Source: Sulfitobacter sp. EhC04
Lineage (GTDB): Bacteria; Pseudomonadota; Alphaproteobacteria; Rhodobacterales; Rhodobacteraceae
Reading direction: 5' to 3'
DNA: 64,000 nt
Assembly (NCBI RefSeq): GCF_001650875.1
Contig: NZ_LXYI01000047.1
Coordinates: forward strand, 1 to 64,000
Shown here: in pieces, positions 1 to 64,000 of the stretch
Numbering within the stretch: the first letter of the stretch is position 1
Layout of the letters: the number at the start of each line of letters is the position of its first letter
Position numbers and translations under genes: made by a program
The notes under the pieces: model-generated
What the model was told of the DNA's origin: nothing
The model's input: only the letters and a program-made list of their open reading frames with translations
The model's database searches: none

Positions 1-530
1 GGTCCATTTCGGCAATCCCGCTTCCAGCTGACCACCAATCCGGGCGCGAAGGTCATCGCCACGGCACGCATCACGTCCTCGATCATGGCCTGGTCGCCGA
101 TCCGCCCGTCAGGCCACGCGTCGTAGTGCTCGATAATGCCCGCCGGATTGACCTTCATGGCTTCCCAGATGATGGAATAGTCACCCGCCCATGCCATCAC
201 CCCGCTGTTCATGATGTTCGGGTTCAGGAAGTCCCTCGTCATGGTGAATTTGTCCGAAAGCAGCGGCGCCAACGGGCCGGTAATGACCGCATCGAGGTCA
301 AGATAAAGCGTCTGGCCGGTCAGCAGACCTGGGCGGAACATCTCGATTTTCGACCACCAACCCGGCCAATCCGTTTCGAGCGGGATACGCTCACAATCCA
401 CCGGCTCATCAGAGAGGCACACAAAGCGATGTGGCAGGCTCAGGTGTCGGGCCACCCCGCGCTGCAACTTGGCCACCCATGAGGCGTCATATCGACCACC
501 TGAACGCAGGACGCAGGCGACGGAGATCAA
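1..530 (-). CDS. Glycosyltransferase-like phage protein (partial, 3' end off window)
   Basis: The minus strand is open from a TTG at 530-528 to the window edge. The TTG overlaps the TGA of the preceding gene (TTGA), which suggests coupled translation. The protein begins ISVACVLRSGG and has YLDLDAVITG near residue 85, a hydrophobic strand followed by a D-x-D motif as in GT-A glycosyltransferases, then an N-P-N-I-M-N-S-G-V-M stretch and an Asp/Trp-rich region. At least 176 residues are visible. The sequence shows the D-x-D motif and the TTG start; a glycan-modifying role (capsid, tail or host surface) is inferred from the family resemblance. It sits just downstream of the tail-terminator gene, an unusual place for an enzyme. 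The C-terminus is missing. Confidence 0.6.
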   Translation of the reverse strand, partial: MISVACVLRSGGRYDASWVAKLQRGVARHLSLPHRFVCLSDEPVDCERIPLETDWPGWWSKIEMFRPGLLTGQTLYLDLDAVITGPLAPLLSDKFTMTRDFLNPNIMNSGVMAWAGDYSIIWEAMKVNPAGIIEHYDAWPDGRIGDQAMIEDVMRAVAMTFAPGLVVSWKRDCRNG

Positions 531-931
531 GCCCGCGCCTCGTATGGGATCTTCACCGGAACCCGCCAGTGGGCCCCGTCTGGATAGCCTTGCTGTACCT
601 CGGGCGGCTGGTTGATCAGTACCTTGCCCCCCGTGACGGTCAGGCGCAGGCCATATGGGAACAATGCCGCGACGGATTCCGCGATATTGGTTGCTGTTGT
701 TGCGAAATTGCCAATCTCGGCCATCACAGTGATCTGCGCAAAGCCACGGCTGATTGTGTGACCGCCCTTGATTGTGCCCTCCCTTCGGTTGACCGGCACA
801 TGATCGAATATCAGATACGGGTGCGGCGTTCCGGCTGGCACGTCCTTGTTTGGCCATCCGATTGTCAGAGGCGGGTCGAGCGTGGCGAGTCGCTGCCCGA
901 GCGCGTTGGAAATAGCGGTGTCGGAGATCAT
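527..931 (-). CDS. Phage tail terminator / tail completion protein (DUF4128-like)
   Basis: A 134-residue protein. Its N-terminus (I-S-D-T-A-I-S-N-A-L), the central P-x-P-Y-L-I-F-D-H and the C-terminal hydrophobic-polar alternation resemble the DUF4128/gpU-like tail terminators, which cap the tail tube and set the tail-head interface of siphophages. It overlaps the HK97 gp10-like gene upstream by 4 nt (ATGA) and is followed by the TTGA-coupled glycosyltransferase-like gene. Its position after the neck proteins fits this role. The family assignment comes from general resemblance and gene order; no catalytic residues are expected. Confidence 0.65.
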   Translation of the reverse strand: MISDTAISNALGQRLATLDPPLTIGWPNKDVPAGTPHPYLIFDHVPVNRREGTIKGGHTISRGFAQITVMAEIGNFATTATNIAESVAALFPYGLRLTVTGGKVLINQPPEVQQGYPDGAHWRVPVKIPYEARA

Positions 932-1362
932 CGACGCACCTCAGCGGCTCGGGCCTCAACATGATCGGAGAACTTCGCTGCGTTTTTGCCCACAAAATGA
1001 CGCCCGGGCACGTTGTAAGTCCGCCCAAGTTCATCAGTTCCTATGAACCCGGCCTCGATCCGGTGGGCATAAGGGGCCACCCATGCGAAAGACATCGTAT
1101 CCCCAATTTCCATGTCTGCTATCTTGACCACATAACTGTCGGCACCCTCTGAGCCATCCACCGTCAGGCTGTTGACCAGCTCGGCGGTCAGGCCCACGGG
1201 GATAGCCCCCTCGACAAAGCTGGTGGCCCCTTGGGTGATACCGATCTGCGTGGTCTGCGCGCCAACCAAAACGTCGCTGATCGACTGCCTCATGACGTAT
1301 TCCATGCCTCCGACGGTCAGGTCTCGGATGTCTTTCAATTGAGCCGTGAAAGTCTTGCTCAT
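928..1362 (-). CDS. HK97 gp10-like head-tail / tail-completion protein
   Basis: The protein has 144 residues counted from the ATG at 1362, which overlaps the stop of the upstream gene as ATGA; an upstream in-frame ATG at 1401 lies inside that gene and is less likely. A central V-A-P-Y-A-H-R-I-E-A-G-F followed by P-G-R-H-F-V-G-K-N-A-A-K-F is typical of HK97 gp10-type neck proteins, which adopt a fold like lambda gpZ/gpU and help join head to tail. It lies between the Mu F-like head protein and the tail terminator, in the expected order. Confidence 0.65.
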   Translation of the reverse strand: MSKTFTAQLKDIRDLTVGGMEYVMRQSISDVLVGAQTTQIGITQGATSFVEGAIPVGLTAELVNSLTVDGSEGADSYVVKIADMEIGDTMSFAWVAPYAHRIEAGFIGTDELGRTYNVPGRHFVGKNAAKFSDHVEARAAEVRR

Positions 1363-2387
1363 GTCAGCCTCCGATATTGCGGGATGTACGTCGTGGTGCA
1401 CCGGCAGCCGCCGGAATGCTTGATGCCGCCAGCAGGATCGTGGGCGTACTGCATCCGCGTGCCGTCATCCATCTCAAACGCCTCGTTAAAGCTGACACGC
1501 TTGCCGTCCAGCACCTTGTGGTCGGGCCTCGCGTCCTTGGCTGAATTGTGCTGCCACAGCTTGTCGATACTCTCGACCTTGCCGGATTCCATGAGTTGCG
1601 TGTAGGCCTCGCGCCGTCCCTCGGCTTGAGCTGTGAATGTTTCGTGTTCGGCAATTGCCCTGCCCCGCGCCCTCAACAACCGCGCATCATGCGCCTTGGC
1701 GATCCGCTCAATCGTCGCCTTATCCAGCGCCCTGCCCTCGGCAATCGCCTTCCGGACCTGCGCATCAAAGCGGCGATCCGTTGACGTGTATCGCGGCTTG
1801 CTGCCTTTGAAATAGTCCGCGATCTGGTCAGGGTCGCTCAATATCTCACGCACGCGCACCGAACGCTGCGCCCGTGGCCCGTCCAGCCCTAGGATACCGC
1901 CCTCACGAACGCCTGTGCGGGGGTTCAGGGTGCCTGCCAGCCTGCGCGCCGTGGTCTCGGCCCCTACGCGCTCCCGTTGCGCCTGTAGGATCGTGGCGCG
2001 TATTGGTTCAGGACCGGGCGAACCGATTTCAGTGACCAGACGCGCGCCAATCTCTGCAAATATCTGCTGCGCCCTGACGTGGTTGCCGTCGAACCCGAAG
2101 GAGCCTTGAATGCCCCTGGGTAATGTGACCGTCATTCCGCCCGCGACAATCGTGACGCGAACGGCTTCTTGCAGCGGGAACAGCAACGCCTGATTGAGCC
2201 GCATGATCTGCTCGATCCGGTTCCAGTCGCCGATTTCCACCAGCCTGACCAGTTCGGCAAAATCAACGGCACCATGCGCGTTCCGTACCACCTCAAGAAA
2301 CGCCGCTTGGATCAGCGGGTCATGCTTGGCAATCAGTTCGCGGATCTGACGCTGTTGCTGGCGTGTTAGGCGTGTAGGTCGGGCCAT
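1359..2387 (-). CDS. Phage minor head / head morphogenesis protein (Mu gpF-like)
   Basis: A 342-residue protein. Its C-terminal third carries the recognisable signature of the phage head-morphogenesis family: D-A-R-P-D-H-K-V-L-D-G-K-R-V, an acidic M-Q-Y-A-H-D-P stretch and a closing G-G-C-R-C-T-T-T-Y. The N-terminal half is charged and probably helical. Such proteins are minor capsid or ejected components. In most phages this gene lies between portal and protease. Here it is downstream of the capsid and connector genes and is separated from them by the opposite-strand moron at 2541-3296, so the head module looks rearranged. The start has GGGGGC 4 to 9 nt upstream. Confidence 0.8.
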   Translation of the reverse strand: MARPTRLTRQQQRQIRELIAKHDPLIQAAFLEVVRNAHGAVDFAELVRLVEIGDWNRIEQIMRLNQALLFPLQEAVRVTIVAGGMTVTLPRGIQGSFGFDGNHVRAQQIFAEIGARLVTEIGSPGPEPIRATILQAQRERVGAETTARRLAGTLNPRTGVREGGILGLDGPRAQRSVRVREILSDPDQIADYFKGSKPRYTSTDRRFDAQVRKAIAEGRALDKATIERIAKAHDARLLRARGRAIAEHETFTAQAEGRREAYTQLMESGKVESIDKLWQHNSAKDARPDHKVLDGKRVSFNEAFEMDDGTRMQYAHDPAGGIKHSGGCRCTTTYIPQYRRLT

Positions 2388-2407
2388 TGTGCCCCCATGC
2401 AGTTATT

Positions 2408-2452
2408 CCCCGCGTGCGGGGTTGGGTGGTTCAGTTTGTGGGGTGGTTCAGT
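2408..2452. repeat. Hairpin plus 12-bp direct repeat between head gene and moron
   Basis: CCCCGC-gt-GCGGGG (2408-2421) is a perfect 6-bp-stem hairpin. It is followed by two exact copies of GGGTGGTTCAGT at 2424-2435 and 2441-2452. They lie in the gap between the divergent head-morphogenesis gene and the GIY-YIG/HicB moron. They could be boundary sequences of the inserted moron or regulator sites; the sequence alone does not decide. Confidence 0.5.
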
Positions 2453-2467
2453 CGGCATTTTTCAACA

Positions 2468-2507
2468 CATCTGTTGACTTCCAGTCAAGATGCAGGGGCT
2501 GTATAGT
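2468..2507 (+). promoter_or_regulatory. Candidate autoregulatory operator/promoter of the HicB fusion
   Basis: CATCT-g-TTGACT-tcc-AGTCAA-GATG (2468-2492) is an inverted repeat with 10-bp arms broken by one bulged base. The left arm contains a -35-like TTGACT (2474-2479) and a -10-like TATAGT lies at 2502-2507. Spacing between these two boxes is 22 bp, longer than the usual 17, so either a different -35 is used or an activator is needed. HicB-type antitoxins bind dyads at their own promoter, so autorepression is the natural inference. The dyad covers the first possible ATG (2490), which supports the start at 2541. Confidence 0.5.
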
Positions 2508-2540
2508 ACACAGATATGTGAATTCATACGGGACGACGAC

Positions 2541-3296
2541 ATGCTGAAGCGAAAAGGCACTACTTACGTTTACGTGGTTGCCCATCCCCATGGGCTGAAG
2601 AAAATCGGGATCACGACAAACATGAAGTCCCGAATCCGGACCTTGCAAAACTTGTCCGCTGAGCCACTCAAGCTTTTGTTTTGTAAGGGCGTCGATACAG
2701 CCATAGCGCTAGAGATTGAGCGGTCGACGCACGCCAAGGTCTCCCAGTACCGAGTGTTCGGTGAGTGGTTCCAGGTCTCGGAAGAAATTGCGGTTTCCTC
2801 GCTGCTCTCATCCGCGCTTTCGGCGGGAGTGGACTTAACCAAAGATGAGAATTCGGCAAACGCATCGGCGCCACGACTGCCGCTCCAATACCCATTTGTT
2901 GCCACGCCGGATGGCGATGGCTTTCTTATCACCTGTCCTGACTTGCCCGAAGTTACCTCTGACGCCGATACACTGGATGATGCCGCCGCCCGTGCCGCCG
3001 ACGCCATCGAGGAGGCGATTGCTGGGCGCATGGCTTCGTTTGAGGATATCCCCCGCCCATCGGCTGGCGCTGATATGTGCGACCCGTTGGACCCTTACCT
3101 GTCGATCAAAGTCTCGCTGTTCTGGACCCTTCATGACCGGCAGGAAACCCGCGCCGGGCTTGCGCGCCTCCTTGGTTGGCACCGCAACTCCGTGGATCGC
3201 CTATTCATGCCGCGACACGCCACGAAGTTGGATCAGTTTTCAGCAGCTTTCTCCGCCCTTGGTGCTCGGCTTGATTTCGAGGTTCGGCCCGGTTGA
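2541..3296 (+). CDS. GIY-YIG/MUG113 nuclease-like domain fused to HicB antitoxin and HTH (moron)
   Basis: 251 residues from the ATG at 2541, which has GGGA 7 nt upstream; an in-frame ATG at 2490 lies inside the operator dyad. Residues about 6-90 match the MUG113/T5orf172 branch of GIY-YIG domains: Y9/Y11, K-I-G-I-T at 21-25, R31/R33, E58/E60, H64 and G-E-W-F at 74-77. Residues about 112-185 are a HicB-type partial RNase H fold (Y-P-F-V-A-T-P-D-G-D-G-F, then C-P-D-L-P-E-V). Residues about 190-245 form the HicB C-terminal helix-turn-helix (R-A-G-L-A-R-L-L-G-W-H-R-N-S-V). No hicA is adjacent. It is the only plus-strand gene inside the minus-strand structural operon, which marks it as a moron, probably expressed in the lysogen. 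Whether the nuclease-like part is a toxin held by the HicB part, or a targeting module, is inference. Confidence 0.7.
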   Translation: MLKRKGTTYVYVVAHPHGLKKIGITTNMKSRIRTLQNLSAEPLKLLFCKGVDTAIALEIERSTHAKVSQYRVFGEWFQVSEEIAVSSLLSSALSAGVDLTKDENSANASAPRLPLQYPFVATPDGDGFLITCPDLPEVTSDADTLDDAAARAADAIEEAIAGRMASFEDIPRPSAGADMCDPLDPYLSIKVSLFWTLHDRQETRAGLARLLGWHRNSVDRLFMPRHATKLDQFSAAFSALGARLDFEVRPG

Positions 3297-3452
3297 TTGG
3301 CCTTTCATAGCCACACCCAACGCAAAGGCCTGTTCCAGCATCCGGTCGAACTCGACAAAGCACTCCGGTGGCAGGCTGGCCACAAGCTGGGCTGCGGTTG
3401 TGTCGCCTCGGTTGAGGTGCCAGAGGATTGCGAAGGATTGATAGGTGCTCAG
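3240..3452 (-). CDS. Small phage protein, probable non-ATG start (70 aa)
   Basis: A minus-strand frame is open from a CTG at 3452-3450 to TGA at 3240. It encodes about 70 residues beginning STYQSFAILWHLNRGD and containing S-L-P-P-E-C-F-V-E-F-D. The CTG overlaps the TGA of the gene before it (CTGA), as other genes here do with ATGA or TTGA, and no ATG, GTG or TTG precedes it in frame. Composition is protein-like. Its last 57 nt overlap, convergently, the end of the moron. Function unknown; a small tail-assembly or connector protein would fit the location. An alternative is expression by frameshift from the gene upstream. Confidence 0.42.
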   Translation of the reverse strand: MSTYQSFAILWHLNRGDTTAAQLVASLPPECFVEFDRMLEQAFALGVAMKGQSTGPNLEIKPSTKGGESC

Positions 3453-3847
3453 GCCGAAAGTTCCAGTTCATACAACAGCGCCACACCAGAAGGTGCGAGT
3501 GGCTTCACGGCAAGTATTTCTTCGAACAGAGTATCCGCTGTCACATCGGCCGGCGCAACCCCGCAGGCAATCTTGTCCGACTTGATCGGCGCAATCCCCG
3601 TTGCGGATATGGTCAGCGTCCGCTTTTGCAGCCCGATCAGCGTCCCGTTCATGTCGCGGACCTCGCGGATGTCCTCAACAGCCGTCACTGCGTACAGTGT
3701 CGGGTCGGTACCTGGCGCGCCATCCCACGGCGTCCCGCCAGATGGGCTTCTCTTGATCGTGCAGATGTAGGGGCCGGAGCCGGTGCGCGTACCTGCGCGC
3801 GCAAGGCCAGCCGCGATTCGTGATTGGATGCGGGCACCGGCGGTCAT
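3449..3847 (-). CDS. Phage head-closure/connector-region protein of unknown function
   Basis: 132 residues, overlapping the preceding gene by 4 nt (ATGA at 3844-3847). The N-terminus is basic (R-I-Q-S-R-I-A-A-G-L-A-R-A-G) and is followed by G-P-Y-I-C-T-I-K and a T-P-W-D-G motif; the rest is beta-rich in appearance. Length and place between the DnaT_2-like connector and the neck proteins suggest a head-closure or stopper role. This rests on gene order, not on a recognised signature. Confidence 0.6.
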   Translation of the reverse strand: MTAGARIQSRIAAGLARAGTRTGSGPYICTIKRSPSGGTPWDGAPGTDPTLYAVTAVEDIREVRDMNGTLIGLQKRTLTISATGIAPIKSDKIACGVAPADVTADTLFEEILAVKPLAPSGVALLYELELSA

Positions 3848-4350
3848 GCGACAATTCCCGTGATGCCGTAGGGGTTAGACCCGCCCGCCATGACCGGGGC
3901 CAACATCGACATAACAATCGGAATGATCGGCGTCGATGTAGTCAGGCCAGCCATCGGACCCTTGGTTCCGTCTGCGTACTGAAACTCAACAGAACCGAAT
4001 TTCTCACGCACAACACGCTCGTCAGACAGAACAGCTTGGTTCAGTCCGCCGGGGTTGATCAGTTCGTAAAATGCGGCCTCGTATGTGGCGCGCAGGACAG
4101 CACCCGGAACAGTGTCCGAAGCAAGCTCCCTGCCGTAGATGTCAGATGCGCCAGTGCGCGGCCACTGATCTTCCTGATCGGGGTCTGTCGGGATGCCGGG
4201 AAAACGGCTGACTGCGACCTTACCAGCCATGCGCCAACCCAGACCATCGACAAACCCGCTTGCGACCGCCAGCAGTGCGTCCGTGGGCGTCCCTGCGTAG
4301 CCTTTGGCTGTCCAGTGGGTTTGCGCATCTGTGGTGCTGCCGTAAGCCAT
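3844..4350 (-). CDS. Head-tail connector, DnaT_2-like phage protein
   Basis: 168 residues. It opens with A-Y-G-S-T-T-D-A-Q-T-H-W, then has a helix-rich segment with F-V-D-G-L-G-W-R-M, a Q-W-P-R-T-G-A motif and V-P-G-A-V-L-R-A-T-Y-E-A-A. This W-P-R-x-G plus V-P-x-x-V-x-x-A-x-x-E-A pattern is typical of phage adaptor proteins that databases place with the DnaT-like family. Such proteins form the ring below the portal. The C-terminus is rich in small hydrophobic residues (M-S-M-L-A-P-V-M-A-G-G). Confidence 0.65.
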   Translation of the reverse strand: MAYGSTTDAQTHWTAKGYAGTPTDALLAVASGFVDGLGWRMAGKVAVSRFPGIPTDPDQEDQWPRTGASDIYGRELASDTVPGAVLRATYEAAFYELINPGGLNQAVLSDERVVREKFGSVEFQYADGTKGPMAGLTTSTPIIPIVMSMLAPVMAGGSNPYGITGIVA

Positions 4351-4395
4351 ATGGTTCTCCGATTGGTGTGAAGCGGCCCCGAAGGGCCACCTCGT

Positions 4396-4617
4396 TTACT
4401 TTTTGGCGTCCGCGTCAGCCTTGGCTTTTGCATCAGCTTCGGCTTTCGCCTTGGCGTCCTTGATCACCAGACCGGCGCGCTCGTACTTTGCGCGCTGCTC
4501 GTCGGACCAATCTACGTCAAGAGACACCTTCTTGCCCGGAAGGATGACGTGGAGGTCGCCCGGAATACGGACGGCCTTGCTCTTTCCTGTGGGGTTTTCA
4601 ACTGTGACCTTCATCAT
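4396..4617 (-). CDS. Small head-module protein with Lys/Ala/Asp-rich tail
   Basis: 73 residues from the ATG at 4617, which overlaps the capsid stop; a second ATG follows immediately. The first 50 residues (V-T-V-E-N-P-T-G-K, then L-P-G-K-K-V-S-L-D-V-D-W) look like a small beta domain. The last 25 are an almost pure A/K/D/E repeat (A-K-A-E-A-D-A-K-A-K-A-D), likely helical and highly charged. Genes of this size directly after the major capsid gene are common in such phages, but no function is recognised. Confidence 0.6.
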   Translation of the reverse strand: MMKVTVENPTGKSKAVRIPGDLHVILPGKKVSLDVDWSDEQRAKYERAGLVIKDAKAKAEADAKAKADADAKK

Positions 4618-5636
4618 GTCAGGGTCCCCTTGCGCAGAACACGGGGCTGCTGGCAAACATACAGCGGGTAGCTGTACAATTCACCCTTAGTCCACATGTT
4701 GCGATCACGATCCGGCACGTTCATCGCATAGACGGACTGACCCGGCGTCCCGACGTATTCCAGTGTCTCCAGCGGTGCCTGAGCAACTTTGAAAACGTCG
4801 CGCGCGCCGACAGGGAAGAACTTCGCTTCGGCCACGGGAATTGCCACGGTCGAATTGTCGTCGGTGCCACGATAGTTGTGGAACGTGATGCCGCCGACAC
4901 GGAAGCTTTCGAAGATCGCGCCCTGCGCCTCGCGCAGGTTGTTCGCGGCCTGCTGTTGCAGGTAGAACTTTTCGACGTTCGGATGTGAGATCAGAGCGTC
5001 GTAGAAGTCGTCACCGGCCAGCGCGTGGATGCTGGTGCCCGTGGTGAAGGAGCCGCGACCAGAGCGGACCATGCCGCGCGCAATGTCCTTGCAGACACCA
5101 TGCACGTCAGTACCCGCCTGGTCCAACTCAAAGCTGGTTGCGGCGGGGATGCTTTCGTTGAACTGGGTCGAATAGTCGTAGATGACCGTCGACCCGTCCG
5201 CGTCCAGAAGAATACCCTGCAACGCGCCCAGGCGGTGAAACTCGTGGGTGAGTTCCATGTCGGAGCGCAAGCGCCCCATGCGGCGGCCGTATTCCCGCTG
5301 CACAGCCATCAGCTCTGTTTCTGACCCGAAGGCGCGGATGCCATCCAGTTCATGCGCGTAGAGCGTGAACCGTTTGGCAAGGCGGGCGGTTTTGAGCGAA
5401 ACCGCGTCACGGTCTTCGCCGTCCAGAACTTCTGGCGGGGCACCATCTGCAGATGTCGGGATAAGCGTCAGCCCACCGTCGATACGATCCACAAAGATGT
5501 TGCGGGTGCGCACTGGTGTTGGTTCGAAGATTCCCAGAGAACCCAAAAGGTTCGGCTGGTAATCCATTTTCTCAACCATGCCCGACAAGGAGGTCGTGCT
5601 GAAGGCTGAGTTGTTAAAAATGTCCATGGTAGCCAT
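4614..5636 (-). CDS. Major capsid protein (lambda gpE family)
   Basis: 340 residues, the usual length of phage capsid protein E. The N-terminal D-I-F-N-N-S-A-F-S-T-T-S-L-S, the R-T-R-N-I-F-V-D-R segment and the C-terminal D-R-D-R-N-M-W-T-K-G-E-L-Y-S-Y-P-L-Y-V are characteristic of the family, which forms the icosahedral shell with an HK97 fold. It is preceded by the decoration protein and the protease-scaffold, the standard order. A good ribosome binding site (GGAGG) lies upstream of the ATG. Confidence 0.92.
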   Translation of the reverse strand: MATMDIFNNSAFSTTSLSGMVEKMDYQPNLLGSLGIFEPTPVRTRNIFVDRIDGGLTLIPTSADGAPPEVLDGEDRDAVSLKTARLAKRFTLYAHELDGIRAFGSETELMAVQREYGRRMGRLRSDMELTHEFHRLGALQGILLDADGSTVIYDYSTQFNESIPAATSFELDQAGTDVHGVCKDIARGMVRSGRGSFTTGTSIHALAGDDFYDALISHPNVEKFYLQQQAANNLREAQGAIFESFRVGGITFHNYRGTDDNSTVAIPVAEAKFFPVGARDVFKVAQAPLETLEYVGTPGQSVYAMNVPDRDRNMWTKGELYSYPLYVCQQPRVLRKGTLT

Positions 5637-5654
5637 GATTTCAGACCTCCTTGC

Positions 5655-6035
5655 TTAGCGGACGATGATGCCGAGCGCTGCCAAGGCAGCGTTCGATGTG
5701 GTGATTTGAGCGCCGTCTGCGCCCGCCTCATAGGTCAAGTCAGAACCGTTGACCTCAGCATCCCGCGCGATGACGGTAGCCGAATAATCGACGGCTGATC
5801 CGGTGCCGTTCACGAGATTGAAGCCCAGCACTGCGGTTTCGTCTTCTGCGCCGGTATCAAGCGCCGCGTTATGGCGCACGAACTTGCTGGTTGCCGTCAG
5901 CTTGCCCAGGATCGTACCAGCGGCAAACGTGGTGTTGGCAGGAACCGTCACGGTCACCTCGTCACGCGAGCGCCAGTCATTGGCCTCGGAGATGAGGAAT
6001 TCCATGTCGCGGGTGCCCTCAGTGAGAGTGGTCAT
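5655..6035 (-). CDS. Head decoration protein (lambda gpD-like)
   Basis: 126 residues with an N-terminal flexible stretch, E-F-L-I-S-E-A-N-D-W-R-S-R-D-E-V and the pattern A-G-T-I-L-G-K-L, which match the head-decoration protein D family that stabilises expanded capsids by trimeric binding. It sits immediately before the major capsid gene, as in lambda, and ends with a short hydrophobic A-A-L-G-I-I-V-R. Confidence 0.85.
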   Translation of the reverse strand: MTTLTEGTRDMEFLISEANDWRSRDEVTVTVPANTTFAAGTILGKLTATSKFVRHNAALDTGAEDETAVLGFNLVNGTGSAVDYSATVIARDAEVNGSDLTYEAGADGAQITTSNAALAALGIIVR

Positions 6036-6038
6036 GGC

Positions 6039-6563
6039 TTACGCCTCCTTTTTCATGGAAACGACCGAGCCCCAACCGCCGTCCTGCACCTGTGTGCGCA
6101 GGCCGGCGCCGAGAGCGGCGTCGTTTGTTTGGGTTGCAGCGCCCTTCGCGGCGAAGGCAAACGCGCCCTCGATTGCGGCGTCGGTCATAGCCTTTACCTC
6201 AGCATCGCCGAGAGACTTGGCGACAACGGCGCGGCGGATTGCGGCGTCATCCATCTTGGACATTTCGTCCTCGGACAGACCTGCCTTTTTGCCCGCTTCG
6301 GTCGTTTTCGCATACGACTTGGCCGCATCCTGCAACGCGGCGGGGCTGGTGGCATCGGCAAGGGCTTTGTCTTTCGCCTTGATTTCGCCGTCCTTGGTTT
6401 CGATCTGCTTTTTCAGATCGGCGATTTCAGCATCCTTGGTGCTGATTGTGTCAGCCAAGGTCTTTGCTGATGCGTCCTTGAACGCTTCGATTGCGGGTGC
6501 TTGGGCGGCGGGCACGTTGACCGCCTTATCGCCCAACACCACCGAGATAAGAGCATCGGACAT
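6039..6563 (-). CDS. Nested scaffold protein from an internal in-frame start
   Basis: Inside the protease-scaffold gene, an ATG at 6563-6561 (codon 200) is preceded by AAAGGAGGA with 4 nt between it and the ATG, the strongest ribosome binding site in this operon. Translation there gives a 174-residue protein (M-S-D-A-L-I-S-V-V-L-G-D-K) that contains only the coiled-coil scaffold part. Lambda makes its scaffold Nu3 from an internal start of gene C in the same way. The sequence shows start and site; production of the short form is inferred. Confidence 0.7.
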   Translation of the reverse strand: MSDALISVVLGDKAVNVPAAQAPAIEAFKDASAKTLADTISTKDAEIADLKKQIETKDGEIKAKDKALADATSPAALQDAAKSYAKTTEAGKKAGLSEDEMSKMDDAAIRRAVVAKSLGDAEVKAMTDAAIEGAFAFAAKGAATQTNDAALGAGLRTQVQDGGWGSVVSMKKEA

Positions 6564-7160
6564 GGTGTCCTCCTTTGGGTTGCTCGTTTGGATGGCGAGG
6601 GGCGATGCCCCCCAGTGATCCGCATCTTGGTCCCCGATGCGAAATTCTTGACCAGCGCGCCCGTTTGGAACGATGGCGAGGTGGTCCACGAAGATTGAAC
6701 GCTGCACGGCGTCATAGGCTTGCCCGTCCGGCGCGATGCCGGGGGTCCAGTCCAATTTGGTCACATAGCCGACGGACAGTTCGCGCGGCCCACCGCTTTC
6801 GATGGATGCCACGGTGCTGCCGTCTGTGATCGCCACGTCCAGCGCCACGGCCTCTCCATCGCGGGCTACCCCGGCAATGTGCCCCCGTGATAGCGCCGTG
6901 TGATTGTCCGCCGTGACCCGCTCTTTAGGGTGTCCGTCTGTGATAGGCTTGCCTTTGAAGCTACCCATGCTGTCCAGATTGAACACCTCGTCAGCGGGCC
7001 GGTAGACGCGCACGCGATCCAGATCGGGCTTGCCCAACTCAGACCCCATGTAATCCTGAATTCCCGTGCGTGCCGCCTTGACGCGGGCTGTCAGGTATCC
7101 ATCACGGGTTTTGCGCGGCTTGCCGATTTCGACAGCATCCGTGAAGCGAATTTCGGTCAT
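6039..7160 (-). CDS. Prohead protease-scaffold fusion (DUF2213-type)
   Basis: 373 residues from the ATG at 7160, which overlaps the portal stop (ATGA). Residues 1 to about 180 are the DUF2213 domain (D-G-H-P-K-E-R-V near residue 80, G-P-R-E-L-S-V-G-Y, and F-V-D-H-L-A-I-V-P-N-G-R-A-G), the Ser/His-type prohead maturation protease. Residues from 200 on are a charged coiled coil (D-A-E-I-A-D-L-K-K-Q-I-E, K-A-K-D-K-A-L-A) followed by Ala-rich helices, as in internal scaffold proteins. An internal start with its own ribosome binding site lies at codon 200 (see separate entry). Confidence 0.85.
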   Translation of the reverse strand: MTEIRFTDAVEIGKPRKTRDGYLTARVKAARTGIQDYMGSELGKPDLDRVRVYRPADEVFNLDSMGSFKGKPITDGHPKERVTADNHTALSRGHIAGVARDGEAVALDVAITDGSTVASIESGGPRELSVGYVTKLDWTPGIAPDGQAYDAVQRSIFVDHLAIVPNGRAGQEFRIGDQDADHWGASPLAIQTSNPKEDTMSDALISVVLGDKAVNVPAAQAPAIEAFKDASAKTLADTISTKDAEIADLKKQIETKDGEIKAKDKALADATSPAALQDAAKSYAKTTEAGKKAGLSEDEMSKMDDAAIRRAVVAKSLGDAEVKAMTDAAIEGAFAFAAKGAATQTNDAALGAGLRTQVQDGGWGSVVSMKKEA

Positions 7161-8914
7161 GTCTCTGTGATCCCCTCGTTCCAATCCTCTTTGACCTCTT
7201 GAAAGATTTCAGGGCCAAGGATGATAGGCCCCTGATAGGCTTCGATACCTGCGATGTCGGGCGCATCAGGGTCATGGCTGATCGTGATGTGAGGCTGGTA
7301 CTCGGGGTGATCCCAAGTCGCCCCAGCCTCCTTAATGCGCTCGTGACGCCACTTCAGTTCGTCGTTGTTGAACAGAACCACGCGCGCCTTGCCAAACTGC
7401 TCCATGATGCGAGGGCCACCGGGCGCAACCTCGACTTTCGACTGCCAGCTTTCGCCAACATCCATCCAATCAATCTCTGTGCGGCTAAAAGCGACGGTGA
7501 CGTGCAGGTCTGACGCTGGCAGTGTGGTTTTGAAGCCCTGCGCTTTGGCCCAGCGGATAATCTCTGCCCCGTTCAGAACGTCGCGACGAACGTAAAGGGT
7601 ACGCGGCGCTGCGTCGGCAGTGACGGTCTCAACAAAACCACCATCGTCCAACCCGTCATCCGCGATGGTCAGCGCATCAATTCCGGTTTCGCGGAACATC
7701 TGCGCACCGGCAGCGGCGATTTCGTCGTCACCGTAAATCGCAGCCGTTGCCAGCTTGGACAGCGTGTCCGCGTCCTTGTTGCGGATCTCGCTCACTTGGG
7801 TTTCGCTCATCTGCTTGAGTGGACGCCACTCGTATGTCGTTTTGTCCGGCCATGCGCCCAAGGTTGAACGGATCAGCACTTCGTCAAGGATGCTCATCGC
7901 CGGTTCGATTTCCAGCGTCTGCATCGCTTGTACGCGGTCGTAATAATTGTTCAGATCACTTTCGCCCGTGCTGTTCAGCCCGCCCGGTGATGTGCCTAGA
8001 AGCCGCGTCATCGGGATGTCGGCAGCACCAGACGCAACTTGCATGAAGCGGTCTGCAATGTCGGAAAGCCCCGAGAACGCGAAAGACTTGCTCTCGTATT
8101 CCTCGTCTTTATCCAAGATCAGCGTGCCGTTGTTGCCCTTGAGCAGGCGGGCCGTGGCAAACCGCTTGAACAGCATTTCTTCGTACTTCGGGTCGGTGAT
8201 GTTCTCGGACAAGCCTTCGATCTTGATGATGTCCGTCTTCGCATCGAACACCAAAGATGCTACGTTTGCCATGGTCATATCGAGATGCTGACAGGCCGTG
8301 TAGACCGATTGCAGCACGCTGTCACCCCATCCGTATTGACCGGACCCCGCCACGAATTGAGACGGCAGAGGCTCACCCCTGAACTCTACAAGGCGCGTTG
8401 GATGAACTCGCAGGACTTCGCCGTGGTTGGTGCTGAACTGGTAGTCGATAGGCAGGCCATAGCGCGGGCTGCGGGGGTCAATATCCGCCAGACCGGCAAT
8501 GATGTCCTTGCGGGTGATGACAGTCAGATACCGAAGATCGCCCTTGCGGATAGTGCGCGGGTCAAGAGGTTGATTAAGATCCTCACGGCCCGCTCCGATC
8601 AAAATTACTGCGCCGCCGTAAAGCCGCGCCTTCCATTTCGCCTCGTTGATCTTGGCGCGGATGCGGAAAGCATCCTCCATCGCCTCGATCTCTTTCGCGC
8701 CATCACCGCTCCATTCACGCCATTTGCGCACGGCGTCCATTGCAGGGATCGTGACGACCTTGCGCATCACCCAGGACGTGCGGAAAGCAGCCTCAAGCTG
8801 CTGATCGTCCAGCATGTCGACTGCATAACTGACCGTTGCGGCCTTGTCGCCGGATGTACCCAGCCGGGTCGCAAGGCTTTGCAGGCCATCGGCGATGGGT
8901 GTGAATATGCTCAA
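7157..8914 (-). CDS. Portal protein (DUF1073) with C-terminal Acb1-like 2H phosphoesterase domain
   Basis: 585 residues. Residues 1 to about 425 are a DUF1073-type portal: D-M-L-D-D-Q-Q-L-E-A-A-F-R-T-S-W near the start, Y-G-G-A-V-I-L-I-G, and T-R-L-L-G-T-S-P-G-G-L-N-S-T-G-E-S-D. Portals are the 12-mer ring for DNA entry and exit. Residues about 432-585 form a separate domain with two H-x-T motifs, L-H-V-T-V (H471, T473) and P-H-I-T-I (H542, T544), spaced 71 residues apart. Two H-x-T motifs are the hallmark of 2H phosphoesterases, and this layout matches Acb1, a phage enzyme that destroys the cyclic oligonucleotides of CBASS immunity. Portal-Acb1 fusions are known in this family. Enzymatic activity here is inferred. 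Confidence 0.88.
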   Translation of the reverse strand: MSIFTPIADGLQSLATRLGTSGDKAATVSYAVDMLDDQQLEAAFRTSWVMRKVVTIPAMDAVRKWREWSGDGAKEIEAMEDAFRIRAKINEAKWKARLYGGAVILIGAGREDLNQPLDPRTIRKGDLRYLTVITRKDIIAGLADIDPRSPRYGLPIDYQFSTNHGEVLRVHPTRLVEFRGEPLPSQFVAGSGQYGWGDSVLQSVYTACQHLDMTMANVASLVFDAKTDIIKIEGLSENITDPKYEEMLFKRFATARLLKGNNGTLILDKDEEYESKSFAFSGLSDIADRFMQVASGAADIPMTRLLGTSPGGLNSTGESDLNNYYDRVQAMQTLEIEPAMSILDEVLIRSTLGAWPDKTTYEWRPLKQMSETQVSEIRNKDADTLSKLATAAIYGDDEIAAAGAQMFRETGIDALTIADDGLDDGGFVETVTADAAPRTLYVRRDVLNGAEIIRWAKAQGFKTTLPASDLHVTVAFSRTEIDWMDVGESWQSKVEVAPGGPRIMEQFGKARVVLFNNDELKWRHERIKEAGATWDHPEYQPHITISHDPDAPDIAGIEAYQGPIILGPEIFQEVKEDWNEGITET

Positions 8915-10581
8915 GATGCCATCCCCGCGAGGTTGAATTGTTTTTTGGTAATCACCGGCCAGAACGCCATCACGATAGCGTCGGCAAGGTTGGGGGAGCG
9001 TGTCCCTGGCGGAGATTTATCAACCACCAACTTCATCGCGCCCGTTGATCGGCTTGCGGTAGCCTGCCCTAGTTCTTTTTCGATTTGCCGCAGCTTTGGC
9101 AGCGTTGACGGCAGGCTGATCAGGTCATCCGGCGAATAGGTGACGCCCTCGGTGACCGCCCGATAGGTGCGCTCGAACCGCAGACGCAGCTCCCACCAGC
9201 CTTGTGCCTTCAGGTTGCTGTAGAAGTCCTTGTTCGTCGGTGACGCCTTGTCCGGGTTGCCGTGTTCGTCGCGTAGAATATGCTTATCTGGAAACAGCAC
9301 CCCTGCCCCGGCTGACCAAGGCGTCAACTTGATGCCCACTGGCAAGTGACCCTCAGACGCCAGCCTGTTTGCCTCGGATTTAACCCCGGCACCGATGCCA
9401 ACACTGTCATATTGCAGATCGACCGCACCGCGCCCTTGTAGCGCGCCAATGGCCTTACGTGTCGTTTGGCCTGTGTCGCCTTCGCCCCAATCATCTGCGG
9501 CTTCCAGGACCGCGCCCTTGCGAGCAGCAAGGGCGTTCTTGTCGCCGCCCTCGTCTGCTACGTCCAACCCTGCGATGGTTGCGCCCGTCGGCTCGAAACC
9601 AAGCTTGACGTGAGCGTCTATCGCCGCCTTGATCCACGCATTCGGGATAATGACGCCATCGACCGAAGCCGCATAGTTCCGGTCAACCTCTTGCGCGAAG
9701 ACATGCAGCAAGCCATCTGCCTCTGCCTTTTTCCGCCGCGCCTGATACCATTTCTCATCTTTGGCAGGATGATCCCGCCAATCCATGACGAATACGTTGG
9801 TGACGCCCTTGTGAGCCTCGCCGCCTGTCCACTCCACCCCGGCCTCTCTGCGCCGATGAAACACGTTGCCAAGGCCGTTGACTGACGAAATGTCGATCTG
9901 CACGCGGGTGTTGTCTGCAAGCGCCGCCTCGATCTTTTCGGGCCGCTCGAAGTGCGCGGCCTCATCCTTGAAATAGATCAGCTTTCGACCGCCGCGCCCG
10001 ATGTTATCGCCAGCCTCGCCAGTGATTGTCGCCCCCGTCTTCGGGTTGATGATCCGCATGTACGTCATGTGGTCGGATTCATTGAATCCTTCGGGCCAGA
10101 ATTCGCGCGGAATGCCACGAATTAGCATCCGCATTTTCTCGAACAGGCTGTCAGGGTCGCCGATCTTATCGACAAGCTGTTCCTTGCGTGACCCCCAGCC
10201 AACTGCCGCGCCATCCCAGAACCGCCAGAGCCACACCGAAACGGCGCAGCACACCCAACTGGCCCCCATGTCGCGGGCCTTTTCCATCAGCCCGTTCTCT
10301 TCACCAGACAGCATTGCCATGATGAACTCGACCATCTCGGCCTGACGTTCGAACATGATGAACGGCATTTTAGCTGGCGTCGTCTTGCCTGCGTTTCTTG
10401 GGTCGTATGTGTCCATCCAGTGATTGATGAAATCGACCGGGTGCGTGCGGTAGTACACCAGCGCCCCCGCCATGATGACCGGATCGGCGCGCATCGCCTC
10501 AAGCTGCTGTTGCCGCCACGCCCAGACAGGGACGTATTCAGGCGGCCAGTTATCCTTTGTTGCTGTGCAGGGTGGCTGCAT
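8911..10581 (-). CDS. Terminase large subunit (ATPase/nuclease)
   Basis: 556 residues. The ATPase part has the terminase-type Walker A variant K-A-R-D-M-G-A-S at 101-108 and a Walker B with catalytic acid L-I-Y-F-K-D-E-A-A. The C-terminal RNase H-like nuclease begins at I-A-G-L-D-V-A-D-E-G-G-D-K-N, which supplies metal-binding aspartates, and a later N-L-A-D-A-I-V-M-A-F supplies another. It cuts concatemeric DNA and drives packaging through the portal encoded just downstream (4-nt overlap). The N-terminus overlaps the small-subunit gene by 32 nt, so a later start (for example Met30) is possible. Confidence 0.93.
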   Translation of the reverse strand: MQPPCTATKDNWPPEYVPVWAWRQQQLEAMRADPVIMAGALVYYRTHPVDFINHWMDTYDPRNAGKTTPAKMPFIMFERQAEMVEFIMAMLSGEENGLMEKARDMGASWVCCAVSVWLWRFWDGAAVGWGSRKEQLVDKIGDPDSLFEKMRMLIRGIPREFWPEGFNESDHMTYMRIINPKTGATITGEAGDNIGRGGRKLIYFKDEAAHFERPEKIEAALADNTRVQIDISSVNGLGNVFHRRREAGVEWTGGEAHKGVTNVFVMDWRDHPAKDEKWYQARRKKAEADGLLHVFAQEVDRNYAASVDGVIIPNAWIKAAIDAHVKLGFEPTGATIAGLDVADEGGDKNALAARKGAVLEAADDWGEGDTGQTTRKAIGALQGRGAVDLQYDSVGIGAGVKSEANRLASEGHLPVGIKLTPWSAGAGVLFPDKHILRDEHGNPDKASPTNKDFYSNLKAQGWWELRLRFERTYRAVTEGVTYSPDDLISLPSTLPKLRQIEKELGQATASRSTGAMKLVVDKSPPGTRSPNLADAIVMAFWPVITKKQFNLAGMAS

Positions 10582-11074
10582 AAGCTTCAGCGGCCTCCTG
10601 CGGCGTCATGTTCACGTTGACCTTGGGTGTCATGCTGCCGTCCGGGCTGGTGTGTTCCCGCTTGTCCGCAAGCCCCAAATCGCGGGCGATGATGCTGCCA
10701 TTCAAGAGGTCCGCCGACGCACCTTCGAACTTCTGGCGATAGATCACGGATTCCGCTCGCGTAATGACAGGGGATAAATCCGGACGCGAAGTCCGCCATT
10801 CCCGCCATGTTGTTTCATCAATGTCGATGAATTGGCAAAGACCGGCGATGGTCATAGCCCGCATCTTCGCAATAGGCTCGTGTGAGGCTGACCCTTGGAA
10901 TGTCACAAGCTGGTCTGCGTAAAGCGGGTTCTCGTGGTTCCAGTCGAAGTATTCCAGGCACGCGCCCCACAGGTCATCAGGGTTGTTGAACTTGGGTTTC
11001 GCGCCATGCGATGAACGCGCCTCCCAAAAGCGGTTACCCATCGCAAAGCGCCCGTTCTCATCACGGTCGCTCAT
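10550..11074 (-). CDS. Terminase small subunit / DNA-packaging protein
   Basis: 174 residues. The N-terminus (G-R-F-A-M-G-N-R-F-W-E-A-R-S-S-H-G-A-K) followed by N-P-D-D-L-W-G-A-C-L-E-Y-F and a helix-turn-helix-like A-G-L-C-Q-F-I-D-I-D-E-T-T-W match the P22 gp3-like small terminases that recognise the pac site. It ends with a Pro/Asn-rich linker and a helix that overlaps the start of the large subunit gene. First gene of the head module; a hairpin resembling a terminator lies upstream. Confidence 0.82.
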   Translation of the reverse strand: MSDRDENGRFAMGNRFWEARSSHGAKPKFNNPDDLWGACLEYFDWNHENPLYADQLVTFQGSASHEPIAKMRAMTIAGLCQFIDIDETTWREWRTSRPDLSPVITRAESVIYRQKFEGASADLLNGSIIARDLGLADKREHTSPDGSMTPKVNVNMTPQEAAEAYAATLHSNKG

Positions 11075-11100
11075 TTCGCTCTCCGATGTCCTGAAATAGC

Positions 11101-11132
11101 AAAACGCGCCGCAGGTTTCCCTGAGCGCGCTT
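11101..11132 (-). terminator. Hairpin with GAAA tetraloop and U-run upstream of the terminase genes
   Basis: Read on the minus strand: CGCGC, a bulged T, CAGG, loop GAAA, CCTG, then CG and GCGCG followed by TTTT. This nested stem with a GNRA tetraloop and a short T-run looks like an intrinsic terminator or attenuator between the replication block (ending at 11174) and the packaging genes. If so, an antiterminator or a late promoter would be needed to express the head genes; no clear promoter was seen. Confidence 0.5.
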
Positions 11133-11173
11133 CATCTGCCGATGATGCCAAAATGACCATTCCGGCACGTTTG

Positions 11174-11812
11174 TCAACCCTCGCGCCTCCCTCGGTACGA
11201 CAACCGTTTACCCTTGATTCCGTCGGACACGCAGCGCAGTGCCAGGATCAGACCGTCAGGATCGACGCAGACCTCATCGTGAAGCACCACCCGTTTCGCC
11301 TCGGACCGGGATCTTGTGTCGGTGTAGCCCAGCCACCCCTCGACCTTCATCAGCGCGGCAGACGCCCGGGAAACGCGCTCCTCGTCGGTCCGGGTGTCTT
11401 CCACGCGCCCGATTACGACGCTGTCCTGCAGGAGCCGCATGCAAGCCGCGTGGCGCTTTGGTAGACCGATTGCGGCGTCGTGCTGCGTAACGACCTTGCG
11501 CATGTGGCAGATCGCAGACCACAGGTCCGCCCGATCAGCGGCGTCCATGGTCCTGTCGCCGAGGATGCGCCCTGCATAGCAACCCCACCACGGTGCCCGA
11601 ACCTCGCCAATGTTTTTTGCCGTCACTTGCTTGCCCATAAGCCTGCACCTCGCCTTGAGTGTTTCGATACCGGGGTCGCGGTCCCTGCCTCGCCGCGATG
11701 GTCGACCGTTTTTTTCGCGCTTGGGTGTTTCTTCAAGCCCCAGACCTTCGCCGCCCACCGGCGCCTTCCTCGCCCGCCGTTTCGCGCCCTTGCTGTAGTT
11801 CTTCGTCATCAT
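11174..11812 (-). CDS. Hypothetical phage protein, basic N-terminus
   Basis: 212 residues, not recognised. The first 50 residues are very rich in Lys and Arg (K-G-A-K-R-R-A-R-K, then R-P-S-R-R-G-R-D-R-D), suggesting nucleic-acid contact. The rest is helical in appearance with W-W-G-C-Y-A-G-R-I-L-G-D-R and D-L-W-S-A-I-C-H-M-R-K. The start overlaps the gene before it (ATGATGA; ATG at 11812 or 11809). Last gene of the replication block, so a late regulator or terminase-associated function is possible but not shown. Confidence 0.6.
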   Translation of the reverse strand: MMTKNYSKGAKRRARKAPVGGEGLGLEETPKREKNGRPSRRGRDRDPGIETLKARCRLMGKQVTAKNIGEVRAPWWGCYAGRILGDRTMDAADRADLWSAICHMRKVVTQHDAAIGLPKRHAACMRLLQDSVVIGRVEDTRTDEERVSRASAALMKVEGWLGYTDTRSRSEAKRVVLHDEVCVDPDGLILALRCVSDGIKGKRLSYRGRREG

Positions 11813-12024
11813 CTGCCCCTTTGCCCAAATCGCCTGTTTCCTTCGTTCATGATCGCCTGCCTCAGCCAGTCGTCATCCACATCCGCCGGGTCGATCACCA
11901 GCAACCCGAAGCGCTGCCATGCGATCTTGCGGGCCTCCATGTTCCGCCGATGCACCTCTTCGCCCGCTGGTGCCGGAGCATTCGCGCAGTCGTAGATTCT
12001 GCTGATGGCGGGTTGACCTCTCAT
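11809..12024 (-). CDS. Hypothetical small phage protein (71 aa)
   Basis: 71 residues, starting in ATGA overlap with the previous gene and ending in ATGA overlap with the next. Contains an Arg/Trp-rich helix (R-K-I-A-W-Q-R-F-G-L-L-V-I-D-P) and D-V-D-D-D-W-L-R-Q-A-I. The tight coupling supports it being real. No family recognised. Confidence 0.55.
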   Translation of the reverse strand: MRGQPAISRIYDCANAPAPAGEEVHRRNMEARKIAWQRFGLLVIDPADVDDDWLRQAIMNEGNRRFGQRGR

Positions 12025-12632
12025 GCTGCAAACTCATCCTCCGGGCTTGTCGGCATCCGGTTGAATGGCTCGCCGTCAGGCGGTGACGCGGCGACCTGAT
12101 CAAGCCGTTCTGCAGCATCGTGCCGGGCGATCCATCCTTCCTCCATCAGTCGCGCCTTCTCCTCGCCGTAGATTTTTTTCGTGCTGAAGTACAAAGAGCT
12201 TCGGTATTTCCGCATCAGGTCGCTGGACACATCGCCGGTCCTCAGCAGAGCCACTGCGTCGCGACCGTAAAGCCAGCCATCACTGACCGATTCACCGGCG
12301 TTCATTCGCCGTGCCGCGATGGTCGCCGGGATGGTCGTGACCGCTGTCCGTTGGCCGCTCAAGGATCTGGATTTGTTCACATTGCTGCATGCGGCGCCAA
12401 CCTCTGAAACCGTTGGCCAAGCCGATGTTTTCATCTGGTAGTCGAGCTGAGTTGTCACTTTTTCGAGCCAGCTCAGATAATCCGCTACCGGTGCCATTTT
12501 CAGGATAACCCGCATGAGTGCGTTGATCTCTGCCCCCATTGCTTTTTCGTTCGACTGGAGCGCGCGCCTTGGGCTGTAGCGGTCGAGCCACTGCTTGAAT
12601 TCTTCGGTCAGAGCTTCCGTTCTGGGGTTCAT
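12021..12632 (-). CDS. Hypothetical phage replication-region protein (203 aa)
   Basis: 203 residues in 4-nt overlap with both neighbours. The N-terminal half looks helical (E-F-K-Q-W-L-D-R-Y-S-P, then M-A-P-V-A-D-Y-L-S-W-L-E-K-V) and the C-terminal half contains Y-F-S-T-K-K-I-Y-G-E-E-K-A-R-L-M-E-E-G-W. It directly follows the DUF1376 protein, so a helicase-loader-like role would fit by position, but no motif proves it. Confidence 0.58.
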   Translation of the reverse strand: MNPRTEALTEEFKQWLDRYSPRRALQSNEKAMGAEINALMRVILKMAPVADYLSWLEKVTTQLDYQMKTSAWPTVSEVGAACSNVNKSRSLSGQRTAVTTIPATIAARRMNAGESVSDGWLYGRDAVALLRTGDVSSDLMRKYRSSLYFSTKKIYGEEKARLMEEGWIARHDAAERLDQVAASPPDGEPFNRMPTSPEDEFAA

Positions 12633-13465
12633 TTATCCAACTCCGGGTGTTTTGCGATGAGGGCGGCAAGGTCAAATTTCACCCCTCCTGGCGGCGGTTG
12701 AGCCCTACCGTCTGTCGATGCTTTTGGAGCCAGCGGCGCGGTGTTTCGGAGGCCGGCAAGCTCCTCCATGGCTTGGTCGAAATAGGCAAATGAGGACGGC
12801 GGTCCATTGCGCTTTCGGGCCATGACCTCGGCAACGACCAAGCGCTGCTCATCGTCGGCTACGCCAAGAGCCCGCCACCGATCGACGTGCGCCATATCGG
12901 CACGGCCGCCCAGCATTTTCCCGCCGTGGCCAGTCAGCCCGGAAACCGGGTCGACGCCGATGGCGGCGAGGATGCGCTGACGATGATCCAGATCTGGATT
13001 TTTCGCGCCCGCGCTATCATCATCATCTCTTATCTTATCTTCTCTTATCTTATCTGCTTGGTTTTCGCTTGAAGCACCCGCTTCACCTAAGTGATTGTTT
13101 TCTTTTATTGCGGCCCTTTTTTCCGCAGATTTTTTACCTCCCTTTTTTCCGCTTTCTCTTGCGGTTTCACTCACGTTTTCTTTCGTTTTCGCTTCGGTTT
13201 TCGCTCGTTTTTGGGAGATTTGATCGCCGTCGATGAAAAGTTTTCCCCTCTCGACCAGGCTGGAAATGGCCTTTCTGACGGCTGCTGACCCCATGTCTTT
13301 GATCCATCCGGAGATCCATCCGGGGTCGTTGTTCACCGATCCGCCGTGCGCATAGATGAGGTCCAGCGTCACCGAATAGACGGCATGCTCCTTGGCCGTG
13401 AGGCCTTGGACGCCGCCGAGATACGCGGTGGGCTCCCGCTTATACCAGTCGCTACCGTGCTTCAT
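12629..13465 (-). CDS. DUF1376-type phage replication protein
   Basis: 278 residues from the ATG at 13465; the frame extends to 13576, but that part lies inside the resolvase gene. Residues 1-95 are a DUF1376 domain (W-Y-K-R-E-P-T-A-Y-L-G-G-V, then L-T-A-K-E-H-A-V-Y-S-V-T-L-D-L-I-Y), a winged-helix module of phage replisome organisers. The middle is a highly charged linker including K-I-R-E-D-K-I-R-D-D-D-D encoded by an exact tandem repeat, and the C-terminus has D-R-W-R-A-L-G-V-A-D and an aromatic Y-F-D-Q-A-M. It probably opens the phage origin or recruits the host helicase (inferred from the family). Confidence 0.72.
   Translation of the reverse strand: MKHGSDWYKREPTAYLGGVQGLTAKEHAVYSVTLDLIYAHGGSVNNDPGWISGWIKDMGSAAVRKAISSLVERGKLFIDGDQISQKRAKTEAKTKENVSETARESGKKGGKKSAEKRAAIKENNHLGEAGASSENQADKIREDKIRDDDDSAGAKNPDLDHRQRILAAIGVDPVSGLTGHGGKMLGGRADMAHVDRWRALGVADDEQRLVVAEVMARKRNGPPSSFAYFDQAMEELAGLRNTAPLAPKASTDGRAQPPPGGVKFDLAALIAKHPELDK
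13026..13055. repeat. Exact 15-bp tandem repeat inside the replication gene, possible origin region
   Basis: TCTCTTATCTTATCT occurs twice head-to-tail (13026-13040 and 13041-13055). It encodes the K-I-R-E-D repeat of the replication protein, and about 200 bp next to it are strongly AT- and pyrimidine-rich on the plus strand. Iterated sites inside an initiator gene are a known layout of phage origins (lambda O gene), so this is a candidate replication origin. Confidence 0.5.
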
Positions 13466-13820
13466 TTGAAGCCTCCACAACGCGGAAAACCACCTTGCCT
13501 TTAGGATCGTTTCCCGCCCAGACAGACGGAAAATCCACTCGAAAACCTCGATCATCGCACCCCATGGCGTCGGCAATTCCGTCTATGTAGGCCTTCATTC
13601 GCCCGTGCATATTGTGGACGTCCCCACGGCGCGCCTTGGGCCAGTATTCAACGAATATGACGGCATCCGGCACAGTCTTGATGCGGGGCTTTTCCAGCGC
13701 CACAGCGCGGGCCAAAGCGCGGGCTTGCTTGGTGGCGCGTATCTTTGGCCACTTGCCTCCCTTGGCGTGAGGCGTCAGATCCTGTGATGGCCAAGGCAAC
13801 TCTATCGTGCGAACGGTCAT
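13452..13820 (-). CDS. RusA-family Holliday junction resolvase
   Basis: 122 residues, the usual RusA length. P-A-R-R-G-D-V-H-N-M-H-G-R-M-K-A-Y-I-D-G-I-A-D-like spacing is seen as R-R-G-D-V-H-N and K-A-Y-I-D-G-I-A-D-A-M, the conserved acidic and lysine residues of RusA, followed by D-D-R-G-F-R. RusA cuts four-way junctions in phage recombination and replication. It overlaps the SNF2 gene upstream by 4 nt and the replication gene downstream by 14 nt. Confidence 0.82.
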   Translation of the reverse strand: MTVRTIELPWPSQDLTPHAKGGKWPKIRATKQARALARAVALEKPRIKTVPDAVIFVEYWPKARRGDVHNMHGRMKAYIDGIADAMGCDDRGFRVDFPSVWAGNDPKGKVVFRVVEASNEAR

Positions 13821-15505
13821 ATCTCACCACCCCGCGCTTCCATCGTGCCGCGATCCAGCACGGCGCGGGCCAGCTGCTTGACGCGCGTTTCATCGACGGG
13901 TGTCGCCTCTGTGTCCACACCATATGGGTCAAGGATTCCGTGGGACTGGGATGCCTTGAGGCCCAGCACAGACATGATGACCGGATCGGACCCTCCGTCC
14001 GTCCAGAGATAATGGGACGTGACAGGTTGAGCCTGCCCGAAGCGCCGCAGCCGCCCGGTGACTTGAGCATGAACCTGCGGTGACCAGTCCATTTCACCAA
14101 AGACCATGTGGTGGCAGACGCTCTGCAAGCCATCGAGACCAGCGCCAGAACGCAACGACATGAACATCAGTTTCGTCTCACCCGACATGAATGCATTGAC
14201 GGCGCGCTGTTTGGCTGCCTGGCTTTCGCTGCCGGTAAACATGACCGGGTTCAGATCGGCCAATGCCTCATTCCAGATCCGGTACACTTCCCGGTGCCAA
14301 CCGGCGATGACAACGGGTTCGCCCGCCTCAACCAGAGTCCTGGCATAGGCCGCGACCGCCCTCGCCTTGGCAATCCCGGTATCTTGACGCAGTAAGAGGT
14401 CAAGTTCACGCGCCGCCTGACCGCGCTCATGCCACCCACCACCCAGGACACGCATGGCCAGTTTGCGCTGCAGTTCACGGTTGGATTCGGCATCACCCTC
14501 GTTCCAATCCACCTCGAAGATGACCTTAGATGCAGGCGGCAATGTCGCAGAGACCTCTTCATCCTCGTTGGTCCGGCGCAAGGTGACGCCCTCGCCCTGT
14601 AGGTAAGCCCCAAGTGCCGACGGATCTTTGACCACCCAATGCGATCCGTGCGCCACACACCAATTGACGATGAATTCGCCCCAAGATCCCAAAACACCGG
14701 GCGCGATGAATTCGATCACGTTGAAGATTTCAGACCCATAGTTGTAGATCGGGGTGGCCGTCAGCCCGATCACAGCGTCAGCGGCGTTTGCGAAAGCTTG
14801 AGCCCCCCTCCCCTTGTCGGTGCTGGTTCCGTGGCGCAGTTCCTGAACCTCATCAAAGATGACCGTCTTGCAGCCCAGCGTTTCGGCATAATTTCCCCAT
14901 GCTGCGATGTTCGAGTAGCGAAACAGGTAGATGTCGGCAGGCTCCAGGTCGCGCACGCTGCGGTCCTTGACCATAACGGCGCGCAAGTTGGTGAAGCGAT
15001 TGATGTAATCCACCACCCATTGCCGCTGGAGGTGCGGCTGAACAACCACCGCCGCAGGCAATCCCCATCCGTCAGACACCGCTGCCAGCGCAGATACGGT
15101 CTTGCCAAGCCCCACATCATCGAGAAGCAGCAAACCACCATTGGCGCGGGCCATTTCAGCGGCGCGCAGCTGATACTTGAATGGGCGTTCTCCGGTGCGG
15201 AAACCTGGGTCAATCAGTGGCTGATAGTCTGGGCGCTTCAGGGTCTCCAGGCGCTGACGTTGCGCATTGTAGGCGGCAACCCCTTCGGCAAGGCGCGCGG
15301 CGGCCCGGTCTGTAACCGTCAACGGGTAGCGCTGCATGAACCAATCCAGATCAGCGGCCCGATCAAGCCGGTCGCGCAGGATGAACGGCGGCGTCTGCCC
15401 CTCGGGGATACCTTTGAACATACCTTTGAAGCGCATGGAAACATGCGGTTTCAGGTCGATGAGCGCCCAGCGTTCGCCATCATAGTCGAGAGTTCCAAGG
15501 TTCAT
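13817..15505 (-). CDS. SNF2-family DNA helicase/ATPase
   Basis: 562 residues. Helicase motif I is L-L-D-D-V-G-L-G-K-T (G132-T136), motif II is V-I-F-D-E-V-Q, motif III is G-L-T-A-T-P, and the C-terminal lobe has motif V/VI-like S-L-R-S-G-A-G-L-D-G-L-Q and Q-V-T-G-R-L-R-R-F-G-Q. This is the full two-lobe SNF2 core with a short N-terminal extension. Such phage proteins are thought to remodel DNA during replication or recombination. It overlaps both the nuclease-like gene upstream and rusA downstream (ATGA), so the three probably act together on branched DNA. Confidence 0.88.
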   Translation of the reverse strand: MNLGTLDYDGERWALIDLKPHVSMRFKGMFKGIPEGQTPPFILRDRLDRAADLDWFMQRYPLTVTDRAAARLAEGVAAYNAQRQRLETLKRPDYQPLIDPGFRTGERPFKYQLRAAEMARANGGLLLLDDVGLGKTVSALAAVSDGWGLPAAVVVQPHLQRQWVVDYINRFTNLRAVMVKDRSVRDLEPADIYLFRYSNIAAWGNYAETLGCKTVIFDEVQELRHGTSTDKGRGAQAFANAADAVIGLTATPIYNYGSEIFNVIEFIAPGVLGSWGEFIVNWCVAHGSHWVVKDPSALGAYLQGEGVTLRRTNEDEEVSATLPPASKVIFEVDWNEGDAESNRELQRKLAMRVLGGGWHERGQAARELDLLLRQDTGIAKARAVAAYARTLVEAGEPVVIAGWHREVYRIWNEALADLNPVMFTGSESQAAKQRAVNAFMSGETKLMFMSLRSGAGLDGLQSVCHHMVFGEMDWSPQVHAQVTGRLRRFGQAQPVTSHYLWTDGGSDPVIMSVLGLKASQSHGILDPYGVDTEATPVDETRVKQLARAVLDRGTMEARGGEI

Positions 15506-15864
15506 AACCAGCCTCTACTCAGTGATGCGATGTGCAGTTTCTTGCCGCCCAATTCTTTTATGGATTTCGGGAATGCGATGGCCGTGGCCAAGATTACCTC
15601 GGACACCTCGTCTATTTCGGAGTACCGCTTGATCTGGCGCAGGATGTCCGCGCGCCGGTGCCCGGTCTTAACCTCGATCGCGATGGTTTCGACCATCAGG
15701 TCAACACGGCTTTTCGCAGACAAGCGCACCTCTGACCGGACATCCATCCCCTGCGCCGCCAGCAACGCGGCAATAGCCGAATGGCTTGCCGCCTCGGTGG
15801 TGACATTGATCTTCGCGCCTTCGATTAGGCGAACGATGCGGCGGGCAAGAAATACGTTTTTCAT
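15502..15864 (-). CDS. PD-(D/E)XK / VRR-NUC-like nuclease
   Basis: 120 residues. S-R-V-D-L-M-V followed by I-A-I-E-V-K-T-G is the D...ExK core of restriction-fold nucleases; a conserved Gln/Tyr helix follows (Q-I-K-R-Y). Short stand-alone VRR-NUC-type proteins next to SNF2 helicases are common in phages. It overlaps the helicase gene by 4 nt. Confidence 0.75.
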   Translation of the reverse strand: MKNVFLARRIVRLIEGAKINVTTEAASHSAIAALLAAQGMDVRSEVRLSAKSRVDLMVETIAIEVKTGHRRADILRQIKRYSEIDEVSEVILATAIAFPKSIKELGGKKLHIASLSRGWL

Positions 15865-16097
15865 GGCTCAGAAGCAGCCGCCAGCCGATACGTCTGCGAG
15901 GGCGCATCTTCCGGAAACAGCCCGTCCCCGACCGGCTCCAGCTGATCCGAGAGCTTGCGAAAGGTCAGCGCTGAAAGAGCGCCCCCCCCCAGAAGGTTGT
16001 ACCTGGTCCGGTCGGACTCCTTCGTTGGATCTTTGAGTGTCACCATGATCCGGTCACCAGACCGAAGGGCGGAAAGCGCGGCGTCGAAATTCACCAT
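15861..16097 (-). CDS. Hypothetical small phage protein (78 aa)
   Basis: 78 residues with ATG overlapping the stop of the GapR-like gene (TGATG) and stop overlapping the nuclease start (ATGA). Begins V-N-F-D-A-A-L-S-A-L-R-S-G-D-R. The gene contains a run of eight C near 15980, coding for Gly-Gly-Gly, a site where slippage or sequencing error could occur. No family recognised. Confidence 0.55.
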   Translation of the reverse strand: MVNFDAALSALRSGDRIMVTLKDPTKESDRTRYNLLGGGALSALTFRKLSDQLEPVGDGLFPEDAPSQTYRLAAASEP

Positions 16098-16396
16098 CAG
16101 CCCATCCCCAGCGCTTCTTTATACATCTGGATCACAGCTTCCTCCTCAGCCACGTCGTCCTTGTCGCGCTTGCGGAGGGCGATGATTTTCCGGATCGCCA
16201 TGACCAGGTAACCGCGCGACTTCGCCTCGCCGAAAACCTCTTTGATCTGGTCGGCGATATCCTTTTTCTCGGCCTCCAGCCGCTCGATCCGCTCGATGAA
16301 CTGGCGCAACTCGTTGGCGGCGACACGAAACGATGCATCGCCAGGTGTTTCGATTTTTTCAGCCAAGTCGCCTTTTGGTTGTGTCATCGCGTTCAT
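16097..16396 (-). CDS. GapR-like DUF2312 nucleoid protein
   Basis: 99 residues from the ATG at 16396 (GGAG upstream); an ATG at 16408 is in frame without a better site. A-A-N-E-L-R-Q-F-I-E-R-I-E-R-L-E-A-E-K-K followed by E-V-F-G-E-A-K-S-R-G-Y is the near-universal DUF2312 signature, and the coiled-coil plus C-terminal E-E-E-A-V-I-Q-M-Y matches GapR of Caulobacter, which binds overtwisted DNA and stimulates topoisomerases. A phage copy next to replication genes suggests a role in phage DNA topology or in competing with host GapR (inference). Confidence 0.85.
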   Translation of the reverse strand: MNAMTQPKGDLAEKIETPGDASFRVAANELRQFIERIERLEAEKKDIADQIKEVFGEAKSRGYLVMAIRKIIALRKRDKDDVAEEEAVIQMYKEALGMG

Positions 16397-16437
16397 CTCA
16401 ATCTCCAATCAAACGCACCTGTTCGCCGGTGCCGCGG

Positions 16438-16881
16438 CTATTTCGCGGTGGTCTTCTTGAGTGCAAATTCCTCGGCCATCTTGCCGCCAACACCGGAAGG
16501 TTTGCAGAATGGTGGAAGCTCAAGAATCAGAAAGCCGTCAGCGGATTCGAGGATCTTGCACGACGCTGCCGGGCGCTTGTCCTTTGGCAGCAAATCCCAA
16601 CCCGCCATGTGGATGGATGCCGACCCCTTGATGCCACCTTTTGCGGTGAGGGTACCCTCGGGATTCACGGCAAGTCGCAACCTCCCCTCATCCGATCCTC
16701 GCCCCGCCTGTGCGGTGAATTTCATCCCGTCGATCGGGCCGCCGAAATATCGGTTCTGGATTTCCTCGCGCAGGGTGATCCGGACTTTTCTGATACCCCG
16801 TGTGCTGACAGTCAGGCTGAAGGTGATCCCGGTTCCTGGAGGTGGTGGCGCGGGCGGTGGGGCAATATCTGTAAAAGGCAT
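16438..16881 (-). CDS. Hypothetical phage protein with Pro-rich N-terminus (147 aa)
   Basis: 147 residues from the ATG at 16881, preceded by AGGAGA; the longer frame to 17010 lies in the neighbouring gene. A run of prolines at residues 9-18 is followed by a beta-rich body (I-T-F-S-L-T-V-S-T-R-G-I-R-K-V-R-I-T-L) and W-D-L-L-P-K-D-K-R-P. No recognised family; the place in the early block suggests a DNA-metabolism or host-interaction role. Confidence 0.6.
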   Translation of the reverse strand: MPFTDIAPPPAPPPPGTGITFSLTVSTRGIRKVRITLREEIQNRYFGGPIDGMKFTAQAGRGSDEGRLRLAVNPEGTLTAKGGIKGSASIHMAGWDLLPKDKRPAASCKILESADGFLILELPPFCKPSGVGGKMAEEFALKKTTAK

Positions 16882-16882
16882 C

Positions 16883-17149
16883 TCAATCTCCTGTGTTGAT
16901 CCGGTCTTCGAGTTCATCCAGCCGGTGGGCCAGTTTTCGCAGTTGATCGGCCATCCCAGGCTCCACATGCGCAGAGAACAGCGCGGGCTTGTCCTGGAAC
17001 GCCTCCCCATCGGGCCGGAGCGAGAACGTCACCCCATGCTCCGGGTGGTCGATGATCTGGAATGACACATGTCCAACCGGGAACCGCTCGCGCTTGAGCT
17101 TGCTGGGTTCTGGATGACGCCTCATCGCCTTGACGCTATGGCTGCTCAT
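16883..17149 (-). CDS. Hypothetical phage protein (88 aa)
   Basis: 88 residues, ATGA overlap with the small gene upstream. Basic N-terminus, then V-S-F-Q-I-I-D-H-P-E-H-G-V-T-F-S-L-R and a C-terminal amphipathic helix (M-A-D-Q-L-R-K-L-A-H-R-L-D-E-L-E-D-R). Not recognised. Confidence 0.55.
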   Translation of the reverse strand: MSSHSVKAMRRHPEPSKLKRERFPVGHVSFQIIDHPEHGVTFSLRPDGEAFQDKPALFSAHVEPGMADQLRKLAHRLDELEDRINTGD

Positions 17150-17316
17150 CGCTTGCCACCCACCTGCAACTGTACCCGTCGCCGAGCCAGCGCCTGCACC
17201 GCCTCACCCGGCATTTCCTCACCGCGCGCCTTGACGGCATCGCGCAAGGCATCCAGCTCCTCGACGGAGGGGCAGGCCTCGATCTTGGCGATCATGTGTG
17301 GATCCGTGTTCATCAT
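17146..17316 (-). CDS. Small hypothetical phage protein (56 aa)
   Basis: An open frame of 56 codons, beginning at ATG-ATG (17316), which overlaps the upstream TGA, and ending in ATGA overlap with the next gene. Sequence: M-M-N-T-D-P-H-M-I-A-K-I-E, then S-V-E-E-L-D-A-L-R-D-A-V and a basic end A-R-R-R-V-Q-L-Q-V-G-G-K-R. Two ATGA joins and the coding-like sequence support it. Function unknown. Confidence 0.55.
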   Translation of the reverse strand: MMNTDPHMIAKIEACPSVEELDALRDAVKARGEEMPGEAVQALARRRVQLQVGGKR

Positions 17317-17798
17317 CTGCGACCCACCCTGCGAAGCGCCGCACTCTCTTTTTTCGCGTACATAGCCATCACGTCGGCACCACTGATCCTTGCTGGTTCG
17401 GGTGGCTTTGGTTCTGGCCTCAGCTTTACCGGCGGGGGTGCTGAGCGCTCCTCAAGGGTCAGAGCTATGCCCCGCGCCCTGGCGAAGACCCGAACCGCTG
17501 TCGGGCTGCACTTGAAGTGCTTTGCCGCCTCTCGCGCCGTAATCCCGTTGGCGGACAGCGCGCGCATCTCAGCTTCATCAATCTTGCTTTTTTTGGCGCA
17601 TCCAGACGGGAATTTGACGCCGTAATTATTTGCCATGCTCCTGAGCGTCGTATGCGGACACCCGAACTTGCGTGATGCATCGTTGAGGCTCTCGACATGA
17701 GGAACCAGCGATCTGACCCAGGCGGCACGGCTGTCCATGTTGCCTTCAAGCGCCTCGTGGTCCTTCTGTTCGGCCCAAGTGCGGATCGGGAGGGTCAT
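17313..17798 (-). CDS. Helix-turn-helix protein (161 aa)
   Basis: 161 residues. Two HTH-like segments can be seen: L-N-D-A-S-R-K-F-G-C-P-H-T-T-L-R-S-M at 40-56 and I-T-A-R-E-A-A-K-H-F-K-C-S-P-T-A-V-R at 85-103, each of the Ala-x3-Gly/Phe-x-Cys-turn type. A proline-rich linker and a basic C-terminus follow. Probably a phage DNA-binding regulator. Overlaps both neighbours by 4 nt. Confidence 0.62.
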   Translation of the reverse strand: MTLPIRTWAEQKDHEALEGNMDSRAAWVRSLVPHVESLNDASRKFGCPHTTLRSMANNYGVKFPSGCAKKSKIDEAEMRALSANGITAREAAKHFKCSPTAVRVFARARGIALTLEERSAPPPVKLRPEPKPPEPARISGADVMAMYAKKESAALRRVGRR

Positions 17799-18130
17799 CG
17801 GACTGCCCCTCCCGTAGACCGCTCTTGCAGACGGCCTTTCCTCGCAACTAGCACTGCAAGGATGCTGTGGTCTCGCAACGAACCATCAGCAGAACAGGGG
17901 CCTCGACCCCCACCCTTTCGGGTCTCTTTGGCGCGGGACACCAGTTGCCCCACCACACGCTTTGTCACCGACTGACAGACCGAAGCCCTGCCCTTGTCTG
18001 TGAGATAATCGGGATGAGAGTTGAAGGCGTCCACAACAGCCCCCTCGACCAGCCGCCACAAAGCTGCGTGCTCTTGCCTCGCCATGTAGGCCGGCGTTCG
18101 CCTTCCCGTGCGCCGGATCATCGCCACCAC
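17795..18130 (-). CDS. Hypothetical phage protein (111 aa)
   Basis: 111 residues starting within the end of the gene upstream. N-terminal basic segment, then an A-A-L-W-R-L-V-E-G-A-V-V-D-A-F helix and a V-T-K-R-V-V-G-Q-L helix; the C-terminus is basic and glycine-rich. No family recognised. Confidence 0.5.
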   Translation of the reverse strand: MVAMIRRTGRRTPAYMARQEHAALWRLVEGAVVDAFNSHPDYLTDKGRASVCQSVTKRVVGQLVSRAKETRKGGGRGPCSADGSLRDHSILAVLVARKGRLQERSTGGAVR

Positions 18131-18342
18131 CCTCGTGGCAGGCCGCCGTCCTTGTTCTCAGGCTTCATGCACCGACAGGGCAGTTCCGCACGATAGATGC
18201 TGTTGATGATGCGAGACACCGACCCGCGGCCCATCCCAGGGCGGCTCCCGATGACCGCGCCGCTCAACCCGTCGCCGTCTCGCATGTCCAGGATGCGCAA
18301 GTACCGCTCGTCGTCGGCGCGTGTTTGGGGGGCGCTGCTCAT
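18118..18342 (-). CDS. Small HTH-like phage protein (74 aa)
   Basis: 74 residues from the ATG at 18342, which overlaps the stop of the zinc-finger gene (ATGA). [20 protein letters not shown] reads as a helix-turn-helix with a recognition helix [10 protein letters not shown]. Two cysteines lie at C-R-C. Likely a small regulator; the target is unknown. Confidence 0.55.
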
Positions 18343-18581
18343 GCCGCACCGCCCGTCGCGGCGACGATATCGGCGCAGAGATCCACGCATTCGTCGCAGA
18401 TGAACACCGTTGGTCCCGCAATCAGCTTCTTGACGTCATGCTGAGCCTTTGCGCAGAAGGAACAGCGCAGCGGGCGTAGATCGGCCAAAGTGGCTTTAGC
18501 CTCGTCGCGCTCCTTGATTGCGATCTCTAGCTTGGCGCGTAGATCGTCGACCTCACGGGGCTTGCCGCCCAGCCCGGTCAC
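18339..18581 (-). CDS. Free-standing ClpX-type C4 zinc-finger protein
   Basis: 80 residues. The N-terminal half is a short coiled coil ([16 protein letters not shown]). The C-terminal half carries C-S-F-C-A-K followed 20 residues later by [10 protein letters not shown], with K-K-L-I-A-G-P between. That is the zinc-binding dimerisation domain found at the N-terminus of ClpX. No AAA+ part follows. In ClpX this domain binds adaptors and some substrates, so a phage copy could imitate or block it; that function is inferred. Overlaps both neighbours (ATGA). Confidence 0.82.
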
Positions 18582-19036
18582 GCCGCACCGCCTGACACAA
18601 CCTTCACGCCGCCGGTGGCAGCGATCGGTGCCAGTATCTCGATCAGTTCGGCAGCCATCGGACGCAACCGCGCGGCCTCGCGATGATCGACATGACCGTC
18701 AGCAACCGCCTCCGAGACACTATGGATGAGAGCACCCATGGCCCCGAGAACCCGCATGTGTTCGGGCTGGTCCGTGGTTGCCTCGGAAGCTGATAGGCCG
18801 CAGACACTGAGAACGTCGCTGGCAAATGATGGCCCAAGAACCGCGCAGAGGGACAACAGAGCGGACAGCCCCGGTGTCGCTCCCTGCACATAGCTTTCCA
18901 GCGTGCGCGTCGGGATACCCGTGGCATCAGACAGCGCCGGAAAGCTGTGCTTGCGACCGCGACCAACCCGTAACCTGAGCGCGTCCTCGATGCGAGATGC
19001 CGCAAGATCATGCGGAACAAGGGGGGATTTACTCAT
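18578..19036 (-). CDS. Phage XRE/CII-like regulator (152 aa)
   Basis: 152 residues. After a basic segment there is a helix-turn-helix, [18 protein letters not shown], followed by a helical C-terminal domain ([22 protein letters not shown]) that contains [10 protein letters not shown]. This resembles CII/CP76-type phage regulators. It is the second gene of the leftward operon after the Cro-like gene, a usual position for such a protein. Confidence 0.65.
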
Positions 19037-19106
19037 TGGCGGCCCTCCGAATGCAGCGCAGGTTCAGCGCATGAATGAGAATCAGGGATATGAGAGGGAG
19101 GGCGCA

Positions 19107-19316
19107 TCAGGCGGCGCTGGTGGTCGAACCATCAATCAGAGATTGATAGGCGGAAGTTGCTCCGCTCCACGCCCGAAAAGACGGCTTGAATTTGTCGCGC
19201 TTCCAGCGCCCCCAGGTTGTCTCGGCAATACCAGCCTGTCGGCAAAGCTCCGCAACAGGAATACCGCGCTCAGCCAGCGCCTCTTCCATTTTCGGGATAT
19301 CATCAGGATGAAGCAT
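19107..19316 (-). CDS. Cro-like repressor
   Basis: 69 residues with a compact HTH: R-G-I-P-V-A-E-L-C-R-Q-A-G-I-A-E-T-T-W-G-R-W. First gene of the leftward operon, transcribed from the TTGACA/CATAAC promoter at 19348-19376 and divergent from the CI-like gene. Size and place are those of Cro, which shuts down repressor transcription on entry to lytic growth. Confidence 0.75.
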   Translation of the reverse strand: MLHPDDIPKMEEALAERGIPVAELCRQAGIAETTWGRWKRDKFKPSFRAWSGATSAYQSLIDGSTTSAA

Positions 19317-19339
19317 AAATCTGCACGCCTTCTGCTTTT

Positions 19340-19410
19340 ATGCATCTGTTATGCATTTCTGCAGATCGCATGTCAATGCAGGAATGCAGCATGACTATGC
19401 ATATATGCAT
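19340..19410. promoter_or_regulatory. Immunity operator region with leftward early promoter
   Basis: Four ATGCAT palindromes (19340, 19351, 19397, 19405) and a direct repeat of AATGCA (around 19375-19386) lie between cro and cI. On the minus strand TTGACA (19376-19371), 17 bp, CATAAC (19353-19348) is a near-ideal promoter firing towards cro; its -10 overlaps an ATGCAT. The element ATGCATTTCTGC at 19351-19362 recurs exactly at 20707-20718. These are the likely CI/Cro operators. Confidence 0.78.
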
Positions 19411-19426
19411 TGATAACGTAGCGGAC

Positions 19427-20104
19427 ATGAGCAAGTGGGCCGTAGAATACCTAAAGCACGTAGAGCGCACGACTGGGCGCAAGTTGTCGGCGATTGCTGT
19501 CGACGCTGATCTGTCGAGCACAACGTTGACCCGACCAGTCAACAGTCGCGATTATAAATTCCAAGTGAAACAAAGCACGCTTGAGGCAGTTGAGCGCGTA
19601 ACAGGCGTGCCTTGGGCACCATTTGCATCTGGCGACCCCATACCCGATGTTGAGACTGTTGATGCTGACACGCCAGCCATCGGAAGCCGACAAATGGTCA
19701 ATGTTTACGACGTTCAAGCCGCAGCAGGCGATGGCGCACTGGTCGATGAGTATGAGGCAATCGCGAGTAAGCTCTCCTTTCCGCCAGACTACCTGCGCCA
19801 CATCACCTCAACCAACCCGGTGAACCTTGCAATCATCAGTGTAACCGGCGGGTCGATGGTCCCCACACTGCACCACGACGACATAGTGATGGTCGACACG
19901 ACCAAGAAAAACATCGCCTATGACGGGATGTTCGTCCTGCGCCATGACGGACTTCTGAAGGTGAAGAGACTACAGTGGGGCCCAGGTAAACAGACAATCA
20001 TACTTATTTCAGACAACACACAACTTCACCCACCTGAGGAGCATGCCCTCGATGAGATAGAAATTCTCGGGCGTGTGATTTGGGTTGGAGCGAAGCAACC
20101 GTGA
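19427..20104 (+). CDS. CI-like lysogeny repressor with S24 peptidase domain
   Basis: 225 residues from the ATG at 19427; the frame extends to 19340, but that part lies in the operators. Residues 1-60 form the DNA-binding domain (L-S-A-I-A-V-D-A-D-L-S-S-T-T-L-T). The C-terminal LexA/CI-like domain has the catalytic serine in S-V-T-G-G-S-M-V-P-T and a lysine in L-L-K-V-K-R, with an auto-cleavage-type region near A-A-G-D-G upstream. Such repressors keep the prophage silent and self-cleave after DNA damage. A strong terminator follows. Confidence 0.88.
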   Translation: MSKWAVEYLKHVERTTGRKLSAIAVDADLSSTTLTRPVNSRDYKFQVKQSTLEAVERVTGVPWAPFASGDPIPDVETVDADTPAIGSRQMVNVYDVQAAAGDGALVDEYEAIASKLSFPPDYLRHITSTNPVNLAIISVTGGSMVPTLHHDDIVMVDTTKKNIAYDGMFVLRHDGLLKVKRLQWGPGKQTIILISDNTQLHPPEEHALDEIEILGRVIWVGAKQP

Positions 20105-20168
20105 AGCTGAAGTGGGCCGCAGCGTCCCAAGAAAAATAATGCTCAATCCCAACCACTACTCCGCCCCC

Positions 20169-20190
20169 AACCCGCCACTGGCGGGTTTTT
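20169..20190 (+). terminator. Intrinsic terminator after the repressor gene
   Basis: AACCCGCC, loop ACT, GGCGGGTT followed by TTTTTC: an 8-bp GC-rich stem with a U-run, 65 nt after the repressor stop. It may also limit leftward read-through of the DUF2513 gene. Confidence 0.85.
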
Positions 20191-20191
20191 C

Positions 20192-20213
20192 TTTGCGCCG
20201 ACACCCCTTCGGC
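20192..20213. repeat. 22-bp direct repeat, copy A (copy B at 20671-20692)
   Basis: TTTGCGCCGACACC-N3-TCGGC occurs at 20192-20213 and again at 20671-20692, identical at 19 of 22 positions. Each copy contains a small GCCGA/TCGGC stem. The two copies flank the single minus-strand gene at 20218-20649, which suggests the gene is a unit that was inserted or exchanged between them, or that both are regulator or terminator-like sites. Confidence 0.55.
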
Positions 20214-20217
20214 TGCG

Positions 20218-20649
20218 TTACATCCCAAGCGGCACGCCCATCTGCGCCAGCTTTTCGCGCGCGTAACCCTCGGCGACCCGGTACAGCATCTGGATGCTTG
20301 CCCCGCCCATGTGCCGCGTGGCGGACTTGGCGGCTTCCCATGCCTCACTTTGCCGGGTGATCGCCAGGAAGTCATGTCCTTGGCTCGTCAAGCGGTATGG
20401 CGATCCGTTGCCATTTATCGAGGTCATCAGCCCAGCGTCCACGAGCAAAAGGATGTGGTACTGTCGCCGGAACGCTTCATGTTTGGAAAGCGACAACCCG
20501 GCACCGCTGCTGTGATGTATCCAGGTATTGCTGGCTTCGAACTCATTCAAAAGTTCACGCAGATAGTCGTCGTCTCTGTTCACTTCGATTCCACCCCTGA
20601 CAATCGCCCACAAGGCTGGATCGTCGTTGACCTCAAGGCAATGATTCAT
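20218..20649 (-). CDS. DUF2513-like protein (143 aa)
   Basis: 143 residues from the ATG at 20649; the upstream extension of the frame crosses the operator cluster and is not expected to be used. Pattern: H-I-L-L-L-V-D-A-G-L-M, then Y-R-L-T-S-Q-G-H-D-F-L-A-I-T-R and a closing G-G-A-S-I-Q-M-L. This is the winged-helix-like DUF2513 family, often found in prophages near immunity regions. It is divergent from the early rightward operon and flanked by a 22-bp direct repeat, so it may be a lysogenic conversion or exclusion gene (inference). Confidence 0.72.
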   Translation of the reverse strand: MNHCLEVNDDPALWAIVRGGIEVNRDDDYLRELLNEFEASNTWIHHSSGAGLSLSKHEAFRRQYHILLLVDAGLMTSINGNGSPYRLTSQGHDFLAITRQSEAWEAAKSATRHMGGASIQMLYRVAEGYAREKLAQMGVPLGM

Positions 20650-20706
20650 TCGTGTGAGACCTTTCTGCCGTTTGCGCCGACACCGCGTCGGCAGGGGTGT
20701 TGTAGC

Positions 20707-20786
20707 ATGCATTTCTGCTATCGCACACGCGAAATGCATATTATCTGCATTTGTGCATTGACTGATGTAGTGCATTAATGCATATT
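20707..20786 (+). promoter_or_regulatory. Second ATGCAT operator cluster with rightward early promoter
   Basis: ATGCAT occurs at 20707, 20734 and 20778, and TGCAT at 20746, 20754 and 20771. TTGACT (20758-20763), 17 bp, CATATT (20781-20786) forms a promoter for the plus-strand operon starting at 20821; its -10 overlaps an ATGCAT just as at the cro promoter. The shared 12-mer with the immunity operators implies one repressor controls both early promoters. Confidence 0.78.
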
Positions 20787-20820
20787 CCCCCCATAGCCAC
20801 ACGGCAACGGAGAGACTCAG

Positions 20821-21120
20821 ATGAACGCTTTCAACCCCATCCGCCAGAACCCCATCATGGACGCTGCCCTTGCAGCATCCGGCGGCAACAACGCCAGCGC
20901 CACAACCATTCTGCTCAAGGCGCTGTCCGCGAATGAAGGCGACAGCGATCTTGGCTGCCTGATCCACGCGATCCTGCAAGCGGGTCCGTTCTGCCAGCGC
21001 ACGCACAAGTCCGAATGGGAGGACGCATCCCTTGCCTGCGACGATGTGACCAAATGGGCGGAGGCGCTGGCTGAGGCTTGGCGGATGTCTGCGGACTATT
21101 ATGCCGAGGATGCGGCATGA
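20821..21120 (+). CDS. First gene of the rightward early operon, hypothetical (99 aa)
   Basis: 99 residues, GGAGAG ribosome binding site, directly downstream of the ATGCAT-controlled promoter. N-A-S-A-T-T-I-L-L-K-A-L-S-A-N-E-G-D-S-D-L-G-C-L-I-H-A-I is helix-rich, and the C-terminus is acidic (M-S-A-D-Y-Y-A-E-D-A-A). No family recognised. Being first in the operon, it is a good candidate for an early host-takeover or antitermination protein. Confidence 0.65.
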   Translation: MNAFNPIRQNPIMDAALAASGGNNASATTILLKALSANEGDSDLGCLIHAILQAGPFCQRTHKSEWEDASLACDDVTKWAEALAEAWRMSADYYAEDAA

Positions 21121-21359
21121 CCCACCTCACCTCCCTGCTCGGCGCGGAATGGTTCGACCACATCCTGCACCGCCAAGAACAAGACACCGCGCAATGCCGC
21201 GCGGCTGGCGCCGGGGACGGGCCTCGCCTTTCCCACCCCGAACCCCGGCGTCCCCATTACCAAGAAATATCCGACTTGCTGTTTGAGGATCAGATGCGGC
21301 GCGAGATGCGCGCAGACGATGATCTGCGGCGTCGGGTCCAGTTTGATCAGGAGACATGA
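21117..21359 (+). CDS. Hypothetical early phage protein (80 aa)
   Basis: 80 residues from the ATG at 21117 (ATGA overlap). L-L-G-A-E-W-F-D-H-I-L-H-R-Q-E-Q-D-T near the N-terminus, then a Pro/Arg-rich middle and a very charged helix (D-Q-M-R-R-E-M-R-A-D-D-D-L-R-R-R). Unrecognised. Confidence 0.55.
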   Translation: MTHLTSLLGAEWFDHILHRQEQDTAQCRAAGAGDGPRLSHPEPRRPHYQEISDLLFEDQMRREMRADDDLRRRVQFDQET

Positions 21360-21688
21360 ACGTGAAGGATCAGCGCATCGAAGACCTTACCCGCCTGCAG
21401 GGCTATATCCGCAGCCTGATCTCCATGCGCAAGCGTGTCGTTAAACTGAGCGGTGCTGAATACTTGCAGATGACTCAGCGCGCCATCCAGAAGAATGGGG
21501 CCGATCTGACATGGTTGGGCATGGATATCGACAAAGCTGAGCGTGAAGCCCATGCGGCAGCCGTCGATTGCGGTCTGGCTGATCCCCGTAGCGCCGACCG
21601 GTATCAGCCTGTCGATTATCACCCGTCCAGCTTTCACCATTATCGGCATGTTCCGAGCAAGCCGCGATGCATGGGAGACGAGACATGA
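21356..21688 (+). CDS. Hypothetical early phage protein (110 aa)
   Basis: 110 residues in ATGA overlap with both neighbours. A long N-terminal helix (I-E-D-L-T-R-L-Q-G-Y-I-R-S-L-I-S-M-R-K-R) and a Tyr/His-rich end (F-H-H-Y-R-H). No family recognised. Confidence 0.55.
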   Translation: MNVKDQRIEDLTRLQGYIRSLISMRKRVVKLSGAEYLQMTQRAIQKNGADLTWLGMDIDKAEREAHAAAVDCGLADPRSADRYQPVDYHPSSFHHYRHVPSKPRCMGDET

Positions 21689-21861
21689 ACACCTGGAGAT
21701 ACCCACCCCGCCCACCAGAGGCATCCCGCACCCGGTTCGCGATGATGGCGATCATGGCGCTCGCGGTTTTCTTCGCCGCCATCATCGGCGCGTCGATCAC
21801 CGCCAAGGGGATCGCCAACCTCGCCCATTTCAACGTGACCTATATTGAAGGAATGCACTGA
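21685..21861 (+). CDS. Small single-pass membrane protein (58 aa)
   Basis: 58 residues from the ATG at 21685, which overlaps the stop before it. Residues 1-18 are polar and Arg-rich; residues about 19-43 form one hydrophobic helix (M-M-A-I-M-A-L-A-V-F-F-A-A-I-I-G-A), followed by a short outer tail. A superinfection-exclusion or membrane-modulating role would fit an early small membrane protein but is inferred only. Confidence 0.6.
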   Translation: MNTWRYPPRPPEASRTRFAMMAIMALAVFFAAIIGASITAKGIANLAHFNVTYIEGMH

Positions 21862-22991
21862 TGAATGATCTGACGCCAACGGACAGTGGTAACGTGCTGG
21901 CCCTCCCGACTGGAACCGCCCTCACCGACATGTTCGCGCAGCCCGAGCAGGTTGACGACATGATCACGCGGATCGAGGCCGAGGTGCGCAGCCATGCGCC
22001 CGACCTGACAACCGCCAAGGGTCGCAAGGCGATTGCATCGCTGGCCCACACAGTCGCCCGCAGTAAGACCGCCTTGGATGGGGCCGGGAAGTGCCTGACC
22101 GACGAGGCGCGCAAGCAGATCGCGGTTGTCGATGCGGAGCGGCGCAAGATCCGCGACCGGCTGGATGCTCTCAAGGCGGAAGTGCGCAAACCGCTGGACG
22201 ATTGGGAGGCCGCCGAGGAGGCGCGGATCGCAGGCATCAAGGGCATGTTGAGCAACTTCGACACGGGGCGCGCGGATGCGGAGAGCGGCCCCGACCATAT
22301 CCGGCATGTCATCGCCGATATTGAGGCCACGCCCACCGGGGCCGATGTTTGGGCGGAATACCATGAGATTGCACAGACCAAGCGGGAATCCACGCTGAGC
22401 CATTTCCGCAACCTGCTGATCTCCGCCGAGAAGCGCGAAGCCGACGCCGCCGAATTGGCCCGCCTGCGCGCCGAGGCCGAAGAGCGCGCCCGTCGCAACG
22501 CCGCGGAGGTCGAGCGTCAGGCCGAGGCGGAACGTGCGGCTGAACAGAAACGTCTCGCCGCAGAGGCTGAGCGCCGCGCCAACGAGGAGCGCCAAGCGGC
22601 TGAAGCTCGCGAAGCCGAGCGTCAGGCCCAGATCGAACGCGACAAGGTTGAGGCAGCCGAGAGGGCGGCGAAGGAGGCAGAAGCCCGCGCCGCCCGGGAG
22701 GCCAAAGAACGGGAAGAGCAGCACAAGCGCGACTTGGCCGAAGCCAAAGCCCGCGAGGAAGCGGCCGCCCAGCGGGAGCGTGACCGGATCGCCGCCGCCC
22801 AGAAAGCGGAGCAGGAAGCCGCAGACAGGCGGCGCGCTGACGCCGAACACGCCAACCGGGTCAAGACAGCGATCCGGGATGCGCTGGTGCCCATGACCGC
22901 CCCCTACGGAGACGAGGATCTCTCCTTGGCAGCCGATATCGCTGTCGCCCTGCTCGATGGGAAAATCCCGCACATCGAGGTGAAAGCATGA
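21861..22991 (+). CDS. Long coiled-coil phage protein (376 aa)
   Basis: 376 residues. N-terminal globular part (I-T-R-I-E-A-E-V-R-S-H-A-P-D-L-T-T, then S-K-T-A-L-D-G-A-G-K) and, from about 190 to 335, an unbroken Ala/Glu/Arg/Lys coiled coil (E-A-E-R-R-A-N-E-E-R-Q-A-A-E-A-R-E). A short C-terminal domain follows (L-S-L-A-A-D-I-A-V-A-L-L-D-G). It starts at TGATG and overlaps the lambda-exo-like gene by 4 nt, so it may be an accessory to the recombination cassette. No family recognised with certainty. Confidence 0.65.
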   Translation: MNDLTPTDSGNVLALPTGTALTDMFAQPEQVDDMITRIEAEVRSHAPDLTTAKGRKAIASLAHTVARSKTALDGAGKCLTDEARKQIAVVDAERRKIRDRLDALKAEVRKPLDDWEAAEEARIAGIKGMLSNFDTGRADAESGPDHIRHVIADIEATPTGADVWAEYHEIAQTKRESTLSHFRNLLISAEKREADAAELARLRAEAEERARRNAAEVERQAEAERAAEQKRLAAEAERRANEERQAAEAREAERQAQIERDKVEAAERAAKEAEARAAREAKEREEQHKRDLAEAKAREEAAAQRERDRIAAAQKAEQEAADRRRADAEHANRVKTAIRDALVPMTAPYGDEDLSLAADIAVALLDGKIPHIEVKA

Positions 22992-23776
22992 ACGACTTCA
23001 TAGCCGAACCCTTCATCAATGGTGATTTCGAAGATCCTATTCCAGCCGATCACGGTGTTGGTGAAACGATCGGAAACGTCACCTATTACCGCAACCTCGT
23101 CCAGGGCAGTGACGAATGGTTCAAGTTGCGCCTTGGGGTTCTGACCGCCAGCGAAATGAAGCTGGTTGTTACGCCAACATTCAAGGCCGCAAACAACGAC
23201 AAGGTGCGAGCCCATGTCTATGAGCTGGCCGCGCAACGGATCAGCCAATTTATCGAACCAACATATATCGGTGACGCAATGCTGCGCGGTCACGAGGACG
23301 AAATTGAGGCGCGGATCAAGTACGAAGAAAAGATCGCTCCGGTTCGTGAAATGGGCTTCATCACCAACAGCAAGTGGGGCTTCACGCTTGGATACTCCCC
23401 TGATGGCTTAGTCGGGGAGAACGGCGGTATCGAGTGCAAATCCCGTATCCAGAAGTACCAGGTTCAGACAATCGCTGAGCATGTCCATGACGACAAGAGC
23501 ACGACAATCCCGGCTGAATTCATGGCGCAATGCCAAACCGGGATGTTGGTCGCCGAGTTGGATTGGATCGACTTCATCAGCTACAGCGGCGGACTGCCGA
23601 TGGTTGTTATCCGCGTCCACCCCGATCCGGATATCCAGGCAGCAATCATCGACGCCGCCACCGAATTCGAAATGAAAATTCAGGAACGCATGACCGCCTA
23701 TCGCAAGGGGCTCGCCGCGCCCGAAACCCGCGCATTCCCGACCGTGCGCCGCATCGAAGAGGAAATGATGGTATGA
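22988..23776 (+). CDS. YqaJ/lambda-exonuclease family recombinase nuclease
   Basis: 262 residues. The PD-(D/E)XK core is Y-S-P-D-G-L (D139) and G-I-E-C-K (E149, K151), with an upstream acid in G-H-E-D-E-I-E-A and an S-E-M-K helix near residue 55, the pattern of YqaJ-type alkaline exonucleases. These trim one strand at double-strand ends and load an annealing protein. The next genes, a DEDD exonuclease and an SSB-like protein, complete a recombination cassette. Confidence 0.87.
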   Translation: MNDFIAEPFINGDFEDPIPADHGVGETIGNVTYYRNLVQGSDEWFKLRLGVLTASEMKLVVTPTFKAANNDKVRAHVYELAAQRISQFIEPTYIGDAMLRGHEDEIEARIKYEEKIAPVREMGFITNSKWGFTLGYSPDGLVGENGGIECKSRIQKYQVQTIAEHVHDDKSTTIPAEFMAQCQTGMLVAELDWIDFISYSGGLPMVVIRVHPDPDIQAAIIDAATEFEMKIQERMTAYRKGLAAPETRAFPTVRRIEEEMMV

Positions 23777-24480
23777 GCATTATCAGGGTCTTGGATTTCG
23801 AGACGACAGGTACAGAGCCGCCAGCACAGGTCTGCGAAGTAGGATTGTGCGACCTGGACCTTGAGGCAATGACCGTGGCGTCATGGAAATCATGGCTCTG
23901 CGGCGTGTCGGAAATGCCCCCCGAGGTCCGGGCTGTACATCATATCTCGCTGGCGGAATGTCATGGGTTACGGGAGTTCAGTCAAGCACAGGCTGACGCG
24001 CTCATGGATGAGAGCGAACCTGTTGCTCTGGCCGCGCACAATGCTGAGTTTGAGACAAAGTTCTTTGCTCCCAGCATCCCGGTGATCTGCACCTACAAGG
24101 CTGCACTCCGGGCATGGCCACACGCCCCCAGTCACAGCAACGGCGCGCTGCGGTATTGGTTGGAAGATCAAGGATTGATCGCCTTAGACCACTCCATGAC
24201 ACAACCTGTCCACCGCGCCGGGCCGGACGCCTATGTCACCGCGCATATCCTACTGGCCTTGTTCAACGCGGGCCACACCGGGCGCGAAATGATCGCCTGG
24301 ACGAAGGAACCCCGCCTTCTGCCCACATGCCCGATTGGCAAATTTCGTGGCCAGCCTTGGTCCGAGGTCGAAGCCGGGTTTCTCGGCTGGATGTTGAGGC
24401 AACCGACGATGGAAGCCGATCTGAAATGGAATGCGGAAAGGGAAATTTCCCGCCGCCAAAGTGAAGGAAACAGACCATGA
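23773..24480 (+). CDS. DEDDh-type 3'-5' exonuclease (DnaQ/RNase T fold)
   Basis: 235 residues from the ATG at 23773 (ATGA overlap). Exo I is L-D-F-E-T-T-G (D8, E10), Exo II is A-H-N-A-E-F-E, where the usual Asp is Glu94, and Exo III is H-R-A-G-P-D (H147, D152). The C-terminal 60 residues carry F-R-G-Q-P-W-S-E-V, a module often attached to phage and bacterial exonucleases of this class. The Asp-to-Glu change may alter metal binding. Likely role: end processing with the lambda-exo-like nuclease. Confidence 0.82.
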   Translation: MSIIRVLDFETTGTEPPAQVCEVGLCDLDLEAMTVASWKSWLCGVSEMPPEVRAVHHISLAECHGLREFSQAQADALMDESEPVALAAHNAEFETKFFAPSIPVICTYKAALRAWPHAPSHSNGALRYWLEDQGLIALDHSMTQPVHRAGPDAYVTAHILLALFNAGHTGREMIAWTKEPRLLPTCPIGKFRGQPWSEVEAGFLGWMLRQPTMEADLKWNAEREISRRQSEGNRP

Positions 24481-25187
24481 CCGACATGAGCCAATTCATC
24501 GCTCCGAAAAGCGACCAGATGAATGCCGACGACCTGATTGGGGGTACGCGCACGATCAAAATCACCAGAGTGTCCGCGTCACCTGACAGCGCGGAACAAC
24601 CTGTGGCCGTCAGCTTCGAGGGTGACCAAGGAAAGCCGTTCAAGCCCTGCAAGTCGATGCGCAGGGTCATGGTCAACATCTGGGGCGCTGACGCCAGCAA
24701 ATACGTGGGCCGATCCATGACCTTGTATCGCGACCCCGAGGTCAAATTCGGCGGAATCGCGGTCGGCGGTATTCGCATCAGCCATATGACGGACATGAAG
24801 AACAACCGTGAGGTTGTGATGGCATTGACCGCCAGCCGCGCTCAACGGAAACCGTACACGGTCAAGCCGCTCCAGTTGCAGTCAGAGCCGCCGAAAGCCA
24901 GCGAGGCTGAAATTAAGGCCGCGCAGGATGATGCAACCACTGCCGCGAAACAAGGCAAGGCAAAATTCCTGGAATGGTGGAATGGCGATGGAAGGGGGGT
25001 CCGAGACCTGGCCCGGCCGATCATGGCGGAACTGACACGGCTTTGCGATGTGGTCGATACATCAGGCTCAGATCAGGACGACAACGACCCCTTCGCCGAC
25101 GCCAAGCCCACACCCGAAGAGATGGCAGCCGCAGAGGCGGCGGCGCGTGAAGCGGCTGAGGCGCAGGGCCGGGAGGAAGGGGTGTGA
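24477..25187 (+). CDS. Conserved recombination-cassette protein, possibly SSB-like
   Basis: 236 residues. The first 120 residues alternate strands and turns (R-T-I-K-I-T-R-V-S-A-S, then V-M-V-N-I-W-G-A-D and F-G-G-I-A-V-G-G-I-R-I), compatible with an OB-like fold; residues 180-236 are acidic and disordered-looking and include D-D-N-D-P-F-A-D, which resembles the tail of single-stranded DNA-binding proteins. Its place after the exonucleases supports ssDNA binding or annealing. This is inference; no family signature was identified. Confidence 0.6.
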   Translation: MTDMSQFIAPKSDQMNADDLIGGTRTIKITRVSASPDSAEQPVAVSFEGDQGKPFKPCKSMRRVMVNIWGADASKYVGRSMTLYRDPEVKFGGIAVGGIRISHMTDMKNNREVVMALTASRAQRKPYTVKPLQLQSEPPKASEAEIKAAQDDATTAAKQGKAKFLEWWNGDGRGVRDLARPIMAELTRLCDVVDTSGSDQDDNDPFADAKPTPEEMAAAEAAAREAAEAQGREEGV

Positions 25188-25432
25188 GCGGAGTGGTGAG
25201 CCAACTTCTTTCTGCTGCCGCGCAGTTTTCCGGGGCTGTCAGTGATTTGGTCGAGGAAGCCCGCGAGGGTGCAATAAAGACCCACTCCAACGTCGGCTCC
25301 GGTGACACGTTGACCATCGCGGCGGACGGCCTTCGACTACTTATCGAGGCAACGGATAGCGACGACAATCCAGATGCTGCTGTGAACCAGTTGCATGGGG
25401 CGCTGATCCGGTTCCTGGAGGAGCGCCCATGA
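25184..25432 (+). CDS. Hypothetical phage protein (82 aa, GTG start)
   Basis: 82 residues starting with GTG that overlaps the preceding stop (GTGA). Helical (V-V-S-Q-L-L-S-A-A-A-Q-F-S-G-A-V-S-D-L-V-E-E) with an acidic loop (D-S-D-D-N-P-D). Overlaps the next gene by 4 nt. Unrecognised. Confidence 0.55.
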   Translation: MSGVVSQLLSAAAQFSGAVSDLVEEAREGAIKTHSNVGSGDTLTIAADGLRLLIEATDSDDNPDAAVNQLHGALIRFLEERP

Positions 25433-26121
25433 TCTCCCCTCTCCGCGTTCTGATCGGCTGCGAAACCAGTGGTATAGCACGACGGGCATTCGCGGCGCGG
25501 GGTCACGATGTTTGGTCTTGCGATATCGAGGCCGCAGAAGATGGCAGTAATCGTCACATCAGATGCGATATTCGAGATGGTATTCTGGATGAGGGCTGGG
25601 ATTTGCTCTGTGTCATGCATCCGCCTTGCACCCGGCTATGCAGATCAGGCCGCCGATGGATGAGTGGCCCCGGCAAGTGGACCGAGCCGAAACAACTGCC
25701 GCGCGGCAAGACTCTGGCGGATTTGCGATCAGAATTTGAGGAAGGTGTCTCGATCTTCACCTCATGTTGGAGCGCACCGATTGATCGCGTGGCCATCGAG
25801 AATCCTGAAATGAACGACCTCGCCCGCGATCGGATGCCGTCCGATCTGCCTGCGCCAGATATCGTACAGCCGTTCTGGTTCGGTGAGCCAGCCTACAAAG
25901 CGACCGGCTGGTATCTACGCGGGCTGCCCAAGCTGGCCTCCACCGATCTATTGCAGGAGCCGGAACGGGGCTCTGATGAGTGGAAGACTTGGAATCGAAT
26001 CCATCGAATGCCTCCCGGTCCGGAGCGCACCCGCCTTCGTAGCCGCAGCTTTCCAGGCATGATGAATGCCGCCGCCGATCAGTGGGGTGGATACGCCCTC
26101 AAACAGGAGCAGTCAGCATGA
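25429..26121 (+). CDS. Cytosine-C5 methyltransferase-like phage protein
   Basis: 230 residues. G-C-E-T-S-G-I-A-R-R-A-F-A-A-R-G-H near the N-terminus is the SAM-binding motif I with a following D-I-E-A (motif II); M-H-P-P-C-T-R-L is motif IV with the Pro-Cys pair; V-A-I-E-N-P is motif VI. Later motifs and a target-recognition domain are short or absent, so this is a compact, divergent member. It may modify phage DNA against restriction or be a non-catalytic relative; both are inference. Confidence 0.65.
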   Translation: MISPLRVLIGCETSGIARRAFAARGHDVWSCDIEAAEDGSNRHIRCDIRDGILDEGWDLLCVMHPPCTRLCRSGRRWMSGPGKWTEPKQLPRGKTLADLRSEFEEGVSIFTSCWSAPIDRVAIENPEMNDLARDRMPSDLPAPDIVQPFWFGEPAYKATGWYLRGLPKLASTDLLQEPERGSDEWKTWNRIHRMPPGPERTRLRSRSFPGMMNAAADQWGGYALKQEQSA

Positions 26122-26363
26122 GCCAGATCGTAACCGGAAACACAAGGGTGAAAACCGACTTCCGGAACAACAGTCTGGATGTCCGGTTCCGGGATCCTGA
26201 AACCGGGCGATATTTGCACCTGTCCGGGGCTGGATTAACGACCGGCACCGCATCCGCCTGGATCGGGACGCGGAAGCAGGCGGGAACGCTCAAGGAGCGG
26301 GCGGTCGCGCGAGGCGAGGATTGGCCGTTTCGGGCAGTTTCGGCTGGAGGGAAAGAGGCATGA
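26118..26363 (+). CDS. Hypothetical phage protein (81 aa)
   Basis: 81 residues from the ATG at 26118 (ATGA overlap). T-R-V-K-T-D-F-R-N-N-S-L-D-V-R-F-R-D-P-E-T-G-R-Y is beta-hairpin-like; the rest is basic. Unrecognised. Confidence 0.55.
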   Translation: MSQIVTGNTRVKTDFRNNSLDVRFRDPETGRYLHLSGAGLTTGTASAWIGTRKQAGTLKERAVARGEDWPFRAVSAGGKEA

Positions 26364-26767
26364 CCCACCCCAAAACCGAGGTTTACTGTGACAGCGGAGA
26401 CGGCACCGCGTTGACAGCTTATCACAGTTGGAACGCTATTCACGTCAGTGTGGAGTCCAATCTGGTGGTTCTGTCATCGGTGTCCGCAGAGGCCTTCGGG
26501 CTCGCCTTGATCCAGTTGGCGCAAAAGGCGAAAGCCCAGCCGAATGCTGAACGGACCAACGAAGACCGTGTGGCCGAGTTTTCGCTGCAATTGGACCTGC
26601 TTCACGCTCTGACCGGCATGGATCCTGATCCAGCCGCCGACGGCCCGGAGACAGCCGTTTCGGATCTTCTGGCCCACGCCATGCATTACTGCGAGGCGCA
26701 TGGGATGGACTTCCAGGCCTGCGTCGATCGCGGGACCGGTCATTTCACCGCCGAGGCGAACAGATGA
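26360..26767 (+). CDS. Hypothetical phage protein (135 aa)
   Basis: 135 residues from the ATG at 26360, overlapping both neighbours. V-Y-C-D-S-G-D-G-T-A-L-T-A-Y-H-S-W-N-A-I-H-V-S at the N-terminus, then a helical part with H-A-L-T-G-M-D-P-D-P-A and A-M-H-Y-C-E-A-H-G-M-D-F. No recognised family. Confidence 0.55.
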   Translation: MTHPKTEVYCDSGDGTALTAYHSWNAIHVSVESNLVVLSSVSAEAFGLALIQLAQKAKAQPNAERTNEDRVAEFSLQLDLLHALTGMDPDPAADGPETAVSDLLAHAMHYCEAHGMDFQACVDRGTGHFTAEANR

Positions 26768-27072
26768 GCCGGCTCAATGAAACGGAAAGTGCGCTGCCAA
26801 ATCGGCTGTTAAAGCCATCTGACGCAGCCATATTCCTGGGGGTTTGCCAAAAGTCCTTGCAAGACTGTCGAGCGCGCGGGCTAAAGTGGGTCGAGGTCAC
26901 GCGCGGGGCCATCCGCTACCGCTACGACGACCTGCAGGAATATGTTGAGGCGCAAACCAGATGCCATTCAGAACAGCGAAAACCCGCGTCTATCAATACG
27001 ACATCGTCGTCAGGGGTCGTCGCTTTCGAGGCTCTACCGGGACGGAAGATTACGAAGAGGCGAAAGAGGTAG
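26764..27072 (+). CDS. Excisionase-like HTH protein (recombination directionality factor)
   Basis: 102 residues. L-L-K-P-S-D-A-A-I-F-L-G-V-C-Q-K-S-L followed by R-Y-R-Y-D-D-L-Q-E-Y is the MerR/HTH_17-type winged helix of phage excisionases. It lies directly before the integrase and its last 112 nt overlap the integrase start in a different frame, so about the last 36 residues (basic, Ser/Lys-rich) share DNA with the integrase arm-binding domain. It would direct excision on induction. Confidence 0.75.
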   Translation: MSRLNETESALPNRLLKPSDAAIFLGVCQKSLQDCRARGLKWVEVTRGAIRYRYDDLQEYVEAQTRCHSEQRKPASINTTSSSGVVAFEALPGRKITKRRKR

Positions 27073-28040
27073 AAGCCAACATTCGCGCAAACGCAAAGCA
27101 GAATGCCGCGCGCGGGTCGGATTGCACTCTATCAGAGGCTCTTGGGACGTACATCAAGGACAGGATCATGGGAACAGCATCAGAGGCCACCACAAACAGC
27201 CAGGCGCGCGTCCTGCTGTCCTTCATGGATGGAAGTAAGAGGCTGTCTGCCCTGACCGACGCCGATCTGATGCGTTATGTCTCCAAGCATCGCGCCACCT
27301 GCGCCAACAGCACGGTCAACCGTCACCTGCAAATGCTAGGGCGCGCTATCCGCCACATGGGAAAGGTCTACAAGGCACCCCTGCCCGATCTGGACTACAA
27401 ATCCGCCGAAACGAAAGAACCCCGTGAGCGGGTCCGGGAGATGTCCACCGAAGAACAGCAGGCATTGTTTGCCGCCCTTCCGCAGGAGTATCACGCCTTC
27501 GTCGCCTTTGCGCTGATGACCGGCGCGCGGATCAGCACGATCACGGGCCTGTTGTGGCGCGACGTTGACATGGCCAACCGCGAACTGACGTTCCGGCTCA
27601 AGGGCGACGACATGATGATTTTCCCGATCAATGATGAGCTGGCGGCGCTGCTGTCGGCATTGCCCCGCTCAAATGTCCTGGTGCATCGCAAGCTGGTGTT
27701 CACGCGCATTGACGGCCACAGCCTCGAACGCATCCCTATCGTAGCTGGCGGCGGTGTGTTCGGAACGGCGTTTCGAAAAGCCTTGAGGGATGCCGGGATA
27801 GACAATTTCCGGTTTCACGATCTGCGTCACACCTTTGCCACTCGCATGCTGCGCCGAACGCAGAACATCAGCTTGGTATCAAAGATGCTGGGGCACAAAG
27901 ACATCGCCACAACCATGCGATATGCGCACGTCCTGACCAGCGATATGCGCAACGCTCTGGACGATTTCAGTGTGCTGGGAACTGGCCCGAAAATTGCCAA
28001 GCCCCAGAATTCGCCCCAGAGAGAACGAAGGAAGGATTAA
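26961..28040 (+). CDS. Tyrosine-recombinase integrase
   Basis: 359 residues. Catalytic residues can be placed: R190 (T-G-A-R-I-S-T), K214 in the beta-hairpin, H286 and R289 (F-H-D-L-R-H), H312 (L-G-H-K-D) and the nucleophile Y321 (M-R-Y-A-H). Residues 1-50 look like an arm-binding domain, 55-140 a SAM-like core-binding domain. It ends 30 bp before the tRNA-Gly fragment that marks attR-type junction. The start follows from the overlap with the excisionase gene; a later Met70 is less likely because it would remove the arm-binding domain. Confidence 0.95.
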   Translation: MPFRTAKTRVYQYDIVVRGRRFRGSTGTEDYEEAKEVEANIRANAKQNAARGSDCTLSEALGTYIKDRIMGTASEATTNSQARVLLSFMDGSKRLSALTDADLMRYVSKHRATCANSTVNRHLQMLGRAIRHMGKVYKAPLPDLDYKSAETKEPRERVREMSTEEQQALFAALPQEYHAFVAFALMTGARISTITGLLWRDVDMANRELTFRLKGDDMMIFPINDELAALLSALPRSNVLVHRKLVFTRIDGHSLERIPIVAGGGVFGTAFRKALRDAGIDNFRFHDLRHTFATRMLRRTQNISLVSKMLGHKDIATTMRYAHVLTSDMRNALDDFSVLGTGPKIAKPQNSPQRERRKD

Positions 28041-28070
28041 ATTACAATGCCTTACGTCACTTCTCCCTGT

Positions 28071-28116
28071 GCTTCCCAAGCTTTAGTTACGAGTTCGATT
28101 CTCGTTACCCGCTCCA
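28071..28116 (+). other. Attachment site: duplicated 3' half of tRNA-Gly(CCC)
   Basis: The sequence starts at GCTTCCCAAGC (anticodon CCC in the loop), runs through a variable region and a perfect T-arm (ACGAG, loop TTCGATT, CTCGT) and ends TACCCGC-TCCA. The 5' half (acceptor GCGGGTA and D-arm) is absent: what precedes cannot pair with the anticodon stem beyond two base pairs. This is the usual result of tyrosine-integrase insertion into a tRNA 3' half. The intact tRNA should stand at the other end of the prophage, outside the window. Confidence 0.9.
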
Positions 28117-28496
28117 CGCTCCATTTCATCCAATCCATCCTGCGGCGCGCGCGCAAGCGCTTGTTTTGTCTGTTCCAGCAGGGTCAGGAAACGCTGGCTT
28201 GCCGCAAGGCGGGCTGCGACCTCCGCGATCTTGTCATCCAGAAAGCGCTGCATGTCCTCCGCTTCGCTGTCCTGTGCCATATACTGGCCTATGAACAAGG
28301 TGATATCGGCAATACTTAAACCTGCCGCCTGAGCGTCGCGGATCACGTCGAGGGTCAGGAGCGTATCTTCGGGATAGATGCGATAGCTGTTGGAGGCTTC
28401 CGGGTCGATGTCAGAGCGGATCAGCCCGTGGCGTTCATAGAAGCGGATCGTATCGCGGCTGACCTCTGCCCGCCTTGCCAGTTCACCGATGCGCAT
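28083..28496 (-). CDS. MerR-family transcriptional regulator
   Basis: 137 residues from the ATG at 28496; an upstream extension is not needed. M-R-I-G-E-L-A-R-R-A-E-V-S-R-D-T-I-R-F-Y is the MerR winged-HTH, followed by R-I-Y-P-E-D and a long dimerisation coiled coil. No cysteine cluster of metal sensors is seen. Its last codons and stop lie inside the tRNA-Gly fragment, on the opposite strand, so the gene ends in the attachment site. Divergent from a zinc-ribbon protein; the dyad at 28516-28530 is its likely operator. Confidence 0.85.
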   Translation of the reverse strand: MRIGELARRAEVSRDTIRFYERHGLIRSDIDPEASNSYRIYPEDTLLTLDVIRDAQAAGLSIADITLFIGQYMAQDSEAEDMQRFLDDKIAEVAARLAASQRFLTLLEQTKQALARAPQDGLDEMERGAGNENRTRN

Positions 28497-28515
28497 GATG
28501 CCCTCAAAACCGTTG

Positions 28516-28530
28516 ACAATGGTCCATTGT
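28516..28530. promoter_or_regulatory. MerR-type operator dyad
   Basis: ACAATGG-T-CCATTGT is a perfect 7-bp-arm inverted repeat between the divergent MerR and zinc-ribbon genes, overlapping a TTGACA (28513-28518). No -10 at the 19-bp spacing usual for MerR promoters is clear. Confidence 0.65.
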
Positions 28531-28611
28531 TTATAGTTTACTTCGAACCGCAGGGCAATCGGCAATCAACTGCGATGCCCCAGAGTGCCTGACCCCATTG
28601 GAGGACACCAC

Positions 28612-28869
28612 ATGGCCACATCCTGCCAAAGCTGCGGCATGCCGCTGAACAAGGACCCCCAGGGCGGCGGGACCGAGGCGGACGGCAGCCTCAGCACCAG
28701 CTATTGTTCGATCTGCTACGCCGATGGCGCGTTTCGCCACCCGAATGCAACGGTAACCGAATTTCAGCAACACTGCGTCGAGGCGCTGATGCGCTCAGGC
28801 ATGCCGAAAATCATGGCATGGCTGTTTACCCGAGGCATTCCGCGGCTGGAGCGGTGGAAAGGGGCCTGA
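28612..28869 (+). CDS. Putative zinc-ribbon protein (zf-ribbon_2-like)
   Basis: 85 residues, GGAGG 8 nt before the ATG. Four cysteines (C-Q-S-C-G-M-P and Y-C-S-I-C-Y-A-D-G) form the zinc ribbon at the N-terminus; the C-terminal half is helical with an I-M-A-W-L-F segment. Stand-alone proteins of this family are of unknown function. It is transcribed away from the MerR gene and probably controlled by it. Confidence 0.78.
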   Translation: MATSCQSCGMPLNKDPQGGGTEADGSLSTSYCSICYADGAFRHPNATVTEFQQHCVEALMRSGMPKIMAWLFTRGIPRLERWKGA

Positions 28870-28873
28870 GCCC

Positions 28874-30493
28874 CTACCCAATCAAGACCTCGCCAAACTC
28901 TTCGCGCAGGTTCCGTTTGAGCACCTTGCCCGTCGCATTGCGCGGCAACACATCGGTAAAGACCACCTTGTCCGGCACTTGCCATTTCGCGATCTTGCCT
29001 TCGAACACGCTCAACACGTCTTGCTCGGACGGGTCCTGCCCTTCGACCTTCACCGCGACCAGAACGGGCCGTTCATCCCATTTTTCGTGCCGCGCGCCGA
29101 TCACCGCCGCATCGGCCAGCGCCGGGTGCGAGATGGCGATATTCTCCAATTCGACGGAACTGATCCATTCGCCGCCCGACTTGATGATGTCCTTTGAGCG
29201 GTCCTTGATGGTGACATAGCCATCCGGGTCCATGGTGGCGACATCGCCGGTGTCGAACCAGCCGTTGGTCAGGGTCTCTTCGGTGGTTTTCCTGAAATAG
29301 GCATCCAGAATCCAGTGCCCGCGCGTCACCAGATCGCCCTGCGCCTTGCCGTCATGGGGCAGCGGCTTGCCATCGTCGTCCAGGATTTCCAGTTCCACCC
29401 CGTAGACCGGGCGCCCCTGGTTCTCGCGCAGATGGTGCTGTTCCGCCTCCGGCAGGTCGGCATGTTTGGCCAGCGGGCGGTTGACGGTGCCAACGGGCGA
29501 CATTTCGGTCATGCCCCAGGCGTGGATCGTATCGACCCCGAATTCCTCGCGGAAACTCTTGATCATCGAGGGCGGACAGGCCGAGCCGCCCACCACCGTG
29601 CGCTTGAGACTTGCCAGCTTGCTGCCGCTTTTCTTGGCCTCGCCCAGCAGGCCCAGCCAGATCGTCGGGACCCCCAGTGCCAGCGAAACGCGGTAGGTGT
29701 CGATCAGACTGACCAGCGACGGGCCGTCCAGCCCCGGCCCCGGCATCACCATGCGCGCGCCGACCATGGCGCAGGCATAGGGCGCGCCCCAGGCGTTGAC
29801 GTGGAACATCGGCACCACGGGCAGCACAACCTCGGCGGCGGATATCGCGACACTGTCGGCCAGGTTGATGCCGAAGGAATGCAGCACGGTGGAGCGGTGG
29901 CTGTAGAGCACGCCCTTGGGGTTTCCCGTGGTTCCCGATGTATAACAAAGGCTTGAGGCCGTATATTCATCCATGTCCGGCCAAGCGTAGCCCGCATCGC
30001 CCTGGGCCAGCAGATCGTCATAGGCGATGATGCCGGGCAGTTTGTCAGCGGCATCGCCCACCGTGGGCTCCATCAGGATGATGTGTTCCAGATGCTCCAG
30101 CTTGTCGCGGATCGCGGCGACCAGCGGGACAAAGGTGGCGTCGATGAACAGCACCTTATCCTCGGCATGGTTCAGGATATAGACCAGTTGTTCCGGGAAC
30201 AGGCGCGGGTTGATCGTGTGGCAGACAAAGCCGCCGCCCGAGACGCCGAAATAGATTTCCAGGTGCCGCCGGTTGTTCCAGGCAATGGTGCCGCAGCGCG
30301 CCTGCGGGTCCAGCCCCAGCCCCGTCAGCGCCGAGGCGAGCCGCCGGGCATTGGCCGCGACCTGCCCCCATGTTGTATCCTCGACCCCGCCACCGGTGTT
30401 GACCGAAAAGATCTGACCCCCGGAATGGTACTTTTCAGCGTGTTCAATCAGGCTGGAAATCAACAGCGGTTGCGACATCATCTGGCCTAGCAT
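28874..30493 (-). CDS. Acyl-CoA ligase, DmdB-like (AMP-binding)
   Basis: 539 residues from the ATG at 30493. The P-loop-like A3 motif is Y-T-S-G-T-T-G-N-P-K-G; A5 is H-A-W-G-M-T-E; A7/A8 are W-F-D-T-G-D and K-D-R-S-K-D-I-I-K-S-G-G-E-W; the A10 lysine is in P-R-N-A-T-G-K-V-L-K. The N-terminus M-L-G-Q-M-M-S-Q-P-L-L-I-S-S-L matches roseobacter DmdB proteins, which activate 3-methylthiopropionate from DMSP and other medium-chain acids. The exact substrate cannot be read from the sequence. Convergent with the zinc-ribbon gene, 4 bp apart. Confidence 0.88.
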   Translation of the reverse strand: MLGQMMSQPLLISSLIEHAEKYHSGGQIFSVNTGGGVEDTTWGQVAANARRLASALTGLGLDPQARCGTIAWNNRRHLEIYFGVSGGGFVCHTINPRLFPEQLVYILNHAEDKVLFIDATFVPLVAAIRDKLEHLEHIILMEPTVGDAADKLPGIIAYDDLLAQGDAGYAWPDMDEYTASSLCYTSGTTGNPKGVLYSHRSTVLHSFGINLADSVAISAAEVVLPVVPMFHVNAWGAPYACAMVGARMVMPGPGLDGPSLVSLIDTYRVSLALGVPTIWLGLLGEAKKSGSKLASLKRTVVGGSACPPSMIKSFREEFGVDTIHAWGMTEMSPVGTVNRPLAKHADLPEAEQHHLRENQGRPVYGVELEILDDDGKPLPHDGKAQGDLVTRGHWILDAYFRKTTEETLTNGWFDTGDVATMDPDGYVTIKDRSKDIIKSGGEWISSVELENIAISHPALADAAVIGARHEKWDERPVLVAVKVEGQDPSEQDVLSVFEGKIAKWQVPDKVVFTDVLPRNATGKVLKRNLREEFGEVLIG

Positions 30494-30630
30494 CGGGATC
30501 CTCCTCATCCGTTCTTTGCGCCAGAGTGGATCAGCGACCCCGCACTTGCAAGCCTGCCGTAAGGTGCCTAAAGGTCAGCTATACGGCCTGCCCGCCTGCC
30601 CGCAATCGCCCTGAGACGGAGGAGATCCCG

Positions 30631-31077
30631 ATGACGCTGATCATTCGCCCCACAACTTCCAACGACCGGGAAGACTGGGACCGCCTCTACCAGGGATACG
30701 CCGAATTCTACAAAGTCGAGCAGACCCCGGAAATGCGCGATACCGTGTTCGGCTGGCTGATGGACGAGACCCAAGAATGCAACGGGTTTGTCGCCGAAAC
30801 CGCAGAGGGCCGCCTGATCGGGCTGACGCATTTCCGCCCCTTCGCCAGCCCGTTGCGGGCGGCCACCAATTGTTTCCTCGACGATCTCTTTGTCGATCCG
30901 GCCGCGCGCGGTTCAGGTGCGGCGCAGGCCCTGATCGACGCGGTGGCGGAACATGCCCGCGCGCGCGGCTGGGCCACGGTGCGCTGGATCACGGCGGATG
31001 ACAATTACCGCGGGCGCAATGTCTATGATCGTCTGGCCACAAGGACGATGTGGGTGACCTACGACCTCAAGACATGA
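30631..31077 (+). CDS. GNAT-family N-acetyltransferase
   Basis: 148 residues from the ATG at 30631 (GGAGGAG upstream). I-I-R-P-T-T-S-N-D at the start, F-L-D-D-L-F-V-D-P-A-A-R-G-S-G-A-A-Q-A with the acetyl-CoA-binding R-G-x-G-x-A, and D-N-Y-R-G-R-N-V-Y-D near the end. Substrate unknown. It is translationally coupled (ATGA) to the antiporter. Confidence 0.85.
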   Translation: MTLIIRPTTSNDREDWDRLYQGYAEFYKVEQTPEMRDTVFGWLMDETQECNGFVAETAEGRLIGLTHFRPFASPLRAATNCFLDDLFVDPAARGSGAAQALIDAVAEHARARGWATVRWITADDNYRGRNVYDRLATRTMWVTYDLKT

Positions 31078-32327
31078 ACTTTCTGCAAATCACCTCCCTG
31101 CTGATCGTGCTCGCCGGGGCCTTTGGCGCAATCAACTACCTGTTTCTGAAGCTGCCCTCGGCCATCGGCATTCTGGTGGTGTCGCTGCTGGCCTCTTTCG
31201 GGCTGCTGATGCTGGACCTCGCCCTGCCCGCCCTTGGCATTGCCGACACGGTGCGCCAACTGGTCACCGGCATCGACTTTTCCGAGGCGCTGCTGGAGGG
31301 GATGCTGGGCCTGCTGCTGTTTGCGGGGGCGCTGCATGTCAAGCTCAGCGATCTGCGCAGTGAATGGCTGAGCGTGTTTCTGATGGCGACACTGGGCATC
31401 GCGCTGTCGACGCTGGTGGTGGGCTTTGCCTTTTCCTGGCTGACCGGCATGCCGCTGCTGGTGGCGCTGGTCTTCGGCGCGCTGATCTCACCCACCGATC
31501 CGGTGGCGGTGCTGGGTGTGCTGCGCGAGGCCGATCTGCCCAAGGCACTGGAGACCAAGATCGCGGGCGAAAGCCTGTTCAACGACGGTGTCGGATATGT
31601 GGTGTTCCTGGTGTTGGTGGGCCTCGCCTTTCCCGGTGCGCATCACGGCGCGGGCGGCAGCCCGCTGGGCGATGCGGCCCTGCTTTTCGCGCAGGAAGCC
31701 TTTGGCGGCGCGATCCTTGGGCTGGTGCTGGGCTGGCTCACTTTCCGGGTGATGCGCCGGATTGACGATTATTCGCTGGAGGTGCTGCTGACCCTCGGGC
31801 TCGCCTTTGGCGGTTATGAACTGGCGGTCTGGCTGCATGTCTCGGCCCCGATCATGGCGGTCTGCGCAGGCCTGCTGATCGGCGATGTGGGCACCGCACG
31901 CGGCATGTCGGAAGAGACCCGCAAATATGTCGAAGCCTTCTGGAAGCTGATCGACGAGATCCTGAACGCGGTGCTGTTCCTGATGATCGGGTTTGAAGTC
32001 TTTGCCATCGCCCTGAACACGGATGTGCTGGTGACCGGCGTGATCACGATTTTTATCGCGCTGTTGGCGCGGCTGGCTGCCGTGGCGGTGCCCATCGCGA
32101 TGCTGCGCCCGTTCCGCAGTTTCAGCGCCGGTGTGACGCCGATCATGACCTGGGGCGGGTTGAAGGGCGGCATCTCTGTTGCGCTGGCACTGTCGCTGCC
32201 GGAGGGCGAGTGGAAATCGCTGATCCTGACCTGCACCTATGTCGTGGTCGTCTTTTCCATCATCGTGCAGGGGCTGACCGTGGGGCGGCTGGCAAACCGG
32301 ATGGGCCGCGCGCCGGACCTCATGTGA
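31074..32327 (+). CDS. CPA1-family Na+/H+ antiporter
   Basis: 417 residues from the ATG at 31074, overlapping the GNAT stop. About 12 hydrophobic segments; the transport core has I-S-P-T-D-P-V-A-V (TM5) and A-G-E-S-L-F-N-D-G-V-G-Y-V-V-F (TM6), the N-D and acidic pair of CPA1 exchangers, and W-G-G-L-K-G-G-I-S-V-A-L in TM11. It would exchange Na+ (or K+) for H+ across the inner membrane, useful in sea water. An intergenic repeat follows the stop. Confidence 0.9.
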   Translation: MNFLQITSLLIVLAGAFGAINYLFLKLPSAIGILVVSLLASFGLLMLDLALPALGIADTVRQLVTGIDFSEALLEGMLGLLLFAGALHVKLSDLRSEWLSVFLMATLGIALSTLVVGFAFSWLTGMPLLVALVFGALISPTDPVAVLGVLREADLPKALETKIAGESLFNDGVGYVVFLVLVGLAFPGAHHGAGGSPLGDAALLFAQEAFGGAILGLVLGWLTFRVMRRIDDYSLEVLLTLGLAFGGYELAVWLHVSAPIMAVCAGLLIGDVGTARGMSEETRKYVEAFWKLIDEILNAVLFLMIGFEVFAIALNTDVLVTGVITIFIALLARLAAVAVPIAMLRPFRSFSAGVTPIMTWGGLKGGISVALALSLPEGEWKSLILTCTYVVVVFSIIVQGLTVGRLANRMGRAPDLM

Positions 32328-32336
32328 CCCACCGGT

Positions 32337-32414
32337 GCGGCTGCGCCGCATTCGATCCATATTTTGTTGGGGCTCTGCCCCAAACCCCGGGAATATTTAG
32401 GGCCAAAAAGAAAA
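32337..32414. repeat. Dispersed hairpin repeat, copy 1
   Basis: GCGGC-TGC-GCCGC, ATTCGAT, GGGGC-TCT-GCCCC, CCCGGGA-ATATTT and AGGGCCAAAAAGAAAA in this order. The same element occurs at 57926-58024. Both copies lie between convergent genes and fill the gap completely, so they act at least as 3' ends for both. Similar repeats are frequent between genes in this bacterial group (recollection, not checked). Confidence 0.75.
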
Positions 32415-32419
32415 CGGGG

Positions 32420-34012
32420 TCAGGCCCGGTGTTTCAGGATGTAACCCACCAGTGCGGCGGTGGAGCCGTCCTTGCCTTCCGCGCTTGCGCTGCCTTCGAC
32501 AATGGGTTGCAGGGAGGTCGCCAGTTCCTTGCCCAGTTCCACCCCCCATTGATCGTAGGAATTGATGTTCAGGATCACCCCTTCGACAAAGACGCGGTGT
32601 TCGTAAAGCGCGATGATCTGACCCAGGGTGAAGGGATCAAGCAGCGGATAGACCAGCGTGGTGGAAGGCCGGTTGCCCGGAAAGACCCGGTGGCGGGCCT
32701 GACGTTCCAGTTCATTGCCGGTCAATCCCTTTGCTTCCATCATGCGCCGCGCCTCGGACAGCGAGCGGCCGCGCATCAACGCCTCTGACTGGGCGAGGCA
32801 ATTGGCCAGCAGCAATTGGTGATGGTGCGCCAGTTCGGGTTCATGCCCGTTGGCGGCAACCAGGAATTCGCAAGGCACCACCCGCGTGCCCTGATGGATC
32901 AGTTGGTAGAACGCATGCTGGCCATTGGTGCCCGCCGCGCCCCAGACCACGGGCCCGGTGTGATGCGCGGCATCGGTGCCGTCCATCTGCACCGCCTTGC
33001 CGTTGCTTTCCATCTCAAGCTGCTGGAGGTAGTCCGGCAACATCCGCAGCCGCTGGTCATAGGGCAGGACGGCGCGGGTTGCATAGCCGCAGAGCTGGTT
33101 GTGCCAGATGCCCGCAAGCGCCAGCATCATCGGCATGTTTTCCAGCGGCTCTGCCACGCGGAAGTGCGTATCCATCGCCTGCCCGCCCCGCAGAAAGGCA
33201 TCGAAGCCCTTTGGCCCGATGGCGATCATCAGCGCGAGACCAATCGGCCCCCACATGGAATAGCGCCCGCCAACCCAATCCTCAAAGCCAAAGACCTGTT
33301 CGGGTTTGATGCCAAAGGCTGCCGTTTTGTCCTCTGCCGTGCTGAGGGCCGCGAACTGGCGCGCGGGATCACCGCCGTGGTCCGTCATCCAGGCCTTGGC
33401 GGTGCGGGCGTTGGTCATGGTCTCGATCGTCGTGAAGGTCTTGGAGGCGACAATCACCAGCGTGGTTTTGGCATCCAGCCCGCGCAGCGTGTCGGCGATA
33501 TGTGCGCCATCGACATTGGAGACGAAATGGCACCGCGGCCCGTCGTGATAAGGCGCAAGTGCGGCCACCGCCATGGCCGGGCCCAGATCGGAACCGCCGA
33601 TGCCGATGTTGACCACATCGGTGATGGCGCTGTCGCGGACCGTGTCGGCATAGCGGCGCATCCGCTCAAGCGTGGCATGCACCCCCGGCATTACATCGGT
33701 GCCGTCCATCATGACCGGCCCGCCATCGAGATTGCGCAGGGCGGAGTGCAGCACCGCGCGGCCCTCGGTCTGGTTGATCTTTTCGCCCGCGAACATCGCG
33801 TCGCGCTTGCCCGCCACACCGGCCTGTTCCGCAAGGGCAATCAGGTCGGCGCGGCTGTCCGCGTCGATGTTGGTCTTGGCGTAGTCGAAATGCAGATTCT
33901 CCAGCGTGACGGAGAAATCTGCCGCCCTGCCGGTATCCTCGAAAAGGGCCAGCAGCGGTCTGTCCGCGACGGCTTCGGCCCGGCTTTTCAGTTTGTTCCA
34001 GAGTGTCATCAT
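32420..34012 (-). CDS. pgi: Glucose-6-phosphate isomerase
   Basis: 530 residues from the ATG at 34012 (ATGA with pgl). V-N-I-G-I-G-G-S-D-L-G-P is the substrate-binding signature; S-K-T-F-T-T-I-E-T, the Glu in G-G-R-Y-S-M-W-G, and L-I-H-Q-G-T-R-V-V-P-C (active-site His) are all present. It interconverts glucose-6-P and fructose-6-P in the cytosol. Last gene of the zwf-pgl-pgi operon, which feeds the Entner-Doudoroff route and NADPH supply. Confidence 0.96.
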   Translation of the reverse strand: MMTLWNKLKSRAEAVADRPLLALFEDTGRAADFSVTLENLHFDYAKTNIDADSRADLIALAEQAGVAGKRDAMFAGEKINQTEGRAVLHSALRNLDGGPVMMDGTDVMPGVHATLERMRRYADTVRDSAITDVVNIGIGGSDLGPAMAVAALAPYHDGPRCHFVSNVDGAHIADTLRGLDAKTTLVIVASKTFTTIETMTNARTAKAWMTDHGGDPARQFAALSTAEDKTAAFGIKPEQVFGFEDWVGGRYSMWGPIGLALMIAIGPKGFDAFLRGGQAMDTHFRVAEPLENMPMMLALAGIWHNQLCGYATRAVLPYDQRLRMLPDYLQQLEMESNGKAVQMDGTDAAHHTGPVVWGAAGTNGQHAFYQLIHQGTRVVPCEFLVAANGHEPELAHHHQLLLANCLAQSEALMRGRSLSEARRMMEAKGLTGNELERQARHRVFPGNRPSTTLVYPLLDPFTLGQIIALYEHRVFVEGVILNINSYDQWGVELGKELATSLQPIVEGSASAEGKDGSTAALVGYILKHRA

Positions 34013-34680
34013 GCGGCCCAATGTACCTCTGCGTTGTTCAGAACGGCGGCGACGGGTGCCTCTTCGGGTGGCAATTCCTCCGCGCGTTCCAAGGCGGCGC
34101 GTTTCGCGTCACCGAAGATCACCAGATGTGTGGACATGGCACCACGCAGCACATGGGCGGGCAATGTCACGCGCGCGATATCCTGGCCTTCGGGCCGGAC
34201 GACACAAAGATTGGGCGCGCCTGACGCCATCGCCGCCGCGACCCCCTCGGCCCCCGGAAACAGCGAGGCGGTGTGCATGTCATCGCCCATCCCCAGCACC
34301 AGCAGCGAAAGCGGCAATTGCCCCTCCAGCGTCGGTGCAACTGCTGCGGCACCGGCCTCGGCATCCATACCGGGCTGAAAGAAGGGCAGAAACCGTGCCG
34401 CCGCCGCATGGTCGGTCAGCAGCCGCGAACGGACCAAGGCCCCGTTGGAGCGCGCGTCCTTCTCGGACACCCAGCGTTCGTCGGTCAGCATCACATGCAC
34501 CCGGCCCCAATCCAGGTCGGTGCCGCTGAGCATGTCAAAGATCGGGCCGGGCGTGGTGCCGCCGGGCACGGCAAAGGAGGCGAATTCATGCACCAGAAGG
34601 CATTTCTTCAATTCTCCGGCCAGCCGGTTCGCGACCTTCATCGCCAGGATTTCCCGGTCGGGATATTCGATCAGGTTCAT
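34009..34680 (-). CDS. pgl: 6-phosphogluconolactonase
   Basis: 223 residues from the ATG at 34680, which overlaps the zwf stop (ATGA). F-A-V-P-G-G-T-T-P-G-P-I-F, D-E-R-W-V and L-V-L-G-M-G-D-D-M-H-T-A-S-L-F-P-G are the SOL/DevB-family signatures. It hydrolyses 6-phosphogluconolactone, the product of the zwf enzyme. Coupled to both neighbours. Confidence 0.95.
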   Translation of the reverse strand: MNLIEYPDREILAMKVANRLAGELKKCLLVHEFASFAVPGGTTPGPIFDMLSGTDLDWGRVHVMLTDERWVSEKDARSNGALVRSRLLTDHAAAARFLPFFQPGMDAEAGAAAVAPTLEGQLPLSLLVLGMGDDMHTASLFPGAEGVAAAMASGAPNLCVVRPEGQDIARVTLPAHVLRGAMSTHLVIFGDAKRAALERAEELPPEEAPVAAVLNNAEVHWAA

Positions 34681-36194
34681 GGGGTCACCTCGCGCCATTC
34701 GCGGCCGTCACGCCGCATCAGTTCGTTTGCATAGTCGGGCCCGGCAGAACCGCTGTCATAGGGTTTGGGCACGTCATTGCGGGCCTCCCAGCCCTGAATG
34801 ATCGGGTCGGTCCAGGCCCAGGCGGCCTCGACCTCATCGCCGCGCATGAACAGGGTCTGGTTGCCGCGCATCACGTCCATGATCAGCCGCTCATAGGCAT
34901 CCACCTGATCCGCACCCTCGCCCAAAGCCTCGGCAAAGCTCATGTCGAGGGGGACGTCGATCAGCCGCATGCCGCCCGGCCCCGGTTCCTTGATCGTCAC
35001 GCCAAGGGTGATCCCCTCGTTCGGTTGCAGCCGGATCGACAGCACATTGCGGTGGCGGCCCGCGTCCTCGCCAAAGATCGAATGCGGGGTTTCCTTGAAC
35101 ACCACGGTGATCTCGGAAGAGCGCGCCGACAGCCGTTTGCCGGTGCGCAGATAGAACGGCGTGCCGGCCCAACGCCAGTTGCTGATATGGGTTTTGAGCG
35201 CGACAAAGCTTTCGGTACGCGAGCGGGGGGAATCGACTGCCTCGCGGTAGCCGGGCATCTTTTCCTCGTTGCCGGTCTCGGCCAGATACTGCCCTCGCAC
35301 GATGTGGTGCGGCAACACCGGGTCCAATGCGCGGATGACTTTCAGCTTTTCGTCGCGCACCGCATCCGGCGCAAACCGCGCGGGCGGCTCCATCGCGATC
35401 AGGCACAAAAGCTGCATCAGGTGGTTCTGCACCATGTCGCGCATCGCACCGGACTTGTCATAATATTCACCCCTGCCCCCGACCCCCACGGTTTCTGCCA
35501 CGGTGATCTGGATATGGTCGATGAACTGCGCGTTCCACAGCGGTTCGAACAGCATGTTGCCAAAGCGGACCGCCATCAGGTTCTGCACGGTCTCCTTGCC
35601 GAGGTAATGGTCGATCCGATAGATCTGATCCTCGTTGAAATAGGTGGCGAGGGTCGCGTTCAGCGCATGGGCGCTTTCCAGATCGCGGCCAAAGGGCTTT
35701 TCGACCACGATGCGCGCGTCCTTGTCGGCCATGCCCCATTGCTGCAACCGTTCGGCCAGATCGCCGAACAGCGTCGGCGAGACGGAGAAGTAATAGGCTT
35801 CGGTCCGGCCCTTGCCCTTCATGATCTCTTGCAGTTCGGCCCAGCCTGCCTCGCCGCGCGCGTCGATGGCGGTGTATTCGATCCGCGACAGGAAATCCTG
35901 CATCGCCTCGGGCGTGTGGCTGAACCCGGCATTGAATTCCTCAATCGCCTCTGCCACCATCTCGCGATAACCGGCGCTGTCCAGTTCGGTTCGGGCGGCC
36001 CCGACGATACGCGATTCCGGTGGCATCTGTCCGGCGACGAAGCGGCGGAAAAGCCCCGGCAGGATCTTGCGTCGGGCCAGATCGCCTGTGCCCCCGAAAA
36101 TCACCAGATCGAATGGATCGACCGGAATCACACGGCTTTCCATATGTGGCAGCCGGTCTTTGGTCTGGGTCATACTGGATTTGGTCTGGGTCAT
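34677..36194 (-). CDS. zwf: Glucose-6-phosphate 1-dehydrogenase
   Basis: 505 residues. F-G-G-T-G-D-L-A-R-R-K binds NADP; R-I-D-H-Y-L-G-K-E-T-V-Q-N is the catalytic signature with the active-site His and Lys. First gene of the operon. The N-terminus carries an M-T-Q-T-K repeat (M-T-Q-T-K-S-S then M-T-Q-T-K-D-R) caused by a short tandem duplication. The first ATG (36194) has GGGG upstream, while Met8 and Met18 lack a site, so the longer start was chosen. Confidence 0.95.
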   Translation of the reverse strand: MTQTKSSMTQTKDRLPHMESRVIPVDPFDLVIFGGTGDLARRKILPGLFRRFVAGQMPPESRIVGAARTELDSAGYREMVAEAIEEFNAGFSHTPEAMQDFLSRIEYTAIDARGEAGWAELQEIMKGKGRTEAYYFSVSPTLFGDLAERLQQWGMADKDARIVVEKPFGRDLESAHALNATLATYFNEDQIYRIDHYLGKETVQNLMAVRFGNMLFEPLWNAQFIDHIQITVAETVGVGGRGEYYDKSGAMRDMVQNHLMQLLCLIAMEPPARFAPDAVRDEKLKVIRALDPVLPHHIVRGQYLAETGNEEKMPGYREAVDSPRSRTESFVALKTHISNWRWAGTPFYLRTGKRLSARSSEITVVFKETPHSIFGEDAGRHRNVLSIRLQPNEGITLGVTIKEPGPGGMRLIDVPLDMSFAEALGEGADQVDAYERLIMDVMRGNQTLFMRGDEVEAAWAWTDPIIQGWEARNDVPKPYDSGSAGPDYANELMRRDGREWREVTP

Positions 36195-36351
36195 GCTGGC
36201 CCCTGCGGTTCTTGAGCTTCTGTTAGCGCTACCATACTCGTATATTCGGGCTTCACAAGGTCGTGCACCGCCCCCGGTCAGGTCTTTTCACGCCCTGCCC
36301 GATCGCTTAGCACAAACAATAGCATCCGAAACGATCAGACAAGGACCTATC

Positions 36352-37311
36352 ATGAAAGATATGGCCAACGCCAAATCGCAGGCGAATGTCGGCAAGTTCG
36401 TCGACCCGGCGACCACCGCCAAGGGCGAGCCGCGCGCGACTGTGGCGCTGAGCAACCCGCAGACGCTCTGGTTTAATACCGGGACGCTGTGCAACATCGA
36501 ATGCGCCAATTGCTATATCGCCTCGTCGCCCACCAATGACGCGCTTGTCTATATCACCGCCGATGAGGTGCGCGACTATCTTGACCAGCTTGAGGCGCGC
36601 AAATGGGCGGTGCGCGAAATCGCCTTCACCGGGGGCGAGCCCTTCATGAACCCCCAGATGATCGAAATGACCGAGGCATCGCTGGCGCGGGGATACGAGG
36701 TGCTGATCCTGACGAACGCCATGCGCCCGATGATGCGCAAACCCATGCAACAAGGGCTGAAACGCCTGAATGCGGCCTACCCCGGCAAGCTGACGCTGCG
36801 CATTTCTGTCGATCATCACCGCCCGGCCCTGCATGACGCCGAACGCGGCGAAGGGTCCTTTGACAAGACGCTTGCGGGCATGAAATGGCTGCGTGACAAC
36901 GGGGTCCGCATGGCCATCGCGGGCCGCTCCGTCTTTGCCGACAACGAGGCGGAAAGCCGCGCGGGCTATGCTGCATTCTTTGCTGAACACGGGTTCGACA
37001 TCGACGCGGACAATCCCGGCATGACGGTGCTGTTTCCTGAAATGGACGAAAGGATCGACGTGCCCGAGATCACAACCGCCTGCTGGGGTATTCTGGACAA
37101 ATCACCTGACGCGGTCATGTGCGCGTCCTCCCGCATGGTGGTCAAGCGCAAGGGGGCCGAGGCGCCTGCGGTGCTGGCCTGCACCCTGCTGCCCTATTCC
37201 CCCGAGTTCGAACTGGGCACGACGCTGGCCGAGGCCGAAGGTGACGTGGCGCTGAACCATCCCCATTGCGCGAAATTCTGTGTTCTGGGCGGGGCAAGCT
37301 GTTCGGCCTAG
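36352..37311 (+). CDS. Radical SAM enzyme of unknown substrate
   Basis: 319 residues from the ATG at 36352 (AAGGA upstream). The 4Fe-4S site is C-N-I-E-C-A-N-C (C47, C51, C54), followed by a G-G-E-P motif (F-T-G-G-E-P). The C-terminus has further cysteines, C306, C310 and C317 (H-C-A-K-F-C-V-L-G-G-A-S-C), which may hold an auxiliary cluster, with C-W-G, C-A-S-S and C-T-L-L before. Spacing C-x3-C-x6-C is not the standard SPASM motif. Product or target unknown. Ends in a 4-nt convergent overlap with the sulfotransferase-like gene. Confidence 0.85.
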   Translation: MKDMANAKSQANVGKFVDPATTAKGEPRATVALSNPQTLWFNTGTLCNIECANCYIASSPTNDALVYITADEVRDYLDQLEARKWAVREIAFTGGEPFMNPQMIEMTEASLARGYEVLILTNAMRPMMRKPMQQGLKRLNAAYPGKLTLRISVDHHRPALHDAERGEGSFDKTLAGMKWLRDNGVRMAIAGRSVFADNEAESRAGYAAFFAEHGFDIDADNPGMTVLFPEMDERIDVPEITTACWGILDKSPDAVMCASSRMVVKRKGAEAPAVLACTLLPYSPEFELGTTLAEAEGDVALNHPHCAKFCVLGGASCSA

Positions 37312-38390
37312 GCCTTCCGCCCTGCCTGAAAGTGCTGCCAGGCGCGCTGCATCGCGTCTGCGCGCCCCTGAATGTGGGCTAGGCGTTCGGCTGCGGGAAC
37401 AGCGCGCCGCAGCGCGGTTTCCTGCCGTATCCTTTCAGCCAGATCCTCGGGATTGCGTATACCGCGCGGTTTGAAATAGGCCGGGTCGATCCCGAAATCT
37501 TTTGCGAAAGCCAGATTGCGCGCCTCGAACCGGGTGTCGATACAATCTCCCAACCAGGTCAGGAATGCCGCGTCCGGCAGCGGGATCGCCTGCACGGTTG
37601 CGTCACCGACAGCCAGAAACCTGTTTGCCTCATGCCTGCCCGGCATGTCGAAGCCGCGCTCAATCGCATTGCTCACCGCCTCGACAATGGCGGGATCGAA
37701 AGCGGCGTTCACCACCGCGTCGTCTGTGGGGGCGGCGTCGGATGCAAGACCGATCCGGGTCGCGAAATCCACCAGCAGCGGGCGTTCGGCATCTCGGGAC
37801 GGTAAGGCCGCGACAGTCAGCGGCACCTCCAGCGCGCCCAGCTCTTGCGCCATCGCTGACATGCTGTCGGACCAATCAAAGCGCGTGAACCCTCCGGCAT
37901 CCCGCCCGACATCGTGATGGCCAAGCGCAATGGCCATCAGATGCCTTTCCACGCCGGTAAAAAGCATCGGGTCAATGTCATGGCCGCGCAAGATCGTGGC
38001 TGTCTCCGCAATCCGGTTCGGTTCACGGAACAGCCATTGGCCATACACCGACCGCAGGTAATCCGACTGCCTGCGCACATAGGCCAGGGCCGAGGCGTCG
38101 GCCCCCTGATCCAGGGCGGCACGCACCAAGGCCAGCAGGGCCGCCTTTTTCTTGAAAAGCGCCTCGTGGCTGATGATCAATGGCAAACCGGGCGCGGCAG
38201 CCCGTGCCATCCGTGCTGCATATCCTTCAATGGTCCCGCCATCCCCGGCTTCCAACGCCTGAATGTCCTTTGATCTGGGAAGTATTGCATGCAGACATGC
38301 ATCCGCCGCCGCCGAGGTTCGGCGCAGATAAGTCTGAATAGCAGAGGACCCGCATTTGCCCGGTCCGAGATGAAAGATGATCCGCGCCAT
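37308..38390 (-). CDS. Sulfotransferase-like protein (P-loop)
   Basis: 360 residues. The N-terminal H-L-G-P-G-K-C-G-S-S-A-I-Q is a PAPS-binding 5'-loop as in sulfotransferases; S-H-E-A-L-F and Y-V-R-R-Q-S-D-Y-L-R-S-V-Y are the strand-helix region with the 3'-phosphate-binding Arg/Ser. Related roseobacter proteins lie in surface-polysaccharide loci; the acceptor here is unknown. Convergent with the radical SAM gene (4-nt overlap). Confidence 0.72.
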   Translation of the reverse strand: MARIIFHLGPGKCGSSAIQTYLRRTSAAADACLHAILPRSKDIQALEAGDGGTIEGYAARMARAAAPGLPLIISHEALFKKKAALLALVRAALDQGADASALAYVRRQSDYLRSVYGQWLFREPNRIAETATILRGHDIDPMLFTGVERHLMAIALGHHDVGRDAGGFTRFDWSDSMSAMAQELGALEVPLTVAALPSRDAERPLLVDFATRIGLASDAAPTDDAVVNAAFDPAIVEAVSNAIERGFDMPGRHEANRFLAVGDATVQAIPLPDAAFLTWLGDCIDTRFEARNLAFAKDFGIDPAYFKPRGIRNPEDLAERIRQETALRRAVPAAERLAHIQGRADAMQRAWQHFQAGRKA

Positions 38391-38417
38391 GCGAAACCGG
38401 CTAAATGAGATCGCTTT

Positions 38418-39494
38418 TCAAGACAAGTTTCCAATCACGATGACATGTCCGTCACGCGGGTTGGCGCGGCCCTCTGCCAGGTCGGCATAGACCTGTGGCG
38501 CGGCCTCGATGCCCTCGTGGACCCGGACCTGCATCCAGGCTCCCGCTTCTGCCGCGATACGTTTCCAGGCCGCCGCGATGCGTTTTTCAATCTCGCCCGG
38601 CCCCCATTCCTCGCGTCGCTTCGCAATCTGGGAAGGCGCGAAAAAGAACTGCGGTTTTGGCCCCGGCAAGGATTTCTGCGGGCGAAACTGGTCCCAATGG
38701 CTGGTGCCGACTGCGGCGGAATGTTTCAGGACCTCTGCCAGATGGCCATGCAGCTTCAGCTTGACCTCGGCATTGCCAGACATATCCACATAAACCGATG
38801 GCACCTGCGCGATTTCTTCGATCTCGCCATAGCTGACCACCTGATCGCAGGCCCCCAGCCCTTCGACAAAGCTGCGGTTGCCCTCCGAGGTCAGACCGAC
38901 GATGCGGTAGCTGCGGTCTTCCGGCTCTGCCAGATATTTGCACAGGCCCAGCCCGGTCTTTGAGGACGCCGACCCGATGATGATCTGCTGCGCGCCAAAG
39001 CACTCATTGTCCATCAGCCAGTCAAACAACAGGTATGAGGTCGCCAGAAGCGGTTGCAGCAAGGCGCGCAGGTGGTCCTGTTCCACCGCCCCCTGTCGCA
39101 CCGGGACATAGCGGTTATAGACCGCAGGCAGGTCGGCCCGATGCGCCACCGCATCCAGGATCATGCCATGGCCGTCATCTTGCGGTGCAATCACCAATTC
39201 CTCCGCCAGCGGATAAAACCCGTAAAGCCGCGCTCCCTGTTCCACCGCATCGCTGCGGCTTTCCACCACATTTGCGACGCCCCAGACCGGGACCTGACCC
39301 ATGCCGTCGCCCCCCGTGGGAAAGAACCTCCAATACCCGATGTCAAACCCGACGGCGGCATAGGTGATGTTGTTGGCGGTGATGGCAAAGCTTTCCAGCC
39401 GCAACCGGGCCTCACCCGGTTGCAACGGGGGGCTTTCCACCTCCTCCAGCCGAATTTGCGTGATGTTCTTCTGGTCGACAAGAAGTCGTTTCAT
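38418..39494 (-). CDS. DUF2855 protein (MDR-like oxidoreductase fold)
   Basis: 358 residues. A-N-N-I-T-Y-A-A-V-G near residue 40, P-V-W-G-V-A-N-V-V-E-S and the Rossmann-like I-I-I-G-S-A-S-S-K-T-G-L-G near residue 170 match DUF2855, a family related to zinc-free medium-chain dehydrogenases. Function not known. Probably monocistronic. Confidence 0.82.
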   Translation of the reverse strand: MKRLLVDQKNITQIRLEEVESPPLQPGEARLRLESFAITANNITYAAVGFDIGYWRFFPTGGDGMGQVPVWGVANVVESRSDAVEQGARLYGFYPLAEELVIAPQDDGHGMILDAVAHRADLPAVYNRYVPVRQGAVEQDHLRALLQPLLATSYLLFDWLMDNECFGAQQIIIGSASSKTGLGLCKYLAEPEDRSYRIVGLTSEGNRSFVEGLGACDQVVSYGEIEEIAQVPSVYVDMSGNAEVKLKLHGHLAEVLKHSAAVGTSHWDQFRPQKSLPGPKPQFFFAPSQIAKRREEWGPGEIEKRIAAAWKRIAAEAGAWMQVRVHEGIEAAPQVYADLAEGRANPRDGHVIVIGNLS

Positions 39495-39588
39495 GCCGTT
39501 CCTCCCATATGGCTTGCCTCAGCCTAACCGGGGAACAACAGCATGTGAGCCGGAAAATGCACCGACGCCACGTCACATCGCGACCTGG

Positions 39589-39870
39589 TCAATGAAGAAT
39601 GAATTCCCCCACCTGATTGCGCCACTCGCCCGGACCGATCAGCTTGCGATGGGTGAAGCGCACCGAATGAAGCGGGCCGTCGATCTTTTCCTGCCAGAAT
39701 TCGACAAAGCTGAAGAGTTTCGGATGATCTGGTGCCAGGTCGTAGTCCTGCCAGATGTAGGAATTCAAAACATGGGTGTAATCCGGCATCCGGTAAAAGA
39801 ATTCCGCCGTGGTCAAACCATATCCCTTGAGCATCATTTCAGTTTCGGTTGCGATGGGTGTCTGGGCCAT
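39589..39870 (-). CDS. Usg family protein
   Basis: 93 residues. M-L-K-G-Y-G-L-T-T-A-E, Y-R-M-P-D-Y, L-Q-x-Y-I-W-Q-D-Y-D-like Y-I-W-Q-D-Y-D-L-A-P and P-K-L-F-S-F-V-E-F-W give the Usg signature, a small alphaproteobacterial family of unknown function first noted next to trp genes in Caulobacter. No trp gene is nearby here. Divergent from gyrA. Confidence 0.88.
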   Translation of the reverse strand: MAQTPIATETEMMLKGYGLTTAEFFYRMPDYTHVLNSYIWQDYDLAPDHPKLFSFVEFWQEKIDGPLHSVRFTHRKLIGPGEWRNQVGEFILH

Positions 39871-39990
39871 TTGTGACCTCTCCTTGCTGCTGCTATATCA
39901 CCACCTTCGCACGGATGAATTACTTTTCAATAAAAACAGTGTGTTGTCACTCCATCCCCTTGGCTGCCAGTGATCGGGGGGCATCGTGCA

Positions 39991-40020
39991 TTGCACCTGA
40001 TATGCGCCCTCTGCTATAAA
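39991..40020 (+). promoter_or_regulatory. Candidate gyrA promoter
   Basis: TTGCAC (39991-39996), 18 bp, TATAAA (40015-40020), about 44 nt before the GTG start of gyrA. Good agreement with sigma-70-type boxes. Confidence 0.6.
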
Positions 40021-40063
40021 ATCTCACAATATATAGATCGCCATCAGAAGCAGAGCAGCCAAC

Positions 40064-42826
40064 GTGAACGACACGCCGGAAACCCCTGAAAACGAAGACG
40101 AAATGCCGCCAGAACGGCCCGAATTCGATGGCCCTTCGGTCACCATCGAACATGAGATGCGCACATCCTATCTGGATTACGCCATGTCGGTCATCGTCAG
40201 CCGCGCAATTCCTGATCTGCGCGACGGGTTGAAACCCGTGCACAGGCGTATCCTTTTTGCCATGCACGAGACCGGAAATACCCACGAAAAATCCTATCGC
40301 AAGTCCGCGCGGCCCGTGGGCGACGTCATGGGCCAGTACCACCCGCACGGCGACAGCGCGATCTATGACGCGCTGGTGCGGATGGCGCAGGATTTCTCGA
40401 TGTCGCTGCCGCTGCTGGACGGTCAGGGCAACTTTGGCTCGATGGACGGCGATAACGCCGCCGCCATGCGCTATACCGAAGTGCGCATGGACAAGCCCGC
40501 CGCCTTCCTGTTGGCGGATATCGACAAGGATACGGTTGATTTTCAGGATAACTACGATGGCAAGCAGAAAGAACCCTCCGTTCTGCCTGCCCGGTTTCCG
40601 AACATGCTGGTCAATGGTGCCGGTGGCATTGCCGTCGGCATGGCCACCAATATCCCGCCGCACAACCTGGGCGAGGTCATCGACGCCTGCCTGGCGCTGA
40701 TCGAAGACCCTGATCTGACCTCTGAACAGTTGATCGACTATGTCCCCGGCCCCGATTTTCCCACCGGCGGCATCATGCTGGGCCGCTCCGGTGCGCGCAA
40801 AGCCTACCTTGAAGGGCGTGGCAGCGTCATTATCCGGTCAAAAACGCGGGTGGAAGAACTGCGCAAGGACCGTTGGGCCATTGTCATTGACGAGATCCCC
40901 TATCAGGTGAACAAGGCCACAATGATCGAGCGCATCGCGGAACAGGCCCGCGAGAAGAAGATCGACGGCATCGCCCATGTGCAGGACGAATCCGACCGCA
41001 ATGGCGTGCGGGTGGTGATCGAGTTGAAACGGGACGCGACCGCCGAGGTGGTCATGAACCAGCTGTTCCGCTTTACCCCGATGCAAACCTATTTCGGCTG
41101 CAACATGCTGGCGCTGAACGGTGGCCGGCCAGAAACGCTGACCCTGCGGCGGTTCCTGACCAGCTTTATCGACTTCCGCGAGGAAGTCGTGGCCCGGCGC
41201 ACCGCTTACCTGCTGCGCAAGGCGCGCGAGCGCAGCCATATCCTGTGTGGTCTGGCCGTTGCGGTCACCAATATCGACGAGATTGTCGCCACCATCCGCG
41301 CCTCTGCTGATGCCGCCGAAGCGCGTGAAAAGCTGATGACACGGCGCTGGCCCGCGGCCAGCATTCTCGAATATATCGCGCTGATCGACGATCCGACCCA
41401 TACCGCCAACGACGACGGCACCTACAACCTGTCAGAAGCACAGGCGCGCGCCATCCTTGAACTGCGGTTGCAGCGTCTGACCCAGATCGGCGTCAAGGAA
41501 GTCACCGACGAGTTGGAAGAACTGGCCGGCAAGATCAAGGAATACCTGGAGATTCTGGGCTCCCGCGAGCGGATCATGGGCATCATCTCGGATGAGCTGC
41601 GCGAAGTGCGCGACCAATTTGCCGTCCCGCGCCGCACCGAGATCGTGGACTGGTCCGGCGATATGGAGGACGAAGACCTGATCGCCCGCGAGGACATGGT
41701 CGTGACCGTGACCTCCGGCGGCTATATTAAGCGGACCCCGCTGGCCGATTTCCGCAGCCAGCGGCGCGGCGGCAAGGGGCTGTCGGGTGGCGGGCTGAAA
41801 GAGGACGACGTGGTCACCACGCTCTTTGTCGCCAACACCCATACGCAATTGTTGTTCTTCACCACCGAAGGCATGGTCTACAAGCTCAAGACCTGGCGCC
41901 TGCCCCAGGGCAGCCGCACCTCCAAGGGCAAGGCGATTGTCAATATTCTGCCGATCCCCACAGGCGTGTCGATTGCCGCGATCATGCCGGTGGACCGGGA
42001 CGAGGACGAATGGGACGATCTGCAGGTCGTCTTTTGCACCGACCATGGCACCGTGCGTCGGAACAAGCTGTCTGACTTCACCAATGTGAAATCGAACGGC
42101 AAGATCGCGATGAAGTTCGAGGGCGAAAGCGAAGGCTGGAAGCTGATCAACGCGCGCATCGCCTCAAACGACGACAACGTGATGCTGACCACCAATTCGG
42201 GCCGGGCGATCCGGTTCCGCGCCGATGACGTGCGGGTCTTCAACTCGCGCGCTTCCACCGGTGTGCGGGGCATCAGGCTTTCGGGCGATGACCGCGTGGT
42301 CTCCATGTCGGTGATCCGCCACTTCGAGGCGACCTCGGACGAACGGGCAGCCTATCTCAAAATGCGCCGCGCCATGGCTGGCATCGCCGATGACGCCGAG
42401 GTCGAGGATGAAGACGAGGGCAACGCCAACGCAATCCTGCCGATGGAGCGTTACGTGGAAATGTCCGAAGCCGAAAACCTGATCCTGACGATCACCTCCG
42501 GCGGCGCGGGCAAGCTCAGCTCGGCCCATGATTATCCGCTGCGCGGGCGTGGTGGCATGGGTGTCACCGCCTGGGACAAGCGGATGCAGACCGGCGAGAT
42601 CGTGGCATCCTTCCCGGTCGAGATGGACGACCAGATCATGCTGGCCACCTCCAAGGGACAGTCGATCCGGGTGCCGGTGGATGGCATCTCGTTCCGATCC
42701 CGTTCGGCTGGTGGTGTGAAAGTGTTCAACACCGGCAAGGGCGAAGTGGTCGTCAGCGTGGCCTGGATCGCAGATCAGGGCGATGCGGATGTCGATAGCG
42801 ACACGACGGAAGATCCCGCCGAATAA
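40064..42826 (+). CDS. gyrA: DNA gyrase subunit A
   Basis: 920 residues, GTG start. Winged-helix active site with Y137 (A-A-M-R-Y-T-E), quinolone-determining region H-G-D-S-A-I-Y-D with Ser98 and Asp102 in the positions of E. coli S83 and D87, thus wild-type-like. The GyrA box is S-Q-R-R-G-G-K-G. The C-terminal beta-pinwheel contains an acidic insertion near 780-800 ([11 protein letters not shown]) and an acidic C-terminal tail. With GyrB (not in the window) it introduces negative supercoils. Confidence 0.97.
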
Positions 42827-42878
42827 GGGCTAACCGAAACTGCAACCGGTTGCAGACCGTCCGAACCAGCCAAAGGTT

Positions 42879-42912
42879 GGGCCCCCGCAGGTAACTGCGG
42901 GGGCCCGTTTTT
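42879..42912 (+). terminator. Intrinsic terminator of gyrA
   Basis: GGGCCCCCGCAG, loop GTAA, CTGCGGGGGCCC followed by GTTTTTC: a 12-bp GC stem and U-run, 53 nt after the gyrA stop. Confidence 0.95.
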
Positions 42913-43049
42913 CGTGTGGGGCGGAAATCGGTGACACAGTCCCCGGCCAATAGGTGCGGCGACAAGGCTGGTCTGGAAAAGGCATATCTCCGGCGGCCAT
43001 GCGGCGGATCACTTGCAAGCTATCTGCTCAGAAGAAACCAAAAGGCAAA

Positions 43050-43079
43050 ACGCCTCCCGGCCTTGCGACCGGGAGGCGT
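43050..43079 (-). terminator. Intrinsic terminator for the secreted-protein gene
   Basis: ACGCCTCCCGG, 8-nt loop, CCGGGAGGCGT; on the minus strand it is followed by TTTTGCCTTTT. It lies 40 nt after the stop of the gene at 43119-43469. A smaller GCCCC/GGGGC hairpin is at 43096-43108. The rest of 42827-43118 holds no gene that can be supported. Confidence 0.9.
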
Positions 43080-43118
43080 GAATTTTCTAACCCTGCCCCG
43101 ATGGGGCAGCGCCATGAA

Positions 43119-43469
43119 TTAGTCGGCGACGGGCGTGGTAGTTGTTGTTGTGCCCGAGCCGCTGTCGCTGGCTGCCAGAACGACCAGCAACAGAGCGCCC
43201 GCTGCAGCGGCGCCACCTGCGGCAAGACCGCCACCAGCAGCGTAAAGCGCACCATCGTCATCCTGGACGCAGCGACGTGCGCGCACGCCGTCGATTGTTT
43301 CGATTTCAGCTTTGCAGCTGTAGATCTGGCCGTTGCCACCCTGAACGCGGAGAGGGTATGCGGCGTTGCCGGTTTCACCCAGAACTGCTGCCTGAGTTGT
43401 ATTCTGTGCGGATGCACCTGCGGCAACGGACATTGCTACAGCTGCGGTAAGTGCGAAAATCTTCTTCAT
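43119..43469 (-). CDS. Small exported protein with C-terminal hydrophobic segment
   Basis: 116 residues from the ATG at 43469 (GGGAG upstream). Residues 1-22 are a signal peptide (K-K-I-F-A-L-T-A-A-V-A-M, cleavage after A-S-A). The middle has two cysteines (Y-S-C-K-A-E and R-R-C-V-Q-D). Residues about 78-100 are a Gly/Ala-rich hydrophobic segment (A-A-G-G-G-L-A-A-G-G-A-A-A-A-G) and the end is S-G-S-G-T-T-T-T-T-T. Possibly anchored in a membrane after export. No family recognised. Confidence 0.72.
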   Translation of the reverse strand: MKKIFALTAAVAMSVAAGASAQNTTQAAVLGETGNAAYPLRVQGGNGQIYSCKAEIETIDGVRARRCVQDDDGALYAAGGGLAAGGAAAAGALLLVVLAASDSGSGTTTTTTPVAD

Positions 43470-43630
43470 CTGGACCAAACTCCCAAGAGTATTTCTGTTC
43501 ACAATTCTTATGACACGTATCAAAAGTCACTAAAAGCCATGTATCGCATTGCCTGGCAATTTGCACCTGCTGATACAAAAAAATCGCACAAAAAACAGGA
43601 GATCATTGGCGAAAAAATGCTCATTGGGGC

Positions 43631-45112
43631 CTAGAGATCGTAAATTTCCGTAAACTTGCCCCGCAAATACCCCAGAAGCGGCGACTCAGAAGGCGTTTTT
43701 CCTGTGGCCTGAGCGATGACATCGCGCGGTTCCAGCAGCCCGCCGTGGGTCTGGACGTTTTCGCGCAGCCAACCGGTTGCCGTGCTGGTGTCCCCTTGTC
43801 CCAACTGATCGTCCAGACCGGGCAACGCCGCGCGCATCGCTTCGTTCAGGCACCCGGCATAGACGTTGCCCAGCGAATAGGTCGGGAAATAGCCCAGCAA
43901 GCCCACGGACCAATGCACATCCTGCAAGACGCCGTTCGAAGCCTTATCGACCGGATAGCCGAAATCGGCTTCGAACCGATCGTTCCAGGCGGCTTCAAGG
44001 TCCTGAACCTGCAGGTCATGCGCCACCAGTGCGCGTTCCAGATCGAACCGCATCAACACATGCAGATTGTACTGCAATTCATCCGCTTCGGTGCGGATAT
44101 AACCATCAGAAACCCGGTTCACGACCCTGTAGAAGGTTTCGGCATCCGGGATGCCAAAATCGCCAAATGCCTCTTTCATCTCGCCGAACAGCCAGCCGGT
44201 AAAGGCGCGGCTGCGCCCGATCTGGTTTTCGTAGATCCGGCTTTGGCTTTCGTGCACCCCCATCGACACACCCCGGCCCAGCGGGGTCAGCAGGTAGGCC
44301 CTGTCGATCCCCTGCTCATAGGCGGCGTGGCCAACCTCGTGGATGGTGGAATAAAAGCAATTGAACGGGTCGACCTCGTTGGTCCGCGTGGTGATCCGCA
44401 CATCCAGGCCGGACCCCGAGGAAAACGGATGCACGGCCTTGTCCACCCGGCCCATGGACATGTCATAGCCGAAAGTCTTGGCCAGATGGCGGGTCAGCTT
44501 CATCTGTGCCGCTTCGTCAAAGCGGCCCTCCAGCTTCGGCGGTGCCTTGGCGGCACGAACCGCTGCGCGCAACTCGCTCAACTCCGGGCGCAGCGCGCCG
44601 AACATCCCGGCAATTTCCGCGCCTGTGGTGCCGGGCTCATAATCCTGCAACATCGCATCATAGACATCGCCGCCCATCGCCAGCGCCTGCCCCTCTTCGC
44701 GTTTCAGCGCGATGACCTCGGTCAGGGTCGGGGCAAAACTGGCAAAGTCATCCGTCGCGCGGGCCTCGGCCCAAATGCCCTGCGCCTCGGAGGTGACGCG
44801 GGCGATCCGTGCCGCCAATTGCGCGGGCACCTTGCTGGCGCGCTCAAAGCTGCGGCGGATGTGGCGCAGGTTGGCACGGCCTACGTCATCCAGCGTATCT
44901 TCCTCGATCTCGGCCAGCCAGCCGCCCACACGGGGGTTGACGCGGCGTGCATGCAGCACGGATTCCATCGCGGCCATTTCCTCGGCCCGCTGCGGGGCTG
45001 CGCCGCGCGGCATCATGGTTTCCTGGTCCCACCCCAGCCGGCCCGCCACCTGTGACAGGGCTTCGGTTTCGCGCTGGTGCGCCATCAGGTCGTCATAGGC
45101 GGTCATGGTCAT
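43631..45112 (-). CDS. Carboxypeptidase M32 (Taq-type metallocarboxypeptidase)
   Basis: 493 residues from the ATG at 45112 (ATGA overlap with ctaA). The zinc site H-E-x-x-H is seen in S-T-I-H-E-V-G-H-A-A-Y, with the downstream Glu in H-E-S-Q-S-R-I-Y-E-N; D-V-R-I-T-T-R is the family substrate-site motif. It removes C-terminal residues from peptides in the cytosol. Coupled to the heme A synthase gene, although the functions are unrelated as far as known. Confidence 0.93.
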   Translation of the reverse strand: MTMTAYDDLMAHQRETEALSQVAGRLGWDQETMMPRGAAPQRAEEMAAMESVLHARRVNPRVGGWLAEIEEDTLDDVGRANLRHIRRSFERASKVPAQLAARIARVTSEAQGIWAEARATDDFASFAPTLTEVIALKREEGQALAMGGDVYDAMLQDYEPGTTGAEIAGMFGALRPELSELRAAVRAAKAPPKLEGRFDEAAQMKLTRHLAKTFGYDMSMGRVDKAVHPFSSGSGLDVRITTRTNEVDPFNCFYSTIHEVGHAAYEQGIDRAYLLTPLGRGVSMGVHESQSRIYENQIGRSRAFTGWLFGEMKEAFGDFGIPDAETFYRVVNRVSDGYIRTEADELQYNLHVLMRFDLERALVAHDLQVQDLEAAWNDRFEADFGYPVDKASNGVLQDVHWSVGLLGYFPTYSLGNVYAGCLNEAMRAALPGLDDQLGQGDTSTATGWLRENVQTHGGLLEPRDVIAQATGKTPSESPLLGYLRGKFTEIYDL

Positions 45113-46257
45113 TTTCCTCTCAGGGATGTCGCGACGGGATAGGCGCTCAGGAAGCGGGCGCGCAGGATCAGCACCCACAGAACGACCGCAAGCGCCTGAT
45201 GTGTCAGGGCAATATGGACGGGAGCCGCATAAAGCACGGTGGTAATGCCCAGCACGATCTGCAAGGCCAGTGCGGCCATCACGGCGTTAAAGGCGAAACG
45301 CGTGGTTGCATGGGCCGAGCGCCGTCCGCGCAGCCAGACGACAGCCCCGAAGAGGGCCAGCAGATAGCCGGTCATGCGGTGAATGAATTGCACCAACCCG
45401 GCGTTTTCAAAGAAATTGCGCCAGACCGGCGTCAGGTCGAGCGCGTCGGGCGGAAAGAACTGCCCCTGCATCAGCGGCCAGTCGATGAAATAGCGGCCCG
45501 CGTCGATCCCGGCCACCAGCGCACCCAGCAGGATTTGCAGGAAAGCGAGGTGCAAAAGGCCCGTGGCCATCCCGAATTGTTTTGCCTCCTTGGCCCGGCG
45601 CGCCTGCATCAGGTCACGCTCCGACCGGCCCAGCATCAGGATGTACCAGGTGATGAACCCCATGATGACAAAGGCCAGGCCCAGATGCGTCGCAAGCCGG
45701 TAGCTGGCCACATCCGTGACCCCCTGCCCGCTGGTCACACCGGATGACACCATCCACCAGCCAATCGCCCCCTGTGCGCCGCCAAGCGCACCCAAAAGCA
45801 ACAGTCGGCCATGCCAGCCCGCCGGGATCTGGCGGCGCAGCGCGAACCAGCCAAAGCCCAGTGCCCAGACCAGCCCGATCACCCGGCCAAGCTGACGGTG
45901 TCCCCATTCCCACCAGTAGATGCGTTTGAAATCAGCCAGTTCCATCCAGGCGTTCTGCACCTGAAATTCGTCGATGGCCTGGTATTTCTCGAACTCCGAC
46001 TGCCAGTGCGCCTCACTCATCGGGGGCAGCGCGCCGGTCACGGGCCGCCATTCTGTAATCGACAGGCCGGAATCCGTCAGCCGGGTCATGCCGCCCACTG
46101 CGATCATGACAAAGACAAGTGCAAAGAGGATCATCAGCCAGACCCGCATCGCACGGCGGCCAGCGCCCCTGCCCCGGTCGATCACACCTGCATGGGTCTG
46201 CGGCCTTGTGGTTTCGGTCTCGGCCACATCTTCGAACAACTTGCGTTTTTCAGCCAT
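45109..46257 (-). CDS. ctaA: Heme A synthase (COX15/CtaA)
   Basis: 382 residues from the ATG at 46257; the frame extends upstream, but the start with AGGA fits the family. Eight transmembrane segments; G-G-M-T-R-L-T-D-S-G-L-S is the signature, and the heme-ligand histidines are in W-E-W-G-H-R-Q-L-G-R, A-T-H-L-G-L-A, I-H-R-M-T-G and A-L-T-H-Q-A-L. It oxidises heme O to heme A for cytochrome oxidase. A palindrome array (46538-46593) lies about 280 bp upstream. Confidence 0.93.
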   Translation of the reverse strand: MAEKRKLFEDVAETETTRPQTHAGVIDRGRGAGRRAMRVWLMILFALVFVMIAVGGMTRLTDSGLSITEWRPVTGALPPMSEAHWQSEFEKYQAIDEFQVQNAWMELADFKRIYWWEWGHRQLGRVIGLVWALGFGWFALRRQIPAGWHGRLLLLGALGGAQGAIGWWMVSSGVTSGQGVTDVASYRLATHLGLAFVIMGFITWYILMLGRSERDLMQARRAKEAKQFGMATGLLHLAFLQILLGALVAGIDAGRYFIDWPLMQGQFFPPDALDLTPVWRNFFENAGLVQFIHRMTGYLLALFGAVVWLRGRRSAHATTRFAFNAVMAALALQIVLGITTVLYAAPVHIALTHQALAVVLWVLILRARFLSAYPVATSLRGK

Positions 46258-46732
46258 ATCCTGCCTCGGTCTTGAAGTACCGCCTTGGTAGGTCACGGCG
46301 CGGCAGAGGTCCAGTGGGGCAAAAGTTGCGGTCCGGGTCCGCAGTGTCGCACCCATGGGTTCGGGATCGGCCAGGACTGGGGCGGCAAATCCCGCCCGGC
46401 ACGGTCCTGGCAGCTAAGCAATGGCAGCGTTATCCGGTTCAGTCTGGGCAGTCTGGCCTGCAAACAGGTCGGGGCTGCGGTCATCCAAGCCCGAATGCCA
46501 TCTTTTTTGCCGGGTCCATCCCGGTTTTGAAACCGTAGACATGTCATAAATGACAGGTCTTGGATGACATGTCATTTAAGACATGTCTGCACCGCTGGTT
46601 GCGAACAAATGGGGCGGCTTCCAAAGGCACCATGATCCAGAGCCTTGGCACATTTCGAAGGGGGCGGATTTCAAGCGATAGCGCAGTTCACACGGATGGC
46701 GCACGTCGATCGACAGCATTTGTCCACAGGCC
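46258..46732. promoter_or_regulatory. 475-bp noncoding region with a 14-bp-period palindrome array
   Basis: No supportable gene. It holds a striking array: GACATGTC at 46538, GACAGGTC at 46552, GACATGTC at 46566 and GACATGTC at 46580, four self-complementary octamers (one with a mismatch) spaced exactly 14 bp apart. The spacers are ATAAAT, TTGGAT and ATTTAA. The array is between the trmJ 3' end and the ctaA 5' end. It looks like a cooperative protein-binding array. Confidence 0.75.
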
Positions 46733-47488
46733 CTAGTCGCCCCGACCCTTCCAGCGCACCATCTGCCGCATCATCCCGTGCATCATCTGCACATCGGCCC
46801 GCGTCATCGGCATCCGCGACCACATGTTGCGCAGGTTCAGCTTCATCGAGGCGACCTTGTGCGCAGGGAAAAAGAACCCCGCTTCCTCCAGCCGTTCCTC
46901 GTAATGCGCCGCCAGATGCTCGATCTCCTGGCCGCTGGCCCAGTCGGTGCCTGCCATTTCGGTCGTCACTTCGGTGACAGAGGCCGTGGCCCGCATCCAT
47001 TCATAGCCCATCAGCAACACACATTGCGCCAGGTTAAGCGAAGCAAATGCCGGGTTCACCGGGACCGAAACAATGGCATTTGCCCGTGCCACGTCTTCAT
47101 TCTCCAGCCCTGCGCGTTCCGGGCCGAACAGCACCGCCACCCTCTCGCCCCGCACGATGCGTTTCGCGGCCTCCGCCATCGCGGCCTCGGGCGCGAAGAC
47201 CGGTTTGGTCATGTCGCGGCCCCGTGCCGTGGTCGCCAGCACAAAATCGCAATCCGCCAGGGCATCCGGCAGATCGGGGCAAAGCCGCGCTGCATCCAGC
47301 AACCGACCGGCACCTGATGCCATGGCCACCGCCGCAGGGTTCGGCCAGCCGTCGCGCGGGGCCACGATGCGCATATGGTCCAGACCGAAATTCCACATCG
47401 CGCGGGCCGCCGCGCCGATGTTCTCGCCCATCTGCGGGCGCACAAGCACAAAGGCCGGGATTTGCGGAGGGGTGACAGGGCGGGACAT
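46733..47488 (-). CDS. trmJ: tRNA/rRNA 2'-O-methyltransferase, TrmJ-like (SPOUT)
   Basis: 251 residues. V-L-V-R-P-Q-M-G-E-N-I-G-A-A-A-R-A-M (motif 1), F-G-P-E-R-A-G-L (motif 2) and V-P-V-N-P-A-F-A-S-L-N-L-A-Q (motif 3) build the trefoil-knot SAM site. The C-terminal extension of about 80 residues with A-A-H-Y-E-E-R-L is typical of the TrmJ group, which methylates position 32 of tRNAs. Monocistronic. Confidence 0.88.
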   Translation of the reverse strand: MSRPVTPPQIPAFVLVRPQMGENIGAAARAMWNFGLDHMRIVAPRDGWPNPAAVAMASGAGRLLDAARLCPDLPDALADCDFVLATTARGRDMTKPVFAPEAAMAEAAKRIVRGERVAVLFGPERAGLENEDVARANAIVSVPVNPAFASLNLAQCVLLMGYEWMRATASVTEVTTEMAGTDWASGQEIEHLAAHYEERLEEAGFFFPAHKVASMKLNLRNMWSRMPMTRADVQMMHGMMRQMVRWKGRGD

Positions 47489-47589
47489 GCGCGCCTCTTA
47501 CCGCCCGCCCGTCAGGCCCGCAAGAAAGGTTTTCATTTCTCCGCAGCTTGGGGTACGCAGACCGCCAAAGACCGCAAAGGACCGCGCCC

Positions 47590-48210
47590 ATGGACAGCCC
47601 CGAACAGCCGCAGATCTATCTGATCACCCCGCCCGAAATCGAACTGGGCAGCTTTCCCGCCCTGCTTGGCACCGTTCTTGATGCGCATCCCGTTGCCTGT
47701 GTCCGCCTGGCCCTGTCCAGCAAGGACGAAGACCGCGTCGCCCGTGCCGCGGATGCGCTGCGCGAAGTGACCCATGCGCGCGACGTGGCACTGGTGATCT
47801 CCGACCATCTGCTGATGGTCGAACGGCTGGGCCTTGATGGTGTGCACCTTTCCGATGCCGCGCGGTCTGTCCGCTATGCGCGCAAGGAGTTGGGCGAAGA
47901 CGCCATCGTCGGCTGTTACTGCGGCCCCTCCAAACACGACGGCATGGCCGCAGGCGAAGCAGGCGCGGATTATGTCAGCTTTGGCCCGGTGCAGGCCTCT
48001 GCCCTGGGCGATGGCAGCCATGCGGAAACCGAGCTGTTCCAGTGGTGGTCCGAAGTGATCGAAGTGCCCATCGTCGCCGAAGGCGCGCTGGACGCGGAGA
48101 TGATCCGCAGCCTTGCCCCCTACACCGACTTTTTCGGCATCGGGGATGAGATCTGGTCCACCGACGATCCTGCCGACGCCCTTGCCACGCTGATCAAGGC
48201 AATGGGCTGA
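47590..48210 (+). CDS. ThiE/TenI-like protein (thiamine phosphate synthase family)
   Basis: 206 residues from the ATG at 47590. TIM-barrel pattern with Q-I-Y-L-I-T-P-P at the start, V-I-S-D-H-L-L-M-V-E-R-L-G-L-D-G-V-H-L, V-G-C-Y-C-G, G-A-D-Y-V-S-F-G-P-V and V-P-I-V-A-E-G. ThiE normally has a H-L-G-Q-x-D pyrimidine/diphosphate loop; here it is H-L-S-D-A-A, and the usual G-G-I near the end is E-G-A. It may thus be a TenI-like or specialised relative rather than a standard ThiE. Confidence 0.75.
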   Translation: MDSPEQPQIYLITPPEIELGSFPALLGTVLDAHPVACVRLALSSKDEDRVARAADALREVTHARDVALVISDHLLMVERLGLDGVHLSDAARSVRYARKELGEDAIVGCYCGPSKHDGMAAGEAGADYVSFGPVQASALGDGSHAETELFQWWSEVIEVPIVAEGALDAEMIRSLAPYTDFFGIGDEIWSTDDPADALATLIKAMG

Positions 48211-48262
48211 CGCGACATGCGCGCCCACCCGGAAGGGTGGACGCGGCTTGCGGGGGCTGAGC

Positions 48263-49453
48263 TTAGAGGAACACCCGCTCTATCACCCAATAGACCCCGA
48301 TGATCGCGATCAGCAGCGATCCTGTCACGGAGACCGCGCGGAACATCACCGGGTATTCGGTCACCAGTTCCTCCTGCCCCTCCAGATGCGCCTTTCGCGC
48401 CGCCCCGACGGCCAGCCACAGCAGGATGGCGGCCATGGCGATCACGGTAAGCTGGCCCAGTTCGACCCCGATGTTAAAGCCGATCAGCGCGGGCAGGAAC
48501 TGCCCCGGCGGCAGGCCGAAGTCGCCCAGGACGGAAGCAAAGCCAAGACCGTGCAGAAGCCCGAAGCCAAAGATCACCATCGGTCGCCAGCGGCTGAGAC
48601 GGTGGAAAAAGATATTCTCGACAGCAACATAGACAATCGAGGCCGCGATCAGCGGCTCCACGATGGCGCCCGGCACATTGACCAGCCCCAGCGCCCCCAG
48701 CGCCAGCGTGACCGTATGCGCCAGCGTGAATGCCGAGACCTGCCAGACTAGCGGCCGCAGGTGGATGGACAGAAAGAACAACCCAAGCACGAACAGGATA
48801 TGGTCCAGCCCCTTGGGCAGGATGTGGTCGAAGCCAACCGGGACATAGCCGACAAAAGTGCTGAGGCCGGTCTGCTCTGCGCCGCCCTGCAAGGTGATTT
48901 CCGGGCTGGTGTCGCCGCCGTCAAGATAGCCGGTAAAGGGGTCATCCACCCCCTGCTGGCGCAGCACCATGGCCCCGCCTCCGTCGGGCCATGTGACCTG
49001 CACAACCTGGGCGCGCGGATCGACCGGCGCGGTCAGCGTCCAGTCGGATATGCGGGCCAGTTCGATGTCCGTGTCCTGTGGCATGGTGACAGAGGCGGTC
49101 GTCAAGGCCACCGGCGCGCCATCCAGGCTGAGCAAGGGCAAGGCGTTCCAACGCTCCAGAAGGCCCGGCACACGGGCAATGATCTCTTCATTGGAGAGCG
49201 CGCGCAGCGCGTCATAGTCTTCGGCATTGGCGGCATCATTGGTATCGTCCACCGCGTCCAGGTCGATCCCGGCCAGAAATGCCTCAAGATTGATATGCAG
49301 CACCAATTCGACCGTGCCGCTTTCGACGCTCAAATCACCAATGGTCGGTTGCAGCTCATGCGCCCCTGCGCGCTGCCCGCCAAGCGCGAATGCACTTGAC
49401 AAAAGCACCACCAACATCAGCTTTGAAATCAACCCAGTGAGAGTTTTTTGCAT
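48263..49453 (-). CDS. HupE/UreJ-family membrane protein with exported N-terminal domain
   Basis: 396 residues if the ATG at 49453 is used (360-384 from later Met). Signal peptide up to Ala-Gly-Ala, then H-E-L-Q-P, a periplasmic domain of about 180 residues, then H-I-L-P-K-G-L-D-H-I-L-F-V-L-G-L-F and at least six further hydrophobic segments including H-G-L-G-F-A. The H-x4-D-H motif is the metal-transport signature of HupE/UreJ proteins, thought to move nickel or cobalt. Divergent from a DUF4198 gene, with overlapping start codons. Confidence 0.82.
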   Translation of the reverse strand: MQKTLTGLISKLMLVVLLSSAFALGGQRAGAHELQPTIGDLSVESGTVELVLHINLEAFLAGIDLDAVDDTNDAANAEDYDALRALSNEEIIARVPGLLERWNALPLLSLDGAPVALTTASVTMPQDTDIELARISDWTLTAPVDPRAQVVQVTWPDGGGAMVLRQQGVDDPFTGYLDGGDTSPEITLQGGAEQTGLSTFVGYVPVGFDHILPKGLDHILFVLGLFFLSIHLRPLVWQVSAFTLAHTVTLALGALGLVNVPGAIVEPLIAASIVYVAVENIFFHRLSRWRPMVIFGFGLLHGLGFASVLGDFGLPPGQFLPALIGFNIGVELGQLTVIAMAAILLWLAVGAARKAHLEGQEELVTEYPVMFRAVSVTGSLLIAIIGVYWVIERVFL

Positions 49454-50270
49454 GTCCCTGTCCCGTCTTTTTTTACTCGTTACGCTTGCCGCGGTGCCAT
49501 TGTCGCCCGCGCTGTCCCATGAATTCTGGATCGAACCGCATGATTATCAAGTCGATAATGGTGGAACCCTAAAAGGGGATTTCAAGAATGGACAGGAATT
49601 CGTGGGCAACACCCTGTCATTCTTCGACAAAAGCACACAGCGTTATCTCATGCTGGCCGATGGTGTCGCCACAACGCTGAAACCGCGCGCAGGCGATCGG
49701 CCCGCCCTGAATGTCGCGGCACCCGTGGACGATGGGCTGGTGGTTGTGGCGCATGAAACCACGCCGCAGTTCGTGACCTATACCGATTGGGACAAGTTCG
49801 TGAAATTCACCGAACACAAGGATTTCAAGGATGCGGTTTCAATCCACGAGCAAAGGGGATGGAGCAAGGAAAGGCTCCGCGAGCGCTATACCCGCCATGT
49901 CAAGGCGCTGATCGCCGTGGGCAGCGGGGCGGGCATGGACCAGACGGTTGGGCTGGCCACCGAATTCACCGCGCTGACCAACCCCTATGACCCCGGTTTC
50001 GATGGAACGATGCAGGTCAGGCTGACCTATGACGGCGCGCCGCGCGCAGATGCGCAGGTGGAAGTTTTCGACCGCGCCCCGGACGACAGCGTAACCATCA
50101 CCCTGCACCGGACCGACGCCGAGGGGCTTGCACAAATCCCCGTCGCGCCGGGGCATGAATACCTGTTTGACGCCGTGACCCTGCGCGAAGCCGCTGACGC
50201 GGGCGAAACCGATGACTCGCCGGTCTGGGAAACGCTCTGGGCTGCCCTGACCTTTGAAGTGCCGCAATGA
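49452..50270 (+). CDS. DUF4198 exported protein (metal-uptake associated)
   Basis: 272 residues from the ATG at 49452 (GAGAG upstream). Signal peptide (L-F-L-L-V-T-L-A-A-V-P, cleavage near A-L-S), then H-E-F-W-I-E-P-H-D-Y, typical of DUF4198 proteins whose N-terminal histidine is thought to bind metal. Repeated beta strands follow (V-R-L-T-Y-D-G-A-P-R-A-D-A-Q-V-E-V). Together with HupE/UreJ it suggests a Ni/Co uptake pair (inference). The last codons and stop are partly duplicated downstream (TGCCGCAATGA twice). Confidence 0.82.
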   Translation: MSLSRLFLLVTLAAVPLSPALSHEFWIEPHDYQVDNGGTLKGDFKNGQEFVGNTLSFFDKSTQRYLMLADGVATTLKPRAGDRPALNVAAPVDDGLVVVAHETTPQFVTYTDWDKFVKFTEHKDFKDAVSIHEQRGWSKERLRERYTRHVKALIAVGSGAGMDQTVGLATEFTALTNPYDPGFDGTMQVRLTYDGAPRADAQVEVFDRAPDDSVTITLHRTDAEGLAQIPVAPGHEYLFDAVTLREAADAGETDDSPVWETLWAALTFEVPQ

Positions 50271-50324
50271 TTTGAACTGCCGCAATGACATGGCTTGCGC
50301 CCCCGCCTCGGGCGCGGGTAAACC

Positions 50325-51221
50325 GTGACCATGACGGCATCGCATCCCCCTGATATCCTGTGCATCGGCTCTGTCCTGTGGGACATCATCGGGCGGTCCG
50401 ATCAATCCATGCGGCAAGGGTCCGACATGCCGGGGCGGATCACCCGCCTGCCCGGCGGCGTGGCGCTGAACATCGGCATGGCGCTGTCGCGCTTTGGCCT
50501 GGCCCCCGCCCTGCTGTCAGCCGTCGGCCGCGATGCGGAAGGCGACGAACTGATCGCCGCCTGCGCGGTGCGCGGCCTGATCACCGATTTCATCTATCGC
50601 TCTGACGATCTGCCGACCGACCGTTACATGGCGGTCGAAGGGGCCAACGGGCTGATCGCCGCCATCGCGGATGCCCATTCGCTGGAAGCCGCCGGCGACA
50701 AGATCCTTGGGCCCCTGTCCGATGGCCGGTTGCCGCAGCCCTTTACCGGTGCCGTGGCGCTGGACGGGAACCTGACCATCGACCTGCTCAGCCAGATGGC
50801 CCAAAGCCCGCTGCTGACCCAGGCGGACCTGCGTGTCGCCCCTGCCTCGCCCGGCAAGGCCCTGCGCCTTGGCCCCTTTGTGCAGGCGGGGCGCGGCACG
50901 CTTTACGTGAACCTTGAGGAAGCGGGCCTGCTCTGCCAAAGCGAATTTGGCGATTCCCGCGCGGCGGCGACCAGCCTGCTGGCGCGGGGTGCTGCGCGCG
51001 TGGTGGTCACCGATGGCGGCAGACCCGCCACTGTGGCCGATCAGGACAGCATGCTGACCCAGACCCCGCCGCCCGTCCAGGTGACCCGCGTCACCGGCGC
51101 GGGCGATACATTCATGGCCGCCCATATCGCGGCGGAACGCAGCGGCATCCTCGCCGATGATGCCCTGCACCGCGCGCTGGACGCCACAGCCCTTTACGTT
51201 TCCGGAGAGACCCGCATATGA
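50325..51221 (+). CDS. psuK: PfkB-family pseudouridine kinase
   Basis: 298 residues from a GTG at 50325 (GGGTA upstream), or 296 from the ATG at 50331. P-G-G-V-A-L-N-I-G-M-A-L-S-R-F-G and V-T-G-A-G-D-T-F-M-A-A-H with the catalytic Asp are PfkB signatures. Pairing with psuG (ATGA) shows the substrate is pseudouridine, giving pseudouridine-5'-phosphate. Confidence 0.9.
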   Translation: MTMTASHPPDILCIGSVLWDIIGRSDQSMRQGSDMPGRITRLPGGVALNIGMALSRFGLAPALLSAVGRDAEGDELIAACAVRGLITDFIYRSDDLPTDRYMAVEGANGLIAAIADAHSLEAAGDKILGPLSDGRLPQPFTGAVALDGNLTIDLLSQMAQSPLLTQADLRVAPASPGKALRLGPFVQAGRGTLYVNLEEAGLLCQSEFGDSRAAATSLLARGAARVVVTDGGRPATVADQDSMLTQTPPPVQVTRVTGAGDTFMAAHIAAERSGILADDALHRALDATALYVSGETRI

Positions 51222-52135
51222 CCCTGCCCCTGACCCTCAGCGCCGAAGTCGCACAGGCCCGCACTGCGGGCACCCCCATCGTGGCGCTGGAAAGCACCAT
51301 CATCACCCACGGCATGCCGCACCCCCAGAACCTTGAGGTCGCCCGCCAGGTCGAAGACGACATTCGCGCGGCAGGCGCTGTTCCCGCCACCATCGCTGTC
51401 ATGGATGGCCAATTGCACATCGGGCTGGAGCCGGATCAACTGGAAGCGCTGGCAAAGGCGCGCAATGTCGCCAAGCTGAGCCGCGCCGATCTGGCAGTCT
51501 GCATCGCGCGGGGCGGCACCGGGGCAACAACCGTGGCGGCCACCATGATTGCCGCACAGCTTGCCGGGATCGCGGTCTTTGCCACCGGCGGCATCGGCGG
51601 CGTGCACAAGGGGGCCGAGAACAGCTTTGACATCTCGGCCGATCTGATGGAACTGGCGCAGACCCCGGTGACGGTTGTGGCCGCCGGGGCCAAGGCGATT
51701 CTGGATGTGGCCAAGACGCTTGAAGTGCTGGAAACCCAGGGCGTGCCGGTGATCGCCTTTGGTCAGGACAGTTTTCCGGCTTTCTGGTCGGCCTCCTCGA
51801 CGCTCAAGGCACCGCTGCGCATGGATGACCCCGCCCAGATCGCTCAGGCCCACCGGATGCGCGCAGCACTGGGACTGCCGGGCGGGCAATTGGTGGCCAA
51901 CCCGATCCCCGCGGCGGATGAAATCCCGGCGGCGGAAATGGCACCGGTGATCGCCAAGGCGCAGGCCGATGCCGCAGCCCACGGGATCAGCGGCAAATCC
52001 GTCACGCCCTACCTGCTGCAACGCATTTTCGAGCTGACAAAGGGCCGGTCGCTGACCGCAAATATTGCCCTGGTGCGCAACAATGCCCGCCTCGCGGCCC
52101 GGATTGCTGTTCAGATCGCAACTGCTGACGCATAA
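51218..52135 (+). CDS. psuG: Pseudouridine-5'-phosphate glycosidase
   Basis: 305 residues. V-A-L-E-S-T-I-I-T-H-G-M-P (Glu and His), A-K-L-S-R-A-D-L with the catalytic Lys, A-T-G-G-I-G-G-V-H and F-G-Q-D-S-F-P-A-F are the PsuG hallmarks. It splits pseudouridine-5'-P into uracil and ribose-5-P. Translationally coupled to psuK; together they recycle modified nucleosides from RNA turnover. Confidence 0.95.
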   Translation: MTLPLTLSAEVAQARTAGTPIVALESTIITHGMPHPQNLEVARQVEDDIRAAGAVPATIAVMDGQLHIGLEPDQLEALAKARNVAKLSRADLAVCIARGGTGATTVAATMIAAQLAGIAVFATGGIGGVHKGAENSFDISADLMELAQTPVTVVAAGAKAILDVAKTLEVLETQGVPVIAFGQDSFPAFWSASSTLKAPLRMDDPAQIAQAHRMRAALGLPGGQLVANPIPAADEIPAAEMAPVIAKAQADAAAHGISGKSVTPYLLQRIFELTKGRSLTANIALVRNNARLAARIAVQIATADA

Positions 52136-52147
52136 TCGCTGGGCAAA

Positions 52148-52165
52148 CCGCCTGAATTCAGGCGG
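52148..52165. terminator. Perfect palindrome after psuG
   Basis: CCGCCTGAATTCAGGCGG is an 18-bp perfect palindrome 13 bp after the psuG stop. There is no U-run, so it may be a 3'-end-stabilising hairpin or weak terminator. Confidence 0.5.
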
Positions 52166-52236
52166 AAATGGATCGCGCGCCATTGTGGCAAGCACGCAAA
52201 GGCCTTAGCTATATCGCGATCTTGCCGGGACAGCTC

Positions 52237-52974
52237 ATGAACACGCCTTTTGACCTTGATACATCCGAACCCCGCCGCCCCGGCCTGGTGGCGCGCCTGC
52301 GCGCGTCCTTCCTGACCGGGCTTGTGGTGATCGCGCCTGTCGGCCTGACCATCTGGTTGATCTGGTCCGTCGTCGGCTGGATCGACGGTTTTGTCCTGCC
52401 GCTGGTGCCCCAGTCCTATCACCCCGACCGGATGTTGCAGGATTTCCTTGGCCTCGATCCGTCGGTGCAGATCAACGTGCGCGGCCTCGGAGTGGTCATC
52501 TTCCTGATGTTCACGATCATCGTCGGCTGGATGGCCAAGGGCATCATTGGCCGGTCGCTGATTCGATTTGCCGAAAGCCTGGTGGAACGGACCCCTGTGG
52601 TGCGCACCATCTACTCCGGGATCAAACAGATATCCGAGACGATCTTTGCCCAGTCCGAACGCAGTTTCGAAACCGCCTGCCTGATCGAATACCCCCGCAG
52701 AGGCATCTGGGCGCTTGGCTTTATCTCGACCACGGCCAAGGGCGAAGTGGCGGAAAAATCAGACGCTTCGGACGAGATGGTCAGCGTCTTTCTGCCCACC
52801 ACGCCCAACCCCACATCGGGTTTCCTGCTGTTCTTTCCCAAGAAGGATGTGATCGAACTGGACATGTCGGTGGAAGATGCCGCGAAACTGGTGATCTCGG
52901 CCGGGCTAGTCTATCCCAGTGATCGGCCCGAACCGGGCGAGACGCTGGACATCACACCCGTTTCCCGCGACTGA
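52237..52974 (+). CDS. DUF502 membrane protein
   Basis: 245 residues from the ATG at 52237 (GGACAG upstream). Two transmembrane segments at about 24-48 (F-L-T-G-L-V-V-I-A-P-V-G-L-T-I-W-L-I-W) and 86-104 (G-V-V-I-F-L-M-F-T-I-I-V-G-W), then P-V-V-R-T-I-Y-S-G-I-K-Q and P-T-T-P-N-P-T-S-G-F-L-L. This is the DUF502 pattern; function unknown. Confidence 0.9.
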   Translation: MNTPFDLDTSEPRRPGLVARLRASFLTGLVVIAPVGLTIWLIWSVVGWIDGFVLPLVPQSYHPDRMLQDFLGLDPSVQINVRGLGVVIFLMFTIIVGWMAKGIIGRSLIRFAESLVERTPVVRTIYSGIKQISETIFAQSERSFETACLIEYPRRGIWALGFISTTAKGEVAEKSDASDEMVSVFLPTTPNPTSGFLLFFPKKDVIELDMSVEDAAKLVISAGLVYPSDRPEPGETLDITPVSRD

Positions 52975-53035
52975 GTTACTTCAGGAGCGCGTAGCAAGCT
53001 GCTGTTATAAGAACACTTCTGTTATATTGCGGCTT

Positions 53036-53078
53036 CGTTTTCTTCAAAGAAAACGGACCGGAGTTTTCAAAAACTCCG
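53036..53078. terminator. Double hairpin between convergent genes
   Basis: CGTTTTCTT-ca-AAGAAAACG (53036-53055) and CGGAGTTTT-ca-AAAACTCCG (53059-53078), two 9-bp-stem hairpins in tandem between DUF502 (+) and the patatin-like gene (-). Both contain T and A runs, so they can serve as terminators in both directions. Confidence 0.75.
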
Positions 53079-53104
53079 TCCCCCTCATCTAAAGGCCGGA
53101 CGCT

Positions 53105-54142
53105 TTATCCAAACATTTCCGGTAGATCGACGCTGCTTTCCACACCGATCTTTTCCTTGTGCTGTTCAAGGAACCCTTCCGCAGCCTTTTGACCTGCCTC
53201 AAACAAGGTCGCGATCACCGACGGCAGCGGCACCAGCTTGGTGGCCACCGACAATTGCTCCATCAGGTTGTCATCGGCCACCATATGTACCCTGATCCGG
53301 CGCATTGTGCCTTCGGGTATTTTACCCCGGTCCAGCAGGCGCTGGACAAATTCAATCGCGCGCAGCTCCCGCAACAGGCTTGAATTGAAACTGATTTCAT
53401 TAATCCGGTTCTGGATCTGCTTGGGCGTGCGCGGCAGGTCGTGGCGCTCAAGCGGGTTGATATTGATCACAACAACATCGTCTGGCAACCCGTTGCCAAA
53501 CAATGGGAAAAGCGCCGGGTTACCGGTATATCCGCCATCCCAGAACGCCTCCATCTGGCCGGTTTCCTTGTCGTGCATTTCCACCGCCTGGAACACCGTG
53601 GGCAGGCAGGCCGAGGCCATGATGGCATCAGGCCCAATCTCGTCCCCGGAAAACACCCTGATCTTGCCGTTCCGGACCCGCGTGGCACAGATGAAAAGCT
53701 GCGGTGCGATGCTGTTGCAGACCTTGTCGTAATCCATCTTTGTCACGATGTCGGTCAGCGGATTGCGGTAAAACGGGCCATAGGCATAGGGCGATGTCAC
53801 GTTCGACACCGCATCCGCGATGGCCACGGGCCATGAATATTCCAGTGCCTGGCTGACCGCGGCGATCCCGAAAGGGGCCATCCAGCTTTGCATCCGCAGA
53901 TCCTGCACACCGGCCACCTGCCGCCACAGCCAGGCCAGGTTTTCCCGCGCGCCCTCGGCACCCCCTGCTGCGAAACCGGCCTTCAGCGCCGCGCCATTCA
54001 ACGCCCCCGCAGAAGCCGCTGAAATGCCGCAGATTTCAATGTCCGGCTCTTGCAGGATGCGGTCCAGCACACCCCAGGTGAAGGCGCCATGCGCGCCGCC
54101 GCCCTGAAGCGCCAGATTGATCCGTTTCTTCTTCGCCGCCAT
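53105..54142 (-). CDS. Patatin-like hydrolase (possible PHB-related)
   Basis: 345 residues from the ATG at 54142, one base overlap with the bdhA stop (TGATG). Oxyanion loop Q-G-G-G-A-H-G-A-F, nucleophile in S-A-A-S-A-G-A-L-N-G (with Ala where G-x-S-x-G usually has the first Gly), catalytic Asp in F-W-D-G-G-Y-T-G-N. Patatin-like enzymes cleave ester bonds of lipids. Coupling with 3-hydroxybutyrate dehydrogenase points to polyhydroxybutyrate or hydroxybutyrate-ester turnover (inference). Confidence 0.85.
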   Translation of the reverse strand: MAAKKKRINLALQGGGAHGAFTWGVLDRILQEPDIEICGISAASAGALNGAALKAGFAAGGAEGARENLAWLWRQVAGVQDLRMQSWMAPFGIAAVSQALEYSWPVAIADAVSNVTSPYAYGPFYRNPLTDIVTKMDYDKVCNSIAPQLFICATRVRNGKIRVFSGDEIGPDAIMASACLPTVFQAVEMHDKETGQMEAFWDGGYTGNPALFPLFGNGLPDDVVVININPLERHDLPRTPKQIQNRINEISFNSSLLRELRAIEFVQRLLDRGKIPEGTMRRIRVHMVADDNLMEQLSVATKLVPLPSVIATLFEAGQKAAEGFLEQHKEKIGVESSVDLPEMFG

Positions 54143-54927
54143 CAAAGCGCGGTCCAGCCGCCGTCCACGCTGATCGCTGTCCCGGTGATCTGCGCAGCCG
54201 CGTCAGAGCACAGGAAGGTGGTCGTCCCGCCCAGTTGCTCGACAGTTGCGAATTCCTTGCTGGGCTGTCTTTGCAGCATCACGTTCTTGATCACGTCCTC
54301 GCGGGACATGTCGTATTCCTTCATCGTGTCGGGGATCTGGGCTTCGACCAAGGCGGTCAGCACATAGCCCGGACAGATGGTATTGGCCGTAATCGGGTCT
54401 TCCGCAGTTTCCAGCGCGGTGGTCTTGGTCAGGCCGACAATGCCGTGTTTTGCCGCCACATAAGCGGATTTGAAGGGCGAGGCCGTCAGCCCGTGGGCCG
54501 ACGCGATGTTGATCACCCTTCCCCAGCCCGCCTTGCGCATCATCGGCAGCGCCATGGCTGTGGTGTGAAAGGCAGAGCTGAGGTTGATCGCGATGATCGC
54601 ATCCCATTTCTCGACCGGGAAATCCGGGATCGGGGCCACATGCTGAATGCCCGCGTTGTTGACCAGAATATCGCAGCGGCCCGCATCGGTGATCAGCTGG
54701 CGACACTGATCGGCCTTTGACATGTCCGCCTTGATGTAGCGCGCGGTGACCCCGGTCTCATCCGCGATCTGCTTGGCCAGATCGTGGTCCTCGGCATTGT
54801 CGGTAAAGGAATTGAGAACGACGTCGGCCCCGGCCCGCGCCAGTTCCCAGGCGATGCCCAGCCCGATGCCGGAATTGGAACCGGTGATCACTGCGGTCTT
54901 GCCGGACAAGTCGATCGTATATGCCAT
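54142..54927 (-). CDS. bdhA: 3-hydroxybutyrate dehydrogenase (SDR)
   Basis: 261 residues. T-G-S-N-S-G-I-G-L-G binds NAD; N-N-A-G-I-Q-H; active site S (I-N-I-A-S-A-H-G), Y-V-A-A-K; and the family hallmark N-T-I-C-P-G-Y-V-L-T. It oxidises (R)-3-hydroxybutyrate to acetoacetate in PHB mobilisation. First gene of a two-gene operon with the patatin-like hydrolase. Confidence 0.93.
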   Translation of the reverse strand: MAYTIDLSGKTAVITGSNSGIGLGIAWELARAGADVVLNSFTDNAEDHDLAKQIADETGVTARYIKADMSKADQCRQLITDAGRCDILVNNAGIQHVAPIPDFPVEKWDAIIAINLSSAFHTTAMALPMMRKAGWGRVINIASAHGLTASPFKSAYVAAKHGIVGLTKTTALETAEDPITANTICPGYVLTALVEAQIPDTMKEYDMSREDVIKNVMLQRQPSKEFATVEQLGGTTTFLCSDAAAQITGTAISVDGGWTAL

Positions 54928-55155
54928 GGTGAAATCTCCTGAGGTTGGATGCTGCGACGCATCATGCCGTGCTGCATCTGCAAAGTGAACGCACCGCGCG
55001 GATAAATGTTTCCACGTCGTTTACCGGGAAAGGGAAAAATCTGAAACTCCGGACCCCCGCCTTGCCCGCGACAAGGAACAAGGTATTTGCACCAAAGCGT
55101 TTTTCCCCGTCAGGCAACAGGGTCCGCCGCCGTTTTCCTTGCAAACCGCGAAGCC
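54928..55155. other. Noncoding region upstream of bdhA
   Basis: No supportable gene. Next to bdhA there are CTGC-gac-GCA and CTGC-atc-TGCA boxes (about 54950-54980), resembling but not exactly matching the CTGC-N3-GCAG sites of the PHB regulator PhaR. The remainder shows no clear structure. Confidence 0.4.
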
Positions 55156-55232
55156 AAAAAAAAACGCCAGCACGAAGCTGGCGTTAAGTTATTGAGGCAG
55201 GTTTCATACAGGCAAGAAACCTATCGAGCAGT
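55156..55232 (-). ncRNA. Candidate small RNA with two hairpins and intrinsic terminator
   Basis: On the minus strand TTGGCC (55267-55262), 17 bp, TATACA (55244-55239) could start an RNA near 55232. It would fold a first hairpin AGGTTTC / GAAACCT (7 bp, 10-nt loop containing TTGCCTGT), then a single-stranded GCCTCAATAACTT, then AACGCCAGC-TTCGT-GCTGGCGTT followed by nine T. No coding frame on this strand ends at this terminator, so it does not serve a visible gene. Length about 77 nt. Expression is inferred. Confidence 0.6.
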
Positions 55233-55337
55233 GCCTTATGTATAAGCAATCTCGCGCCTCAGGCCAAGCATAAAGTTTGAAGTGCCTCCGAAGCCCAGCT
55301 ATGCAAGGCCCTAACAAAATAAGGGCAGTGCAGGATT

Positions 55338-57182
55338 GTGTCGAAAATGGTGATTCATTTTTTCCAGAAAGCATGGGCGGTTGCGGCGTTTTCTTCACTG
55401 ATTCTCTGTGCCGCTCCGGCGGGCGCGGAACCGCAGCACGGGCTATCTATGTATGGAGAGCCCGCCCTACCACCTGATTTTGTGTCCCTGCCTTACGTGA
55501 ACCCGGACGCGCCCAAGGGCGGGCGGATCGTGCTGGGAAATTCCGGCGGCTTCGACAGCCTCAATCCATATGTGCTCAAGGGCTCTGCCCCCTGGCAATT
55601 GCCGTTCTTCACCCATGAGACGCTGATGGGCCGATCCCTCGACGAACCCTTTGCACTTTACGGTCTTTTAGCCGAATCAGTGGAGGTGCCGGAGGACCGG
55701 TCCTGGGTCGCCTTCACCCTGCGCGAGGAGGCCCGATTCTCTGACGGCACCCCGGTTACGGTCGAGGATGTGATCTTTTCCTTCGAGCTTCTGGGCACCA
55801 GGGGCCATCCGCGCTACGCGGGGTTGTGGAACCAGATCGAAGGGATCGAACAGACCGGCCAGCGGTCGCTGCGCATCACCTTCAACACCGACAACCGCGA
55901 GCTGGCGCTGCTGGCAGGCATCCGCCCGATCCTCAGCAAGGCGCAGTGGGAGGGCAAGGATTTCGCCAATGCCCCCCTGCAAGAGGTGCCGCTGGGCAGT
56001 GGTCCTTACGTGATCACCGACTATCAGGCCAGCCGCCATGTCACCCTGCGCCGCAATCCCGATTACTGGGGGGCGGACATCCCGGTGCGCCGGGGCACCA
56101 ACAATTTCGACGAGATCAAGCTGGATTTCTACGGCGATGCCAATGTTGTCTTTGAAGCCTTCAAGGCAGGCGAGATTTCCGCCGTGCGCGAATTCAACGC
56201 AGAGACCTGGGCCACCCAATACGATTTTCCCGCTGTGACGCGCGGTGAGGTCGTCAAATCGACCTTCCCCCATGCCAAGCCCTCTGGGATGACCGGATTC
56301 GTGATGAACACGCGCAAACCGCCCTTTGACGACTGGCGGGTGCGCGACGCGATGATCTGGGCCTTCAACTTTGAATACATCGGCGAGACATTGACCGGCG
56401 GCGCGCTGCCGCGGATCACCTCCTATTTCTCGAACTCCGATCTGGCGATGCGTCCCGGTCCCGCCCCGGCCCCGGTCGCCGATCTGCTGGCCCCATTCAG
56501 CGCCGACCTGCCCGAGGGCGCGCTGACGGGTTATGCCCTGCCGGTCGGGGATGGATCGGCACGCAACCGGGCGGGCATCCGCCATGCAATGAAGCAATTG
56601 CAGGCGGCGGGATACACGGCCCAGGACGGCGTGATGCGCGACGCGGCAGGCAAGCCGCTGACTGTGCAGATCCTGCTGTCAAAGGGCAGCAGGCTGGATG
56701 TGGGCGGTTCGGAAAAGATCGCCGACCTCTATGTGCAGGCGCTTGCGCGGCTTGGGATCACGGCAGAGGTCGATCGCGTCGACACTGCCCAGATGACCAA
56801 GCGGCTGGAGACCTTCGATTTCGACATCACCACCTTTCGCCGCGCCTTGTCGCTGAGCCCCGGCACCGAACAGCGGTACTACTGGGGGTCAGAGGCGGCG
56901 TCACAGCCCGGATCGGGCAACCTGATGGGGGTGCAAAGCCCCGCCATCGACGCGATGATCGACGCGATGCTGACCGCGCGTGGGGCGGATGAATTCACCG
57001 ATGCGGTGCGCGCGCTCGACCGGCTGCTGACCGCCGGGCGATACGTGATCCCTTTCTGGCAGTTCGACGAGGGGCTGATCGCCCATAGGGCCGAAATGAA
57101 ATATCCCGACAAGATTCCGCTGTATGGGGACGGGCCGAACTATATGCCCGAGGTCTGGTGGTGGGACGCGTCACAAAATTGA
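55338..57182 (+). CDS. Extracellular solute-binding protein, family 5 (peptide/oligopeptide type)
   Basis: 614 residues from GTG at 55338 or ATG at 55347. Signal peptide ending near P-A-G-A; then H-G-L-S-M-Y-G-E-P-A-L and the family-5 pattern Y-V-N-P-D-A-P-K-G-G, F-D-S-L-N-P-Y-V, S-W-V-A-F-T-L-R-E-E-A-R-F-S-D-G-T-P-V-T. Members bind peptides or other small ligands for ABC import. No permease or ATPase genes are adjacent, so it may be an orphan or its partners lie elsewhere. Confidence 0.9.
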   Translation: MSKMVIHFFQKAWAVAAFSSLILCAAPAGAEPQHGLSMYGEPALPPDFVSLPYVNPDAPKGGRIVLGNSGGFDSLNPYVLKGSAPWQLPFFTHETLMGRSLDEPFALYGLLAESVEVPEDRSWVAFTLREEARFSDGTPVTVEDVIFSFELLGTRGHPRYAGLWNQIEGIEQTGQRSLRITFNTDNRELALLAGIRPILSKAQWEGKDFANAPLQEVPLGSGPYVITDYQASRHVTLRRNPDYWGADIPVRRGTNNFDEIKLDFYGDANVVFEAFKAGEISAVREFNAETWATQYDFPAVTRGEVVKSTFPHAKPSGMTGFVMNTRKPPFDDWRVRDAMIWAFNFEYIGETLTGGALPRITSYFSNSDLAMRPGPAPAPVADLLAPFSADLPEGALTGYALPVGDGSARNRAGIRHAMKQLQAAGYTAQDGVMRDAAGKPLTVQILLSKGSRLDVGGSEKIADLYVQALARLGITAEVDRVDTAQMTKRLETFDFDITTFRRALSLSPGTEQRYYWGSEAASQPGSGNLMGVQSPAIDAMIDAMLTARGADEFTDAVRALDRLLTAGRYVIPFWQFDEGLIAHRAEMKYPDKIPLYGDGPNYMPEVWWWDASQN

Positions 57183-57266
57183 AACATCTTCGCGATAGCG
57201 CAGCGCCATGAGTATTTTCTTTACGCTCCCCGCCTCTTGCCCTTCCCCGTTGTCAAGGTGGCGACG

Positions 57267-57917
57267 ATGAGACGCCTTGCCGCCGAGGGGCTGGGCACCG
57301 CGATGCTGCTGGTCTCTGTCATCGGATCGGGGATCATGGGGGCGGCCCTGGCCGAGGGGAACGATGCAATCGCCCTGTTGGCCAATGCCATTGCCACGGG
57401 ATGTATGCTTTATGCCATTATCACCGTGCTGGGGCCGATTTCAGGCGCGCATTTCAACCCGGCGGTCACGCTTGCCTTTTACCTGCGGGGCGAGATGCCC
57501 GGCTGGGAAGCTCCGCTGTTTGTCGCAGCGCAGGTGACAGGGGCCGTGCTGGGGGTCTGGGCGGCGCATCTGATGTTCGATCTGCCGGTGTTGCAGGTCA
57601 GCCAGACCATGCACCGCACCGGTGCCGCGCAGTGGTTCTCCGAAGGCATCGCGACATTTGGCCTGTTGTTCGTCATTTTCGGCGGTCTGAAACACCGCGA
57701 GGAGGCGGTGCCGGTGCTGGTCGCGCTTTATATCACCGGGGCCTACTGGTTCACCGCCTCCACCAGTTTCGCCAACCCGGCGGTGACATTCGCACGCGGG
57801 TTCTCCGACACTTTTGCAGGCATCTATCCGGGCCATATCGCGGCTTTCGTCGCAGCGCAGATTGTCGCGGTGTTACTGGCCCATGTCATCCTGCGCGCGC
57901 TTTTCGACGACAGGTAG
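57267..57917 (+). CDS. Aquaporin / MIP-family channel
   Basis: 216 residues from the ATG at 57267 (AAGG upstream). Two N-P-A motifs are present, H-F-N-P-A-V-T and F-A-N-P-A-V-T, with R-G-F-S-D-T-F-A-G-I after the second, and six hydrophobic segments. The narrow selectivity residues resemble aquaporins associated with arsenite or metalloid efflux in alphaproteobacteria, but no ars genes are nearby, so the substrate is open. Confidence 0.9.
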   Translation: MRRLAAEGLGTAMLLVSVIGSGIMGAALAEGNDAIALLANAIATGCMLYAIITVLGPISGAHFNPAVTLAFYLRGEMPGWEAPLFVAAQVTGAVLGVWAAHLMFDLPVLQVSQTMHRTGAAQWFSEGIATFGLLFVIFGGLKHREEAVPVLVALYITGAYWFTASTSFANPAVTFARGFSDTFAGIYPGHIAAFVAAQIVAVLLAHVILRALFDDR

Positions 57918-57925
57918 CAAATTGA

Positions 57926-58024
57926 GCGGCTGCGCCGCATTCGATTTTGTCCGGGGGCTCTGCCCCGTCCTTTCGCTGCAAGCAGCAAAAGGACTACCCG
58001 GGATTTTCAGGGCCAAAAAGAAAA
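57926..58024. repeat. Dispersed hairpin repeat, copy 2
   Basis: Same element as at 32337-32414 (GCGGC-TGC-GCCGC, ATTCGAT, GGGGC-TCT-GCCCC, CCCGGGA, AGGGCCAAAAAGAAAA) but with an extra 28-bp stem-loop, GTCCTTTCGCTGC-aa-GCAGCAAAAGGAC (57966-57993). Again it fills a convergent gap, between aquaporin and the XRE-cupin gene. Confidence 0.75.
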
Positions 58025-58648
58025 TCAGACCAGCGAGGTGACCCAGAGGATCGTCGCATCCTCGGCAGAGGTGGAGACCACGTTGTGACCCATGGTGGCA
58101 TCGTAATAGGCGCTGTCGCCCCGGCGCATTTCCACCGGTTCGTAGAATTCGGTGTAGAGCATGATCACGCCGGTCAGCACATAGAGGAATTCCTCGCCGT
58201 CGTGGCGCACCCAGCCGTCGAACTCCTCCATCGTGCGGGCGCGGATGCGCGCGCGATAGGGCAACATCTGTTTCTTGCGCAGCGTCTCGCCCAGCAGTTC
58301 GTGCTCATATGTGGTGGTGGCCTTGGCCGCGCCCTCGCCCGACTTGGTGACCGCCATGCGGCCATTGATCTTTTCCGCAGCAGGCGGCGTGAACAGCTGC
58401 GGCACCGAGATTTCAAGCCCGGTGGCCAGTTTCTTGAGCGCCTCATAGGTCGGCGACATCTGGCTGTTTTCAATTTTTGACAGGGTGGAGCGGGCCAGCC
58501 CCGCCTGCCGTGCCGCCTGTTCCAGCGTCCAGCCGCGCGCCTTGCGCAATTCGCGCACCCGCGCGCCCAGGTCCAGGGGCGGGGCGGTTTCGGGGTCACC
58601 GCTGGCGCGTGCAATCTCGATCAGGCTGGCGTTTTGGCTCATTCCCAT
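58025..58648 (-). CDS. XRE-cupin transcriptional regulator
   Basis: 207 residues. HTH: R-V-R-E-L-R-K-A-R-G-W-T-L-E-Q-A-A-R-Q-A-G-L-A-R-S-T-L as a long match (residues 29-56 in part), then a C-terminal cupin with R-H-D-G-E-E-F-L-Y-V-L and G-D-S-A-Y-Y-D. These sense a small ligand through the cupin. It is divergent from the acyl-CoA ligase at 58707, a probable target. The region between (58649-58706) is short, so the promoters overlap. Confidence 0.88.
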   Translation of the reverse strand: MGMSQNASLIEIARASGDPETAPPLDLGARVRELRKARGWTLEQAARQAGLARSTLSKIENSQMSPTYEALKKLATGLEISVPQLFTPPAAEKINGRMAVTKSGEGAAKATTTYEHELLGETLRKKQMLPYRARIRARTMEEFDGWVRHDGEEFLYVLTGVIMLYTEFYEPVEMRRGDSAYYDATMGHNVVSTSAEDATILWVTSLV

Positions 58649-58706
58649 GCTTTAGCGCCACGCGGCGGTGCTTGCAACGCGCCACGTGCTGGGCTAGCGC
58701 GGTGGC

Positions 58707-60221
58707 ATGGCACAGACGACCGCAAAAACCGACTTCAATCTGGCGCAGCATGTGCTGCGGGCGGGTCTTGCCACGCCGGAAAAGGTGGCGCTGTCATTGC
58801 TGTCAGCAGACACATGCGACAACTGGAGCTTTGATCGGCTGACGCGGGCGGTACGCGGCACCGGGACAGGATTGCTGGCGGCAGGCCTTGCGCCGGGCGA
58901 CGTGGTGCTGATGCGTCTGGGCAATACGCCTGATTTCCCGATCGCCTATCTGGCTGCGCTGGCCGCAGGGCTGGTGCCGGTGCCCACCGCCGCCGCCCTG
59001 ACCAAGGGTGAAGTGGCCCGGCTGTTGCCGGGTCTGCGCCCTGCCGCCATCCTGCACGATCCCGATGTCCCCTGCCCGCCACATCCGGCGCGCATCACTC
59101 TGGACGATCTGCGCGCCATGCGGGACCTACCCGCCGTTGACTGGCATCTGGGCGATCCCGACAGGCTGGGCTATATCATCTATACCTCCGGCACATCCGG
59201 CAGACCCACCGCCGTGATGCATGCGCATCGTGCGATCCTGGCCCGGCAGATGATGTTTGACGGCTGGTACGGGCTGCGCCCGGATGACCGGATGTTGCAC
59301 GCCGGTGCCTTCAACTGGACCTATACGCTTGGGACCGGGTTGATGGACCCCTGGACGCGGGGTGCCACCGCGCTGATCCCCGCGCCCGGCACCCAGGCCG
59401 CCGATCTGCCCGGCCTGATGGCGCGGCATGGCGCGACCCTGTTCGCGGCGGCACCGGGCGTTTACCGGCAGTTGCTGAAAGGACGCGACCGCCTTGCCCT
59501 GCCCGATCTGCGCCATGGGCTGAGCGCGGGGGAAAAGCTGAACCCGGCGGTGCGGGACGCCTGGACCAAGGCCACCGGCACGCCGGTTTACGAGGCCTTT
59601 GGCATGTCGGAATGTTCCACCTTCATCTCCGGCTGCCCGGACCATCCGGCGACACCCGGCGCATTGGGCCGCGCGCAGGCGGGACGCCAGGTGGCGATCC
59701 TGACCGAAACCGGCCCCGCCGCAACCGGCGATGTGGGCACGATTGCCATTCACCGCGGCGATCCGGGCCTGATGCTGGGCTATCTTGGTGCGCCGGATCA
59801 GACCGAATCGCGGTTTCAGGGCGACTGGTTCCTGACCGGCGATCAGGGCGTGATGGATGCGGATGGGCAGATCACCTATCTGGGGCGGCGCGACGACATG
59901 ATGAACGCGGGCGGGTTTCGCGTCTCGCCGCTGGAGGTCGAGGCGGCGCTTGCCACCGCCCCCGGCGTGACCGGGGTGGGCGCGGCGGAGGTGGAGGTGA
60001 AACCCGGTGTCAGCGTGATCGCCGCCTTTTACACCGCGCCCGCCCCTCTGGACGACACGGCACTGGCCCGTTATGCGGAACAGACGCTGGCGCGTTACAA
60101 GCAACCGCGCCTTTACATTCACCTTGCCGCGCTGCCCACCGGGGCCAATGGCAAGCTCTTGCGGCGCAGGTTGCGCGCGGAATTCGAGGCCAGAAAAGAT
60201 GCCGGACCCGATCAAGCTTGA
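58707..60221 (+). CDS. Acyl-CoA synthetase (AMP-binding, benzoate-CoA ligase-like)
   Basis: 504 residues. I-I-Y-T-S-G-T-S-G-R-P-T is motif A3, where the usual Lys-Gly is Ala-Val (T-A-V-M); A5 is F-G-M-S-E-C, A7 W-F-L-T-G-D-Q, A8 G-R-R-D-D-M-M-N-A-G-G-F-R-V, and the A10 lysine is in T-G-A-N-G-K-L-L. Substrate unknown; the close neighbours do not settle it. Overlaps the FrnE-like gene by 23 nt. Confidence 0.85.
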   Translation: MAQTTAKTDFNLAQHVLRAGLATPEKVALSLLSADTCDNWSFDRLTRAVRGTGTGLLAAGLAPGDVVLMRLGNTPDFPIAYLAALAAGLVPVPTAAALTKGEVARLLPGLRPAAILHDPDVPCPPHPARITLDDLRAMRDLPAVDWHLGDPDRLGYIIYTSGTSGRPTAVMHAHRAILARQMMFDGWYGLRPDDRMLHAGAFNWTYTLGTGLMDPWTRGATALIPAPGTQAADLPGLMARHGATLFAAAPGVYRQLLKGRDRLALPDLRHGLSAGEKLNPAVRDAWTKATGTPVYEAFGMSECSTFISGCPDHPATPGALGRAQAGRQVAILTETGPAATGDVGTIAIHRGDPGLMLGYLGAPDQTESRFQGDWFLTGDQGVMDADGQITYLGRRDDMMNAGGFRVSPLEVEAALATAPGVTGVGAAEVEVKPGVSVIAAFYTAPAPLDDTALARYAEQTLARYKQPRLYIHLAALPTGANGKLLRRRLRAEFEARKDAGPDQA

Positions 60222-60837
60222 TATCATGTCAGACCCGATCTGCCCCTGGTGCTATATCGGGAAGGCCCAGCTTGACCGGGCCCTGCTGGACCATCCGGGC
60301 CACCCTTTCATCATTGAATGGCACCCGTTCCAGCTGAACCCGGACATGCCCGCCGAAGGGATGGACCGGCGCGCCTATCTTGAGAACAAGTTCGGCGGCA
60401 AGGAGGGTGCGGTGCGGGCCTATGCCCCGATCGTGGAGCATGCCGAAAAGGCCGGCCTGACGATCAACTTCGACCAGATGACACGCACGCCCAATACGCT
60501 GGATGCCCACAGGTTGATCCATTGGGCCGGGATCGAGGGCCGTCAGACAGCGGCAGTTTCCGCGCTGTTCAAGGCCTATTTCGTGGAGGCGCGCGACATC
60601 GGCGATGCCGAGGTGCTGGCCGATATTGCAGACGGTATCGAGATGGACGCAGGCGTCGTCACCCGGCTGCTGCAAACCGACGAGGACCGTCAGGCCATAC
60701 AGGACCGCGATGCCCACAGCCGCCAGATGGGGATCAACTCGGTCCCGACCTTTATCGTGGCGAACCAGCACGCGGTTCCCGGTGCGCAGCCCCCCGAGCT
60801 TTGGGCCAGGGTGATTTCGGAGCTTGCGGCCACGTAA
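60199..60837 (+). CDS. DsbA-fold FrnE-like thiol oxidoreductase
   Basis: 212 residues from the ATG at 60199. Active-site C-P-W-C near residue 15 (I-C-P-W-C-Y-I-G), the FrnE-type thioredoxin-fold insertion and G-I-N-S-V-P-T-F with the cis-proline near residue 180. Cytosolic (no signal peptide). FrnE proteins are linked to polyketide isomerisation or oxidative stress; the role here is unknown. Coupled to the acyl-CoA synthetase. Confidence 0.85.
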   Translation: MPDPIKLDIMSDPICPWCYIGKAQLDRALLDHPGHPFIIEWHPFQLNPDMPAEGMDRRAYLENKFGGKEGAVRAYAPIVEHAEKAGLTINFDQMTRTPNTLDAHRLIHWAGIEGRQTAAVSALFKAYFVEARDIGDAEVLADIADGIEMDAGVVTRLLQTDEDRQAIQDRDAHSRQMGINSVPTFIVANQHAVPGAQPPELWARVISELAAT

Positions 60838-60985
60838 AGCGCGAGTCAAATAAGGCATGACTATGGCAGATTGGCCACAGCCGACGGCCATGTCGCAACG
60901 GGGCTTTGCCAGCACCCCGACCCTGGCCTAACCTGATGGCACAATGGGGCAAAGACCCCTGAGCAGAACAGTTTGAGCGGGTAAA

Positions 60986-61171
60986 ATGACAGACATTCAG
61001 GCGACGCCGGACGGCGATACCGCATGGCATTCAGGCAAGGCTTTCATCATTCTTCCACCGTCCGAGGATGGCGGGGCAGCGGCGGCAGCGCCGGTGTTCT
61101 TCCCCCGACCCTCACCTGTTCAGGCGATCTGGCTGAAGGAATCCGGCCCGGTGCAGAGGACCGGCGCATGA
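60986..61171 (+). CDS. Possible small protein upstream of the nucleotidyltransferase-like gene
   Basis: 61 residues, GCGGGT before the ATG, and stop overlapping the next ATG (ATGA). Sequence: M-T-D-I-Q-A-T-P-D-G-D-T-A-W-H-S-G-K-A-F-like start, then Pro/Ala-rich. The coupling supports it, but nothing identifies a family. Confidence 0.42.
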   Translation: MTDIQATPDGDTAWHSGKAFIILPPSEDGGAAAAAPVFFPRPSPVQAIWLKESGPVQRTGA

Positions 61172-61572
61172 TCGGCCATGTGCCCTGCCGGGTGGTGCTG
61201 ACATATGGTGTATTTGACGATATCGGGCCACAAAACAGCGCGCGGCTGCGCCATCTGGGTCATCTTGGCCGCGAGCTGATCGTGGGCTGTGCCACCGATG
61301 CACTGTGTCTGCGCAGCGGAATCCACTGTGCCTTGCCCTATCATCAGCGGCGCGCAATGCTCGAACGCTCGCGCTTTGTGTCGCGGGTCATCGCGCAGGA
61401 GTGCTGGGACCAATTGCGCACCGACATCGTGAACTACAACGTGGGTGCCTTGGCGCTGGGTGATGTACCGGCGTTCGTCGAACTTCAGGGCTTGGGCGAC
61501 ATTGTTCAACTGCTTGAGATGCCCGAAGCGGCAGCGGAATTTTCTTGCGCGCAGACGCGTCTGGCGTCCTGA
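61168..61572 (+). CDS. Degenerate TagD-like nucleotidyltransferase
   Basis: 134 residues from the ATG at 61168. V-V-L-T-Y-G-V-F-D (residues 9-17), E-L-I-V-G-C-A-T-D (36-44), H-Q-R-R-A-M-L-E and A-L-A-L-G-D align well with glycerol-3-phosphate cytidylyltransferases. But the H-x-G-H that should follow Y-G-x-F-D is replaced by D-I-G-P-Q-N-S, and the C-terminal R-T-x-G-(I/S)-S-T motif is missing. So it is probably not a CTP-using enzyme; it may bind a nucleotide or polyol for regulation. Confidence 0.65.
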   Translation: MIGHVPCRVVLTYGVFDDIGPQNSARLRHLGHLGRELIVGCATDALCLRSGIHCALPYHQRRAMLERSRFVSRVIAQECWDQLRTDIVNYNVGALALGDVPAFVELQGLGDIVQLLEMPEAAAEFSCAQTRLAS

Positions 61573-61684
61573 ACATTAAAAATTTACGACCATTTTTATA
61601 AGTTGTTGTCTGACCTTCAACCATGAGTTATCCAGTCGCCGGAACGTGCCTGTCTTTGTTTCGGCACAATTGTCGGAGTACCCT

Positions 61685-62914
61685 GTGGAAAAGCCAAAGC
61701 AAAAACTGACAATCCACAGGGCAGAATTTGTCGGACTGATCGCGATGATGTTCGCCTCCATCGCGTTTTCCATTGATGCGATGCTGCCCGCGCTGCCGGA
61801 AATCTCGCGCGAATTGTCACCGGAACTTGCACATCGCGCGCCCCTGATCCTGACCGCCTTTGTATTTGGCATGGGATTGGGCACATTTGTGACCGGCCCG
61901 CTGTCGGATGCCTTTGGCCGCCGTCCGGTGATCTTTGGCGGTGTGGCGATATATATTATTGGCGCGATGGCGGCCTGGGCCAGTCATTCGCTCGAAGCCA
62001 TGCTGATCGCACGGGTGTTTCAGGGATTGGGTGCCTCAGGCCCCCGCGTGGTGGCCATCGCCGTGGTCCGCGATCTTTTCTCGGGCCGGGATATGGCCAA
62101 GATCGTATCTTTCATCATGCTGGTATTTACCCTGGTGCCGGCACTGGCCCCGATCCTGGGGTCGCTGATCATCGAAGTGTCGGACTGGCGCGGGATCTAC
62201 CTGGCGTTTGTCGCCTTTTCTGCGATCAGTGTGATCTGGATGGCCATCCGGTTGCCGGAGACCCTGCGCAAAGAAGACCGCCGCCCCCTGCGGCTGGGTC
62301 TTTTGGCCGATGCGGTCCGCGAGATCATGATGCACCGGACGGTGCGGTTGGCCATCGTTGTCCAGGCCATGGCCATGGCCATGTTCTTTTGCACCTTGAT
62401 GTTGATCCAGCCGGTCTATGCGCAGGTCTATGCCAGGGCAGAGAGTTTCCCCTATTGGTTCGGAGGCGTGGCTGTGATTGCGGGCGCATCGAGCATCCTC
62501 AATGCGGTATTGGTTGAACGCCTCGGAATGCGGCGGCTGGTCAGCGCGACCTTGTTCGGACAGATCCTGTTGTCAGGATTCATGTATTTTTCCGGGATCG
62601 CCGGGTCGGTCGGCGTGCTGGGTTTCGGCGCTTTCCTGTTCTGGCAATTGTGTCTTTTTGCCCAGGCCGGGCTGACGCTTGGCAACCTCAATGCCATCGC
62701 GATGGAACCGATGGGCCATATGGCGGGCATGGCGGCCTCTGTCATCGGGTCGATCTCGACCGTTCTGGCGGTGCTGATTGCCTCGCCCGTCGCGCTGATG
62801 TTCGCCGCAGATGTGTCTTTGCTGTTTGGGTCCGTTCTGATCATGGCCTGCGCCGCATGGGGCCTCATGCTGCTGTTGGCGCGAACCGAAGCGGGCTTTG
62901 CCCCGGCCGAATGA
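61685..62914 (+). CDS. MFS transporter, Bcr/CflA-type drug efflux
   Basis: 409 residues from the GTG at 61685, which has GGAG 6 nt upstream (an earlier GTG at 61646 would add 13 residues without a good site). Twelve hydrophobic segments; G-P-L-S-D-A-F-G-R-R-P is the loop 2-3 motif A, and G-A-S-G-P-R-V-V-A-I-A-V-V-R-D is the Bcr/CflA TM4-5 motif. It would expel drugs or other amphiphiles. A 112-bp gap to the previous gene. Confidence 0.9.
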   Translation: MEKPKQKLTIHRAEFVGLIAMMFASIAFSIDAMLPALPEISRELSPELAHRAPLILTAFVFGMGLGTFVTGPLSDAFGRRPVIFGGVAIYIIGAMAAWASHSLEAMLIARVFQGLGASGPRVVAIAVVRDLFSGRDMAKIVSFIMLVFTLVPALAPILGSLIIEVSDWRGIYLAFVAFSAISVIWMAIRLPETLRKEDRRPLRLGLLADAVREIMMHRTVRLAIVVQAMAMAMFFCTLMLIQPVYAQVYARAESFPYWFGGVAVIAGASSILNAVLVERLGMRRLVSATLFGQILLSGFMYFSGIAGSVGVLGFGAFLFWQLCLFAQAGLTLGNLNAIAMEPMGHMAGMAASVIGSISTVLAVLIASPVALMFAADVSLLFGSVLIMACAAWGLMLLLARTEAGFAPAE

Positions 62915-62994
62915 TCCGCCCCTTGCTGGGGGTGGTCCAATGGGTCGGCGGCGTTCGCGCCTGTTTCAAATGCGCCGCACGACGACAGCGCCGG

Positions 62995-64000
62995 TCACGA
63001 TACTTTCCTGACCTTCTTTTCCTTGGCAATCACATGCTCTGCCAGGTCACGCGCGATGGCAAAGGCGCCCTTGATCTTGTCGGCTTCTGATTTCCAGTCG
63101 CGGCGCACGACGATCTTGTTGTCCTTGACGCGTGCCAGCCCGCGCTGGTCCTGGATAAAGGCCACCAGCCCCTCGGGAGAGGCGAATTTGTCGTTGTGGA
63201 ACTGAATGGTCGCCCCTTTCGGGCCGCCGTCCAACTTGGCGATCCCGGCGCGTTTGCACATCGCCTTGATCCGCACCACCAGCATCAGCGTGTTGACCTC
63301 GCGCGGCAGCTTGCCGAAGCGGTCGATCAACTCGGCGGCAAAACCTTCCAGCTCCACCTTCGTGCTCAGCGCGGACAGGCGACGGTAGAGGCCCAGCCGC
63401 ACGTCGAGGTCCGGCACGAAATCCTCGGGGATCAGCACCGGCACGCCCAGATTGATCTGCGGCGCCCATTGCTCATCCGCCTCCGACAGGCCTTCCATCT
63501 CGCCCGCCTTGATCTTGGCAATCGCCTCTTCCAGCATGGATTGATACAGTTCAAACCCCACATCGCGCATCTGGCCTGACTGTTCCTCGCCCAGCAGGTT
63601 GCCCGCGCCGCGAATGTCCAGATCCTGGCTGGCGAGCGTGAACCCTGCCCCCAGCGTGTCGAGGCTGCCCAACACCCGCAGACGTTTTTCCGCCGTTGCC
63701 GTCAGCTTGGCGCGCGGCTTGGTGGTGAGATACGCATAGGCGCGGGTCTTTGACCGCCCGACCCGGCCCCGGATCTGATAGAGTTGCGCCAGACCAAACA
63801 TGTCGGCGCGGTGCACGATCATTGTATTGGCGGTGGGAATATCCAGCCCCGATTCAACGATGGTGGTGGCCAGCAAAACATCGAACTTGCCGTCATAAAA
63901 GGCATTCATCCGGTCATCCAGCTCGCCCGCCGCCATCTGGCCATGGGCGACCACATAGGACAGTTCCGGCAGTTGTTCCTTGAGAAAGGCTTCGATCTCG
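62995..64000 (-). CDS. mfd: Transcription-repair coupling factor, C-terminal part
   Basis: 335 codons are visible up to the right edge. Helicase motif V (T-T-I-V-E-S-G-L-D-I-P), motif VI (Q-I-R-G-R-V-G-R-S) and the TRCF C-terminal domain (R-L-G-L-Y-R-R-L, then I-D-R-F-G-K-L-P) identify Mfd, which removes RNA polymerase stalled at DNA lesions and recruits UvrA. The N-terminal UvrB-homology, RID and first helicase lobe are off the window. Confidence 0.96.
   Translation of the reverse strand, partial: EIEAFLKEQLPELSYVVAHGQMAAGELDDRMNAFYDGKFDVLLATTIVESGLDIPTANTMIVHRADMFGLAQLYQIRGRVGRSKTRAYAYLTTKPRAKLTATAEKRLRVLGSLDTLGAGFTLASQDLDIRGAGNLLGEEQSGQMRDVGFELYQSMLEEAIAKIKAGEMEGLSEADEQWAPQINLGVPVLIPEDFVPDLDVRLGLYRRLSALSTKVELEGFAAELIDRFGKLPREVNTLMLVVRIKAMCKRAGIAKLDGGPKGATIQFHNDKFASPEGLVAFIQDQRGLARVKDNKIVVRRDWKSEADKIKGAFAIARDLAEHVIAKEKKVRKVS

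Follow-up and report, generated by a model that had tools for sequence, protein, structure and literature searches.

A prophage portal protein with a C-terminal domain of the anti-CBASS Acb1 family, predicted to be a tethered phosphodiesterase

Results

A portal protein with an Acb1-family domain is encoded in a prophage head operon

The portal protein encoded in the window (the whole stretch of DNA analysed here, 64,000 nucleotides) ends in a domain of the Acb1 family of 2H phosphoesterases. We consider it probable, at roughly 0.7, that this portal bears a catalytically competent Acb1-type phosphodiesterase on a flexible tether and that the enzyme degrades CBASS signals in the producing cell. 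The features on which this reading is built are the following.

10550..11074, minus strand: terminase small subunit (phrog_606, E 1.7e-51)
8911..10581, minus strand: terminase large subunit, directly upstream of the portal gene (phrog_2, E 3.5e-22)
7157..8914, minus strand: portal-Acb1 fusion protein, 585 aa, with a TTG start overlapping the terminase stop
7757..8803, minus strand: Phage_portal_3 (PF06381) domain, residues 38-386 (E 5.7e-103)
7613..7678, minus strand: predicted flexible linker, residues 413-434 (pLDDT <50)
7604..7615, minus strand: D-A-x-P junction (D434, P437), start of the enzyme domain
7175..7603, minus strand: Acb1 (PF23474) 2H phosphoesterase domain, residues 438-580
7496..7504, minus strand: first H-x-T motif, H471-V-T473, equivalent to T4 Acb1 H44/T46
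7283..7291, minus strand: second H-x-T motif, H542-I-T544, equivalent to T4 Acb1 H113/T115
6039..7184, minus strand: DUF2213 head maturation protease/scaffold, directly downstream (PF09979, E 8e-51; phrog_530, E 1.1e-83)
5655..6035, minus strand: head decoration protein (phrog_49, E 8.1e-10)
4614..5636, minus strand: major capsid protein, Phage_cap_E (PF03864, E 8e-74)
26961..28040, plus strand: phage integrase (PF00589, E 1.1e-27)

The portal gene thus sits in a head operon comprising terminases, portal, protease, decoration, capsid and connector proteins, and the element is read as a prophage because of the integrase gene. The family match, the portal fold and the terminase-protease-capsid operon place the protein among the Phage_portal_3 (HI1409-type) portals. 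An earlier note on this DNA had described the open reading frame as a structural portal fused to an Acb1-like C-terminal domain, and the PF06381 and PF23474 profile matches, together with the portal fold and the head operon, bear this out. As a separate observation, a gene on the opposite strand between the head genes (2490-3296, plus strand) encodes a T5orf172/MUG113 domain, which we take to be of the GIY-YIG type, and a HicB-like antitoxin domain.

The C-terminal domain has the sequence, predicted fold and catalytic tetrad of Acb1

The PF23474 match reaches 143.5 bits (cut-off 27) and covers positions 1-143 of the 144 of the profile (residues 438-580, E 5e-42), and tblastn with the domain alone as query reached T4-type gene 57B at E 5e-6. 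The two H-x-T motifs lie exactly where the earlier note had put them, 71 residues apart, and H471, T473, H542 and T544 occupy the positions of the Acb1 catalytic tetrad (H44, T46, H113 and T115); a third H-x-T, H171-P-T, falls within the portal part. The C-terminal region, for which the earlier note had proposed a model and a comparison with Acb1 structures, is predicted to adopt the 2H fold of the Acb1 family, closer to Acb1 than to other 2H enzymes and with the tetrad residues in place. The identity to FBB1 Acb1 is 23-26%. The Acb1 proteins of phages T4 (gene 57B, 152 aa) and FBB1 (PDB 7t26, 7t27) are stand-alone enzymes whereas that of the window is fused, and the class is defined by a metal-free reaction that cuts cyclic di- and trinucleotides on the 3' side of adenosine.

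The 2H superfamily also performs reactions on RNA, an RNase role has been proposed for portal-fused 2H domains (PMC5512222), and the domain matches PHROG 755, which is labelled RNA ligase. The domain could thus be an RNase or an RNA-end phosphodiesterase acting on host RNA or in RNA repair and not on CBASS signals. We find this improbable: both sequence and model are closest to characterised Acb1, above LigT, the same survey states that no association of these 2H domains with RNA ligases was ever seen, and nine further acb1 genes each cleaved 3'3'-cGAMP and cAAA according to passages of PMC9117128. The assignment to a putative phosphodiesterase of the Acb1 family is well supported by sequence and model.

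In T4 Acb1, passages of PMC9117128 attribute ligand stacking to Y12, W74, F107 and W147 and a contact with adenine N6 to E141. Y12 and W147 are retained in the window protein as Y441 and W578, F107 is replaced by histidine, W74 is aligned with a glutamate at a place where the alignment is loose, and E141 corresponds to Q572, which might still bond. Because of the changes at E141, F107 and W74, the substrate range may differ from that of the T4 enzyme.

Conservation of these positions was compared in 113 unique, closed fused ORFs (147 matched both domain queries, 117 were unique and 4 of these at contig ends were removed). All 113 have Y at the Y12 position, H at H44, T at T46 and H at H113, the invariance of the last being partly built in as the second histidine was in the search patterns. 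The T115 position is T in 98, S in 13 and M in 2, and W147 is W in 93, with 15 gaps and 5 other residues. At E141, 67 have E, 18 A, 17 Q (including the window) and 11 others; at F107, 80 have H (including the window), 22 W, 10 F and 1 Y; at W74, 99 have E (including the window), 13 D and 1 A. Since most of these relatives had been fetched by Acb1 sequence, the comparison was repeated with 25 unique fusions retrieved by portal queries alone (the set covers the portal seeds other than the third). Both histidines are present in 24 of the 25, and D434 and P437 in all.

The exception (locus L229), an open frame with a weak Acb1 match (29.4 bits), has R, V, A and V at the four tetrad positions, and a Mu-type portal fusion (L107) has Y at the position of the first histidine, so catalysis is not always kept. 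These two proteins would fit a purely structural or binding role, in which the fold would be retained to serve as an accessory of the portal or as a nucleotide sponge, with catalysis only incidental; the near-universal histidines of the portal-seeded fusions argue against it, as do close portal relatives devoid of the domain (see below), and we judge it very improbable. The L229 gene itself (L229:3944-5920) encodes a naturally occurring pseudoenzyme, which may be a sponge or a relic.

The domain is under purifying selection and is an optional part of the portal

Among 300 pairs of the portal-seeded set, 264 show stronger conservation in the domain than in the portal, and the median dN/dS is 0.146 for the domain versus 0.332 for the portal, calculated on 228 pairs that are not independent and were selected by Acb1 similarity. 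For some of the closest pairs (L003, which is the window's own prophage, with L004, L005 and L007), the stronger constraint is on the portal. Part of the dN/dS difference could come from domain exchange between portals.

A quick tree of 72 portals, 47 of them with Acb1, requires a minimum of 13 changes in presence of the domain, 8 of which are forced by well supported branches. Near neighbours differ in this respect (L231, domain-less, lies beside L230, and L052 beside L185 and L192), which indicates that the portal does not need the domain. With the window's portal as query 17 of 21 portals carried Acb1. A domain-less portal as query gave 43 loci; 34 of these have a closed 3' end, and 10 of the 34 carry Acb1. 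Of 23 domain-less portals, 3 (L231, L232 and L234) retain the RRAAND tail; they lie near fused relatives on the tree and therefore look like recent losses of the domain; another domain-less portal, L221, has AAND in another setting.

The architecture is widespread. Of 2181 phage records matching some part of the fusion protein, 33 match over 80% or more of its length, and at least 578 stretches of IMG/VR encode relatives of the domain among the 600 candidate stretches listed. The window's gene is a genuine example of this architecture, and an ordinary one. One apparent natural split of the gene, in Synechococcus phage Yong-M3-232 (L049:1464-1717), is due to a tandem duplication of 127 nt (copies 99% identical) within the portal-Acb1 gene, by which the annotated gene is split. 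As 127 nt is a length typical of an assembler k-mer, the duplication is probably an assembly artefact and was not counted as a split.

The domain is attached to several head proteins

Out of 167 ORFs with the domain (some contigs being counted twice), 147 match the window's portal part and 20 do not. A Pfam scan covered 16 of these 20 (set aside were L045, with the same match as L044, L030, truncated where its contig ends, and L108, a broken gene present as two pieces). Two proved to be PF06381 portals after all (L082, truncated, and L089), four are PF04860 portals (L036, L099, L100 and L101) and L107 is a Mu-type PF06074 portal. The domain precedes a DUF2213 protease in L047, accompanies an S78_2 protease in L044 and L105 and a Gp49 domain in L102, and has no Pfam carrier domain beside it in L042, L043 (at least 2368 aa), L046, L049 and L051. 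Two proteins, L032:163-2745 and L040:2324-5605, are triple portal-Acb1-ADP-ribosyltransferase fusions. The domain therefore occurs on several head-interior proteins, namely three families of portals (PF06381, PF04860, PF06074) and two of proteases (DUF2213, S78_2). In the domain tree a single supported clade unites the PF04860 fusions, and L107 lies on a long branch beside a PF06381 fusion, suggesting that the domain has probably moved between carriers.

Three side observations concern these loci. In L220:6332-7990, a 2H domain with HVT and HVS motifs is N-terminal on a DUF2213 head protease, and the phage's own portal is domain-less; this 2H domain scores 30.0 bits with 2_5_RNA_ligase2, over the cut-off, and 23.9 bits with Acb1, under it. 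The L105 contig is binned as Candidatus Methanoperedens, which points to an archaeal virus or to a binning error. L211, L213 and L214-L217 encode Phage_portal_3 portals with C-terminal extensions of 744-1291 aa, possibly other payloads, and the three extensions scanned (L211, L213 and L215) match no Pfam family over the cut-off.

CBASS synthases in the hosts

The Acb1 domain occurs once in the window's own genome, in no other of 118 relatives' genomes and in 4 of 289 genomes of the class, 2 of them over the cut-off and the window's own among the four. SMODS synthases were searched for with PF18144, a family to which only some of the CBASS synthases belong; it has no match in the window's own genome and is matched in 14 of the 118 relatives. 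SMODS is found in 12 of 40 Acb1 carriers versus 12 of 289 genomes of the class (Fisher p 2e-6). Compared with 24 of 151 genomes from the family of one carrier, a control that contains some carriers, the p value is 0.066, or 0.21 when only matches over the cut-off are counted. The 40 genomes, one of them a MAG, represent 40 of 55 genome loci, and not every one of them carries a PF06381 fusion; the 15 loci set aside are 11 from MAGs (one being the second locus of an included genome), 2 further second loci of included genomes and 2 isolates whose names go no further than the order. As the nearer comparison is not significant, the co-occurrence gives no evidence of association. The presence of SMODS in relatives, carriers and class nevertheless makes CBASS available as a target.

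The junction, the linker and the fate of the domain in the virion

Portal C-termini face the capsid interior, where the domain would also be placed, and the portal itself stays in the emptied capsid after infection. For this last reason carriage of the enzyme to the next cell would need cleavage. A maturation protease might cut Acb1 from the portal in the prohead, the packaged enzyme then entering the next cell and pre-empting CBASS. Consistent with such a payload, the domain is fused to head-interior proteins (three portal families and head proteases), the next gene encodes the DUF2213 protease, and the D-A-x-P junction is nearly invariant (D and P in 113 of 113 fused ORFs, A in 111) beside a linker that is hypervariable in length and sequence across relatives. 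The two triple fusions point in the same direction, as head-fused ADP-ribosyltransferases are read as packaged and injected in passages of PMC9503650. On the other side, the PF04860, Mu-type and protease fusions have no D-A pair at the junction, and neither has L089, which is a PF06381 fusion with N in place of the junction D.

The scaffold proteins do not strengthen the case for cleavage. In the last 60 residues of 107 unique scaffold proteins, NDA occurs in 24 and [NA]DAW in 8; shuffled sequences give 6.2 and 0.4, and a control segment from inside the proteins gives 6 and 0. These counts are suggestive at most of a shared protease site: the fuller pattern stands at 17 versus 12 in the control, and 83 of the 107 have no NDA. 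There being no convincing shared site, this candidate was not used as evidence.

The portal of cyanophage Pam3 (PDB 8hds; ON014755 Pam3_03, 621 aa), about 41% identical to the window protein, differs from it by a longer stretch between the domains and by H-I-S as second motif. The deposited sequence has 621 residues, the chain in the structure library has 442 with an alignment that reaches residue 425, and Pam3 is missing from the best 50 structure matches listed for the domain model, from which we infer that the Acb1 part was very probably not built in this particle structure. A chain that seems devoid of the domain would agree with cleavage, but a flexible tether predicts missing density equally well. 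Taken together, these results leave a payload released from the portal possible but unlikely.

The earlier note had also offered a soluble form made from an alternative start, and this proposal is not supported. Between 45 codons before and 60 after the junction, the window gene has three in-frame starts (two ATG and one TTG), none of them with a Shine-Dalgarno-like match, and starts with such a match occur at the junction in 8.8% of the 113 fused genes, close to the 6.5% of control portal stretches.

Discussion

The reading we prefer, that of a tethered enzyme active in the producing cell, can be described as follows. The enzyme would be made within the head operon, alongside the structural proteins, so that, if CBASS were to sound its cyclic di- or trinucleotide alarm while particles are being assembled, the signal would be degraded in that same cell. 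The tether would let the domain act both on a free portal and on an assembled one, as a part of either. Carriage to the next cell would be an added possibility. A passage of PMC12409349, citing Richmond-Buccola 2024, reports a demonstrated interaction between a CBASS sensor and a phage prohead protease; in this light it is sensible for an antidote to be co-expressed with the head proteins.

The earlier note overrated the novelty of this architecture. Section 20 of PMC5512222 (2017) describes fusions of 2H domains with MuF or portal domains, for which it proposes either an RNase function or the breakdown of immune nucleotides, and passages of PMC9503650 (2022) suggest head packaging and injection of such fusions, potentially countering nucleotide signalling; the architecture and the counter-immunity proposal are the same as for the window. 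The words Acb1, DUF1073 and 57B are absent from the main texts of both and, unlike the present analysis, these surveys of polyvalent proteins contain, in their available passages, neither a structure match nor a selection test nor a count of gains and losses. The word "portal" occurs 0 times in Hobbs 2022. Open-licence PMC papers naming both anti-CBASS and portal describe no fusion in the passages concerned, and the part of that literature searched yielded no experiment on portal-Acb1.

T4 Alt and other head-packaged ADP-ribosyltransferases are precedents for an enzyme on or in the virion, and L032 and L040 join such a domain to portal-Acb1. Packaging and injection of T4 Alt are reported in a passage of PMC5512222; we are aware of no such result for portal-Acb1. 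A bolder version of the payload would make the head interior a general dock for counter-signalling enzymes. We regard this extension as quite doubtful. If it were true, twelve Acb1 domains would hang from the portal inside each capsid and the neighbouring DUF2213 protease would cut at the D-A-x-P junction. The freed enzyme would enter the next cell before phage gene expression, so that CBASS would be disarmed before it is triggered, and relatives would swap the carrier (three portal families, proteases) or add an ADP-ribosyltransferase.

For the family, the question raised by portal-Acb1 is whether the immune signal is destroyed in the producing cell, as we favour, or whether an antidote is carried to the next one. 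Pam3 and Rhizobium phages are ready material for this question, and the L229 pseudoenzyme and the domain-less L231 and L052 offer natural comparisons.
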